A DNA stretch of 64,000 nucleotides from Vanrija pseudolonga (taxonomy: Eukaryota > Basidiomycota > Tremellomycetes > Trichosporonales > Trichosporonaceae). Of the stretch, positions 1 through 64,000 are shown one piece after another. The notes beneath the pieces were generated by a model. That model worked only from the letters and a program-made list of their open reading frames with translations. It searched no databases and had not been told where the DNA came from. Every line of letters starts with the position of its first letter. Positions within the stretch are counted from its first letter, which is position 1. The translations under genes and the position numbers were made by a program. The stretch lies in contig NC_085851.1 in assembly GCF_020906515.1 (NCBI RefSeq), positions 2,170,001-2,234,000 on the forward strand. The letters run 5' to 3'.

Positions 1-594
1 GGGGCCGGGTTCTGGGCCGGCCCGAGCCTCGTCGCGCTCGCCAAGCTGGCGCGGCGATACCTCGCCCGCGAGCTGGACAAGGACCCGCGCGTGCGCTCTG
101 GCGCATGGGACCAGGTGCTGGATGCGGAGCAACTGGAGTGTGAGTGGTGTCCTCTGAGTGGCGAGCGTGCGGTGTGCTGACACCGCCCAGACGCAGCAAA
201 CGACGTGTACGCGTCGCTCCTGATCCACACCGAGATGGTGCGCCGCGCGCTCCACGCAGGGGTGGACCTGGACAGCCACCTGCCCCCGCCCCCTCGCCCA
301 CCGAAGGAAAAGGAAACAGGCCTCGCGCCCGCGAAGGCGAGCGCCTTCGCCCTCTTCGCTGCAGGCGACGACGTGCCCCGCGTCGCCGAGACGATGGGCA
401 TCAAGGAGACCACGGCGACGTGGTACGTCGCCGAGGCGGACGTGTTCGCCGGCCTGGAGAACGTTGATGTTGCCGTACGCCGCCGGCTCATGGGATATAT
501 CACGCCGGATTCGGGCCTGGCGCTGCGCTGGGCTCAGCTGCTGCCTGATTTGCGGCGCAGCTTGGGCGAGGAGGAGATCCGGGAATCAGTGTGA
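1..594 (+). CDS. 3'-5' exonuclease (WRN/DnaQ-like), C-terminal part
   Basis: This gene enters from the left edge, so its start is missing. Exons are 1-139 and 191-594; the 51-nt intron starts GTGAGT and ends CAG. The spliced junction reads QLEYAANDVYASLLIH, the last exonuclease motif of the WRN/RNase D type, in which the Asp and Tyr help hold the catalytic metals. Before it lies the helical stretch SLVALAKLARRYL. After it comes a Pro/Lys linker and a winged-helix-like segment (LFAAGDDVPRVAETMGIKET), similar to helix-turn-helix modules found behind RecQ or exonuclease domains. The likely role is trimming DNA ends in repair. It converges on CHL1 with a 98-nt gap. Family assignment is firm; which member it is cannot be told without the N-terminus. 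Confidence 0.8.
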
Positions 595-692
595 ACATTG
601 TCTCCAGCTGTACCATACCCACAAAACGCTTGCCGCATATGCTCCCTACACATGATGATGCTGATGATGCAATGTACAATGCAATGTCTACT

Positions 693-3476
693 CTACACGC
701 CCCGCGCGCGCTTCTCGCGAAAGAAGCCCGCGATGCCCTTTGCCGCGGCCGACCAGTCGTCTGCCACAACCACGTCCTCCCCGATCCACTTGGGCAGCCT
801 GGAGCGTATCCTCTGCGTCGCGTACCGCCTGTCAACGAGCAGGATGACGGCATAGTCGTTTGCGTGGCGGATCGCGCGCCCGATAGACTGGTTGACGGCC
901 CGCATACACAGGTTGGTGTATAGCTCGTTGGCCGCGTCCTTGCTCGCGCCGGGCAGCCGCTCGACGTAGCGCATGCGCTCCTGCAGCTCGACCGAGCCGA
1001 CGTTGGCGAATGGCAGGCCGACCATGACGACGCAGCGGCCGAGCCGGTCGGAAAAGTTGATGCCTGCGGGTCAGCTGCAGTAAGCACGGCCTACTCACCC
1101 TCCGACAGCTTGCCGCCGACCACGGCGAACATGAGCGCGCCGGTACGTGGCCGCCCAGCCGCGTTGAGCTCTGGCGCATCGATCGCGCGCGCATAGTCGC
1201 GCAGCGTGCTGTCCACCTCTGCAGCCGACTGGGGCTCGTAGAACAGCTTCTTCTTCTGGTCGAGCTTGTCGAGCAGGCTACTGCCCCACGCGGTCTTGAG
1301 CTTGTCGAGGAAGGCGTATGATGGGAGGAAGACGACCACACCGTCGGGGACGAGGCCGACGGCGGAGAGCAGCGCCGCGCCAAGCTCGGCCAGCAGCGCG
1401 TCGTCGCCGCGGTTCGAGAACTTGAACTCAAAGTCGAGCTTGCGCGGCCCGCGCGACACGACCTGCGTGAGGAGGTTGCTCTTTGGGATGACGTGCGCGC
1501 AGGACAGCGTGGCGAAGCGCTCGCGCGGGACAGAGGGGAAGAGCTGCGAGTAGAAGTCGGATACCGGCTCCATTGTGCCACCGGCGAGCACGATCGCGCG
1601 CGCGCTCTTGACCACGTCGGCGAAGCGCTCGGCCGGGTTCAGCAGCACGTACTTTACCAGCACGGCGCCGTTGTCGAGGGACAGGATCACGCGCCCGTCG
1701 TCCCGCGCGTCGGTGAGGGACAGCAGGAACGCCTCAACGTTGTGGAACGCCGCGATGGACGCGTGCCGCGCCGACGTTGTGCGCGGCCGACGCTCGCTCT
1801 TCGCTGCCGCAGCCTCCTCAAGCGACTCGGCGTACCCGCTGACTTTGCGGCTGAGCTTGCTTTCTTTCAAGTACCTGACGAGCTCGATGAGATTCACCGC
1901 GTCGCCTGCGCCGCCGACACGCGCCATGAGCGCGTTGACGTCGAGGAGCTCCCCCTTGGCCTTCGCCTTGTCCGTGCCTGCGTCAATGGCATAGTTGTCG
2001 CACACCTTGCCCAGCCCGCGGAGAACGGCCAGCGTCTGCGATATCCACAGCGCGTGGCGTGGCTTCAGTCGCGAGCGGAAACGAGCAAGGTACTGCGTGA
2101 GCTGTGCCGCCGCATTGGACAAATGTGACGCCGGCAGCGTTGTCGAGTATATTCCCAGTAGGGTATCGATGAGGTCTGAAGTCAGCACCGCCCCGCCCTC
2201 CCAACCCACTATGCGCCTCGTCAATGACCACGACCTGGCTCGTCAGGTCGATGCCGAGCGCCTCGCGCGCGCTGGCCTGCAACAGCAAGTTATACGGCAG
2301 CGTAACGAGCTGCGACTGGCGCACGGCGCGCCTTGTAGCATAGTATGGGCACACGCCGGCCGCGCGCCCTTCGAGCACGAGGTCCTCGATATCCCGCACG
2401 GTCGCGAGCACGCCGTCGCGCGCGTCGAGCAGCCGCGGGTCGTCGGCCTTGGGGAGGAACTCGCACCGCGCCCCACTACCGCTCTTCTGCAGGTCGAGAC
2501 ACGCCTCGTTGAGGCGCGTCTCGTCGCGCGCCCGCGCGCGTACCTTGTCGTTGATGCACATCTGCTTGCGTGACGCGAGGGGCACGAGGCTGATATTGTC
2601 GTCTGCGCCCGCGGTCCCTTCTCCCTCTTCGTCTTCCTTGCCGGCCGGAAACGTCGTCTTCAGCAGCTCGGCCGTCAGCTGGCGCAGCTGGCTGTGTGTC
2701 CTCGAAGCAAAGTACACCTGCTGTCAGTCCCACGCCGCACCACACCAACCCACCTTGGGCACATTCTCCTCTTCCTCCTGCTCTTCCTTCTTCCTCCCGC
2801 CATCCAGGGTAGCCATGAGAGCCATGACCTCGGCGGAAAGATTCGAGTCGGCGGGTGCCGCATCGCCGTCATCAGGCAAGAACCGATCTTCGCCCTTGTC
2901 CTCGACGTCGCCCTCGGTCGCTACACGCGCACGTTTACGCCCAAACGCGCCCGCCGCGTTGGCGCGGCGCAGCCGCCCCTCCTTCTCCCGCACGGCCGCG
3001 AGACGCGCGGCACGCGCCTCAGCAGCAGCGTGGAGCTCGCCCATGTGTCGCTTGACCGCGCTCTCAATCACCCATGGCGGGTCTGGTGGTGCGTCAGACG
3101 TGCCGTCTCGCAGCTACTCACCATCCGGGTCCTCGGCGGTGAAACGCGCGCGTAGATCGGCCTCCGCGGCGTCGTCGAGCCGCTTGCCGTGCGCGCTCAG
3201 CCACGAGAGCGTCGCCGTGAGTAGGGTGAGACTCTTGCCCGTTCCTGTAGGCGACTCGACCTGCCGTCAGCTGTGTCGCGTGCGCGGGCGACCCACGATC
3301 GCGATCTTGCCGTCCTCCAGCGCGGCGAACACCGTCCGCATGAGGTCGAGCTGGATGCTGTAGGGCTGCGGGTAGGGGAACGGAAAGGACTCCGGCGTGG
3401 CGAGGTGGGGAAGCGCCGGCCCCGCCTCGGCTGCCGCGGGGGTGCGGCTGCTCGACGCTTCGGCGTTGGTCTCCAT
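693..3476 (-). CDS. CHL1: CHL1/DDX11-type Fe-S DNA helicase
   Basis: Six exons (3476-3297, 3260-3122, 3082-2754, 2717-2210, 2175-1099, 1063-693) give 867 aa, a normal length for the family. Visible in order: N-terminal IQLDLMRTVFAALEDGKIAI, Walker A ESPTGTGKSLTLL formed across intron 1, a charged insert, YFASRTHSQL (motif Ia), four Cys of an Fe-S domain (QMCIN, EACLDL, ARCEF, GVCPYY), the VVIDEAH box completed across intron 4, GKLSEGINFSDRLGR across intron 5, and QSIGRAIRHANDYA (motif VI). The family unwinds DNA in S phase and supports sister-chromatid cohesion. All catalytic motifs are intact. The five introns are only 34-39 nt long, each with a CTGAC-like branch site. The start is the first Met before the conserved helicase N-terminus. 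Confidence 0.95.
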
Positions 3477-3688
3477 GCAGAGGGTTTTGTAATGATGACA
3501 ATCGCAAAGTTACTCTTGGCTGGTTTTATTTCGACGCGACGCGACGCGGGGTCCCCGGGTGGCGACCTCTAAACTCGCCTGGGGACCTCCACGGTGATGA
3601 CACCTGCAAACCACGATGCAACCCGTATTTCTGCATTCAACTTGATACATTACACCACTCAAATATGCCCCTAACATGCTCCTAACCT

Positions 3689-4712
3689 CTACTTCTTCTC
3701 CTCTTCTTTGAAGTTGAGCGAGATGCCGTTGACACAGTGCCTCTCGTCGATGGGGTTGTTGAAGCCCTCGCCCTTGAAGACGTGTCTGGGGGACGTCAGC
3801 ATTGGTCAATGGTTGAGCCACAGTGTAGGTCACAGGCAGAGCTGCTTCCTCTGGCGTTCTGCGGTCTCCGTTCGCGGCACTGAGCCTGCTAATACGCCTC
3901 AAGCCCGGTCTTTCACTTACCCAAGATGACCACCGCTGTTGACGTTAGCACTGCTCACACAACAGCCACACCAACTCACCACTTGGCGCAGACGATCTCA
4001 GTACGCGTCATGCCGAGCGAGTTGTCCTCGTGGCGGACGACGGCGCCGGGAACAGTGTCGTAGAACGCAGGCCAGCCACAGCCCGAGTTGCTGGACCCAG
4101 TTAGTCATCCGACCGGTACGCGCACCATAACATGACTTACAACTTGGTCTTGGAGGTGTACAGCGGGGCGTCGCAGCCAGCGCAGTCTGGGCGGTGAGTT
4201 CAGCTGCAAGCTAGGGCCAAACCAGCTGACTTACGGTACGTGCCAGCGTCAAACTTCTTGTCGAGAGGCGACGAGCCGGGACGCTCGGTGCCACCCTGGC
4301 GGAGGACGCGGAACTGCAACTGTCAGCTGGGAGAAGACTGGGGGGATAAAGGCGATCGAACAGCTGACGGAGTGACGCAGCTCAGCTCCCTGTTGAGCAG
4401 GTACAGCAGCCCACCATCCCACGCTGGCGCATCACCCTCAACCTCACTCACCTGCTCGGGGCTGAGCTGGGCGATCCACTCGCTATCCGTCTTCTGGACC
4501 TTGTCTGACATGTCTGCTGTTGTCTCCTGTTCGGTGGGTAGGTGACTCTCGTGAAGGGGCTTCTCCTTGGCGAACCACGAGAAGGGGAGGGTGATGGCGA
4601 GTGTGGTGGCTGCTGGCCTGGCGAAAGCGATAGCGGCGCGGGGGATGGGCCTAGGTGGAGCTCGGAGGGAGGAGAGTGCGATGCGGGCGACGTTGGGCGA
4701 GAGTCTGGGCAT
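3689..4712 (-). CDS. MXR2: Peptide methionine (R)-S-oxide reductase, MsrB type
   Basis: Six exons (4712-4452, 4313-4235, 4186-4141, 4090-3980, 3935-3921, 3785-3689) give 202 aa. The SelR/MsrB domain is complete: two zinc CxxC pairs (CAGC and CAKC), the NSGCGWPAF motif, GGHLGHVF and the catalytic Cys in ERHCVNGISLNF. It reduces methionine-R-sulfoxide in oxidised proteins. About 65 residues precede the domain, rich in Arg, Ala and Pro and without acidic residues at the start, as in a mitochondrial presequence. A second Met at 4511 (MSDKVQKTD) would give a cytosolic form. Exon 5 is only 15 nt yet carries most of CGGHLG. The gene is divergent from RPL26 and shares its 429-nt upstream region. Confidence 0.93.
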
Positions 4713-5141
4713 GCAGTGTTATATGTACTCGTTTGTTGCTTGAGAGTGCTTTGGCGTTGCTGACTGTGGCTGCGGTGCAGGGTGACTCACAGTGCTCGTC
4801 ATGCCTTCCTCGCCTCCACCGGCCAAAGAAGGTCGGCGATGACCTATGCAATAAGGACGGAGAATGGCCAACTCTCCGCCCCCAACCGCCACTGTGAACA
4901 AAATGCCGAAACTCCTTATTTGATTCCGTCAACACTGTTCACCAATTTGATTCCGTCAAAACGACATTTTGGCTGGGTCTGTGGACCACCCAGGCTGCTG
5001 CTGGCTGGCCAGTGCAGGCAGTGGTGGGTGTGGACCACCACTGTACCGCTTGCTGTGCTGCCTCCCCTCGCGCCAGGCGTCGACACATTGTTCCAAGGTC
5101 TACAACGGCTCCTCCCCTAACCGTCAACACATCATCCCAAA
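4713..5141. promoter_or_regulatory. Shared divergent promoter of MsrB and RPL26
   Basis: No gene is seen here. It must hold both promoters. It contains a perfect 14-nt direct repeat, TTTGATTCCGTCAA, at 4919-4932 and 4946-4959 (27-nt period), a candidate pair of factor-binding sites. Confidence 0.55.
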
Positions 5142-6108
5142 ATGGCTTCCTCCACTGGTGAGTATACCAGCGACAGCGACAGCAGCAGCAAGCACGAAGG
5201 CAACGACGGCACGGCGAACGAATCGACCAGGCAGCGGTTGTGGAACGAGAGAGAGAGAGGGAATCAACGGACGGCAGCGGATCGCACACGACGTACCTTG
5301 GATGGTATCGACACCTACACCGATATCGACATGATGGGCAGAGGGGGCTGGGACGGAGAGCATGATGGCCGAGGGAAGCCCGTTGCCGTTGCTCGAGGCG
5401 CCGTCGCTGGAGGATTGTTGGAGCGACCGCGAAACTTCGCCAACACGGTGCCAACAATTTCGACGGACAGCGCAGACGACCAGCGACACGATCACCAACA
5501 CTGCCGACCCTCTCTTTCTCGCCCGCCGAATGCCTGCCGTCGAAGCGTGTCGCCCGTGCTGTCGTGCTAGCTGCAGCTGCTTGCTAAACCCCTGTCACAC
5601 GAATCTAACATCCCAGGCCTCGCTTCGGACCGCCGCAAGTCGCGCAAGGCGCACTTCTCCGCCTCGTCGGGCGAGAAGCGCAAGATCATGTCCTCGTCGC
5701 TGAGCAAGGAGCTCCGCGCCAAGCACGGTGCCAAGTCGATCCCCGTCCGCAAGGACGACGAGGTCCTCATTGTCCGCGGCAAGTACAAGGGCCGTGAGGG
5801 CAAGGTCACCCAGGTGGGTAGCGTGGGGCGGTGAGGTTGCAGCAGCGAGGGCTCTCTCGCTACTGCTTCCTCTACCGCTCGCCGGCGAGCCGTGAACAAC
5901 CCCCCTAACATTCCCCCAGGTCTACCGTAAGAAGTGGGTCATCCACGTCGACCGTGTCCACATCGAGAAGTCGAACGCCGCCACCGCCCCCATCGGCATC
6001 TCGCCCTCGAACGTTGTCATCACTTCGCTCAAGCTCGACAAGGACCGCAAGGCCATCCTTGAGCGCAAGAACGGCAAGAAGACCGAGGAGGCCGCCAAGG
6101 CCGAGTAG
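5142..6108 (+). CDS. RPL26: 60S ribosomal protein L26 (uL24)
   Basis: Exons 5142-5157, 5617-5813 and 5920-6108 give 133 aa, close to the usual 127-145. Exon 1 codes only for MASST plus one base and is followed by a 459-nt first intron, a layout common in fungal ribosomal protein genes. The KOW segment is visible ([20 protein letters not shown]), followed by [17 protein letters not shown] and a Lys-rich tail. The protein binds 25S rRNA near the polypeptide exit tunnel. I looked through the long intron for box C/D or H/ACA snoRNA signatures and found none convincing. Confidence 0.96.
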
Positions 6109-7647
6109 ATTGCTCCTCCCTTCTAGCGTGTACTTTGGCTTCGTAGGCGTTGGGATGTACCCATGACATATCGCTGGGGGTTGAGGAGGAGGTACGGAGG
6201 GTGGGCTATGACGGCGTCGACGAGAGCGTCTGCGGGGGTGGTTGAGTGAGGATTGTGCCACACAGCGCAGCAGCAATGTCCTAGGCCACAGATCCAGGCC
6301 AATTCTGCACGAGATCTTGACACCGGTCTCCATTTGACACGGCGCCGAGATACGAAGGTTGCCTAGCGTCGGGTCATTGCTGCGCAGTCTACCTAGTGTC
6401 GAGACAGACGCCATCGACGTGTGCAACTCGCAACTCTTCTTGACTGCACTTGTTACAAGCAAGCAACAGTCTGAACAGAAATAGCAATGTCCGCACCCAA
6501 GCCCACCCAGAGTCAAGTTTGTGGCATGACCCGAGGCATCCCTGCGGAATGTCTCAGAGATTATCGGTGTGGCGGCCAGCTAGCGCGAGATGCGTTGCGG
6601 CAGTGGCGGGCAGGTATCGGCCGCGGTGTGGGACGCTTTGTGTGTGATGCACTCTGCGTCGCTCGCTGGCCACATCATATCATATCATGGCAGTTTAGAT
6701 GCGTGATAGCACGCAGCTAGTGAGCAGCAGACCCGTCGCGGGATCAAACTCGGTGCGAGGCGGCGGCGCGGCGGCGTTGATGGCCTGCGAGGGAGCTGTG
6801 CGCTGACTGTCGGGCGAAGTGCGGCGTCTGCGTTGCTTGTTCGGCGGAGAGCGCTCCGACCGGGAAAGAAGGCAAAGGCTTCGGCACCTCGGGTCAAGCA
6901 GTGTACGTACATTCTGTAGGCAGGGCCCCTGGGCGGAGCGCGGGCGACTGGGCGGCTGGCGAGACACCAAAATGTCGTGCTGCTCGCTGCTGCCGCCGGG
7001 GGGGGGGTTGGACTTGGTTGCGTTGCCGATACTGACGGCAGCCAGTCAGACGCTCGCCTGGCCAAGCAAGCCCAAGGCCAGTCAGTTTCCGGTTCGTTCG
7101 CTTGCCAAGCATCAAGCAGCAGCATCACGCACGACCTGATACTGCTTGCTCTCCTGCTGCGATTACTACAGACTGATTGCATACACTGCAATACACTGCA
7201 CACACTCGCACACGCACACACCTAGTCTACGATATCATGTCGTAGCACCCCCTTCCGCGGTCGCGCATCACAACACACATCCCCCCTCTCCCCCTCCATC
7301 GACAACGAGCAGGCTGTAGTCAGCATCTCCCTCTGGACCCGGCCAGTCAACTGCGCCCCCCATCTCACACCTGGACCCCCGTCCCCCCCCCTTCTCCCCT
7401 GGTGGCTTTTGTCCTTGCCCCCCTCCCCTCCCCTCATTCCCCCTCCTCCGACATTGTTCATCATCATCATCCCATCTCGCTTCACCTCCACGCACACACG
7501 CAGCAGTAGCAGCACGACGACGCCGGCCGACTCGACACGCCGCCGCCGCATCTGAGCTGCGCACGCGGCACCGACCGTCGAACATCGCCGCCGCCGCCGT
7601 CGCCTCAGCCCTCAGCCCCCCCGCCCGGACCCCCACCCCGCATCACA
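6109..7647. other. Intergenic, 1.5 kb
   Basis: No gene seen. The last 400 nt are strongly C/T-rich and then CCG-rich, as expected for the promoter and leader of the gene at 7648. A CA-repeat stretch lies near 7200-7222. Confidence 0.5.
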
Positions 7648-10388
7648 ATGGCTGACGCAGCCGGCTCGCCGACCACTGCGACCGCGAGGCCAGAAACAGG
7701 CGCCGCCGCAGCCTCGTCATCATCACGGAGGGACAGCGCGTCCGCCTACGCCGCGCTCGAGGCGCGAGTCGCCGCGACAGAGGCCTCGTTCGCCGCCCTC
7801 CAGGCCCAGGTCAGCCGCCTCAGCTCCATCGTCAAGGCTGCACTCCCCGACGCCTCGACCCCGCCAGCTAGCTCGGCAGTGCCGCCGCCCGCCCGCGTCT
7901 TCTCGCCGTTCGACCCCCCCGCAAGTCCCCCATCACAGCAGCCGGCGTTCCAGCCGATCGGAACCGCACCCCGTCGCAGCAGCCCTACGCCTCCGTCGAC
8001 AGGCGCTGCTCCGGGCGCTCCTGGTCCCGGTGGCAGCGTTGCTGCTAGCGACAGCAGCACAATCGCCGCGCTCACACAACAGATCGCCGCGCTCTCCACT
8101 AGCGTCGCCCAGCTCCAGCGACTGCAGTCACACAATGCCATCGCCGCGCCGCCCCCGCCGCTCGGCTACCCGGCTTCGGGTGGTGGCCCCCTTGCCCCGC
8201 CCAACGGCCACCCGCACGGAGGCCACAGCGGTGGGCCAGGCCAAGGCCCGCCGGGGCCGCAGGGACCGCCAGCGCTCGGCGGCCTCGCACGCCAGATGGC
8301 GGCGCCCCTGGACTCGATGCCAGGCCCAGGTCCACTCGGACCCCACGTCAGTCTTCTCAGCCCGGGAGGTGGCCGCGGCGACTTTGGCGGCCCCCAGCGC
8401 GGCGCCAACAACCGCCCGTTCTCCACCAGCCTGCTGGTCGACGACAACAAGTGGGGTGCGCCGCCCGGCGGCAAGTTTGGCGGAGGTCCGGGGCCACTCG
8501 GAAACCTCGGAGGAGGCCCAAGCCGCGACTGGCAGAGCTCTGGGCCTGGCCCGCTCATAGGCACGCCGCCCAATGGCGTCAACACTGGCGCTGCTGCTCC
8601 TGGTGCGGGCATCGTGGTGACCAAGTGGGAGCACCTCAACCTCAAGGTCGAGTTGTTGCGCTCAATCGCAAAGTATGGGTGAGTGGTCAGCGTCCGCCGG
8701 CGGTAGCTTACCGAGAAGTATCGGCCCGCCAAACAAGATCCAGGCGCGCGTTCTCCCTTTTATGCTCAAGGGCTCTGATATCATTGCGCAGGCTCCTCCG
8801 ACACAGGAGCGCATCATCTCATAGTGGGTCGAGGTGGTAGTTGCGTAGTGCTGACACTTTTAGCGTCATCCCAGCGCTTCAGTTGTGTCTTTCGCTGCCT
8901 CCGCCGCAGGGCCCTTACCGTGGTCCGGCTGTCATCATCATCACCACGACGGTGGACCAGGCGACGCAGTGCCACAAGCGTGAGTGTGGCGTGAGCGCGA
9001 ATGTCTCAGTTGTCTGACGCCGTGGCGCAGTCGTGAGAAACGTCGGCGGACCCTTGGGTGTCCGATCCGCTTTGGCTGCCGGTGCGGCGGGCTCGGGCAA
9101 CCTGGCGGCCGAGGTTGGTGCCATGCAGCGCGACGCGATTCAAATGCTTATCGGCACCCCGGCCAAGATCAACGAGGTGATGAGTGCCCGTGGCGCTCTG
9201 TCGGGCAACGAGTGCCGCCTGCTTATTCTCGACGAGGTTGACCAGTTAATCGCCCGCAACTTGTATGAGAACGTGCTGAGTGTGGCGCGTTTGCTTCCTT
9301 CGCCGCGCAGGCCAGGTGGCAACCTCACCCCCGGTGGACCCACGCCGTTCTCACCGGTCGTCGGCAGCCCGTACGACAACGGACAGCACTCGCCGTTCAA
9401 CCCGCAGAGCAAGACGCCGTTCCCCTCGGTTCAGCCCTCGCGATTCAGCACCCCTGGCGCAAACGGCGCGCCCCCTCCCTCCCCCACACCGACGATCATT
9501 GACCGTCAAACGTGTCTCTTGTAAGCTGCAAGGGCTCTTCTCGATGGTAGCTAACCAAGCAGCTCCAACACAATTCCCACTGATGTAATCAACTTTTCCC
9601 AAACGCTCCAGGTACGCGACCCCGTTCGCGTGCTTGTGAGGCGCGAGGGCTCCACAAACTCGCAAGAATCTGTCTCATCAATCACTCCTGGCATCAATCT
9701 CAAGCACACATATGTCTATCTCACAATCACGGGTTCGGCACGGACGGACGAATCGGCCGCAGACGGACCGGGCACCATTGGCTCGGGGCGCGCCAATGCC
9801 GGAGGTGGCGGCGCTGTCAGCGAGGAGGCGACGCGCGCAAAGGAGTACAAGCTCGACATGCTCGTCAAGATCCTCGACGACTACCCGCTTTGGCAGGCGG
9901 TTATCCACGTCGGCACGTACAGCATGCTCGAGGCGGTCGTGTACAAGCTGAGCGGTCGCAACTGGGAGACGCTGTATCTTGCTTCAGACATGCCTCCTTC
10001 GCAAAAGAAGGCAGTCCTGCAGCAGTGGCGATCGTCGCACCCTGGCCAGGGCCCGCGCTTCCTCGTCTGCTTCGACGTCAACCCCAAGCCTCCTGACATT
10101 CCGTGGACACCACTGGTGGTCAACTTTGACCTCCCTCGCTCTGTCGAGGGGTACGCCCTTCGGGCGGCCGCCGCTGTCCCACCCGCGCCTCGCCAGGGCC
10201 AGCCGTCGCCGCATGTCAACGGCGTCGTCGTGAGCTTTGTTCAGGCCGCCGGAGGAGACGTCGAGATGCTCCGCTCTACCGAGTGTGCCTATCGTTTCAA
10301 GGTGAGTTGAGCTTTGCTTGAATGTGGACTGACAACTCCCCAGTCTGCCGAGATCCCTACTGTCTTCCATGACCTGTTCCAGCACTAG
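7648..10388 (+). CDS. eIF4A-like DEAD-box pseudohelicase with long Pro/Gly N-terminus
   Basis: Six exons (7648-8678, 8719-8823, 8864-8979, 9031-9520, 9563-10301, 10344-10388) give 841 aa. Residues 1-330 are Pro/Gly-rich, with a short coiled coil near residues 30-60. From about residue 330 the fold follows eIF4A: LNLKVELLRSIAKYG, a Q-motif-like KIQARVLP, then GSDIIAQA. The catalytic motifs are gone: Walker A is PPTQERI instead of SGTGKT, DEAD is DEVD, SAT is SNT, and the HRxGRxxR region reads ALRAAAAVPPAPRQG. The second RecA-like domain is still recognisable (RDPVRVLVRRE, NWETLYLASDMPPSQKK, PLVVNFDLPRSVEGY). I infer that it can no longer hydrolyse ATP and acts as a scaffold or regulator, perhaps in translation or mRNA binding. 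No function is known to me. Confidence 0.85.
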
Positions 10389-10976
10389 GCTTTGCGCCGT
10401 GCAACTGTTTCCAACACTGGGTCCAATCTCATTCTCGTATTCATCGTCTCGCCACGGTTCTTTCCTCATTGTGAAATTTTGGGATTTACATTTCAGACAC
10501 GAGCAGCCAGACAACACCGCACGCACACAAGCAAACGCAAACTCTCATCCCTCCTCCACATGTCTGGTGTACACCGCCACTCTTCTCCCATGTCTACTGT
10601 CTCTCTCTGGCTCGCATAGCTCTCTGGTTCTCGTCCACAATATCCTATCCACTCCATACGCATCTATCTTGTTGCCGGCTGGCTGTTGCCGGCTGCATCA
10701 TGAATGTAGCTGTATTCTGGGCTCGAGTGGTGCAAGTCGGGTCAGGGCCAGGGCAGGAGGCCAGTCTGTGCCTCATGCCTCACTCAGTTGCCTCACTCGG
10801 GTTGACTTTGTGGAATTTGCTCCCGCTCGACGCCAGGCGCGATCCACGCGTCGTGACGACGCCTGCAACGACGACGGGCACGCAGCACGCAGCCGCCGCC
10901 AATTGAACAACAACGACGACTTGCACTCTCTCTCGTCTTCTCTAGCTAGACTACAAAACGAGACCGACTATCAACA
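10389..10976. other. Intergenic, 588 nt
   Basis: This stretch holds the terminator of the upstream gene and the promoter of the EB1 gene. I see no further gene. The last 70 nt before the start codon are C/T- and A-rich, as in fungal leaders. Confidence 0.45.
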
Positions 10977-12506
10977 ATGTCCGTCTACGTCGGCGAATGT
11001 GAGTGGCTCCCGGCCCCTCGCTACCCCAGCTGACTGACCGACGCTAGCCCGCGGCGAGCTGCTCGCATGGCTCAACGACCTCCTCGCGCCCAACGTGCTC
11101 ACAAAGGTCGAGGAGTGCGGCAAGGGCGTCATCTACTGCCAGGTGGGTGTTGCTGGGTGGGGTGGTGCGGCGTGCGTGGTGCAGAGTGCCATGTTAGGTG
11201 GGCGCAGCAGTGTCGCTCAACGGCGCACCCACACACCCCCGCTCGCACCACGCCCGGACCTACGAAGCACTGCTGACGCGCTAGGTCCTGGACTCGATTT
11301 ACGGTGCGTCGGGCTCGGTGGCGGCGGGGCAGGCGGCGGCGGAGATGTCGGCGCGCGCGGCGTAGCGCGGCGCATGCGAGCTATCGCGTGCGCGCTTGAC
11401 GGCGACAACCACCTTCACCCCTGCACCAGCGCCAAGATCGGCCCACTAACACCTTCCCCCAGGCGACCTCCCCATGTCGCGCGTCAAGCTCAACGCCAAG
11501 ATGGAGTACGAGTACCTCGAGAACTTTAAGATCCTGCAGAAGGCGTTTGCCAAGCACAGGATTGACAAGGTGGGTGCTGTGTGTGTGTGTGGGTGGGGTG
11601 GGTGGGGGGGAAGGCTTGGGCAGGTTGGGCCCACATCAGCGGTCGAGGCCGCCTCGCTCATCCTCGCGTTATCGTCGGCGCTAACGCGCCTTTCTTCCTC
11701 CAGCCCATCCCGGTCGAAAGACTCGTCAAGTGCAAGATGCAGGACAACCTCGAGTTCCTGCAGTGGATGAAGAAGTTCTGGGACCTCAACTCGAGCGGGG
11801 CCGAGTACAATGCCGCTGCGCGATCTGGCGGCGTGATTGCCGCTGCGGCGCCAGCGCCGTCCCGCGCGCCGGCTGCCGCTCGTCCCTCTGCTGCTGCTGC
11901 GCGCTCTGCGGCCCCGGCCCCGCGCGCGTCGAGCGCCGGCTCCAACGCCCAGGTCCAGCTCCTCAACTCGCAGGTCCAGGAGCTGCAGGCTACGTGTGAG
12001 GGGCTCGAGAAGGAGCGCGACTTTTACTTTGCTAGTGAGTTAGCCGGCCCCGCGGAGCGGGGGCGGTGTGGGTGCTGCCGTGGGTGGTGGCGCCACAGCT
12101 GGCCGGGAGCTGTCACCGCCGAACTGGCCAACGGCCGCGGCGTCGAGTTGGACGCACAAAGAGATCCTGGCTAACCCCCCCCCAGAGCTCCGCTCCATCG
12201 AGCTCATCGTCGGCGACAGGATCAACCTCGACGAGGTCGACCCCATTGAGCGGGAAACGCTGCAGAAGGTCCAGGAGATCCTCTACCAGACCGAGGACGG
12301 CTTCGAGGTGGGTGGGATGGGGGAGCTGGGGGTGGAGGGCGTGAGGCGAGCGTGCCGCCAAAAGGGAGAATCCCAGGCCTGTGTCGCGGGCCCCACGCCT
12401 CGCCCCCAGCTGGACGCGTCGCCGGCAACTAACACCCCAGGTGCCCGAGGGCGAGGAGCTGCTCGAGGGCGACAGCCACCACCTTGACGACGAGGAGACG
12501 TTCTAG
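10977..12506 (+). CDS. BIM1: EB1-family microtubule plus-end protein (Bim1/Mal3)
   Basis: Seven exons (10977-10998, 11048-11142, 11285-11303, 11463-11569, 11704-12034, 12186-12307, 12441-12506) give 253 aa. The N-terminal calponin-homology domain is clear ([55 protein letters not shown]). An Ala/Pro/Ser linker follows. The EB1 dimerisation domain comes next ([31 protein letters not shown]). The protein tracks growing microtubule ends and recruits partners. Exon 3 is a 19-nt micro-exon. The C-terminus is acidic and ends DDEETF, close to the EEY/F tail that binds CAP-Gly proteins in animal EB1. The start MSVYVGESRGELL has the family's usual N-terminal length. Confidence 0.95.
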
Positions 12507-14060
12507 AGCGTGACATCGCTGCTTCATGACATAATATCTGTTTAGTCCGCCATCTTTTGACGTTGGCATCAAGGCGTGGCGGTGTAGCCGCTGTGCCGGT
12601 ACGAATGCATGAGTGGAACGAGGGGGTGGGCCGGGTGGGGGTGGGGGTGGCAGTGATCGTGTGAGGAAGGGTCTGAAGTCGGCCTGAGCGACACAGTCAT
12701 CCAGCCGGCAATTGGTGACTGCGAGATCGGTTCAAGGCGATCACGGCCCAGCGCACTGTCCGCCACGCTTCGGGTAGGCACATCCACCTTCTCGGCACCT
12801 ACCACCTGTTTGTTGTTGTTGTCGCCGCCTACCCCAGACGCGCAGCACCTACCCCGACCGTGTGAGCCGACACGACGCGGGGTAGTCGGTGGTTACCGTA
12901 GCCGGTGTTGCCTCGAGCCGTCAGCGTGGGGCGCGTCACCAGCCCGCCGTTCGTGGCGTGGCGCGTTGCGGCGCGGTGCCAAGCCGACGAGTCAGTGGAC
13001 GGCGACTGGCGCCCCGCGTTGCCGGTTCGGTGTAAGCGAGGTGGGCGGTGAGTGGTGGTGGTCAGGTAACTTGCCAAGCGGATCGCGCTCCTGTGCATGT
13101 ACTGTGCATGTGTGTGTGTGTGTTGTGCGTGTGCGCCTGCGCATGCATGATGCACGGCCGAGTCGAGCAGCTGCGCCGACGAGTCTATTTATGCTCCGCA
13201 GCCAGAGTTGGAGTCGGCAACCCGGCCGGTCGGTCGGTCTCTCGGCCGCAGGGGCCGCAGGGAGAGACCGCGGCGGCATCAGTCAGTCAAGGCAAGCTCG
13301 GGCAGGGCACAGGTGCCGCTGGCTGGTGGGTGGCTCGCTTCGGCGCCGGCGCCGGCAGGCAGCGAGCGGCGCGCGCGCGCGGCGTTGGAGGGGAGTTTGC
13401 AAGTACTCGCACACCCAACCTTGTCCTTTGCATGCATCGTCATAGCCTGACGCGTCGCCCGTTGTGATTGCACGATGCGGCGCATGCCGTCACCTGCTTG
13501 ACGGTTGCTCGCAAGTCTATTTGCTCGGGCCGTAGCCGAGAAGGACGGAGGGGGCAGGGAGGGATTGGTGCCGCGGGCGGTGCGGGGTGGGCTGGTGACG
13601 ACGTGATCACATGGGTCACAGGGACGGGGGTGGGGGTCGAGGGGACAGGCAATGCCTGCATAGGGGCGAGCAAGCTGGCATGCAAGCAATGCAACAGCCA
13701 ACAAGGGCAATGCAAAGTGACCGAGGTGAGAGAGTGCAGGGGCGACGACGTGGTGAGAGCGCGAGAGACGACGCTAGACCAGAAACTGTAAGCCGCCTGT
13801 TGCACCAACAAGCCCGAGCCGCGAGCCGCCCACGACGACACCCCGCGCACTGCACCCACGACACCGCACCCACCCACCCACACTCGGCCCTGCCTATCTC
13901 GCCACGCCCCCCCCGCCGCTCCTCCCTCTCCCGTCCCCCCCTTCCCCTCCTACACTTCTTTTCTCATTCGGCTCACCATCCACTACATCCCGAACAACAT
14001 CACTATTCTGGTATTACACTCATCCACCCGGCACACGCACGACAACAACAACAACCACCC
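12507..14060. other. Intergenic, 1.55 kb
   Basis: No gene seen. It holds the promoter and probably a long C/T-rich leader (about 13860-14060) of the Zn2Cys6 gene, plus a GT-repeat near 13110-13135. The frame upstream of 14061 stays open to 13611, but that part reads as low-complexity leader. Confidence 0.45.
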
Positions 14061-16919
14061 ATGCCCCTCCAACCGGATGCAGCTGCTGCTGCACACACGC
14101 AGCAGCAGCAACAAGAGTCGTCGTCGTCATCATCCGCCGCCAACGCCGCCGCCGCCGGGCCGGCTCTCGGGCCAAACCCGAGCTCGAGCGATAGGTACTC
14201 GCAGCACGGGTCGTCGTTCCCTCCAGCGAGCCGCGACACATCCCCGGGCGGCGTGAAGCGGCCCAGGTCGCCGTTCGAGGCCGACGACATCAAGCCGAAC
14301 ATTGCCCGCCGCGCGAGTGGCACCAACGGCACGACGACACCGCACGCCAACGGCGCCGGCAGTGGCAGTGCATCGGGCACACCAGCAGCAGCAGCAACGG
14401 CGCAGGGCCCGAAGCGCGCAGCGCAGGCATGCCTCCGCTGCCGCAAGCAAAAGCTGCGCTGCCTAGGCGGGTGGCCGTGCAAGCGGTGCGTCAAGAGCAA
14501 AAACAAGTGCGACTTTGGCGGGCCCGCCGGTGCGCCTGGTGCCGGCGCAGCCGCGCGCGGGCCGGGCGGCACCGACTCGGCGCAGCGCATCGAGAACCTC
14601 GAGGCGAGCGTCGCGACCCTGCTCGCTGGCATGAGCGGCGCGGCGTCGGCAGCAGCACCACCTTTCGGCCAGGGGTTCGACGACCGCGGGAGCTTTGGCG
14701 GCAGCGGCTCGGATCGGGTGCCGCCGCAGTGGAGCGGCGGCGGCGGAGGGGGGTTCGACGGCCCCGGCTCTGCACCGGCGCCCGCGCCGCGCTTCCCGCG
14801 CGCTGATGTGCCGCTTGCGTCGCCGACCACCGCCGCCTCGGGCCAGCACGTCCACTTTGGCAACTCGCCGTACGGGCACGGGCTGCCGCCAAACACCAGC
14901 CCCGGGGCGTACGCCTCGAGCAATAGCGCGTTCGGCCCCAGCCCGACCGGGCATGTCAAGAGCGAGTCGGGCGAGAGCAAGAAGAAGGACAGGAGAAGCT
15001 TGCCCCGCCACGGGCCCAAGGGCGAGGACAGACTCGCAGCCGTCGACGGCGGCTTCGAGGCCCCGTTCAAGCCGCTCGTCTACCAGCCGTCGGTGTGGGA
15101 CAACCGCGAGGTTTCGCGCCGCCCCAGCCCGCACCCGAGCACGTCGGGCGTGAGCCGCGCAGGCAGCAGCGGGGACGAGCACGGCGCGCTGTATGACCTC
15201 CCGCCGGCGTTGCGGCGCGGGCACGACGACCCGATCAGCACCGAGATTGTCGATGAGCGCTTGGCAGAGCTGCTGTTTACATTGTGAGTGGCGGCGGCGC
15301 GTGCGCCATGCGGCATGACCTATTGTCCACTGACACACACACACAGCTTTGTTCAAAACTGCCACCCGTTCATGCCGATTATTGAGGTTGCCGATGCCGA
15401 CGCGTTCCATGTCATCCGGCATCAGTCGCCAACGCTGCTGTCGGCGATCCTTGCCATCGCCGCAAGGTTCTACGTCCGGTACGAGGAGCGCTTCCCGTCG
15501 CCAAACTTGCCGTCGATCGCACCTGGCCTGCCGGCGCGGCTGGCCTCGCTCGCCCAGTGGCACCTGGCGCAGACGCTCCTCCGGAAGCAGCAGGCGCTGT
15601 TTGACGTCCAGGCGGTGCTGCTCCTCGCAGCGTGGGGACTCGAGAGTGGCGGCCGTGGGCCCGACGCGTGGATCGTCACGGGCCACGCGTCGAGAATCGC
15701 CCGCAGACTCGGCATCAACCGCGAGCTCACAAAGGCTGCAGCGGCAGCCCGCGTCGCGAGACCCCACACGGCCGAGTGGAACGAGCTCAACGCGTACGCA
15801 CCAAAGTGGCGTTCCTGGCTCGGATGGTTTACATTTGACGGCTTCCTCTCGCTCGGGTTTGGACGCCCCCAGTCGACCCAGTTTGAGATTGTCGACGAGC
15901 AGGGCTTCCTCCAGCTGCGTCTCATGCAGCCGCCCCCGGTGCCGGGCACGCTTGCTGCGACGTCGCAGTACGGCGACGCGTACTTGTCCAGCCAAGTCGA
16001 GCTCACGCGCATCGGCCGCGACTTGATCAACTGGGGCGACTCGCTCCGCGAGCCCCGCCCCGACCAGGAGGATGACCCGCGGGCGCGCGACCAGAGCCTC
16101 AAGAGCATGCTCCGCGAGCTCAACGCCAGGCTCGACGACTGGTGCAAGCGCTGGATCTGGTCCAGCTCGCACTACCTGCCCTACCTCGGCCCCTCGGCGC
16201 GCATCTGCAGACTCCAGGCCGAGCACATGCGCCTGTGCCTCAACTCGTTTGCTCTCAATGCTGCGCCAGAGGAGGACAAGCACGTCGCAGACTCGCTCTA
16301 CCGCGGCCTGCAGGCGGCGATGAGCACGATCCAGACACACCACGAGAGCTCGCAGACCGACCTCGCGCTGAGCTTTGCGACCGACTACCTGACTATTACC
16401 CTGGCGCAGGCAGCTGTATTCCTCATCCGCATCGCCAAGGCTCCCACATCGGTCCAGATCGCCGCCAAGGTCGACCGACCAGTGGTGACCCACTACCTCA
16501 AGATGAGCATTGACGTGCTCGAGGCAAGCGACCTGAGCGAGACCCGGTTGTCGACATACCTCGCGCGGACGTTGCGCGACATTTCGCGCGCAGCCGCCAT
16601 CCCGGGGATTGCCCCGCTCGACGGCGACGAAGTAGACAGCGAGGCGCAGACGCGGCCGCCGAGCGCACAGGGCAACGCGCCGACACCGCAGGACGCGGCG
16701 AACGGGCTTGCGCGGGCGGGCGGCGTGCCCCTCGCTGCGCCCGGCGTCATGCCGCCTTACGGACTTGAAAACTACCTCATCGATTCGAATGTCGACCTCG
16801 GGTACCTCCTCGGCCTGCCCGGTGACCCGACGGGCATCATGGGCCCCGGGGGCATGATGCCGGCGTTTGGCAGCGAGTTTGGCACGTTCCCGCCAGGCGG
16901 GGTAGCCATGGGGATGTAG
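14061..16919 (+). CDS. Zn2Cys6 fungal transcription factor
   Basis: Exons 14061-15283 and 15347-16919 give 931 aa. Six cysteines at about residues 124, 127, 134, 140, 143 and 150 form the binuclear zinc cluster (ACLRCRKQKLRC, then CKRCVKSKNKC). The preceding 120 residues are Gln/Ser/Ala-rich. A Gly/Pro/Ser linker follows. The second half, starting ELLFTFFVQNCHPFMPIIEV, has the helical fungal-specific regulatory domain (LAIAARFY, LLLAAWGLESGG, ASRIARRLGINREL). It should be a nuclear regulator binding CGG-type repeats. The target pathway cannot be told from sequence; the neighbours are two secreted proteins. The first Met that begins Gln-rich coding sequence was chosen as start. Confidence 0.88.
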
Positions 16920-17616
16920 TGTGGTGTGGGCGTGGGCGTGCCGAGATGCATCTAGAGTTGGCGCGGGCCGGGCTGGGGGCAAGAGGGTGGTTGTGGTACG
17001 GTTAGAACTGACGTAGCTAGATCGTGTGGCAATCGTCAACGCCAGGGCCGTCGTGGCGCTCCAGGCAGCGACGCCCTCGCGCTCACCCACAAACAGATTC
17101 TGGGCGACCCAGTAGATGCACAGCGAGTCACTACAGTATGCCGATCACGTCCCACCTCCATCGGAGACGGACGCTCGATGCTGGGCCCCGAATGTGCTCT
17201 GCCAAGACGATGAGCACGAGCGGCTGTCGTCCTCGCGACGGTCTCGCATTCGTTCCTGGGGGTATGGGTGGCCCTTACTCGCTCGCTCAGCTCTGGACGA
17301 GCAGACTTGGCTGTGCAGACTCGACTCGTCTGGGTACCTCGTGGCTCTGTAAGTACATATGAAGTAGGAGATGCACCCAGCCCTGATAATGGCCAGTACA
17401 CGGTACGTGCATTGTGCGCGATGGAGGGAGTCGAGGTCGATCCCTACCACTTTGACGCGCAGGAACACAGTAGTGGCGGCGCCTCGACAACCGTTCCCTT
17501 CGCGTTCGGTCCTGGCTGTCCTGCGATGCGATCTCATGGCTCCCGGCATACAACAAAGTATATAAGCACGCAAGAGAGTCGGGGCGCGGGCCCATGCACT
17601 CACTCACACGCACACC
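16920..17616. other. Intergenic, 697 nt
   Basis: No gene found. It ends with the promoter of the secreted-protein gene, including a TATA box about 50 nt before the start codon. Confidence 0.5.
17559..17566 (+). promoter_or_regulatory. TATA box of the gene at 17617
   Basis: TATATAAG lies 50 nt upstream of the start codon. Such a clear TATA element suggests regulated rather than housekeeping expression. Confidence 0.6.
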
Positions 17617-18446
17617 ATGCTCCTTTCTTCCCTCTTACTCGTCTCGCTCACCTGCGCCGCGGCGCAGTCCTCCTCTGAGCCCGCCGCGGCGTCGGCGTCG
17701 GCCTCCCCCTCGGCCGCGCCCAACTCGACCGCGGCTGCTGGGAACTCGATTGGTGATGGGGCTGCTGTCGGCACTAGTCTGCCGGGCTTTGGGATCACGT
17801 ACCCGAACGCCAGTGCCCCATGTGAGTGGCCCCCTAAACAGCCGCGCTGGCTTGCACCGGCGTCGAGTGGCAGTGGCCGAGCGACATACAGGCCGACCGC
17901 TCCCCATGCCCCTGCCACAAGCTAACACGCGCCGCCCCACAGTGCAGGTCAACTTCACCCGCTCATACTTCACCTTCCCTGTCGACTTCGTCATCGACAG
18001 CGCGACCTACCCCCCGCCGCCAGGCTCCAACAGCACCATCATGCTCGAGCAGACGGTCAAGCTCAAGCTCTTCGCAGAGGGGCAGGACATCCCCATAACC
18101 TGGACCAGGGCGACGCCGCAGGGCAGCATCTGGTGCGTCGACAAGAGCTCATGCAGCTTTGCCGACGACTTGCTCCCGACCATGCGCTACCCGGCGACCA
18201 ACCCCGCCTGGCCGGCACTCAAGTACCGCGCGACGTTCAACGAGACGCTCGGCTGGCAGCTCGACCCCGCTACGCTGCTCGGCAACCCCGCGCAGAGGTT
18301 CTATGTCCAGCTGGTTGGCGACGGCAAGGGCCAGCTCGAGAACCACACGCTCAACCACGACGGGCCGATTTGTGAGTGGTGTGAGGGAGGGGGGAGGGAC
18401 GGGGAGGCAGGCTGACACACCCCGCGCAGACTACGCAACGTCCTAG
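17617..18446 (+). CDS. Secreted protein, ended by an in-frame TAG before a GPI-type tail
   Basis: Exons 17617-17821, 17943-18371 and 18430-18446 give 216 aa. It starts with a signal peptide (MLLSSLLLVSLTCAAAQ), then a Ser/Ala stretch, then a beta-rich domain with several N-glycosylation sites (NFT, NST, NET, NHT) and a CVDKSSC pair. I do not recognise the family. The reading ends at TAG (18444-18446) right after GPIYYATS. The same frame then continues for 59 codons that look like real protein. Without that tail the product would be released rather than anchored. No canonical donor/acceptor pair that I could find avoids the stop and keeps the frame. Confidence 0.65.
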
Positions 18447-18626
18447 CTGTTCCAGGTACAGAACGCCAGCAGCGCCCACGCGCAGGCGTACCCCAACGGT
18501 CCCTTGTTCAACGGCACAGGCAACGAGTGGGCCGCGTCGCCGGCCAAGCCGAGCGCTGCTGCGGCCGTGGTGGCGGCGACCCCGGCGCTGGTCACGGCTG
18601 CGGTGCTCTTCGCGGTCCTGGTTTAG
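18447..18626 (+). other. In-frame GPI-type tail after the TAG
   Basis: Directly after the TAG the frame runs 59 codons to TAG at 18624-18626. It contains an N-glycosylation site (NGT), a Ser/Ala spacer and a hydrophobic end (VVAATPALVTAAVLFAVLV) typical of a GPI attachment signal. It is clearly the former or conditional C-terminus of the gene at 17617. It may be reached by read-through, be lost through a recent nonsense change, or reflect a base-call error. Confidence 0.65.
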
Positions 18627-19409
18627 TGATGGGAGAGCAGATTCAGATGCCAGCTCTCAGATGCCAGCTACGAGTTTTGAGATGCTAGCTGTTAGTTGCC
18701 AGATTCTAGATGTCAGATGCCATTCGTTGCGTGACGCCCGCCGTCATGCGGTCTGGGCGTCGGCGTGCCTCGAGGTGGTCGAGGGGTGCGCCTCCCCACC
18801 TGCCTCATATCGTGTCGCGTTTTATGTCGGATCCCAAGATGCTGCATGTCGTGTGATGTGTGATCTGTTTGTGTATGGAGGGTCATTGCGTCAAAGGGGG
18901 TGGCAGTGGGACGGTTGTGAGGGGCACAAGGCAACGAAGGGAACGGCGACTGCGCTACGCAGGCGACGACGTATTGGGCGCGCTGCTCTCTCGTCAAACC
19001 TTGTTAACCTTGTTGAAAAGAGACGCAGAGGGCTGCCCGGCGCGCGCAATGTTACGTGTCTGGCCGTGGTCTGGCTGCCAGCCAAGTAGGGCCTCCCTCG
19101 GCCAGACCTTGCTGCGCTCCTCGGCGACGTGCCCTCGCAGCATGCATACCATAGCACCATATCCATGATCCATGACCGTTGCTGTCACGATGCAGACAAG
19201 TACGACGCGCGCCGCGGCTTGATCCCCGGTCTCCGTTCTCCGCCCTCCCTCCACACCCGGCGCCACTCGTCCGCCGCGGCTACGTATCATTGTTGTTCAG
19301 GGCCTGTTCGTTGCACGCGGACACTCTGAGACACAACGACACCTAGCAAAGCGGTGCCTCCTTCACCATCTCCATCTCCATCTCGCCAACAAAACGCTCC
19401 TGCAGCGCA
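18627..19409. other. Intergenic, 783 nt, with short direct repeats
   Basis: No gene seen. CAGATGCCAGCT occurs twice (18644-18655, 18658-18669), with degenerate copies up to 18722, just after the upstream gene. Confidence 0.5.
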
Positions 19410-20453
19410 ATGCTTCTCCCGGTCCTGGTGCTCGCCGCTGCCGCAGCGGCAGTGCGCGCACTCGACCCCGACTCCGACACCGTCGCAGACGACCGGCGCT
19501 GGGCGCCCGAGCCGATCCTGTACGACCGTAACGACCGACCAGGGTACGCCGTGACCTCGCCGAACGGGTGGCATCCAGGTGTGTTGAGGAGTCGTGCTGG
19601 CGGTGCATGGGGCCGGCGGGGACGTAGCTGACACTCCACGCCCCCGCAGCCGCGTTCAAGGCGGAGTACTACGACTACGAGTACACGCTCTCCGGGCCGA
19701 ACATTGTCCACCTCGCCGGGCTGGACGTCACGCTCCGCCTGCCCGCCGACGCGCCGGAGATGCTCGTGCTCCACCTCAACCGCGAGGGCGAGGGCTTCCC
19801 CCGCGCCTTCATCTACGTGCACGCCAACGATAGTGAGTGGAGGAGGAGTCGCGGGTGAGCCGCCGAGCCGCCCTGACGCCGCCGCAGCGTTCAACCCCAA
19901 CATGCAGCAGCTGGTCAAGAACCTCTGGCCGGGCTCGTACAGCGTCTCGTTCAAGCCGCACAACCTCGGCACCGACTTCTACCCCCCGGGCAAGGACTAC
20001 TTCCTTACGCTGCACAACACGTCGTACCACGGCGCGGGTAGGTGTCGCTGGACTGTGATTGGCACCAGCTAACCCCCTCCGCCAGTCCTCGCAACGTCGG
20101 AGCGCTTCGACATCCGGTACGACCCCGCCGCGTTCACGGGCTGGACGTACGCGTGGTTCGTCGCCGCCGTCGCTGCCGCCGTGGCGGTGCTCGTGTCCGT
20201 CCCGTGGTTGACGTTACTCGGCGGCCTGCTGCGCATTTTCAGGCAACTCGTCATGGCGGTAGCACAGCGTCTGGTCAAACCCTGGCAGCTGCTCCGGCAC
20301 CTGCTGGCGCGGGTCCTCGCCAAACCCTGGCTCCTGCTCCGCTCGCTCGGGCAGTCGTTCTGCCAGTGTCTCGCGCTTGCCCGCCCCAGGCGGTCGACGT
20401 GCCGATGCGAGAACTGTGGCTGCGAGAGTCAGGCCAAGCAGGCGGCGGCATGA
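19410..20453 (+). CDS. Predicted secreted/membrane protein with Cys-rich tail
   Basis: Exons 19410-19578, 19650-19832, 19888-20037 and 20086-20453 give 289 aa. A signal peptide (MLLPVLVLAAAAAAVRA) leads a domain of about 160 residues containing YDYEYTLSGPNIVHLAGLD, FNPNMQQLVKNLWPGSYSV and FYPPGKDYFLTLHNTSYHG. One membrane segment follows (TYAWFVAAVAAAVAVLVSVP). The cytosolic side carries two similar amphipathic units (LVKPWQLLRHLL and LAKPWLLLRSLG) and ends in a Cys-rich tail (CRCENCGCES). I do not recognise a family. It lies beside another signal-peptide gene, but the two do not clearly align by eye. Confidence 0.7.
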
Positions 20454-20798
20454 GCCAAGCAGGACTAGCCGGAAAATGCTCTATGCGTGTGCTGCCTTGT
20501 GGTGTAAGTGCCCGCCTACCCAGATTGTATGCTGAGCTTCACTGACGTCGCCAGTGCTCTTGCGAGCGAGCTCTAGAGATCGAGACCCCACCATGCAAGT
20601 GAGCGGATGACCTGGCGGCCCCGGTGCGGCGCCTGCACATGTCGATCCCCAGCCATCTTGCCCAAGTGACTGCTGTTGTACTTTAGTTTCCCCATGTCAT
20701 CGACCTGCACATTGCTCGTGTCTCGACCCGCGCATTGCTCATCATAGACTGCATATCCTTTTCACTGCCTCGCTGCACGCCCAGTCCCACCCCTCCGC
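20454..20798. other. Intergenic, convergent, 345 nt
   Basis: This is the space between two convergent genes. I see nothing beyond their terminator regions. Confidence 0.45.
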
Positions 20799-21975
20799 CT
20801 AGCTGTACGCGCCGCCCTTCTTGGCGGCCGAGACGCCAGTGGCCGCAGCGACCTGCTTGGTCATGTCGGCGACGAGCGAGCCGATATCCGTGCCGATCGA
20901 CACGACCTCAAAGCCCTCGGCGAGGCGCGTGGCGGCCTGGTCGCCGTTGACGCAGAAGATGGCGGCGGCCTTGCCGGCCGCCTTGGACGCAGCGAGGATA
21001 CGCGCAATCGCCGCCTGGTGCTCCTCGCCGCCAAAGGGCACGCCCATCGACTTGGACAGGTCGAACGGCCCGATAAGCAGCACGTCCAGCCCGTCGACCT
21101 TGGCAATCTCCTCGACGTTCTCGACGCCCGCGCGCGACTCGATCTGCACCATGACGATCAGGGAGTCGTCGGCCGCCGCGCCGTAGTCGGCCTCGGCGGC
21201 GTTGCCGAACGCGTGCCCCGTGTAGATGGGGCCAAAGCCGCGGGTTCCGCGCGGAGGGTACTTGTTCCACGAGACAATCTTGCGGGCGTCCTCCTGGCTG
21301 GGGTTAGCGGGGCCTCGCCGAGCGGAGCGAGGCGGGGTCCCGGGGCTTTCCTGGGCAGGTGCCAACGAGCCGTTGCTAGGCGCGTAGAGTGGCTCTTCCG
21401 TTCCAACAGTAACCGCGACACTGGCCATCTAGCCCCCCAAGCCACCACCTCGGCGACTCCGCCTGCCCGACTCATCGGACCACCACCACCACTCACAGCA
21501 GTGTGACACATGGGGGTCATGACGCCGTGGGCGCCGGCGTCGAGGGCGCGCTTGACCATCCACTCCTCGGCGTTGGGCACGCGGATGATGGGCGAGACGC
21601 CGTTGGACGCGAGGGCGTTGCAGAGCTGCGGGGCGAGCACGAGCGTCAGCGAGTGCGGCGGGGGCGGGGGGCGGCGTGGCGCCGGAGTGGGCCATCATGA
21701 TGGCGCCTCACGACGGCCCAGACGGCGCCGGCTACGCCGCCGCCGTTACCCACCTCATAGTAGTCCGGGTCGGCGATGGCGCCGTGCTCGCCGTCGACGC
21801 ACGCCCAGTTGAACCCCTTGATGCCGGAAACAGCGCGCACGACGTGCGGGCCGGGGAAGCTGCGGCGTCAGTACAGCACAGCCAGCCACACCCACGTCAG
21901 CCAGAAGCCGATGCCCTGCTGCCCGGCAGCGAGCGCGTTCTTGAGGTGGAGCTTGGTGGAGAGGGCGGAGGCCAT
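20799..21975 (-). CDS. HpcH/HpaI family aldolase
   Basis: Exons 21975-21896, 21859-21754, 21625-21497 and 21293-20799 give 269 aa, normal for this class II aldolase family. Landmarks: GIGFWLTFPGPHVVRAVS, VDGEHGAIADPDYYE, NGVSPIIRVPNAEEWMVKRA, DAGAHGVMTPM, WNKYPPRGTRGFGP, the metal-ligand region VMVQIESRAGVENVEEIA and LIGPFDLSKSMG. Members split 2-keto-3-deoxy acids into pyruvate and an aldehyde; in fungi one (LRA4) acts on 2-keto-3-deoxy-L-rhamnonate. The substrate here is an inference. Introns of 128 and 203 nt are long for this window. The gene is divergent from the SET gene at 22632. Confidence 0.88.
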
Positions 21976-22631
21976 GGTGTGTGTATAGGTGGTGGTGGTG
22001 TGTACAGTAGGAAAGAGACATGGACGAGGGGGTTATGGGGCCTCACCCGGAGCGATGGGTCGAATGCCGGACTGCGTGATGCCGGGCCGCGGGCCAATGT
22101 CGGGCCGAGTCAGCCAGCCAGCTGGCGCTGTCGGAGTCGACCGCCTGGCTGGTCCGGGGCGGGGTGGGACTCGCCCGCTTCGGCTTTGCGGTGGCTGCAG
22201 CGGCTCTGCGCGGCAAAACGCAAACGCGACTGGTGTGGAGGGCGCGCGGTGATTGCGATGCATGCTGCATGCCATTCTCAGGCGCCTGATAGAGGCGACA
22301 TTGGTGATACTGACCTACTTGACCGATTCCACCTCGGTCGTGACCAATACATCTGTTGCCATGTTGTCGTCGCATACATGATCATCATGCCGCGATCAAG
22401 TCAGTCCTATCGTTGATCGCCTGCCTGCTGATCCCTGCCGCTCATGCATATGGTCAAAGGAGTGTGCATTGACCAAAGAGTGACGTCCACACGGCCCGTC
22501 TGGAATCGCTGACGCCCATCACACCATCAAATGCGGGGCCCACTTTTTTTCCTGCCTCATGCCCAAAGTCGAGCCACCTTGACTCGGTCACAACAACTTC
22601 CTGCCTGCCTGACTGACAAACCACCACCAAC
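21976..22631. other. Intergenic, divergent promoters, 656 nt
   Basis: This lies between the aldolase and the SET methyltransferase genes. No gene is seen; it serves as promoter for both. Confidence 0.45.
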
Positions 22632-24200
22632 ATGGCACCCACGGCGGACTTTATCGAGTGGTTCACCCACGCAGGGGGATACATCAGCCCCTCGGCCGAG
22701 CTGCGCGAGGGTGCGTCGGCTTGTGTAGAAGTGGGCGCTGACATCGCGCCAGAAACGCACGGGCTCGGACTGTTCGCGACGAAGGCCATCGCGCCTGACG
22801 CGCGCCTCATCTCCACGCCGTTCAAGCTGGCCATCACGCCCGCGCTAGCGAGTGCCTCGATAGAGGCTGTGACTGGCGTCGCTGGCGCTTCGCTCACCTG
22901 GCCCGAAGGTAGCGAGCACGCCGGCGAGAAGTGGAACGAGCGCATGCTCGCGGCTGCTTATATCGGCCTGCACTGGGTCTACGCCGACAAGGGCGGCGAG
23001 GCGTGAGTGTGGTATGCTGAGAAGGAGTTCAGAGCTGACGCGACGCCAGACCGGCAGCCCTCGCGCACTACCCCTACATCCGCGCGCTGCCCCCCGCCGC
23101 CGACCTCACCACCCCGCTCTTCTTCTCGGCCGAAGAGCGCCAGCTGCTGGCGGGCACGAACCTCGCTGGCGCGGTCGCGGACCGCGAGCGCGAGTGGGGC
23201 ACTGAGAGCGCTGTGTTGCGCGCCGTACTCAAGGAGGATGGCTTGACCTGGTGCGTCTAGGTGCCGTCGTTGTGGATACGGCCAGCTGACTCACCTCACC
23301 AGGGAACGATACCTCGCCGTCGCGACCTACCTCTCCTCGCGCGCCTTCCCGAGCCACCTCCTCACCCTCCCTGACGGCCAAGCGCAGGCGCCGTCCACTG
23401 ACGCCGAGTCATACCCCGTCCTCCTGCCCGGCCTCGACCTCCTGAACCGTGAGTTGAGGAACGCGGAACTGACAACTGACAACGCCAGACACCCGCGGCC
23501 AGCCAATCCTCTGGCTCTCGTCTCGCATTGCTGGCCCCGGCCCCGACGGGACACCGATCGAGGCCATTTCCTTCGTCGCTCCTGCAGCCATTGAGACCGG
23601 CGCCGAGATCTTCAACAACTACGGCGCCAAGTCGAACGAGGCGCTGTTGCTGGGTTACGGCTTTGTGCTGGATGCCAACCCCGACGACACGGTCGTGCTG
23701 CGTCTCGGCACGGGCGCGCTGCCGCCTGACGCCAAGGCGCGCCTAGATGCCAAGGGCCTAGACGCGGTTGAGCGCTTCGCTGTCGGACGGGACGGCGAGC
23801 TGCCAAAGCAGCTACTTGAGGTGGTCCGTGCCATGCTGGGCGAGGACGAGCACGAGCACGACCACAGCGATGACGAGGACGACGAGCACGCGTGCTACGA
23901 GGCGGAAGAAAAAGGGCTCAACCTCGAGCTCGACGTGCTCGGCATGCTGGGGCAGATGATCGAGGACAAGCTGGCCAAGCTCAAGGCGGGCGGAGTGCCT
24001 GGAGCAGACGCCAAGGTCCGCCCAGAGGTCGCCCGCCTCGTCAAGGTGTACCGCGATGGTAAGTGCGGCGGCAGGGTTGCATCGCTGACATCCCAGGCCA
24101 GGAGGCCATCCTCACCGCGGCGCTCGACAAGCTCGGCGAGCGCGTCGACCGCATCGAGGGCCTGATTGACGAGAGCCCAGGGTGCGGGTGTGGCTGCTAG
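22632..24200 (+). CDS. SET-domain protein lysine methyltransferase (RKM/SETD6 type)
   Basis: Exons 22632-23002, 23050-23250, 23303-23448, 23489-24058 and 24097-24200 give 463 aa. The split SET domain is visible: ETHGLGLFATKAI (SAM-binding start), LLPGLDLLNHTRG (catalytic core with N-H) and GAEIFNNYGAKSNEALLLGYGF. A Rubisco-LSMT-like helical C-domain follows, with an acidic His/Glu/Asp insert (GEDEHEHDHSDDEDDEHA). The family methylates lysines of ribosomal proteins, elongation factors and other non-histone targets, in cytosol or nucleus. A second member lies at 40923. The short end GCGCGC is unusual. Confidence 0.9.
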
Positions 24201-24920
24201 GCGGGGTGGCATGTGTACAGGGCGAGGGCGAGCCTTCGGGGTTCGGGTCGGGCTGTAGATTCGGACACAACTAGACATGGATCGTGTAGACAGACATGTG
24301 CGGGCCCCAGTACCGGGGCGCCAGTCGGGACAAGCCCGCAGAGAGGATTGTCCAGGCCAGAGCAGCAGCGTGTTGGTTGCCCTAAGCCGTCCACAACCGT
24401 GCAGTGGGTGCAGTGCAATCCGAAATCCGCGGCCCTGCCACCACCATTCTCGGCGACTTTAAAAGTCGCCTTGTCGTGGTCGTCGGGCGCAGCCGAAGCG
24501 AGCCGAACTACGCCGCACCACATGACCAGACGACCAGGCCGATCGGACTGTCACCGTGCACAGCGGGGGGCAGTTTGCGGCTCGGTCTGACGCCGCTGTC
24601 GTGCGGGCCAGACTCGCTCGAGGCGACAAGCGAGCGGGCCAACATGTGACGGCGGCGCCAAGCTGGGCCAAGCTGGGCCGTGTAAGTTGCATTCCATCGG
24701 CTGGGCCGATCAGCCGACCGGCCGGCCGGCGACCCCACTGCTCTTCCCTGCAGTGGCCAGTGGAGCCGTCCGCGTCTTTTCCAGGCAGCAGCAGCCGTAG
24801 CGTTATTCTCGTCGTCGCCGTGTCTCATCTCGTCGTCGCACTCGTCGCTCTCAACAGCGCACTCTTGCTTGCTTTGTCTTTCTTGTACCCCACACCCCCA
24901 CCCACACCCACACCCACACC
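24201..24920. other. Intergenic, 720 nt, with a 19-nt palindrome
   Basis: No gene seen. GGCGACTTTAAAAGTCGCC at 24452-24470 is a perfect 8-bp inverted repeat around TAA. Near 24690-24735 are GGCCG-rich short palindromes. The last 30 nt before 24921 are an ACACCC repeat in the leader. Confidence 0.5.
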
Positions 24921-26161
24921 ATGCCCACCCAGCTCCCAGGCGGAATCTACGTCCCCGTCGTGACCTTCTTCGAGGCGACGCGCGCGCAGGCGCTCGACCT
25001 GCCCACGCACGCTGGGCACATCACGCGCCTTGCGGCCGCTGGCGTCGCGGGTATCGTCGTTATGGGGTCCACTGGCGAGGCGGTCACGCTGAGCCGCGAG
25101 GAACGGAACGAGGTGAGTCCGCGAGCGAGCGAGCGCAGCGCGCTTCGCGCACTGGCTGGCACCTCGCCGCCCGCCCGCGCACGGACGTGATCTGCGCCGC
25201 GTTGTGGCTCGCCGAATCGGAGTGTGATGTCCGTCGTGTACTGACACCATTCTTCCTCGCCCGCCTTGCTACTACCGTCTTGCTCTCCCGTCCCCGCCCG
25301 CCGCCCCAGCTCGTCCGCTCCACCAAAGCCGCGCTCACCGCCGCCAACTCCTCCGCCCTAGTGATCGCCGGCACCGTCGGCGCGCAGTCGACCGCGCAGG
25401 CAATCGAGCTGAGCAACGACGCCGCCGCGTCCGGCGCAGACTTCACGCTCACCCTCCCGCCGTCGTACTACCCGGGCGTGATGACCGACGACGCCCTGGC
25501 AGCCTACTACGAGGAAGTGGCCTCCAACACGTCTATCCCGCTCATCATCTACTCGTACCCCGCCGTCTCGGGCGGGATCAACATGGACTCTGATCTGATT
25601 GCGCGGCTGGCAAAGCACCCGAACATTGCGGGCATCAAGCACACCGACCATGACGTGGGCAAGATTGCGCGTGTCGTGGCCGCGAGCGATCCGGGTGGGT
25701 CGAGTCTGCGTCGCGGGGTGCGCCAGCTAACCGCCCCCATAGCCACCTTCACGGTCCTTGGCGGCGCGACAGACTATCTCCTCGGCACGCTGTCCTACGG
25801 CGGCCGGGGCGCGATCACGGGCTTGGCGAACATTGCCCCGCGCGCCTGCCTGCGCGCGTACGAGGCCCACGTCGCAGGCGAGCACGACACGGCGCTCGCG
25901 TACGCTGCCGCCGTGTCGACGGCCGAGGGCGCGTTCGTGAAAGCCCAGCTCACCGGGCTCAAGTACGGCACTGTCTGGGCTGCCGGCCTGCCCGACTCGG
26001 CCGCGCTCGGACGCAGGCCGCTGCCCCCCTGCCCGGAGAACATGCGCGACTGGGTGCGTGCCAAGTGCGACGGCGTGCTCGCGCTCGAGAGGGCGCTCGA
26101 GGCCGAGGGGTGGAGTGGGCGGCCGACGAGCGCTAAGGCCAACGGCGCGAATGGGCACTAG
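24921..26161 (+). CDS. DapA/dihydrodipicolinate synthase-family aldolase
   Basis: Exons 24921-25112, 25310-25694 and 25743-26161 give 331 aa. The class I aldolase barrel is clear: GGIYVPVVTFFE, VMGSTGEAVTLSREER, FTLTLPPSYYPGVMTDDALA, the catalytic Tyr in PLIIYSYPAVSGG, the Schiff-base Lys in IAGIKHTDHDVGKI and VLGGATDYLLGTLSYGGRGAI. Fungal members include 2-keto-3-deoxy-L-galactonate aldolase (D-galacturonate pathway) and 4-hydroxy-2-oxoglutarate aldolase. Lysine synthesis is not the role, because fungi make lysine from alpha-aminoadipate. The substrate is inferred, not seen. The HpcH aldolase lies 3 kb away. Confidence 0.9.
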
Positions 26162-26458
26162 GCGATGACGAGGTGGACACTTGAGGATCAGTAGTAGTAG
26201 ATATGACATACATGATGACGACGACGATGCGCTGTAGATATCGGAAGCACGCCAGCGCCGTGGCGCTCAGCGCACAGACTGAAACGCTTCTCCGATGGAC
26301 ACCGAGATGAAGCCGAGAGCCAGCCGGTGTCCATGACCGGCAAGGTGCTCACTCCAATCCCATAACAACCCCCCACCCCACCCCGCGACATTATCATTGC
26401 ATCAAACACTACTACACCTAGTTGATCGCCGATGGCCCAATGACCACCACGCCACCTT

Positions 26459-28031
<1,573 letters not shown>

Positions 28032-28915
28032 GGTGCGTGGATGAATATGCAAAATGTAGAATGCAAGAACAAGAGGAAGAGAGAAGGAATGCAGGGGATG
28101 GGCTGTTAAGAAGGAGTGCGCCAAGGAGGCTCGCCTGGTGGAGTTGCAAGGGCGAGCTGGTCGTTCGGCGCAGGGTGGAGATTACCCGTCATTGACCGTA
28201 ACTGGCTGTGTAGGCAGTTGCCGCGTGCCGCACCGCCGCCCGTTGACGGATTTTACAACCCCGTAGCCAGCCAAAAGTCAAGCTGCCCTCCACTTGTTGC
28301 CTCCACCTCCACCTCCTAATCTTCATAATCACGACAATATGGCTTTGCTCATCGCCATATGCGTCAGTCGACTCTCCGATGTGGAGATAGATAAAGGCGA
28401 CGTGTCCGATGCCCGCGCGGATGAGTCGACAGGGATATTTTGCGCCCTCATGCACCATTGCGACCTCTATATAGGCGATATAGTGACTGGAAGTTCAATC
28501 CACCATCTGCTGGCCAAAAGTCACGTGATACGACCTCCACCTAGGCGATGATTTCTATTACGTCCCCCCTTCTCTGTTGCATGTGGAGACCCCAGGCCTG
28601 CATTAGCCCCTGAAGTGTGCGTGTCACAGTGGGAATTAGGGCAAAGGGGAGTGCAGCGGGCTACAGTGTGGGTGGCTGCATGCACACTGCACGCTGCGGG
28701 CACCATGGCCCAGTCCGCGGCGAACAAAGAAACACACAATGGCCAGGCATCGTCCAAGGTCTGTTTCAACCATTCCAACAATCGTCCCTCACACTCTCAC
28801 TCTCTGCATCTTCTTCTCATCGCCCCCCCCTCTCTCATTGCACCTCACGACAAACAACAGCTATATACCACATTCATACATGCTCTAACGAAACCCCCCA
28901 CAACCCACATACATA
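28032..28915. other. Intergenic, divergent promoters, 884 nt
   Basis: This stretch is more AT-rich than average and has no gene. It includes a TCACGTGA E-box-like palindrome near 28512-28519 and a TATATA at 28862-28867, about 50 nt before the next start codon. Confidence 0.5.
28862..28867 (+). promoter_or_regulatory. TATA box of the gene at 28916
   Basis: TATATA lies 54 nt before the start codon in a C/A-rich leader. Confidence 0.45.
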
Positions 28916-31900
28916 ATGTCCACAACGTCCTCTAGTCACCCTCACTTCAACCGTCTCGCCCTCGCGGCTGCCCTCCTCGGTGAGTCCATCGTCCAGCTTT
29001 CCTTTGCACCGCTCCTCTTGCCCGCCGCTCAACCCAACACTAACCGCCTTCCTTCCCCCGCAGAGTACGACAACGATGAGGAGGACCCATATCGCGAGTA
29101 TGTGGACCACAAGCGGTCGGCCATGTTCAGGCCATTCTACAAGCCCAAGCTCCCACCCCTGCAGCACGAGCTTGATGCCGAACGTGAGGACCGTAGGCGC
29201 TCCATCGTCAGGCCAGCACACGGCCGGCAACAGAGCGGACACAGCGGAGACTGGCACAGCCAAGACCCTCACGAGCGCGTTCAGTTTCCGCAGGACGGCG
29301 ACCTTGTCGACGTCGATCGCTGGGGTTTCCCTGAGCCCGCCCCAGAGGGTCGCACCCACTCGATGGACCTCGAACGCGTCCAAGACAACACGGCTCGCAA
29401 GATCCCTCACACTCGAACAGTGTCCTTCTCTGCTGTGCCCGATGCCACACAGCCCGGTGACCGCGCCCGTTCAGTCTCGATCCACCTGGAGCGCTTTGAC
29501 AGTAGCGATGGCGAGACAATCGAGGGGCGCGTGTCCGCAGGTGCCGACTATGCGCTTCGCGACGCTGAGAGAGTGCGCCGGCTTGCAGAGCAGGGCGGTG
29601 CCGCTGCGGTGTCTCCACACGGCCGCAGACCTAGCTCTATTGCGCAGCTGCAGTTGCAGGACGGAAGGGGAAACCCAGTCATGGTGCCCATGCCAGACTC
29701 GCCTTCCAACGCAATGTTCGCTCGCCCCGGATCGTCCCTCAGTGGCCACCGCATGTCGGTGGTGCAGTCGCCCTCTCGACTGGACCCCGAAGCAGAAGAG
29801 GAGGAGATTCTTCGCAACCCGTTCGAGTTGCCCGCACCTCCGCCTGAACTTGGCTCCAGATTCGACCCCAAGACTCTCGATGCCCAACGCAAGTCTGTGG
29901 ATCTCTCCCGACTGTCGCTCGACAGTGGCGTACGTCCGTCCATGGACGAGCTGAACGTGGCGAGCGATCCCGACGCTGTCCGGCCTTCACTGGAACGCCG
30001 CGCCTCTCTGGTTTACAGTGAGGACGGCAACCTCACAAACCAACAGTCTGCCCACGACGAGCCTGAGCGCATCAAGTCCCGAATCTTTGACGATATCCCA
30101 TCACCCGAGGAGTATGGCCGCCCTCTCAGGCCACCCAAGTACCAGTCACACGCCCTTCTTCTCCACCGACAGGAGCTGATGCGGCCCAAAAACCTCATCA
30201 TGCCCTCGTTCTTGGAAGGTACCGAGCAGCAGAAGCACTCGGTTCACGTTCCCGAGGGTTTCACTCTGGGTGAGAAGCCTCTGCCTGCCGACGCGCGAGC
30301 CTCCATCTTGAACATGGGCATGGGTGTGCCCCTCAGTCTCAGTCAACGGACATTCCGCAGCAGTCTGATGGTTGGTGGACAACGTGACGAAGCCGAGTTC
30401 TTTGCTGGCCATGCTGCTGAGGAGGGTGAAATCTACCGCAACCCGGGACAAGAGTACGAGGATGAGCAAGAGTTCCGTAAGCCTGGCAAGCTTTACGTGA
30501 GTGGCGAGTATCCGGGACGTGCTGACATCTTCCCAGGGTACAAGTCTTATCGATCAGCTGGAGAACCGCAAACAGCAACTGCGAAGCAAGCAGCGCGTCT
30601 TCTACGGAGACGGGCGGCCGTCCATGATGTCTCGTGCGGGCCCCGACGCCCGTGCCTCGACTCTTATCGACCCAGAGGCCTTTGCGGATCCGGCGTTCCC
30701 CGACCAGAATGTCCCTGGCACTCCCCCGCGTCCTCACAGCTACGCACCTGGTTCTGTTCCTCTACTTTCCGTTCCGGACGGCGACGGCGGGAGCCCCCAG
30801 GAGAGGCTTGTCAAGTCACGCAGCGTGTTCGGTGTCGACACGGTCTGGGAGCGCGAAATGGCCAAGCTCAAGACCATGCAGGAGGCTGAGCAGCGGGCCA
30901 AAGAAGAATTGGACGCGCGGGAACGCGCAAAGAAGGAGAAGGCCGATAAGAGGAAGAGCCGCTGGGGCAAGACCAAGAGCACCATGGATCTTGACCAAGC
31001 CGCCGACCTGGACTCGGGTGAGCTGGCGCCGCCTGGCCAGCCTTTCATCGACACGTACAACTCTCCGGCTAGCTCGCGACTCTCGATTGTCGAGTCCCAC
31101 AGCCGTCAGTCTTTGGCCGCTGACCCCATTGCCAATGCGCGCATGTCGATGGGCACTGACCCGCGCTTGTCGGCATACGACCCTCGAACATCGGCGTACG
31201 ACCCTCGTATTTCTTCCTACGACCCGCGCATGTCGATGGCTCCGCACCCGGAGGATGTTGAAGAGGTCATGTCGGAGCAGGACTCGCAGGCGGACCACTC
31301 CCCGAGGGTTACCGACCGCCCTCCCACGTTAATGTACACGGGGTCGGACGCAGCGGCTATCGACCTTATGCCCAAGGAGCAGAAGCCCGCTGAGAGGCGA
31401 CCCGGAAGCCGACTCGGCGTCGGGGACTGGTTCCAAAGCAGTGACGAGGGCTCTGACGACGACGAGCCTCTTCGCGAGACGAAGCGCAAGTCGGCCATGT
31501 CGACCTCTAGGGCGCCCGTGTTCCCACCCCCTCCTCAGCTGCCTTCGTCGTCGGTCCTCCATGCGGCAGCTGCCCGTGCAAATGATGGCGATTCTTCCGA
31601 CGAAGACTTACCTCTCTCGCAACTCCGTTCCAAGGCAATCAACGACGAGAGCTCGGACGAGGAGGTCCCTCTGTCCCAGCTTAAAAACAAGGACAACGAC
31701 GTTATTCAGATTACGACCAAGAAGTCGCCGCCCAAGCAGTCGACGATTCGAGCTGTCAATGCTCCTCAAATCTCGCTCTCTCCCACCTCGCCAGGCAAGG
31801 GAGCCAGCAAGGACGAAGACGATGATGAACCCCTCCTTATCCGCCAGGCGCGGACCCGATCTGCTCTCATGCCCCATGATCCCCCTGACCGCACTGGCTC

Positions 31901-32384
31901 TGCAGCTCCCTCTGCACAGACGGTCGAAGAGATTGAGGACGACCTCCCGCTTGCGTGGAAACACGCTGGTGCGGCCCAGAAACAACATCAAGCCAAGCAG
32001 GCAGCGGCGCCAGCTTTCGACCCGATGCGCGCCACGATGATGAGCGTGCAGCCCGTGCCCCCGACCTACCCCTACGGCGTGTCGCCTTACGGTGCTTCGC
32101 CGTACGGCGTACCACAGTCCATGTACGGCATGCCGTCGCCCTACGGCCACATGGGCATGCCCATGGCTCCGGCTATGAGCCCGATGGGTATGCCTGGGCC
32201 CATGGGCATGCCGGGTGCGATGGGAATGCCGAGCCCCATGGGCATGATGCCGCCTGTTGCTCCAGGCATGCCGTTCCCGACGCTTGATGCGCCTGACCCG
32301 GGTCGCAACATTGATGACTGGCGTCGCCAGATCATTGTACCGGTTGCGACTGGCTCTGCACAGACCGAGTCTAGCCGTGGATAG
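28916..32384 (+). CDS. Large disordered protein with acidic PL motifs and PYG/MGMP tail
   Basis: Exons 28916-28979, 29064-30496 and 30537-32384 give 1114 aa. I do not recognise the family. Most of it is charged and disordered. One conserved-looking core, TSLIDQLENRKQQLRSKQRV, follows the second intron, and a coiled coil lies soon after (WEREMAKLKTMQEAEQRAKE). A fourfold DPRxSxYDP repeat is coded at about 31155-31235. Acidic motifs of the form DExPL recur (DEPLRETKRKS, DEDLPLSQLRSKA, DEEVPLSQLKNKD, DEPLLIRQARTRS, DDLPLAWKHAG). The C-terminus has PYG and MGMP repeats and ends DDWRRQIIVPV. A scaffold role at the cell cortex or in signalling is possible but unproven. Confidence 0.8.
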
Positions 32385-33184
32385 TTGCGCAAGGACACGC
32401 CAGAGACGAACCCCATTAGCATGGCTGTTTTCTCAAATGAGACAGCCGAACCTGTAATTTAGATGTGCACAATAGAGAAATATGCTCATCATTGGACAAT
32501 ATGCGTGTTTGAGAGTCAGTGCGGGGCGTGATGCATGTGACCAAAGGCGCGCAGCACATGACAATGAATGTCGGTGCTGGTCCGAGGACGAAGAAGGTGT
32601 GTGGCCGTCTGGATGCTCCGCATGGGAAGCAGATGGTTTCTTTGTGCCACGCGCCATGGGTTGCGCCATTGCAATCTAACGAGCTAAAGAGGTCAACGCA
32701 TGCCGCAAATGCATGCATGGCGCGAGCCGGCGGTGTGAGATGGCAGAGTAACTTGAGTCGCCGCCGCCACTGCCCGCAGTTGAGCCAAGAAATCACAGGC
32801 CTTGTCCGGGTGGTGCCTCCACTCGCTCCGTTCCGCCATTGTCGCGGTCGTTTTAAGCCTAGCTGCCACGCGTCTGGGTCACATTGCAACGTCGCGCATT
32901 GCAACGTCGCGACGTCGCAACCGCGCAACCCCCCGTTTCACAAAAGGAACACGGCGAGGACACCTTTCCCCCAACATCTCCCTCATCGCATTCCTCGGCC
33001 ACACAAGTACACAAGGGCCGGACCGACGCCAACGCCACTAAAGCGAAGAACACACTACTCTCCCCGCCGCGCTACCCTACGCACACCACCCACCATCCTC
33101 GGCACATCGCGTTCCCGGACAAAGGGCGCGCCGTCCCTTCGTCTCACTCTCAACAACCACAACGACGACGCGGGCTTCGACGAC
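32385..33184. other. Intergenic, 800 nt
   Basis: No gene seen. The frame of the mannosidase stays open upstream to 32519, but that part lacks coding character. GCAACGTCGCG-type short repeats lie at 32885-32925. Confidence 0.45.
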
Positions 33185-35884
33185 ATGTCCTCCGGCAAGT
33201 ACGACGTCGAGTCGGGCACGCTCGCGAACGGCTCGCGCTCGCTGCGGCGCCAGCTCGGCGGGCGGCGCGGGCGCCTGCTCCTCGGCGCGCTCCTCATCGG
33301 CGGCGTGATCCTGTACCTCAACGGACCTGGCAGCGCGCCCGCGCCCGCGCGCAGCGCGCAGGTCCACGTCCCCGGCGGCGGAGGGTCGGGCGGCAAGCTC
33401 GGCAACGACGATATCTGGGACTCGGACTCTGGTCTCGACGACCACGACGCAGCACCGTCCCCCGCCCCGGGCAAGTCGGACCCGCGCCCCCTCGGCGAGC
33501 ACTACATTGTCGACAAGTACGGCGACCACTACTTCCCACACCACTCGCGCGACATCGCGCCCATGCACCCGCGCAAAACCGACCTCATGGACCCCGCGCT
33601 CCTATTCCCCGAGGTCGACGACAAGTGGCTCAAGCCCCCCGCGGGCGACAAGTTCCCCGACTCGCGCCTTCGCGAGATCGTGTCCGAGGAGCAGGAGGAG
33701 GTGGCGCCTGTTGCCCCTCAAGAGCTGCCGTCCGACTCGTTTGCCGCCAACTGGAAGGGGCAGGAAGGGTGGGACGCGCCCCGCGGCAGGATACAGGACA
33801 TGCAGTGGCCTGGGTTCAAGAAGGCGCGCTCTGGCTGGGAGACGGACGCGCAGAAGAAGGTCCGCGAGGAGCGCCGCGCGGCCGTCAAGCGCGGCTTCGT
33901 CTACGCGTGGCAGGCGTACAAGGACAAGGCCTGGGGTGGGTTTATAGGGTTACGAGTGGAGCTAACGCGCGCGCAGGTCATGACGAGGTCAAGCCGTTTA
34001 CCCAGACGTACAAGGACCCTTTCAATGGGTAGGTGGCGGTGAGGTGTAAAGCTGACCGGCAGCTGGGGCGCGTCGATCATCGACACCCTCGACACGATGC
34101 TCATTCTGGGACTGAAGGAGGAGTATGACCTGTGCCGGCCGCACATCAACCAGCTCAACTTCCACTGGATCACCGGACGCGACTGGAGCAGGGGGTACGT
34201 CGCGCCAGAGTCTGAGGTCGACAGCAAGGGCAAGCCGTGGAGCATCCAGCGCGACCGCACGACCGGCATGATGGTGTTCGAGACGGGTATCCGCTACCTC
34301 GGCGGCCTGCTCGGCGCGTACGACCTGACGGGCGACAAGCTGGTGCTCGAGCGCGCCGAGGAGCTCGCGGGTATCCTCGGCAAGGCGTTCAACACGCGCT
34401 CCGGCCTGCCCCAGGGCAGCCGCTTCGACCCGGGCCAGGAGGGCGGCGTGTACTCGCTGCATGCCGTCTCGCCTGCCGAAGTCGGCAGCATGACCCTCGA
34501 GATGACCCGCCTCAGCCAGGCGACGGGCAACCGCACCTGGTACGACCTGGTGCAGCGCGCCACCGACTACCTCGACGAGCATGTCGCCCCGCGCTCAAAG
34601 TACCACCCGCTCATCCCCATGCACTTTATCCCCGACTCCAAGACGCCAATCGACGGCTCGTATTCTTTCGGCGCCATGACCGACTCATACTTTGAGTACC
34701 TCATCAAGCAGTTCAAGCTCATCGGAGGCGGCCGCCTCGGGCACCAGTACAAGCGCCTGTACCAGGACTCTATCGACGCTGCACGTCGTATCCTGTGGGC
34801 CGAGGTTGATATCCTCGACAAACACGACCTTTTCACCATCGGCAAGCTCGAGGGCGGCAAGCTCAAGCGCGAGGTTGAGCACCTCGCGTGCTTTGCAGGT
34901 GCCATGCTCGGCATGGGCGCCAAGCTCCTCGACCGCCCAATGGACATGGACTCTGCGCTGCGGTTCACAGGCACATGCTACTGGCTGTCTGCTGCGACCA
35001 AGACGGGCATCCAGCCCGAGCTCGTCCACTTCTACGACAAGGACGACGCGAGGCTGTGGGTCAACAAGACGCGCGACACGGAGCGCATCGTCCACGCGCC
35101 GGTCGAGGTGCCCGACAAGGACGCGAGAGACTACGACTACAATATTATGTTCCGCGACTACAAGGGCCAGTGGCTGTTCAACGACGACCAGACGCCCGTG
35201 TCTGAGAACTCGGGCCGAAAGGGCAGCGAGGCCCTCGAGTACTACCGCTACCTGAACGGCGACGTGCCGGGTGCACAGCGCGTTACGCCGTACTACATCA
35301 ACAGGCCCGAGACGATCGAGTCCGTCTTCTACATGTACCGCCTTACCGGCGACCGCAAGTGGCAGGACAAGGGATGGCACATGTTCCAGTCGTGGATGAA
35401 GACTGCCAAGGTGCCCGGCGGCATCTCGTCGGTGCAAAACGTCAACGCCGACAAGATTGTCTACGGCGACAATATGGAGAGCTTCATCTTTGCCGAGACG
35501 TTCAAGTACCACTACCTGCTGCAGAGCGAGCCCGACTTTATGAGCCTCGACGACTATGTCCTCAACACCGAGGCGCACCCCTTCATCGCGACCGACGACA
35601 TCAAGCCCGGCTCGCAGGGCTTCTGGACGCCGCCCGAGACCGAGCCTGACCTCGGCGTGCGCGGCCAGGGGACTGACGCGCAAAAGTGGATGCGCGTCGC
35701 CGAGCTCGGCCGATACCGCAGCAGACACAAGCACGCCATCCCCGACAACCTCCCACCTCCCCCGGATCGTCCTCCTCGTCCCCAGGGCGGCGGTCGGGTC
35801 GCTGGCATGGGTATGGGTGGAGGCGGCGGCGACCCCAACAATCGCCCACAGCCCCCCGCCGACTTCAAGCTCAACCAGTACTAG
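33185..35884 (+). CDS. MNS1: GH47 alpha-1,2-mannosidase, type II membrane protein
   Basis: Exons 33185-33935, 33977-34028 and 34063-35884 give 874 aa, longer than the usual 500-650. A short basic cytosolic end (LRRQLGGRRGR) precedes one membrane anchor (LLLGALLIGGVILYL) and a stem of about 170 residues. The GH47 domain shows SIIDTLDTMLILGL, DLTGDKLVLERAEEL, SYSFGAMTDSYFEYLIKQ, HLACFAGAMLGMGAKL, YINRPETIESVFYMYRLTGD and the calcium-binding end LNTEAHPF. It trims mannose from N-glycans in the ER or Golgi. A Pro/Gly tail of about 100 residues follows the domain, ending DFKLNQY. The start is the Met with the shortest typical cytosolic end. Confidence 0.94.
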
Positions 35885-36045
35885 CACACTCCCCCATCCA
35901 CATCTACAGCTGTATTCCTAGAGACAATGCATCCTTACGACGGACAACCCCATGCGCGCGCTCGTGACTGCCATTCAATACATTTTTCAAACTCTACAAC
36001 GATCCTCTGATCATCTCATCACACATCAACTACTCTGGCCGAGGC

Positions 36046-38992
36046 TTAGAGCTTCGACTTGAGCGAAGCGCCGGGGACAAGAGTGACGGCGGCGTTGGAG
36101 ATGGCAACAGCGTTGCGCTCCCTGACCTTGACGTTGAAGATGACCTTGTTGCCCTCCTTCCACATCTCGGTGACAAGGGTCTCGCCGGGGATGACAACAC
36201 CAGCGAAGCGGACCTTGATGTCCTCGTAGGCGCCGAACGTCTTGAGAACGTGCTTGCCGGCAATACCGAACGAGCAGAGGCCGTGGAGGATGGGCTTGGG
36301 GAAGCCGCCAATCTTGGAGAACGAGGGGTCAATGTGCAGGGGGTTGTAGTCGCCCGACAGACGGTAGAGAGCGGCCTGGTCCTCCGAAGTCTTCTCCTCG
36401 ACAACGGCGTCGGGGGCACGCTTGGGGGGAACGTTGGCAGCGGTCGCGGGGCCACGGTCAGAGCCAGCCTTCTTGCCGCCAAAGCCACCCGAGCCACGGA
36501 GGAAGACGGTGCCCTCGTTGACGAAGATCAGGTCGCCAGTGGCCTTGTCGTGCGTCTCGACGATCGAGGTGACGGCAGCGGCCTTGCCCTTGTCGAGGAC
36601 TTCGCGGAGGCGGACAGTGCTGACGAGGGTGCCCTCGGTAGGGATGGGCGCCTTGATGGCAAGGTACTGCTCGCCGTGAAGCAGAGTAGCAGGGTTGAAG
36701 TTGGGGACAAAGTCAAAGCTGAGACCAGCCTGGGCCTCGAACTGGGGGATGACACCAAAGGTGGGGAGGGCACCAAAGTTGTCGGCGTTCTCGTAGGTCC
36801 AGTCGAGCTCCTTGGCCTTGGCGCCAATGCCGAGGTTGTAGAGGATGACGTCGCGGTTGGTGTAGGTGAACTCGGACTCGGTCTTGGAGTTGCGCTTGGC
36901 CTCCTTGACGACCTCGGGGTCCTCGGGGTCGACGTAGTCCTGCTCGGCATCCTCCTCGACATTGTCAAAGTTGGCCATGATCTGCTGGAACGACTCGGCG
37001 GGCGAGGAGGGGTGGGTCGACCTGTTGTCAAAGGTGGTGATGTCCTTCCAACGGGCGAGAACCTGCTCGGGGGTGGCAATGTGGTTGTTGGGGAAGGTGG
37101 TACCGTAGCTGCGCTCCCAGCGGACCTGGGCAACGTAACCGCCAAACACCTCGTAGAGGCCGGCAGTCTGGTTGTACTTGTCCGAGGTAAGGTAGGCGAC
37201 GACGGGGGCGACAAAGTCGGGCTTGAAGATGGCAACCATCTCCTTGGTCCAGACGGTCTCGGTCATGGCAGTACCAGCACGAGGGGCAATCGAGTTGACA
37301 AGAATGTTCGACTTCTTGCCCTCGACGGCGAGAGCCTTGGTGAAGCCGATGAGGGCAGCCTTGGCAGTGCCGTAGTTGACCTGGCCGTGGGCACCGTAGA
37401 TACCGTTGGGCGACGCAGTGACAATGATACGGCCGTACTTCTGCTCGTGGAAGTAGGGCCAGACGGCCTTGGCGCACTTGTAGGTTCCGCGGAGGTGAAC
37501 AGCGAGAACCTGGTCCCACTGCTGCTGGGTCATGTTGACAAAGGCCTTGTCACGGAGGATACCGGCGTTGGCAACAAGGATGTGGACCTTGCCGAAGGCG
37601 TCAATGGCAGTCTTGACAATGCCCTCGCCGTCCTCGGCGGACGAGACGGCGGCGACGGCCTTGGCACCGAGGGCCTTGACCTCCTCGACAACCTTGTTGG
37701 CGTTCTCAGCGCTGACATCGTTGATGACGACGTTGGCACCGAGCTTGCCGTAGAGGAGAGCGTAGGCACGGCCGAGACCGGCACCGGCACCAGTGATGAT
37801 GACAGTCTGGTCCTTGAACGAGATGGGGGCACCCTGGGGGTTCTTGGGGAGCTTGGGCTGAGCCTCGACGACGGCAAGCATGTCCTGGGCCTCGGCGTCG
37901 GTGGGGTGCTGGGCGTCGGTGAAGTCCTGGACCTCCTTCCAGCGGGCCTCGACGGCCTCGACGGTGAACGAGTCGTCAGTCTTGTAGATGACACCCTTGG
38001 TGCGCTCCCAGCGGACCTCGGAGAAGAAGCCGGCTCCGACCTCGAAGATGCGGCCAGTGACGTCGGGGCCGTTCTTGGAGGTGAGGATACCAACAAGAGG
38101 GGCGATCCACTCGGGCTGGAGAGCCTTGAGGAAGTCGGGGGGCATAACAGTCTCGGTCATGGGCGAGGCGGCAAGGGGAACGATCGTGTTCGACTTGATG
38201 TTGTACTTGACGCCCTCCTTGGCGAGGGTGCGCGAGAAGGCGACAAGGCCCACTGTGTAGTGTCAGATCGACCTTGCGACATCTAGCCATCTGTACTCAC
38301 TCTTAGCAGCCGAGTAGTTGACCTGGCCACCGTTGCCGTAGAGACCAGCAGGCGAGGCGGTGTTGATGACACGGCCAAACTTCTGGGCACGGAAGAGGGG
38401 CCAGACGGCCTTGGTGATCGAGAAGGCACCGGTAAGGTGGACAGCGACGATGATGTCAAACTCGGCGTCGGTCATCTTGCGGAACGACTTGTCACGGAGG
38501 ATACCAGCGTTGTTGATGACGACGTGGACGGTGCCGAAGGCCTTGACGGCCTGGTCGACGACGAGCTGGCCCTCGGTGACCGATCCGACAGCGGGGACGG
38601 CCTGGCCACCAGCTGAGAAGCAGGTCAGCCCATGCACGTGTCGCGGCGTGTTGTGGTCGCCGCTCGGTGTGGGAACCGAGCCCTCTTCAACTCACCCTTG
38701 ACGATCTCGTCAACGACCTTCTGGGCAGGGGCGAGAGCGACATCGTTGACGACGACCTTGGCACCGCGCGAGCCGAAGAAGTGCGAGTAACTGTGGGATG
38801 CACGGGGAGGGTGTGAAAGAGGCGTTGAATAGACGTTTGTTATCCGGGGTTGCGAGGACACGATCGTCAGCTCCATCGCACATTTGCCACAAAGCGGGGA
38901 TCATCCCGAAGTACTCACGCCCTGCCAATACCACCACCGGCACCGGTGATGAGGACGACGAGGTCCTTGAAGTCGAGGGGAGCAGCGGCCAT
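36046..38992 (-). CDS. FOX2: Peroxisomal multifunctional enzyme type 2 (Fox2)
   Basis: Exons 38992-38919, 38790-38696, 38612-38301 and 38252-36046 give 895 aa; yeast Fox2 has 900. Two short-chain dehydrogenase units come first, each with TGAGxGxGR, NAGILRDK and a catalytic YSAAK or YGTAK. The hydratase-2 domain follows, with YRLSGDYNPLHIDP (catalytic Asp/His) and ILHGLCSFG. It ends in SKL, a perfect type-1 peroxisomal signal. The enzyme hydrates trans-2-enoyl-CoA and oxidises the (3R)-hydroxyacyl-CoA in beta-oxidation. All catalytic residues are present. PMP47-like and PEX11 genes lie downstream in the same window. Confidence 0.97.
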
Positions 38993-39608
38993 GGTGTAGA
39001 CTATACTATTTGTGTGTGTAGGCAAGATAAAAAGTTGGGTACTGCTACAGGAAGTGACGACGTGGAGTGCGACGCGTCAATGGGGGAAACAGCCAGATGG
39101 AGATGTCTCTGGGGTCTGGACCAGATGAGAGTGGGGGCTGGACTGAGATGGAGAGAGTGAGTGAGAGAGAGAGAGTAAGAGATGAGAGGAGCGAAGAAAA
39201 GGTTGCGATGGCGACAAGGTGGTGTGGGTTTAGTTCTTTGCCGGGAAATGCGGCCACGAGCACCAAGACCGGTTAAGCTGGCAGCGAGTGCAGCGCGGCG
39301 CGGCGTGGCGCATCCCACCACGGTGACTACAGCGGGGCGGCGTCCCACAGCCAGCCAGCCTACAAGCACGACGCGAGGTTAGCCACCTTGCCCTTGGCCG
39401 GCCATCAGGTAGCCGGGCGGGTTGCACCAGCCAGTCCACCGCAGCGCCAATGACGTGGCTGGCTCCTGGCTCCAGGGACCACGCACCGTCCATGCCTAAT
39501 GCCTAATGAAATATCAACGGCCGCCCAATAGTATCAGAGTATGCAAATATATGCTTTGTGTCGGCGCCCGCTGTCAAACGGCGCCCAGTGACAGACAGAG
39601 AGTCATGT
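38993..39608. other. Intergenic, 616 nt
   Basis: This is the promoter of FOX2 and the 3' flank of PLP2. It contains a GAGAGAGTGAGTGAGAGAGAG stretch near 39150-39180 in the FOX2 leader. No gene seen. Confidence 0.45.
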
Positions 39609-40641
39609 TTACAAGTCAAAGTCTGAATCGTCGTCGCTGTCCTGCCCGCGCCTGGCGGCACGGCCACCTCCACTCGCCGTGCCCAACCCTCCACCCGACC
39701 TGATGCCTCCACTGCGAGCATTGACAGTGCCCACATCGCCGCCGTCCGAGTCGAGGTCCGAGTCGTCTGAATCGTTGGCACGGGCCGCTGACCGCAGCGC
39801 CGCCGACGGCTTGTCAATCGCAGTGTAACGGATGAGGAGGGCCTCGAGTTCTGGCGGGTCAGCAGGCTATTCCAATCAAGCTACCCACCCCGCACGGTCG
39901 TCTTGAGGCCATTCATGCCAGCGCCCGCGATGAGGTTGCCGACCATGTCGCCGTTGCGGTAGATCAGCAGCGTGGGGACGTTCTTGTCGGGGTAGTTGGG
40001 GATGCACATGGTCGCGGGGATGGAGAGGAACTTGGTCTCGGGGTGAGCGGCTGCCAGCTGGGCGAGGAGCGGGCGAAGGTGCTGCGAGAGGGGTATTCTG
40101 AGAGTGTCAGCGCGGTTCAAAGCCACCGTCACTTACGAGTCCTTGAACAGGAAGACGACGACACCGGTGCCCTTCAGCTTGCGCGCGCGGAGGAGGGCGG
40201 GCTTGTTGTCTTCCTCGTCGTCGCTCCCCGGTGCGGGCTCCTCTGGCTCGACCTTGCCGTCGGCATTGAGCTTGGAGCCCTCGGTGACCTCGCGCACAAA
40301 GTCCTCGCGCGCGAGCGGCTCGAGGCTGCCGAAGCGCCCGCGCTTCTCCTCGGCCCGCATCTCGGCGATCCGTCTCCGGCGGTAGTCTTCAAACATGCGC
40401 TCGTCGTCCGAGTCAATGTTGTCCGCTTCCAGAAGGTTTCCCAGCTGGTCGGCGTCGGCCGTCGACGCGATCGCGCGCACCGCATCGGCATGCGTGATGT
40501 GCGGGATGTCGGGGGACGGTGGGCGCGAGGGAGGCTTGGGCGGCAGGATGCCGTGCGCGCGCAGCGCGTCGTTGCTGTTTTGTCAGCTGGCTTTAGGAGT
40601 CAATTAGCTCACAACTCGCTGTCCTCGTTTGGGTTGACCAT
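39609..40641 (-). CDS. PLP2: Phosducin-like protein (Plp2 type)
   Basis: Exons 40641-40613, 40574-40137, 40097-39889 and 39850-39609 give 305 aa. The N-terminus EDSEFNDALRAHGILPPKPP matches the PLP2/PhLP2 signature. A helical acidic region follows (DSDDERMFEDYRRRRIAEM), then a thioredoxin-like fold (GVVVFLFKDS, TKFLSIPATMCIPNYPDKN, VPTLLIYRNGDMVGNLIAG). The tail has two DSDD clusters, likely CK2 sites. The family helps the CCT chaperonin fold actin, tubulin and cell-cycle proteins and is essential in yeast. The three introns are 38, 39 and 38 nt. Confidence 0.93.
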
Positions 40642-40922
40642 GGCTGTGGGTGTGGGCAGTGTCTAGATGTCTAGAGTGATGTCGTTGTCATCGTCGTTGT
40701 CGTCGTTGGTGTCGCTGCCGTCAACATTACACCTCCACGTCCAGATGCCGACTATTTGCTCCCGCCTAAGCGTGGGGACCCCGCATTGAGTCGGATCGCG
40801 TGCGATGGTAGATTCTAGGCAATTGTGCAGTGCGATGGCACGAGCAGTGGTCACAATAACAGCAGCGTCTATAAGGTTGTGTCTGCTGCCCACGAGTCGA
40901 GTCGTACCTCCACGTCCACACC
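40642..40922. promoter_or_regulatory. Divergent promoter of PLP2 and the SET gene
   Basis: 281 nt separate the two start codons. No element stands out except a GTCGTTGTC-type short repeat near 40680-40710 in the PLP2 leader. Confidence 0.45.
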
Positions 40923-42644
40923 ATGGTAGACACGACGGGAGACAAGGCGCTGGCCGCACTGCTCGACTGGCTCAACTCGTTTCCAGGCTTCCACAACAAG
41001 GGTGTACTCAAGTTTGCCAACCGTTAGTGTTGTGTGTGTGTGCGGGGCGCGTCGGGGCGTCGCGTTGGGGCGTGCGTCGGGATGCCGGGTGACGTTGGGG
41101 CACAGCTGATCATACGTTGCAGATGGTGGACGTGGATTGTTCGTCGATCAGGCTGTTCAGGTGGGATCCACAGCCCTCTTCGCCCCCGCCCCACCCACTG
41201 ACGACGCGTAGCCCAGCGAGAACCTCCTAGTCATCCCCGCTGCCTCCCTCCTCAACCCCCTAACGCTGCAAAAGTCGACGCTCAACACGATCCCGGCCGA
41301 GCTCTTCCCCGTGGCCGCGTCGACCTCGTCCCCACCGCGGCGCTCGTCAAACGGCACGCCGCGGCTCACGACCACCCAGCTCCTCACGCTGCACAATGCG
41401 CTCACGCGCGACCCGAAGCAGCGGCACAAGTCGGAGTGGCAGGTGTTCATGGACTCGCTGCCCGGCTTCAGGCCGTGGCACCCCCTCACGTGGGTTATCC
41501 CCAGCAGCGACGACGACGAGCAGGACGAGTGGTGGATACAGCTGTATGAGACCCTCAGCGAGAGCGTCAAGATCAAGATTGCAGAGGTCAAGAAGCGGTA
41601 TGAGGACGACCGGGTGGTGGTGCGCAATGTTTTGGTATGTCGAGTGCGAGGGGCAGCCGCACTGACGTGATAAGGCGAATGAGGAACCGTTCAGGTCGCA
41701 GGGAATCGACAAGGAGTTGTCAGACGAGGTGATCTTGTGGGCGTGGCTGAACGGTGAGTGGGGGGTCGAGGAGCCGTTAGTCCACGCCCGCTTACACCAC
41801 AGTCAACACGCGTACCGTGTCCATGCCACTGGGCCTCGCCGAGCCCATCGACGCCAAGTGGCCCGTCAACAACCACTCGTTCATTCCCCTGCTGGATATG
41901 ATCAACCATTCTTCGCTGAGCAGCGTCGTCTGCCCCAAGCCTGAACCCCTACCCTCATCTTCAGTATCCAAGCGCGTGATCAAGACGGCCCGCGGACCAG
42001 GAAGACAGCTCAACGCGCACCTCATCCCTGGCAAGATTGACCAGGCAGTGTTCGCCCCTCTGCGTGGCTTGGAAGCAGGCGAGGAAGTAATGTTCATGTA
42101 CGGCCCGCACTCCAACGCCCTCCTGTTTGCCGAGTATGGTTTCACAGAAGTCGACGACACGAGCGACCCCCTGCAGTGGCCCAACGGCGACATTGACGTC
42201 TCGCCGTGGGTGTACAAGCTGTGGGAGGACGGAGGGGGCACCGACGAGAAACGCGACGTGCTCGACGACGCCGGGCTGTGGGGGCACAACAAGCTTCTGT
42301 CCAACAGCGGCGAGCCGCAGCCGAGCATCGGGCTCATGTCGACGCTGTGTGTGCTGTACTCGTCGCTCGAGAGCAACATTACAGTCGACACGCTGCGCAC
42401 GCGCACCTTTTCCCGCACGACCAAGATGGCCGCACGGCGCGCCCTCGCGCGGATCTGCGAGGCCGTGTTGTCTGACGCTGCCGACGTGCGTGAGGATCTC
42501 GAAGAGATTGCCCCGCTCGCGGGCGACGACGCGGCCAAGCGCCAGGCAGTGCGGACATCCCGCGCGCTCCTCCGCGAAGAAGAGCACATTGCCAAGGGCG
42601 TGCTCGAGCTCGTCGAGAAGGGCGGGTCTATCCCGAGTTTCTAG
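40923..42644 (+). CDS. SET-domain methyltransferase (SETD3/RKM-like)
   Basis: Exons 40923-41022, 41123-41160, 41212-41634, 41675-41753 and 41803-42644 give 493 aa. Visible: LLDWLNSFPGFHNKGVLKF, the SET start GGRGLFVDQAVQPSENLLVIP, a long inserted region, the core HSFIPLLDMINHSS (Asn-His pair), EEVMFMYGPHSNALLFAEYGF with the catalytic Tyr region, and a helical Rubisco-LSMT-like C-domain. The target is likely a non-histone lysine (or, as in SETD3, a histidine). It is unlike the SET protein at 22632 outside the core, so the two are not recent duplicates. Confidence 0.9.
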
Positions 42645-43138
42645 AGCGGCGACTAGCGTTTCCGCCTGTCGGCAGCAGCTCGCCTTGCCGCATCACGAGC
42701 GTCTGGCGCGTCACGGCGCGCCGCAGCTCGGCCCTAGACCCATGTATCGGCCGTAGTGTAGAACCAAGTGTAGTCGTACATAGTATACATAACCCAGAAA
42801 CCAACCACATGTCACGCAGCAGCAGCAGCAGTATGCATTCACCGTACGTAGGCTCGGCATCCACGGGATGTGACAAAGGCAGACTTGTCGGCATTGTCGC
42901 GTCGTCGCGTCGTTCGTTGTTATTAAGTAACAGCCGTGACAAAGGCAAGTCATGCCATGCATCGGTTGTCGCAGCCAGCGCCGCGGCCGGACAAGTCCGG
43001 CAATCGGCTCTGCGCCCCCGGCACGGTGGTGCACGGACCCAGGCCCTGGACCGCCACACCCGGCAACTCTAGTCCGCCCCAGCACCAACATCTCCATCTT
43101 GCCACTTCTCACTCTCTCAACCACATTTCCACACAACA
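42645..43138. other. Intergenic, 494 nt
   Basis: No gene seen. It holds the terminator of the SET gene and the promoter of the carrier gene. Confidence 0.45.
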
Positions 43139-44433
43139 ATGTCCATCTCCGACTCGGCTATCCATGCGCTCGCCGGCGCCGTCGGCGGCAGCGTCTCCAT
43201 GGCGCTTACGTACCCGCTCGTGAACCTCTCCACCCGCGCCGCCGTCACCACCAAGAAGGAGGATCTCTCCATCGGTCAAGCCCTCGTCAAGACCGTCAAG
43301 GAGCAAGGCATCGGGGGGCTCTACAGCGGTCTGGGAAGCTCTCTATTTGGGATCAGCTTGACCAACGCAGTCTATTACGCGCGTTTCTTGTTGTTCTGGC
43401 TTTTCTGGACGTTGTTCTGACGCTCGCAGGCCGCGTACGAGGAGACCCGCGCGTGGCTCATCAAGCGCCGCACCGGCCCTTCGGCCAACAGCGCGCTCAC
43501 AACGGGCGAGGGCATCGTCGCTGGCCTCATTGCAGGTATGTGGGGCGTTTGGGGTCGCTGCATGGCCGTGTTGGGGCCATAGCGAGTGATTTATGGCGGT
43601 TGAGGCGGTTGTGGAGGGAGGTGTGGTGTGTTGGTGCCACACACGGCGCATGTGCCATTTCCCAGCTTACACTCCCAGGTTCGTTCTGCACGATCGTCAC
43701 CAACCCCATCTGGACGGTCCAGGCGTACCAGTCCACTCGTGCCGTCGCTTCCGCCGACGGTGAGAAGAAGTCGGGCCCCTCGGCTGTCGAGTCGTTCAAG
43801 GCCATCATCAAGGCGGATGGCGTCAAGGGCCTGTGGCGCGGTATCGGCCCCGCCCTCATCCTTGTGATCAACCCCGTGATCCAGGTGAGTAAAATCATTC
43901 AATAGGGACGTCGCTAACCATTGCAGTACACCACGTTCGAGCGCATGGTGTCCGCACTCCTCACTTGGCGCGCGAAGCGCGCCCCTGCCGGATCCAAGTC
44001 GGGTCCCCTGGGCCGCTCGGCGCTTACCGACTGGGACCTGTTCGTCCTCGGTGCGCTCTCCAAGCTCATCGCCACGGGTAGCTCGTACCCTATCGTGAGT
44101 AGCGAGCGCGTAGCTGAGTGTATATACTGACTGGCCTCCCCCAGCTCGTGGTCAAGTCGCGTCTCCAGGCCGCGACCCACAAGTACTCGTCGTCGCTCAA
44201 GGCGATCGTCCAGATCCTCAAGACCGAGGGTATCTCTGGTGAGTGCCGACACAGCGCTTTGATCAGCAGCAACCTGACACACCATCGCAGGCCTCTACGC
44301 CGGTCTCGGCCCCAAGCTCCTCCAGTCGGCGCTTACCGCCGCGTTCCTCTTCGTGGCCCAGCGCCGCATCTACGAGGCGGTCAAGTCCTTCGTCAACGCC
44401 GCCGCCTCGAAGCGCGCGGCCGTTCGTGCTTAA
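43139..44433 (+). CDS. Peroxisomal carrier of the PMP47/SLC25A17 type
   Basis: Six exons (43139-43378, 43430-43535, 43679-43884, 43927-44094, 44145-44238, 44291-44433) give 318 aa with three mitochondrial-carrier repeats. The repeat signatures are those of the peroxisomal branch: YPLVNLSTRAAV, NPIWTVQAYQST and YPILVVKSRLQA. Each is followed by a GLYxGLG or GLWRGIG motif. Relatives import ATP, CoA or NAD into peroxisomes for fatty-acid activation. To keep the frame, intron 1 (43379-43429) must use a GC donor instead of GT. The peroxisomal FOX2 and PEX11 genes flank it at a distance. Confidence 0.9.
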
Positions 44434-44987
44434 TCTGACGGCAGCAGAGTAGTTGTAGCAGCAGAGGCCATGCGGGCTGGGAAAACAAAACCAATAGCAC
44501 GGGATGCGGAATCATGAGAAGTTATGGCGGGGGTACGGAAGGGCAGCTGGCGTCGAGGCGAATTCGAGGCAGTGAGCGAGGTGAGGGGCAGACAAGCGCC
44601 TGTCGACACTCGCGCTGCCAGTGGTGCGCCAGTGTCACGCTGCCAGTGTTATGTTGTGCCAGGAACTAATCATCAGCTGACACCTCGGGAGTGCCGAGCA
44701 TGTGCCGAGGGGAGGCCACTGACATGAGACACGCCGCCACTTCACGCCTCTTTCGCCAGGAGGCGGCGGCGGCTTCTGACAACGTGGGCTCGCCAACGGC
44801 AACTTCGTCGACCAGCCCAGCAAACCATGTGAGTAGCCAAGCCGTCGCCACCGCATGTCATATCCATGTGCATGATGTGGTGTAGCCAAGCCTAATGCGT
44901 ACAACCTGGTATACAAGTACAATCGTGGTGGTCTAGATGCGTTCAGCAGTGCAGATGCTCCGAACTCATTGTGCAGTTCCGTTACGC
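44434..44987. other. Intergenic, convergent, 554 nt
   Basis: Nothing supported is seen here besides the 3' ends of the two converging genes. Confidence 0.4.
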
Positions 44988-46118
44988 TCAGAACTCGAAC
45001 GGCGCCTCGTTGTCGCCGAGGACGGGGCTCGTGTGGATCTTGATCGCGTCCTCGACGAGGCGCCAGAAGCCGTCGCGCGAGTCGTCAACGGCCGAGAACA
45101 CCTCCTTGGCGGCCTCGACGCGCGCCGTCAGCACGGCGGTGCGCGCGTCGGCAAAGTACGCGTCGGTCGTCGCGCCGTTGCCCCAGCTCGGGCGCTCGTT
45201 GACCCCGCGGCAGATGCGCAGCCAGTCAAAGCCTGCCGCCTCGGCGTCCGTGTCAGCCGCGAAGGCGGACCACGCGCGCATGAGGATGTTGCGGACTTTG
45301 GCGCGGATCTTCTGCTCGAGCACGCCGGGCGGGGAAGGCTCCTTCTCGACGGGGGCGGGGGCGGGGGCCTCGGTCTCGGCAGCCTCGTCGTCCTCTTTCG
45401 CCACGAGACCCTGGAGAAACAGGCTCAGCGTCGCGGCCGTCTCCGGGCCGGCGACGGCAATGTTGGACTTTGCGGGCGTCTGCACCTCGCGCTCGGGCTC
45501 GGCGCCGGCGCCATACTGCGCCCAGTAGTCGTCCTCGTCGTTGTCGCCCGGCAGCTCGGCGCGCTGGCTCGGCGGCGTAAAGCCCGCCCAGTAGTCCTCG
45601 GGCGCCGTGTCGTCGCTGTAGCTCACGTTCTCAATGTGGCTGACCCAGCCGCGGTGGTCGGCGTCGTGCTCGTCGTCGCCGAGAGAAAATTTGGGCTTGG
45701 AGCCGCGGTACGTCCAGCCGCGCTTGGCGTCGTGCTCAAACTGCGTCTCGACGGCGCCGCCGTACCCGTGCTCGGGGGAAATGACACTTCGTGCAAGCAG
45801 CATCTCGCCGTCGAATGTGTACTGTGTTGGATGGAGGGTGAAGCCGCCAGAGAGGGCGTCGAGGGCCGTCGCGAGGGGGTTGGGGTCGAGGGGAGTGCCG
45901 CCGGTGGGGAACGGGGACAGCTGCGCGTCGATGTCGTCTTCCGCTGGTGGGAGGAACGTGAGGCGCTCGATGAAGGAGCGCGCGAGGAGTTCGACTGGGA
46001 GTGGGGGAGCAGGCGGGAGGAGGTGCGAGAGGATTGCGTCGCGGACGTCGTTTGGTAGTGGTGGTGGTGCTTCGAGTGGTGCTGCGCTAGCAGTGGCGAC
46101 ATTGTCTACCCCGTCCAT
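44988..46118 (-). CDS. Uncharacterised acidic protein with DYW motifs
   Basis: A single-exon frame of 376 aa from Met at 46118; an upstream in-frame Met at 46211 would add 31 residues but lies across a TATA-like stretch. The N-terminus is predicted helical (LPNDVRDAILSHLLPP, LLARSFIERLTFLPP). The middle has HRGWVSHIENVSYSDD and two related motifs, EDYWAGFTPP and DDYWAQYGAG, which recur in fungal proteins of unknown role. The C-terminal half is helical (QKIRAKVRNILMRAWSAF, RVEAAKEVFSAVDDSRDGFW). No signal peptide or membrane segment is visible. Codon use and GC-rich third positions support a real gene. I can name no function. Confidence 0.78.
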   Translation of the reverse strand: MDGVDNVATASAAPLEAPPPLPNDVRDAILSHLLPPAPPLPVELLARSFIERLTFLPPAEDDIDAQLSPFPTGGTPLDPNPLATALDALSGGFTLHPTQYTFDGEMLLARSVISPEHGYGGAVETQFEHDAKRGWTYRGSKPKFSLGDDEHDADHRGWVSHIENVSYSDDTAPEDYWAGFTPPSQRAELPGDNDEDDYWAQYGAGAEPEREVQTPAKSNIAVAGPETAATLSLFLQGLVAKEDDEAAETEAPAPAPVEKEPSPPGVLEQKIRAKVRNILMRAWSAFAADTDAEAAGFDWLRICRGVNERPSWGNGATTDAYFADARTAVLTARVEAAKEVFSAVDDSRDGFWRLVEDAIKIHTSPVLGDNEAPFEF

Positions 46119-46906
46119 GGTCGTGTTTGATATATGTATAGAGAAGGCGCAGGCAGCGTTGCGCCGTGTCAAGTGAGCAAGTGCTGCTGCTGTAGTGTGT
46201 GCATGTGCCAAGTCGCCTGGCCAGCGTCAGTCTCCAGGCGAAACTTGGCTCCGACCCCACTTCGGTAGGTCATAGCCGGCGGGATCGTAGTGGGGGCGGC
46301 GAAATGGCCGTCGCAATTGACCCGCCGTTTTCCGAGATGCGCGTTCCGACAGAGCAACAAGGCATGCGGGGCACGACGGCGCTCCTCGGGGCGGATGGGT
46401 GTGCATGGTGCGTACGTGCGTGCGCTCTCCAATCACGCGCGACGTATTGATGCATGGGACAGACGGGGGTGCTACGGACGGTAACTCGCGGCGGCGAGGA
46501 ATGCGGGGTAGGCGGTTGTTGGGCGCCCATGTGGACGACGCTAGCCTGTCGGCGTACTCGGCGGACTGACAGTTGGCAGGATGTACACCCACCGTAGCAC
46601 TGGAGATCCTGGCACCGGAGGGGAACAACACAGCCCACACCCCACGGCCGCCCACAGCCTGACTGTGCACGTGGAGCCTGCAGCATGCGCCGACGCCGTC
46701 GCCGAGCCTTCGAGCGGAGCTCTCCGTCTTGGCTTGCGTGCTTCGGCGTAGGCACGGCGTGGGAGGAAGGACAGGTGGAAACCACCTGTCGCCGAAGCCA
46801 GGTTGACACGGCGCGGTCATACAGGCACAAGGAAGACGGCGCTAACCTTGGCGCACACTGGCGCTGCTTCCTTCCCCTCGCACCACCAGAACCCGCTCGC
46901 GCGGCG
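46119..46906. other. Intergenic, 788 nt
   Basis: This is the upstream region of the gene ending at 46118, with TATACATATAT about 15-25 nt before its start. Short open frames here lack coding character. Confidence 0.45.
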
Positions 46907-47535
46907 CTACCAATCCGCCTTGCGATTCGCCTTCTTGTTCTTCATCTTCTCCTTGGCCATCCTCCGACGCCGCTGGTCGGCCTCAACGTGCCCCTGGACG
47001 CGCTCCTTCTGCTCCTCGCTCGTCTCGCCGACAATCATGCCGCGGGTCGTGTCGACAATGGACGCGTGCAGGATCTCGAGCGCCCTGGCGAGGTTGTCGG
47101 GCGCCTTGCGCGAGTTTTGCGACGAGATGAGGAGGCTCGGAGGGTGGTAGTGGGGCTGAGAGTAAGCTTCGGCCGGCTACACACTCGCCCACTCACAGTC
47201 TTCCTCAGCGCGGCGGCGACAAACGGCGGCAGCCACACGCCGCTAGCCGCGTTCACGTCGCACCGGACCACGGCTTTGGAGTTGGTCTTGTTGACGTGCT
47301 GGCCGCCGGGGCCGCTCGAGCGCGCATACGTCACGGCGTACCCGTCCTTCGGGAGGTCGTCGAGCGTGAAGCCGTCGATCCAGTCGCGCGTGAGGTTGTG
47401 GTCTGCCTGCTGGGCCAGCTGGGACAGGGCGAGGAGTCGGGCGGGCGCGCGGCCGGCTACGACCGACGAGGTCGACAAGAGCCGCTGCGCGCAGGGGCCA
47501 TGTCGCAGCATGCGCTGCAGTACCGGGCGCTCCAT
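46907..47535 (-). CDS. Mitochondrial ICT1/Pth4-type peptidyl-tRNA hydrolase
   Basis: Exons 47535-47197 and 47155-46907 give 195 aa. A basic presequence (MERPVLQRMLRHGPCAQRLL) precedes the release-factor domain with the catalytic GGQ in YARSSGPGGQHVNKTNSK. The C-terminus is strongly basic (RRRMAKEKMKNKKANRKADW), as in ICT1/ArfB, whose tail enters the empty mRNA channel of stalled ribosomes. It rescues stalled mitochondrial ribosomes by releasing the nascent chain. It lacks the codon-recognition domains of a full release factor, as the family does. It is divergent from the bZIP gene. Confidence 0.93.
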
Positions 47536-48645
47536 TTGGACTTGCCGCCACCGCCTCTCTTTGAGATCTTTTGGGTTTGTTGACAAGGCAGAGCTTGGCT
47601 GCCGACATTGTGCCCAACATTGTTGCCAGTATGCCGGGGCCCCGGACCCACCCAACAACGCTTGGACCTCTTGTGCCACATGCTGCTATAACCCCTAATA
47701 CCGAATTGGCAATCATTTTTTTTTCTTCCGCCGTCAGTTTTTTGTCCTTGCCCTCGGGTGTTTGCCTGCTGCTCCCCACGAGTCACTACGTCAGAGAGGC
47801 AACCACACAAGGACTGGCGTGCACGACGTCACTGCTTGGTTCAGTTCTGTTCCTCTCAAATCGTCATCACCATCATCACCACCCACCACCACCCAGCTGC
47901 CCATCGTCACCGCCGCCAAACGGCCATCAGCGACACCGACACCTACCCCTACTCCTACCTTGTCTTATCTCAGTTGCCGTAGAGCATACCGCAAGTCGCG
48001 GACGCTTTCTACCTCGCGCATCTCGCCTTCTACCACTGCTCGTACGAGGAGAGGTTGACGGTGTGAGACCAATTCCCCCCCCCCCCCCCCCCTTTCCCTC
48101 CGGTTTGAATCCAGGTGAGTCGAAAAATTCCCCCATCGACAAGGATACCTCGGACGTCATCGACCGGTACATGTCAACAGTGACCAAACGCCCATGGCTG
48201 CCGAGCACGTCCGGGGATCATCCTCATGCTATCCATCGTCGTCGTCGCGACCACTTGTTTTTGTGATCACTGGCTGACATCTCCTCCTCGTCGCATTCGT
48301 TGAACTTGCAAATGGACCCGCCGCTCTGGTGCTGAATCATCATCCCACCCGTACCCGCTGCCCTCTCTGTGCACTCACTCCCCATCTATGTGCCCCTCCT
48401 CCATACCACCACTCCTACCTTGCCTCGCATGCTACCTCCAGTAGCCCCCCTCCCTACACTGCAGCGACTCGATCCCAGTCCTTGTGTATACCATACATTA
48501 GATAGAATTCGCCGCCTCGTCTTCCTGCTCTACACCTCCCTCCAAGGTCCCGGGCCCACCCTCGTTTCCTTCCCTTGCTATACACTACATCGACTGTGCA
48601 GCCCAACCACCTGCATCGTCCCCTCGCCGATTACTCCCCAAATCA
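47536..48645. promoter_or_regulatory. 1.1-kb divergent region with ATF/CREB half-sites and a poly-C run
   Basis: It separates the ICT1-like and bZIP start codons. ACGTCA, the half-site bound by ATF/CREB proteins, occurs at 47788, 47826 and 48154 on the + strand. An uninterrupted run of 18 C lies at 48075-48092. Several short upstream frames with ATG precede the bZIP start. The rest is C/T-rich leader. Confidence 0.5.
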
Positions 48646-50505
48646 ATGACAGCAGTAGCACCTCCACCTTCCGTATTGCCTTCAACAGGGCCCACGTCTA
48701 CTGGTGAGTTTTTGATAACCCGTCTCTCTCTTCGACGACTAGTGCCACTGCTGACCTGCCACAAGTAGCCCCCTCATCGTCATCGGTCAAGGCCGAGAAG
48801 ACTGAGGAAAAATCTAAACCTCCTGTCACTGTCAAGGAGCCCAAGGAAGACCGCGACGGCAACAAGGACGAGGCTGACGGTGAGTAGCTGCGCATTTCGC
48901 CAAAGCATAGTAGTCGATGGTTGTGGGTGGCGCTTTAGGGGCTTCGTCATTCATCTGTCGTACACATGGCCCGCTGGGGCAATCGGGGCAACCTGTCCCC
49001 AGTGTCCCCAAATCAGTGCAGGGCCCATCACTTGTGTCTCGTACACCAGATGGCCCAGACCACCCACCCTCGCGTGTCCCAATGCACGAGGAAGGCGTCC
49101 CAGTTCTTCGTGACTTGCCACTGGTCGGTGGGGGCTCCACTTGACAATCTCTTGGCGACTGCGTCACTTCCCGTCACTCCCTATCGCAGCCCACTAACAT
49201 TTACCAGCCAAGTCTCCGGGAGCCGCCAACGACTCCTCCAATCGGTCAATGTTTGACCTTGAGCCGAACCCATTCGAACAATCTTTCTCCCGTGGTTCAG
49301 CTTCCACCGAACGTACTACCCCTCCACGTGGTGGCGACGCCACTAGTGTCAAGCACAACGCTCTCCCTCCTCTCTCGTCTTTAACGAGCCCCGCCGCGGC
49401 CGACCCCAGTCAGTTCCCTTGGCTCGCCGGCCATTCTCTTCGTGCAGGACCTTTGAGTCCTGCTATGCTTGCTGGCCCCGCTCAAGGAAGTCAAGCAGCT
49501 GCCGCCGCGGGCGAGAACAACAGCAACACATTCGAGTCGGGCACTTTCCGTACCGGTCTTACTCCTGGCACTGGATCTGGCTTCACTCCGGGATACAACG
49601 CACTCCTCAACTCAAACTTTGGTGCCCTGCCTATGCCCAGTCCCAACACTGCGGCCTTCTTGAACAGCATCACCAACGTCGACACCACCGACGGAGCTGC
49701 CCCTGCCAACAACGGTACCCAAGCCGGCCAGTTTAGCGAGCGTCAGCCCCCATCTGCCATCCCCCCTCACCTGCAGAGCCAGCAAGGCGGTCCCCACGGC
49801 CTGTCCCATCTGAACCCTGCCCACAACGGCCAGGAGACTATCCCTCCCAACGCGCTCAACGCCTTGACCACTGCCGCCAGCGAACTCAACCGCCCAGCCG
49901 GTGGCATTGCTCCCCCATTCTACCAGCCCGTGCACCCCGGCGCCGTTGCCCCAGGCATGTCTCATCCCGACTTTGCTCAGCAGAACGCCAATGCGGCCAG
50001 CCAGGCTGCCAATGGCTTGTTCCTCCTCTCCCAGGCTCACCAAGAGTTGTCAAAGCGGGAAGAGGAGGCCAAGTCGAGCACTCCCAAGCGCGGCGCGGAA
50101 CCGAAAGCGGCTGCTGGCCAGAAGCGCAAGGAGTCTGGTGCCGGCAAGGGAGGTGCGGCCAAGAAGGGCAAGAAGGCCAAGGACGAGCCTAGCGAGTCGT
50201 CTGAAGACGAGGGTCTGGACGACAAGAAGGGCAACCGCAACGAGACCGAGGAAGACAAGCGCCGCAATTTCCTCGAGCGCAACCGCCAGGCTGCTCTCAA
50301 GTGTCGCCAGCGCAAAAAGGCCTGGCTCGGCGAGCTGCAGAACAAGGTCGAGACGTTGTCAATGGAGAACGAGCGTCTCCAGCAGACTGTCCACACCCTC
50401 GACGAGGAGATTGCGCGACTGTCGTCGATCCTCATGCAGCACCGCGACTGTGGCCTCGGTATCCCCATGCAGCAGCAGCCTGCGTACGGCCGTCCCCTCC
50501 GTTAG
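48646..50505 (+). CDS. ATF1: bZIP transcription factor of the Atf1/CREB type
   Basis: Exons 48646-48703, 48766-48879 and 49208-50505 give 489 aa. The bZIP lies near residues 405-475: basic region RNFLERNRQAALKCRQRKKA followed by a leucine zipper (LQNKVETLSMENERLQQTV). The first half carries FDLEPNPFEQSFSR, the conserved N-terminal motif of fungal Atf1, and several SP/TP sites suited to a Hog1/Sty1-type kinase. It should bind TGACGTCA elements in stress responses. The start MTAVAPPPSVLPS was chosen because it is the only one that splices in frame through the first intron; its acceptor is CAAG. Exon 2 is Lys/Glu-rich. Confidence 0.85.
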
Positions 50506-50963
50506 AGCAAACCTCGCACCACTACTACATCTACACCACTCTCCTCTCCCACTCTCCTCCTCACACTTGACAAAGCCTACAACAGTTGTCATCTACCCAG
50601 CATAATTCGCTGCCACCACCAGCAGCCCCGACATCCTCACATGCTGGACTCTTTGCACGGACAAGCTCGGCTGGCTTCGCGGCCGGCTTTTCCCCTAAAA
50701 GACGCCCCCTTCGCACTGTGAAGACACATCCTTTTCGCTTTCGATCCTTCCTTACCGACTGCCCCCACCGTGTTGAGACCGATTATAGCGCTATCCTTGT
50801 ATCCCCGAGCTCCGATGCAGCCTATCGTCCCTTATAAAGTACATGTGTGTGTGTGGTGTGTGCTAATGTGTGGTGCTGTGTGTGTGTGTACAGGTTTGTT
50901 TGTGTTTGTGCAGTTGGTAGGGTGTAAGTTGGACGCGACTCGTGTGGCGCGCGTGCGTGTGCC
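50506..50963. other. Intergenic, convergent, 458 nt
   Basis: This is the 3' flank of two converging genes, with a GT-rich stretch at 50845-50915. No gene seen. Confidence 0.4.
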
Positions 50964-51725
50964 TTAGACGCGGATCGCATAGGCGATGATGACGACCATG
51001 AGGGTGTCCTGCCAGGTATCAGCTCTGGCCAGCAACTTGCACACTCACGTTCGAGTACATTTCCTGGATGGCACAATCCGCGTCTTCCCAGTGACACGAC
51101 AGGTCTGCGCGACCCGCCTGTCCGAGGTTTTCAGAGAAGGTGGACGTGACCTGTGCGGCGTGTGAGGAGGTGCGAGGAACGATGCCGTTGCGCTTGCCAC
51201 TCACGATGAACTTGTACCCCTTTGGCTCGATCTCGATCATGCGCTGCTTGATGCGCTGGCGGGCGTCAGCTTGCTTGTCCCGGGCCCGGGCTAGAAGCGC
51301 ACCTCGCACAGCTCCTTGCTGTAGAAGGCCATGCGGCTTCTGTCCTGGCTATCCCACGAGACCTTGACGAGCGTCTTGGAGAGGAGCTGAGCGGCGTGTG
51401 AGTGGGGGCCAGGTAGGCGAGGAAGGAAGGAAGACGTACAGTGCGGATGAAGGGGCGGAGCTGGTCGGCTGGGAACCTGGGGGATAAGTGAGCAGGTGTT
51501 ACTTGCGGTATGCGGCACCGACGCGACTTACTTTGGCCTTGGGGACGCCGTCGCCGAGCGCAGCGGCGGCGAGAGAGCGGCGCTGCCGCGCACGGACATG
51601 GGGGACGGGGGCGAGGTGAAGGCGTCGACGTTTGAGCGGAGCGTTTTGGCGTAGTACTCTCCGCCTTGTTGGGGTGCGTCTTGCTGTTGATTTGGCTTGT
51701 TCTTGAACGCGCTGAAGAGGGACAT
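50964..51725 (-). CDS. TDA2: Tctex-1-type protein, Tda2-like
   Basis: Six exons (51725-51532, 51476-51440, 51386-51303, 51255-51205, 51150-51049, 51008-50964) give 170 aa. After a disordered N-terminus of about 60 residues comes a dynein-light-chain (Tctex-1) fold: FPADQLRPFIRTLLSKTLV, KELCERIKQRMIEIEPKGYK, FIVTSTFSENLGQAGRADLS, CHWEDADCAIQEMYSN and the end TLMVVIIAYAIRV. Yeast Tda2 is a Tctex dimer that acts with Aim21 on actin capping at endocytic sites. A true dynein light chain is the alternative. Reading frame is kept only with all five introns (40-55 nt) removed. Confidence 0.88.
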
Positions 51726-51976
51726 GACGCGTGGGGGTAAGGGGGGGTGTGGGGTGTCGGTGGTGGTGTCGGTGGATTGTGAAGGTCGGGTTCAGGGCGT
51801 CGTGCCGTGCCGAGGGCCGAAGGTGTGTGTGAGCTTAATCGCACACGGCAAGCAGAGTGCGACTGAAGTGGAGGGAATGCCAACGGAGTGATGGCAGGAC
51901 CGCCACATGGCCAATTTCCCGCACGCCGAAATACGCCCAATGGCAAGATTAAAACCATTTCAACACACTTATAAGT

Positions 51977-52108
51977 ATCCTTCTGCTAGGGTTAGAAGCT
52001 TTGACAGTGAGGAGCCTATCCGAGTCGAGCTATTTGCTAGTTGAAAAAAAGCAATCCTACCGTCTTACTGGTTGTAATCAGCTTAGTAAGCAATTTCTGG
52101 AAAATACA
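51977..52108 (+). ncRNA. U4 spliceosomal snRNA
   Basis: It lies in an AT-rich island that contrasts with its GC-rich surroundings. In order: a U4/U6 stem II strand (ATCCTTCTGCTAGGG, 51977-51991), the 5' stem-loop with the 15.5K/Snu13 k-turn (CAGTGAGG ... TATCCGAG, about 52005-52024), the stem I strand TTTGCTAGTTGAAA (52033-52046), a CTACCGTC segment, a hairpin with arms CTTACT (52064-52069) and AGTAAG (52085-52090), and an Sm site AATTTCTGG (52092-52100). The order and the core words match yeast and human U4. The ends are inferred. It pairs with U6 before spliceosome activation. Confidence 0.88.
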
Positions 52109-52671
52109 CTCATTAGAGAGATTCTAAGAGTCACCATAACTTATCGTTTTTGTAATGGCTCGGCTTGACTTGACGCGGGTCACTCGGCCAGTGTTACATT
52201 CCGCGCGCGATGACTGTCGTTGATGACGTTCAACGGGCTGGCGACTTGATTACCGGCGCGCGAGAGGAGCGAGGTAGTGTTTGCTGCCAGCGATGGCCTT
52301 GCCTGCGACCCGCGCGCCCGCATGCACAGCCCAGACACTGTACACGGCTTATCGCATGCATTCGGCGTGTTTACTCTGCTGCGTGCATAGCAAACCCCAC
52401 CGCCACCACCACAGCTCGCCGGTCACGCGCGCGCGCTAAGCTCCCTCCCACCCAGCCCGGCTCACTCGCAATCCTCGCCACCTCTCAGCACCGGCAACAC
52501 ACACAGCCAAGGGAACCCTAGACTGGGCAGCTGGCACGCCCACCACCCACGTCGGAACCCTGACGCGCGTGAACTTGCGACACTGACTACTAGTCACCAC
52601 GGGCACGGCGGGCATCATCTCAGTGTTCTCCAGTCCTCTCTACACAACACTGTAGCACACGGCTCGCACGC
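52109..52671. other. Intergenic, 563 nt
   Basis: This is the 3' flank of U4 and the promoter of PEX11. No further RNA or protein gene is seen. Confidence 0.4.
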
Positions 52672-54202
52672 ATGTCGGACGCGTGGACGACGACGACAAC
52701 AACGCAGCGATATCCCTATCACGCGCACCAGTACCAGCAACAAAACCTGGTGCACCCCTCGCCCGTGCGCGCGCACAGCTACCCTTTCCACGCGCCGCCC
52801 CTCTACGGTGGGAGTAGTAGTAGTGGTGGTGGCAGCACTTCGCATTTCGCGACCCTGTCCCAGCTGCAGGCACTGCAGCTGCATGGCTGGTCTGCTGGCT
52901 CGTCGTCGTCGTCCTCATCTCACACTGGCTCGACGTACTACAACCACCATCCCCACCACCATCACCACCACCACCACCTTCCTTCCCCCCCGCTCTCGAC
53001 CTCCACCATGCCCGACCCCTGGGGCGCTGAGCGCACCGAAAAGCCCATCGAGGACGACGACGACCATCCTCGGCCATGGGCCAACGGCAACGGACACCAT
53101 GCCAACGGTGACGCTGCTGAGCCAAACCACGCCCAAGGCCACGGTCACGGCCACCACGGCCACCACAACCACCACAACCACAATCATTCATACTCATCAC
53201 AGCCTGCTGCGGCCGGCACAACGGCAGTCGCCAAGCCCCGCGGGCTGTCGCCAAAACGCCTCCCGGGCCCACATGCCATCGAGGTGCTCGCAGGTCTCAT
53301 GGACCTGAGTAAAGGCCGCGACAAGATTCTGGTGCGTGTACACACCAACGAGCATGCCCGAGTTAGGCGCTAACTAGCCGCGGCAGAAAATCGTCCAGTA
53401 CTCTATGCGCTCGTATCTCTACGTGCTGGGCCTCATCGCCGCCGTGCGCCCGCTCACAAAGTGGTTCACGGCCAACAAGAAGCGCACGCAGATTGCCGTC
53501 TCGGGCCTGAGCCTGACGCGTAAATGTCTGCTCCTGCTCAACCCGCTGCGCCCCGCCGCCGCCCTCCTCTCGCCAGAGCCGACGAGCGCGCGCGAGTTCC
53601 TAGGCCACCTTAGCGACCTCGTCGGCGCCCTCGCAGACGACGTCTACTGTCTCTCCAAGCTCGGCATCATGTCCAAAAAGAAGGGCGTCATCGCCGATCG
53701 CTGGGCAAAGTGAGTAACGCACGGCTGCAGGCCACGGCGCCCGCTGACAACGCCAACCAGCCGGATATGGTTCCTCAACACGCTCAGCGGCCTCTGGAAC
53801 CTCCACGTCAAGGCGCGCTCCAAGAACCGCACCAAGTCGGAGAAGACGCAGCACGAGTGGTCGCGCACAAAGTACTTGTGCGACCTTATCTTTGTCTGTG
53901 AGTGGGAATTATGATGTGTGGATCGGCGACATCGCCGACCCACACCACACCTGGATATCCGAATCCCGCAGCTAACACCCACAGCCTACGACGTCTTCCA
54001 CCTCACCTGGTTCAAGGAGCCAGTGCAGTGCGCGACGGGTCTCACGGCGGCCTTCATTAGGTGAGTGTGCATTGTAAAATTGTTGCCCCGCCCGGCAATC
54101 GGTTATCCGACGGCTCAAGGGGTGCGAGACGAGACTGTGCTGACGTCTATCAGTGCCGGACAGTTATATAACAAGCAGCACGCGGCGCTCAGCAAGAGGT
54201 GA
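52672..54202 (+). CDS. PEX11: Peroxisome proliferation factor Pex11 with long His-rich N-terminus
   Basis: Exons 52672-53331, 53387-53709, 53761-53897, 53985-54060 and 54154-54202 give 414 aa; typical Pex11 has about 240. The Pex11 domain begins near residue 205 with AIEVLAGLMDLSKGRDKIL and KIVQYSMRSYLYVLGL, and continues through FTANKKRTQIAVSGLSLTRK, GHLSDLVGALADDVYCLSKL and FHLTWFKEPVQCATGLTAAF to a short end KQHAALSKR. It bends and divides peroxisomal membranes. The extra N-terminal 200 residues are rich in Tyr, Ser and above all His (runs at 52950-52975 and 53140-53185) and have no Pex11 counterpart. The reading frame is continuous, so the extension is coding if the first Met is used; Met at 53008 would give a shorter form. 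Confidence 0.88.
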
Positions 54203-54593
54203 GCATGCTGAGCAGCAGTACGCGTGCGGCATAGTTGGAACGGCGGTCGTTTGGGTCCTGCGTGTTTGGGTATAGGTCTGTGTATCGGGACCGACGACAT
54301 ATTACGAGTCTTAGGCATTACCGTCATGTTATATCATTCGCTTTGTGTCATCGAGGCGAGAGGAGCGAGCTGGTCGTCACGGCGTTGAGGCGGCGAGGGC
54401 GGGAATGGCTTCACTTGGCGCAGCGCGCCGCGGGGCTGGTTACAGCCCGACCACGAGGTTGGCATGACCGACGGACATGGATCTACGCAGCTCGACAACA
54501 CCCTGCTCACTTGACTACATGCTTATCCATTACGATACTCTCATCAAAGTCCATATGATATCTTCCCTGTTATCGGGATGCTGGGTGACAACC
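54203..54593. other. Intergenic, convergent, 391 nt
   Basis: This is the 3' flank of PEX11 and of the GAS gene. Nothing else is supported. Confidence 0.4.
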
Positions 54594-56673
54594 TTAGGCA
54601 ATGGCAACCGCGGCGCCAGCAAAGAAGCCAACGGCACCGAGAAGAAGCGTAGCCACCGACGAGGTCGGGAGAAGAGAGCCAAGACGGCCAGAGCTGGGCT
54701 TGTGCGACGACGTAGTGGCGGGGCTGCTCGAAGATCCACTCGGCGTCGTAGGGGGCTCCGACGCAGTGGGGGTGAAGGTAGGGGGCTTGCCAGCGAGGCA
54801 CGACGCAGCGGCGCTCTGAGCAGCCTCGGCACCAAGGGCTGCGAGCTGTTAGCACTTGCTCCACACAATGAATCTCCCAAAACTCACGCGACGTCGACAG
54901 CGTGGCGTTGCCGCCAAAGTCGCAAGACGTGGCAACGGGGTTGGCGTCGTAGTAGGCCGACATGACATAGTTGAGCTTGATGTCGGGAGCGCACATGGCA
55001 AGGGGACCGTAAACACCAGTCAGGCCATCACCAGCAATGGCGGTGCACGTAATGGTCGAGTTGCTGTTCGCGAGAAGGCCACAAGCCTCGTTGATAAGCG
55101 CGCCAACCTTGATAGGGTTGTTCGCCGTAGCGGGGATGGCCGTGCATGGAAGGGCGTTCTTGTTGATGCAGTCGCAGACCTCCTGGTTGGGCGTGGGTGG
55201 GAGGTTCGTGCCGGCGGCGAGGATGGGGCTAGACGCAGGGCACGCCAGAGCCGCGTTGCTCTGCGAGCTCTGAGCAGGGCTGTTGGGGCCGGTCGCGTTC
55301 AAGTACTGGCGTCCAAGCGCAGTAAAGTCGCTGTTGACCGTGACCCTGCATTGTCAGTTGAGGGCACGTCAGTTCCGCAACTCACGTCGAGCCGTCAGCC
55401 GAGAACGTAACCATTCCATAGTCGTCGCTGGTGGGGAAGTAGCTGAAGGCGATTCCTCCAGAGAAGACGTCGGAAACGGGGGAGGAGAGCAAGGCAGGGA
55501 TCTCAGTCCACAGACGAGGGCCGGCGGTGATGCAGCCAAACTCGGACATGTAAGCGGCGACAGTGAGGTTGGAGAAGCCTTGAGTGATGGTGTTCCATCC
55601 CGAGGTGCTGTAAGTCGCTTGACCACACCATTCGTAGTTGTTCAGGCCTTGGCGTCAGTGTCCTGTAGAAGGGACCACACTCACCATAAAGGTCAACCGA
55701 GACGCTGTCGTTGCCGCAGGTCAGGTAGTCAGCGAGGGCGTTGCGGAAGTCGAGGTCGGTGTCGACGGCAGCATAACCGACGAGAGCCTTGGAGCCGATG
55801 GAGCGGAGGTACGCCTTGGTGTCGCGAGCGGCAGCCTTGACGAAAGCTGTGGCTGTCAGTGGAGCCACCAGTTGCGGAACGCACGAGCAGCATTGCTGTT
55901 GTTGACCGTGTTGATGACCTCGTTGCCAATGTTGTACGCAAGAATGTTGGGGTACTTGTTGAAGGCATTGACAGTTCTCGTGTACTCGTTGAGGAGGCTG
56001 GTGGTCCAGGAAGGCGAGGCACGGTCGATACTGCCGTTGAGGGGGAGCGAAACATCGAGGAGAACGTAGATGCCCGCAGCGTCGAGAGCACTCATGCACG
56101 AGTCGTGGTTGAGCGACGCATTGACGCTGTAGACACGGACGGCATTGACACCAAGCTGCTTGAGGTACGGAATGTCACGGGTGCAGTTGGTCGCCGACGA
56201 CAGAGGGTCAACAAAGTCGGATCTGCAACACAGGTTAGCAAATGCGCTGTGTACCGCTGCGCCCGATCATGCGAGTCATGCATGCCATGCAACTGCGTGT
56301 TGCGGGCAACGACTGCATAGCCGTGTGGACGTACGGCTCGGGGAATCCGCCACTGTACAATTTGTTAGCACTCGCTTTTGGCCGACGGGATCTTGTGGCT
56401 GCTGCTGCTACTCACTTGACTTCGTTGGCCGTAGTCGACACGGCGAGGTTACCTTGCGGCTGGTATGCCACACCCTGCAATGACGGTCAGTCACTGCGCT
56501 ACTGCCCGTGTCGCTGCCCGTGCTGTGCTATGGACGGCCCAAGCATGCTGACTGACCTTGATATAGAAGCGTGCGCCGCTCGGGTCGTAGAGGTACTTGC
56601 CAGAGCGGGTAATCTGAGGCAGGGCGACTGCCAGCGGGAAGATCGCTGCGAGGGCACCGAGCGAGAAGCGCAT
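54594..56673 (-). CDS. GAS1: GPI-anchored beta-1,3-glucanosyltransferase (GH72 + CBM43)
   Basis: Eight exons (56673-56557, 56474-56416, 56352-56335, 56222-55885, 55846-55685, 55647-55386, 55345-54888, 54838-54594) give 552 aa. Order: signal peptide (MRFSLGALAAIFPLAVA), GH72 domain with GVAYQPQ, DIPYLKQLGVNAVRVYSVN, the acid/base Glu in ILAYNIGNEV and the nucleophile in AAYMSEFGCITAGPR, a Cys-rich X8/CBM43 module (EVCDCINKNALPCTAI ... ATSCDFGG), a Ser/Thr/Pro stretch and a hydrophobic GPI signal. It elongates beta-1,3-glucan in the wall. Exon 3 is an 18-nt micro-exon. The symbol names the family, not the exact ortholog. Head-to-head with NAS6. Confidence 0.94.
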
Positions 56674-57439
56674 GTTGTTGTTGAGCTAGTAGGTGGGATG
56701 TGCAGTTGCAAGATTGAGAACAGAGGGAAAAGAGGATGAGGGGGGGGGGGGGGCGGGTGGGAGTGGGTCACCGGCGGTGTCGAGCGATGCCGCAGAGAGG
56801 ACGGTCAGGGTTTGGGGTGGGACCGAGGAAGGCGTGGGTGGGAGAAAGAACACACGCGAGGAGGAGGTGTTGTGTGTGATGCCGAGTGTGTGGATGAGAG
56901 TGCGTGAGAGATGTGATTGTCCGTCGATGCTGTTGCCGCCGCTGTTACTGTAGCAGTCGTCGAGATGGCTGTTGCAGGGAAGAAGGCGGAGAGCCAAGAG
57001 GGAGGAGAGGAGCAAAAGCCAAGAGCCAAGAAAGGAGGCAGTGTTTGCGGAAACAGTCAACCCAGGCAGGGAGGGAAGGTGGACTGCCGGGGCGGGGGGC
57101 GACTGGGTGGGTGGGGCGATGCGGGGTGGGTGGGCTGAAACAAACATAACCCCCGCCGGCGTGCGTCGTCACTAAATGGGGTCAAATCGGTTATTAGGGC
57201 AAGGGGTATTAGCCTATTAGCAAGTGACCTCATAGACCCCCCCCCCTCAGGCACGTGATGGCCATTCATGACCGCAAGCCACCTCCACCCCGCAACAGCC
57301 GCAATGACGGAGACGCGGAGATGGGAGGAAGGGGCGACACCTCAGCGTGTGTGTGACCTTGCTTGGCCATCGAGAATCTGAATAACAGAACCCAATCTTC
57401 CCTTTCAACTGACTGCTTTACAATCAACTCACTCTGAAA
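56674..57439. other. Divergent promoter region, 766 nt
   Basis: It lies between the GAS and NAS6 start codons. On the + strand a run of 14 G lies at 56740-56753 in the GAS leader, with a G-rich block at 57060-57135. No gene seen. Confidence 0.45.
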
Positions 57440-58508
57440 ATGTCAAGCCTGAGCATTCACCGTGCAGCACAGGAAGGTACGCACCTCATCACTTTCACGC
57501 CGCCCATGCTTACCGTGCCAGGCCAGCCAGGTCTCATCCGCTCGCTCCTGTCCGAGACCCCCGCCGCCATCAACTCTAAAGACGACGTGAGTACACCCTG
57601 CCCCTCGCGCGCATGACGCAACAATGTTTCTGACTTCGGTCTTTCTGGCCACTTGCCCGTTTCTCCATCGCAACGCGTGCTCCAACACGGCCTATCCAAC
57701 GCTGCGCCCTTTGATTTTATCACCTCTATCCAATGTCACCGACACCGCGCAACAGGACGGCCGCACACCACTCCACTGGGCCGCGTCAGCCAACAACCTC
57801 GGCGTGACGCAGCTGCTCCTCTCGCACTCGCCAGACCTCGAAGCCCGCGACGCACTCGGATGGACACCGCTCACTGTCGCCGCCGCGTCGGGCCAGCTCG
57901 AGAACGCCACGGCGCTGCTCGACGCCGGCGCCAAGGTTGACGCGGCCAACGACAAGGGTCAGACGGGGCTGCACTACGCGGCCTCCAAGGGCAACGTGTC
58001 GGTAGGTAATCCTCTGGCTCCATCCACCTGCACTCGCTGATATCACAGCTGGGACGCCTACTTATTCAACGAGGCGCAGACGTAAGCACCTTCGCGCACC
58101 TTCCTCGTACCGCTGGCTGACGCCCCCAGATCAACGCACGCGACCGCGCAAACCAGCACCCGCTTCACCGCGCCGCGACGACAGGCAACGCCGGCTTCCT
58201 CGGCATCCTGCTCAACCCCCCGCCAGGCCGCCCCAAGACGCGTCTTAACACGCAGGACCGAGCTGGCAACACGCCCCTCCACCTGGCATTTGAGAGCGGT
58301 CACGGCGACGCGGCAGTGACGCTTATCGAGGCTGGTGCGGACCGCGAGAGGGTAGGTGATGCTAGCCAGCCAGCGGTTGGTGCTAACCTACCAGACTAAT
58401 GTCGACGGCGAGGTCCCCGAGGAGATTGACGGCGTGGGAGGACAGGAGCAGAAGAATGTCCGTGCGTACGTCGTTTCCAAGGTCGGTGTCCGCGACTCGT
58501 TGGACTAG
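57440..58508 (+). CDS. NAS6: Ankyrin-repeat proteasome chaperone Nas6/gankyrin
   Basis: Six exons (57440-57476, 57522-57586, 57756-58001, 58049-58081, 58130-58351, 58395-58508) give 238 aa; gankyrin has about 226. Ankyrin repeats follow one another: MSSLSIHRAAQEGQPGLIRS, DGRTPLHWAASANNLGVTQL, LGWTPLTVAAASGQLENATA, KGQTGLHYAASKGNVSLGRL, NQHPLHRAATTGNAGFLGIL and GNTPLHLAFESGHGDAAVTL, ending with TNVDGEVPEEI. This is the size and register of Nas6, which binds Rpt3 during assembly of the proteasome regulatory particle. A different short ankyrin protein cannot be fully excluded. Exon 4 is only 33 nt. Confidence 0.9.
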
Positions 58509-58737
58509 AGTATATATAGAGGTCGGTGGGGTGCCCGTTTGGCAGCATGTACTTGTGATTAGCGGGCGTCCGTGGACCGACTCTAGCGTCGTTGAGCCAG
58601 TCTAGCGCGAGCTCGCCGATCAGCGTGGCCCAGCTCTAAGCTTCTTCCCCCTGCCCCTCCCCAGATCCGGGTCACCTTCCTCGCCTTCCCTCCACCCTGG
58701 TGACCATCACAAGCCATCCATGCAACCCACGCGCGCA

Positions 58738-59338
58738 CTACTGAATCTTGATTGTCTCGTCGACCGGCGCGCCAATAATCTCATGCACGCGCAGCTTCTC
58801 CTTGTCCCACACCCCGCCGGTCCAGTACTTGTCGGCCTTGATGCGCTCCCAGCACGCCTCCAGCGTGGGGAACCGCAGCACCATGACCGAGCCGGCCATG
58901 CCGGGGATCTGGTCCGCTGCGGGCTTGCCGGGCTGGTGAGTCGCGAGCTCGTCGGAGAGGTAGGCGCGGCCGAAGACTGGGGCGGGGTGTTAGCTGGGCT
59001 CTTAGGAGCGGGGTTGGGCCGACTAGCGGGCGAGGTCCGACGCGATGGGCAACGACAGTGTTGGCGCTGGAATCGCTTCCGTGCACGACCAGCGTGGTCG
59101 CCCTGGCCCGCACGCTCGCCGCGCTCGCGTGCTACTCACCAGACGCGCCAGACTCCTTGTCCTTTGTCGCCTCGGCCAAGTGCGCCTCGCGGACCTTGAG
59201 CCTTGCGTCGACGTTGTCGGGGTAGTCAGGGCAGTAGCATAGGTAGAGGGGCATGCTGGCTGGGCGGGAGGTCGAGAGTGCGCGGGTGAGGGGGCGGGTA
59301 AGCGTGGCCTTGGGGAGGGACGAGAGGGTCGAGAGCAT
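58738..59338 (-). CDS. YCII-domain protein, probably mitochondrial
   Basis: Exons 59338-59140 and 58976-58738 give 145 aa. The N-terminus MLSTLSSLPKATLTRPLTRA is basic and Ser/Thr-rich, like a mitochondrial presequence. The YCII fold follows: YLCYCPDYPDNVDARLKVRE, AEATKDKESGASVFGRAYLS, MAGSVMVLRFPTLEACWERI and the end EIIGAPVDETIKIQ. The family is a small ferredoxin-like fold of uncertain enzymatic role. An in-frame Met at 59389 would add 17 residues. The 163-nt intron is long for the window. Confidence 0.85.
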
Positions 59339-60408
59339 TGAGGATATTTGTGTCCTGTTTGACTTAAGAGAGCGAGCAAAGCCAAGCAAGCAAGCGCTGG
59401 GGCCGGACAGCCGGGTTCAAGTACTCGCGGCCCGTTGGCCCGCTAGATGCCGGCTGAGTGAGTGAGTCGGGCGGGCCGGGCGGGTGGGCAGGCGGGTGGG
59501 ATCACGTGAAATCTCATGGCTCGAACAAGAGCGAGCTGCGACATTGCTTGCTGCTGCATGCCGCGTCCCACTGCACCCACCCACTCGCAGCGACGTATAC
59601 ATAACACGGCGGATCGGGCGGAAATCACCATGGAGATGGTGCGATCGCAATGGATCTTGTGTCGGCGGCCAAGCGGCGGGCCAAGCCATGATCGCCGCGG
59701 CGCTCGTCGTCTGTGCCGTCCACCACGGACGCAGCGATGCTGTGCCCAAGTCAAGTCGTTTGGATGCGCTCGGCACCGGCCGGCTCGGCGGTGAGGGCTG
59801 TGATGGATCTGAGCGAGGAGCGAGCGAGCGAGCAGCATGCAGGCCACAGCCGCGGCTACACACGCCGTGCCTCCAGTTCCTCGCGCGCCGTGATGATGAT
59901 GTGAGAATGAATCAGAATCAATTGAGAACTGCTGGCCTGCTGACCTACTTCTTGCTCTTTTCGGCCGCCAGGGCCGTTTCATCCTTATCTGCGCGAGTAC
60001 TGCAGCAACGTTGCTGCACTGTCGTCGTCGTCGTCGTGTCCGACCCATGTCGCGACCGCCGCTGCCGCCATACCGCGCGGCGTCCCGCGCGGCATGTGAC
60101 AGCATGGCTTGACAATGCGAGATCGCGGTGTCTGGCTGGGCTGTGCAGCGTTGCTGCGACTAGCTAGCACAGAGAGCCAAGAGATGCAATGTGCGCCCCG
60201 ATGGCGGGGAGTACGTCATTTGGCAATGGACGGCGCCGCGCACATCTGGGCAGGCAGGCAATCGTAGTCAGAGTCCACCCTGCACAGTTCACACCGACCA
60301 GGCCTTCCTCCTTCCTCCTCCATACATATAGATCGCCGTGTCCTCGTTGCGTCGCATCGCTCCTTGCTCAACTCAACTCGGCTTATACAGCTCCCATCTA
60401 CCACTACC
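59339..60408. other. Intergenic, divergent, 1.07 kb
   Basis: No gene seen; short open frames on both strands lack coding character. ATCACGTGA lies near 59511-59519 and CATACATATAG near 60322-60333, about 80 nt before the next start codon. Confidence 0.45.
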
Positions 60409-62240
60409 ATGCGCACAACCATAGCACTTGTCGCGCTGCTCGTCCTCGCGGGAGGGGACACCAGCTACACGGCCAACGCGCGCTGGGTGCCAGCAAACGC
60501 CCGTCCCATCTGGGCCAAACGCCAGGAAGGTGAGTAGGCCGTGTTACACTCAATATTGTGTTGTCGCTGCACGCACAAACCGCTGCCCCTTCCTTCCTCG
60601 CACCCAGCAGCACACAGCGCTGACACCCCACACAGAAAGCAGGTACGTTGACGGCCTCGTGCCCAAATTCACTGGCGCTCAGTCTGATCTCTCCTCCCCC
60701 TGCTCCGTCTGACCCGCCGCCCCCGCCGCCTTCCTCCAACGTCGTCGTCGTGCCGCCGTCCGAATCGACTGCTCCGCCACCATCGCCCTCGGCCCCGCCG
60801 CAACAACCATCTGACTCTGCATCGCCGCCGCCGCCGCCGCCGTCATCGACACCTCCTGAGTAAGTGGGCAACATGTGACTCCGCTTGGGCCGTGATTCAA
60901 ACCCTAATGTTCCTTAGTTTGCCATCTAGTCCACCCGCAGTGAGTGCCTGATCTCGTATTTGCCAAGACGCCGCAAAGCACATCTGCCAACCAGTTTCAG
61001 TCCGGCACGCCCGTGCCAGCGTCGCCGAGCGAGACGGGTGGCATCGTCCCCTCGTCATCTCCGCCGCCGCCGTTGTCGTCGGCGCCTGTTGACCCTTCGC
61101 AGAGCGCCCCGCCAGAGCCATCGTGGCCATCGCGCTCGATTCCGCCAATCTCACTACCGCCCATCTCGGTTCCTCCACCGGCGTCATCCGAGCCACCGGC
61201 ATCGCAGCAACCAGCGTCGCAGCCGCCATCCTCGGAGCCTCCAGCTTCGCAACCTCCAGCTTCGCAGCCCCCTGCATCGCAGCCTCCTGCATCGGAACCA
61301 CCTGCATCACAGCCTCCGGCGTCGCAACCTCCGGCGTCGCAACCCCCGTCGCAGGCTCCGCCATCGGTAGTTCCACCGTCTGTAGTTCCGCCATCCGTTG
61401 CGCCACCATCTGTCGCACCTCCTTCGGTCGCACCCCCCTCGGTCGCTCCACCTGCCTCAACCCCTCCCCCACCACCGCCACCTGCGAGCTCACCCCCAGC
61501 AACGGCCGCTCCGCCCCCTGCCAACTCGCCGCCCAACCCGCCGGCGCCGAATACACCAAACCCGCAGCCGGCCAACACACAAGCCCCACCCCCAGCGAAC
61601 ACGCCAGCACCTGCCCAGCAGCCACCCCCTGCGGCCACAAACGCCAACACACCTGCGGGTGGTAACAACCCACCACCAGCGGCGAGCCCGACTCCACAGG
61701 CCCCTCCCCCGGTCCTCACGTTCACGAACGTGGTCACTGATGTCGGAACCACCACTGGCGCCAACGGTGCCGTAACCACGACCAGTTCTCTGAGAACAGT
61801 AATTGTGACGCTCACAGCTGGGTCCCAAGAGTCCATTGCGTCACAGTCGGGCGGAATGGGTAAGTCTGCGACGAGAAATGGAATGCTGAAACGACAGTGG
61901 TCGTCACACTCACGGCCACCAACCCTACGGCGACGGTCGGGAGCGATCTCGGCCTTGCTATCGTGACAATGACGAGACCGACAACCGATGCGCAAGGCTC
62001 AGTATCGCAGCAGGTAGGGGCTTTTTTCTGGGGCCTTGGCCGTGGCGCTGACACGTCCAGACATACGCGACTGCCGTCCACCTCACCCAGGCTGCCGGCG
62101 CGACGGCGTACAAGACGGACCACAACGGGTCGCTCCAGTCGAGTGGTCGCCCAAGTCATGGCGCGGGGTACGCTTGGGCCATGAGCCTCGTGTGCTGTGT
62201 CGCTGTGGCATTCGGCGTTCCATTGTTTGCGAGCGTGTAA
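60409..62240 (+). CDS. Secreted Pro/Ser-rich repeat protein, GPI-type
   Basis: Six exons (60409-60529, 60640-60859, 60918-60939, 60995-61859, 61898-62013, 62061-62240) give 507 aa. It starts with a signal peptide (MRTTIALVALLVLAGG) and the segment ARWVPANARPIWAKRQEA, which contains KR, a possible Kex2-type site. The bulk is Pro/Ser-rich with two families of pentapeptide repeats: PPASQ/E (about 61195-61345) and PPSVV/A (about 61365-61450). A Thr-rich part follows (TVVVTLTATNPTATVG), then an N-glycosylation site and a hydrophobic C-terminus (WAMSLVCCVAVAFGVPLFAS). A wall or adhesin-like role is likely. Exon 3 is a 22-nt micro-exon and its acceptors are the least certain part of the model. Confidence 0.78.
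61195..61450 (+). repeat. Tandem 15-nt coding repeats (PPASQ then PPSVV/A)
   Basis: About ten PPASQ/PPASE units are followed by about six PPSVV/PPSVA units, each 15 nt, inside the Pro/Ser-rich wall protein gene. Neighbouring units are nearly the same at the DNA level, as expected for copy-number change by slippage. Confidence 0.8.
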
Positions 62241-63215
62241 AAGAGCGTGGGGTAGGGAAGAGAGTGGAGGTGAAGTGGGTCGCCGGGAATAGAAGGACAT
62301 TGGCTATACTGCTGTGAAACGAGTCTGCCCCAAGGCAAGGGGAGCAGAGACTTGTGCCGGCAGCAGCAGGGCAAGACGGAGACGAAGTTTGGTATAATGG
62401 ATGGCCAACGAGGACCATTTTTATACACGCGTGATTAGATGCACACTGCACACTGCACACACAACATGGCGCACAAACACAATCGGGGCGAGCGACAGAT
62501 TGCGACAGACAAAGCGGCGCGCCACGGCGCTGCTGTCGTCACAGCTCAGCAGCGCACGGGCGAATGATCTCACAAACAAGAGGCAATCACGAATCGCCGC
62601 GGATGCGCAAAGCAAACAAGGCGGCAATGTCAACAGAACGCAACGCTGAGGGGTCTCTTCGGCGACGCAGAGCCAGCAGGCCCAACAGCTGTCGGCAGGC
62701 CCAGCTTCAGCCCCGGCCTCAGCTGTCCTCGACTCACATGAACTCATGTTCGATGACGCCGGGACGGGAGCGAGCTCCATGAAGTGTGCAAGTGTGTGCG
62801 AGCTCAACTTGCGCCCTCATCGCCGCCATCATCCCCGTCGTCGCCATGCCCCCTCCCCCGCTCCCCATCAGCGCCATCCACGCACATCCTCGCGCCATCC
62901 CCACGCCGCGGTCCGAGCGTATACCAAACGTGCCATGGGAGGCAGGCGGCCACGGGCCGTCCGTGCGCTGTGCGCTGCGCTCCACGCTGGTCATCGCTGG
63001 CGCACGCACGCACAAACACGCCGCCGTTGGGGGTAGGGCAAATCTTCACAACGCTGCGACCGACAACGAGATAAATACTGGCGGTGTGGGCTGAGCTCAC
63101 GACAACAACGCGCACTCGACTTGCTTCGACGCCAGCTGGCACCCACTGCCTGCCTGCCTGCCTGCCTCGATCCTCGACTCCAGCAAGCAAGCAAGCCCTA
63201 CCACCCACCACCGAC
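62241..63215. other. Intergenic, 975 nt
   Basis: No gene is supported. A TGCC tetranucleotide repeat (about 63146-63167) is followed by a GCAA repeat near 63184-63196, just before the small Cys-protein gene. Confidence 0.45.
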
Positions 63216-63421
63216 ATGGCCTGCGCCGACGACACCCCCCTCAACAACGCCGACGACGAGTCGTGCGCCGGTAACAGCGCGGGCGAGAACGCCGGCGGTG
63301 AGTGGGCTTGCTGGCCGGCCCGAGACGCGGCGCCGCTGACACCCCGCGCGCAGGCCAGTGCTCCCCCCGCCGTAGCCGCGACGGCTCGGTGCACTGCTCG
63401 CTGTGCGGCCGCGAGCTCTAG
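63216..63421 (+). CDS. Small Cys-rich protein, 49 aa
   Basis: Exons 63216-63297 and 63354-63421 give 49 aa. The intron starts GTGAGT, has a CGCTGAC branch site and ends GCGCAG. The first exon is acidic and Asn-rich with Cys at positions 3 and 17 (MACADDTPLNNADDESC). The second gives GQCSPRRSRDGSVHCSLCGR. The CxxC near the end could bind zinc or another metal. I do not recognise a family. Support is the clean splice, GC-rich third positions and a sensible stop; the model is tentative because it is short. Confidence 0.5.
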
Positions 63422-64000
63422 CCGCTGCGCCGCGCAAGCAACCCAAAAGGCCCTCACCTGCGGCCATGACCTGTAGCCTATGACGCCACCACCACCACCT
63501 CTCCAACATACCGGCGGCGGATGGACACTGTACTCTAGTTCACCACTCCATACACCACTCCATACACCTCTCTCTGCTGCATGCTCGGCGCCGCCCATGG
63601 CGCGGGCCTCATCTATGTACTGTTAGCGAGTAGCGAGTTGCGCGTGCTGCGGGCCGCTGGCCTGCGGCGTGTCGGCCTACTGGCGTTGCGTCCTGTCCGC
63701 CGGCGTGCTCACCACCATGTCGCGAGTCGTCTGCTGGGGCTGGGGCGCAAGGCGACGGCGAGACCGCCGCTGACGGCGAGGCTGTGTGCAAGACGCCTAG
63801 GGGATTGTCGCCGCGTGAGAGACTCTCTCCAGTCAACCGTCATCCACCAGCCCGCCCGGCGTGCAGTCATAAGGCCAGTCCCCGCCCGACCCGCGCTCCA
63901 GCCGCACGGCCCACAAGCCACGCGGAGACCTGATAAATCGTCAGCGCGTGCCCCGGGGCCGGATGAGCCGAGAGCACCAGGTCGGACGCGCTGCGGTGTT
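63422..64000. other. Right edge, no gene recognised
   Basis: Open frames here are short and GC-driven. Nothing is supported; a gene continuing beyond the right edge cannot be excluded. Confidence 0.35.

What the first reader, a model, noticed from the sequence alone, without database searches (positions are those of the whole stretch)
7648..10388. eIF4A-derived pseudohelicase with a 330-residue Pro/Gly N-terminus
Seen: a full two-RecA-domain eIF4A-like layout in which motif I (PPTQERI), motif II (DEVD), motif III (SNT) and motif VI (no HRxGRxxR) are all replaced, yet the frame is intact over six exons and non-catalytic framework motifs such as LNLKVELLRS and RDPVRVLVRRE are kept. Known: DEAD-box enzymes need motifs I, II and VI for ATP hydrolysis. 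Inference: selection has kept the fold while dropping catalysis, so it may act as a dominant regulator or scaffold of eIF4A/eIF4G or of another mRNA complex. I know of no described member.
Basis: partly seen in the sequence, partly recalled or inferred. Interest (0 to 1): 0.8.

Follow-up and report, generated by a model that had tools for sequence, protein, structure and literature searches.

The report
Ancient dead-enzyme cousin of eIF4A
This yeast-like fungus (a Vanrija species) carries a relative of the protein-synthesis helicase eIF4A that has lost the parts needed to use ATP, and the same altered protein is found in all three main branches of the Basidiomycota, so it looks like a maintained non-enzyme and not a decaying gene.

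Summary
A six-exon gene at 7648-10388 encodes 841 aa: an eIF4A-type two-RecA-domain core after a P/G-rich N-terminus. The window is a Vanrija close to V. albida. The family spans Agaricomycotina, Ustilaginomycotina and Pucciniomycotina. Of 304 proteins fetched, 290 carry the replaced motif I, five lack the region or are broken, and the nine with a Walker A loop are eight outsiders plus a Mortierella pseudo-eIF4A/eIF4A fusion model. In 194 filtered cores the RecA1 motif loops are nearly frozen in their new form (entropy 0.22 against 1.15 in the rest of that domain), while the RecA2 motifs vary more than their domain. The tree gives one origin, next to eIF4A/Fal1. So it is a maintained pseudohelicase. 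Proposed mechanism, inferred: an ATP-independent scaffold, joined by an N-terminal coiled coil and docking on an MIF4G-type partner; only part of the eIF4G-contact surface is kept. A 2025 review lists two basidiomycete-specific Ustilago DEAD-box genes, one probably this family, as having canonical motifs; that identity was not checked by sequence.

The parts
7648..8678 (+). exon 1: N-terminus, two predicted helices, P/G-rich stretch, start of RecA1
   Evidence: gene model
7747..7845 (+). N-terminal helix 1 (residues 34-66, by similarity to the V. albida model)
   Evidence: coordinates
8056..8127 (+). N-terminal helix 2 with heptad pattern (residues 137-160)
   Evidence: coordinates
8623..8678 (+). 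start of the eIF4A-like core (KWEHLNL...LLRS), with the residue matching eIF4A1 R45
8719..8823 (+). exon 2: Q-motif region (8723-8743) and motif I replacement APPTQERI (8792-8815)
8864..8979 (+). exon 3: motif Ia replacement (TTTVDQATQ, 8943-8969)
9031..9520 (+). exon 4: motif Ib (GTPAKI, 9153-9170), motif II (DEVDQLIARNL, 9231-9263), low-confidence linker
9563..10301 (+). exon 5: motif III SNT (9564-9572, just after the Phe codon split by intron 4), RecA2, helix matching eIF4A1 D265/E268 (9840-9881), altered motifs IV-VI, GGDVEMLRS (10251-10277)
10344..10388 (+). exon 6: C-terminus and stop

Best explanation
A maintained, vertically inherited pseudo-DEAD-box protein of the eIF4A/eIF4AIII kind. 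Shown: sequence and predicted fold of eIF4A type; Walker A, motifs Ia, IV and V and the second and third Arg of motif VI replaced; RecA1 cleft loops nearly invariant in their new form; a heptad pattern in a helix before the core. Inferred: the protein neither hydrolyses ATP nor clamps RNA; it oligomerises through the coiled coil and presents eIF4A-shaped cores as a constitutive, ATP-independent scaffold or competitor. The partner class I think most likely is an MIF4G/HEAT protein of the eIF4G-CWC22-NOM1 kind, docking on the RecA2 helix and the LLR patch, while the rebuilt RecA1 cleft packs its own loops together or holds a second ligand.
Against: D296, whose change alone weakened eIF4G binding in PMC7470955, is kept in 0 of 194; T298 is Glu or Asp in 194 of 194; D265 is Lys in 23 of 194, namely this window and 22 Tremellomycetes-side proteins. 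Three of five kept is not significant against a background identity to eIF4A of 0.31 (binomial about 0.18, worked by hand). Q-motif Gln, the DExD acids and S-x-T are kept, so nucleotide binding is not excluded. The heptad pattern was written after seeing members. Grouping with Dhh1 is not firmly rejected (p 0.051). No interaction, expression or enzyme datum for a member was seen. The 194 rows were chosen by start motif, end motif and length out of 304 proteins.
Confidence: 0.5

Rival explanations
1. A decaying pseudogene or recent degenerate eIF4A copy.
For: Several catalytic motifs are lost.
Against: 290 of 304 fetched proteins carry the replaced motif I; new motifs nearly fixed; core 6 of 522 changed against N-terminus 48 of 312 between two Vanrija.
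Confidence: 0.01
2. A non-canonical ATPase or nucleotide sensor: a nucleotide is bound through the Q-motif, DExD and S-x-T with a new PPTQER loop.
For: Q59, D182, E183, D185, S213 and T215 (eIF4A1 numbering) are at least 0.99 in the weighted family, and K82 is Arg at 1.00.
Against: GxGK glycines replaced, Glu at position 81, R362 and R365 of motif VI and motif V replaced and variable.
Confidence: 0.15
3. An ATP-independent RNA-binding protein that still grips RNA with the helicase cleft.
For: DEAD-box fold; Thr-Pro of motif Ib kept at 1.00; P/G-rich N-terminus.
Against: Motif Ia Arg to Val (0.98), motifs IV and V replaced and variable.
Confidence: 0.14
4. A scaffold of a complex unrelated to MIF4G proteins (ribosome assembly, as for Utp25, or mRNP granules).
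For: Utp25 is a precedent of a DEAD-box-like, non-catalytic assembly factor (PMC9539457, abstract and part 1 of its description read); two of five modelled eIF4G contacts are gone.
Against: R45, D265 and E268 places largely kept.
Confidence: 0.2

Closest known systems
eIF4A (DDX2) and Fal1/eIF4AIII (DDX48)
   Same: Two RecA domains in the same order; best sequence and tree matches, fold as close as any listed; helix with the D265/E268 places mostly kept
   Different: No Walker A, motifs V and VI replaced, long P/G-rich N-terminus with heptad helix, low-confidence inserts between and before the domains
Utp25/DEF pseudohelicase
   Same: DEAD-box-like fold without working catalysis, disordered N-terminus (PMC9539457)
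   Different: Utp25 lacks the DEAD sequence and is described in yeast, zebrafish and human; this family keeps DExD and is eIF4A/Fal1-type; no Utp25 match in Pfam up to E 1
Ustilago maydis UMAG_05873 (with UMAG_00835), basidiomycete-specific DEAD-box genes
   Same: Phylogenetic span fits; probably one of them is this family
   Different: The review states several canonical motifs and treats them as helicases (PMC12511879, section 14 read); identity not checked by sequence

Membership tests
DEAD-box RNA helicase (active enzyme) | Walker A motif I AxxGxGKT | tested here: not met
   APPTQERI in the window; G[TS]GK[TS] in 0 of 221 and in 9 of 83 proteins, the nine being P0295 and P0297-P0304
DEAD-box RNA helicase (active enzyme) | Motif II DExD | tested here: met
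   DEVD in the window; D, E and D at 0.99-1.00, third place Val 0.83
DEAD-box RNA helicase (active enzyme) | Motif VI HRxGRxxR | tested here: not met
   VEGYALRAAAAVPP in the window; R359 kept at 0.79, R362 mostly Pro (0.42), R365 mostly Asn (0.29)
DEAD-box RNA helicase (active enzyme) | RNA-dependent ATPase | not testable with these tools
   needs purified protein
eIF4A/Fal1 subfamily (by descent) | Clade with eIF4A and Fal1 apart from other DEAD-box rows | tested here: met
   25 of 30 rows on one side of a branch, 97/92; long branches warned of, and a grouping with Dhh1 has p 0.051
eIF4A/Fal1 subfamily (by descent) | Two RecA domains of DEAD-box fold | tested here: met
   RecA2 not aligned alone
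eIF4G-binding eIF4A | Modelled contact residues R45, D265, E268, D296, T298 | tested here: inconclusive
   three kept or conservative, two replaced; D265 is Lys in this window
Utp25 | Match to a Utp25 profile | tested here: inconclusive
   none listed up to E 1; that Pfam holds Utp25 models is recalled
pseudohelicase | Helicase fold, conserved, catalytic motifs lost, non-catalytic function shown | tested here: inconclusive
   first three met; function not tested

The most novel reading that the evidence does not exclude
A phylum-wide pseudo-eIF4A in which the former ATP pocket was rebuilt into a fixed, self-packed surface while the RecA2 catalytic motifs were let go, making a coiled-coil-joined, permanently 'on' eIF4A mimic that controls an MIF4G protein; a related pseudo-eIF4A in Mortierella, sharing one deposited protein model with eIF4A, would place its origin before the Basidiomycota.
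Probability: 0.28. Interest if true: 0.75.

Novelty: new variant of a known kind. Interest (0 to 1): 0.55.

Why it matters
Many of these proteins are named RNA helicase or translation initiation factor in the source databases (names). If they cannot use ATP, those labels mislead across a phylum, and Basidiomycota would have an extra, non-catalytic eIF4A-like layer in mRNA control. The nearly frozen replacement loops pose a sharp, testable question: what does a DEAD-box cleft do once ATP is gone?

Tried and rejected
RRM fusions: eight listed proteins carry a precomputed RRM (P0036, P0118, P0222, P0223, P0225, P0226, P0227, P0231). Their N-termini (seven printed, P0036 as the query) fall in two kinds: one in three Tulasnella (P0036, P0225, P0226), PABPN1-like by PDB matches of P0036, and another in the rest. 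A native-looking start (...LNP.S.PFFPG after a Met) lies inside six of the seven printed. Read as gene models fused with neighbours, not as evidence of function; P0105 carries a P450 domain (Pfam number, name recalled) in the same way. In this genome the nearest listed RRM match on the same contig is about 160 kb off.

Parent: not resolved. AU tests: pseudo rows with eIF4A alone p 0.15, with Fal1 alone 0.051, with Dhh1 0.051; the Mortierella pseudo row with eIF4A alone 0.036, with eIF4A and Fal1 but not the basidiomycete rows 0.051. Its branch is long (1.44), so its kinship with the family is unsure. P0296 is also long (1.8) with odd composition, and was counted among the 18 pseudo rows. In P0295 a pseudo core runs into a canonical eIF4A; tandem genes, fused model and true fusion cannot be told apart.

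dN/dS: not computed. The genome and viral collections are prokaryotic or viral, metagenome scans were capped at 0, and I searched none of them for relatives. Absence from Ascomycota is not shown: two searches listed 120 of 368 and 120 of 429 hits, and the third saw lengths of about 1007-3204 aa only. RecA2 was not aligned alone; the rows covering both domains have rmsd 7.5-22.5 A because the domains sit differently. Model coordinates cannot be read here, so loop packing was not seen. Literature: ten searches showed no paper that calls this family a pseudohelicase; PMC11941951 (one passage) mentions UMAG_00835 only; PMC2216682 (one passage) gave no binding result.

Full report
What is there. 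The gene at 7648-10388 on the plus strand has six exons and 841 codons plus stop. The best database protein is a Vanrija albida protein of 836 aa, 99% identical over the core, so the window is from a close Vanrija (Trichosporonales). No second copy was found in its own genome: the exon-5 DNA matches itself alone, and a family protein finds this locus at E 2.5e-82 with the ordinary eIF4A locus next at 1.2e-25 (only the best candidates are scored).

Family. Three protein searches gave 368, 429 and 95 hits at E 0.001 or better; 120, 120 and 95 were listed, 304 distinct proteins in all. Named members come from Tremellomycetes, Dacrymycetes (Calocera), Agaricomycetes, Ustilaginomycotina (Ustilago, Meira, Tilletia, Exobasidium) and Pucciniomycotina (Leucosporidium, Sporobolomyces, Rhodotorula, Microbotryum); class and subphylum of genera are mostly recalled. 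Motif I: PPT[QT]ER in 216 of the first 221, AP[PSA][TI][QT]ER in 74 of the other 83, 290 of 304. Of the five others in the first set, P0008, P0150 and P0152 start after motif I, P0032 starts still later, and P0025 seems a broken model. The nine others in the second set, P0295 and P0297-P0304, are exactly the nine with G[TS]GK[TS]: P0295 holds a pseudo core and a canonical eIF4A, P0297 looks like an ordinary eIF4A, P0298-P0304 are weaker hits outside the family.

Tree. With 30 rows and 376 columns, the 18 basidiomycete pseudo rows are one clade (100/100). The Mortierella pseudo core joins them (99/94, long branch), and with eIF4A and Fal1 they separate from five other own-genome DEAD-box rows (97/92). 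The subphyla come out inside the family, which fits vertical descent. The tool warned that long branches meet, and constrained trees are not firmly rejected, so descent from the eIF4A/Fal1 stock is likely and the exact parent open.

Selection. Between window and V. albida the core has 6 differences in 522 aligned residues, the N-terminus 48 in 312 with 9 gap columns. Across 194 cores (193 of 304 proteins that passed start, end and length filters, plus the window) motifs I, Ia, II and III are nearly fixed in their new letters: mean entropy 0.22 against 1.15 for other RecA1 columns, 0 of 20000 draws as low. Motifs IV, IVa, V and VI have 1.71 against 1.33, 170 of 20000 draws as high. One half of the old active site was rebuilt and frozen, the other released. 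The four RecA1 loops occur in two linked sets that split the 16 Pucciniomycotina rows from the rest; this is one evolutionary switch, so only a hint that the loops pack on each other.

Mechanism. Of the residues modelled at the human eIF4A1-eIF4G interface (R45, D265, E268, D296, T298; PMC7470955, passages read), three are kept or conservatively changed in most rows and two are not; D265 is Lys in the window and in 22 other rows, all among P0001-P0023, the Tremellomycetes side. In that paper E268R and D296K each weakened binding, and the R45 pair gave no rescue. eIF4A3 D270K/D273K cannot bind CWC22 (PMC4482076, one passage). I therefore propose a coiled-coil scaffold for an MIF4G-type partner, perhaps not eIF4G itself, and mark this step as inference. 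Kept DExD, Q-motif Gln and S-x-T leave nucleotide binding open.

What is known. Utp25 is a DEAD-box-like pseudohelicase (PMC9539457, abstract and part 1 of its description read). PMC12511879 (2025; passages and section 14 read) reports UMAG_05873 and UMAG_00835 as basidiomycete-specific DEAD-box genes with several canonical motifs (data not shown there) and suggests a translation role for UMAG_05873 from STRING. UMAG_05873 is the likelier member; this was not tested by sequence. Motif names and limits used in the scripts are recalled.

Noticed in passing
window 1983-2723 (-): Frame with a DEAD_2 domain (Pfam 138.8 bits); neighbouring minus-strand frames look like one Chl1/DDX11-type helicase (name recalled).
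   Followed up: partly
window about 10978-12500 (+): Neighbouring gene with a calponin-homology domain, EB1-like by eye.
   Followed up: partly
window about 5900-6107 (+): End of an upstream gene that reads like ribosomal protein uL24/L26 (recalled, not searched).
   Followed up: no
P0295 (Mortierella antarctica, database protein): A pseudo-eIF4A core with altered motifs followed directly by a canonical eIF4A in one 1277-aa model: tandem genes, fused model or true fusion.
   Followed up: partly
window 9774-9791; family cores before RecA2: An IGSGR element in 217 of 221 proteins of the first two searches, mostly missing at a loose pattern in Ustilaginomycotina and Pucciniomycotina: a possible clade-specific element.
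   Followed up: no
P0235 (database protein labelled Adiantum nelumboides, a fern): 288 of its last 300 residues equal those of the Meira protein P0233: probably fungal contamination of a plant assembly.
   Followed up: partly
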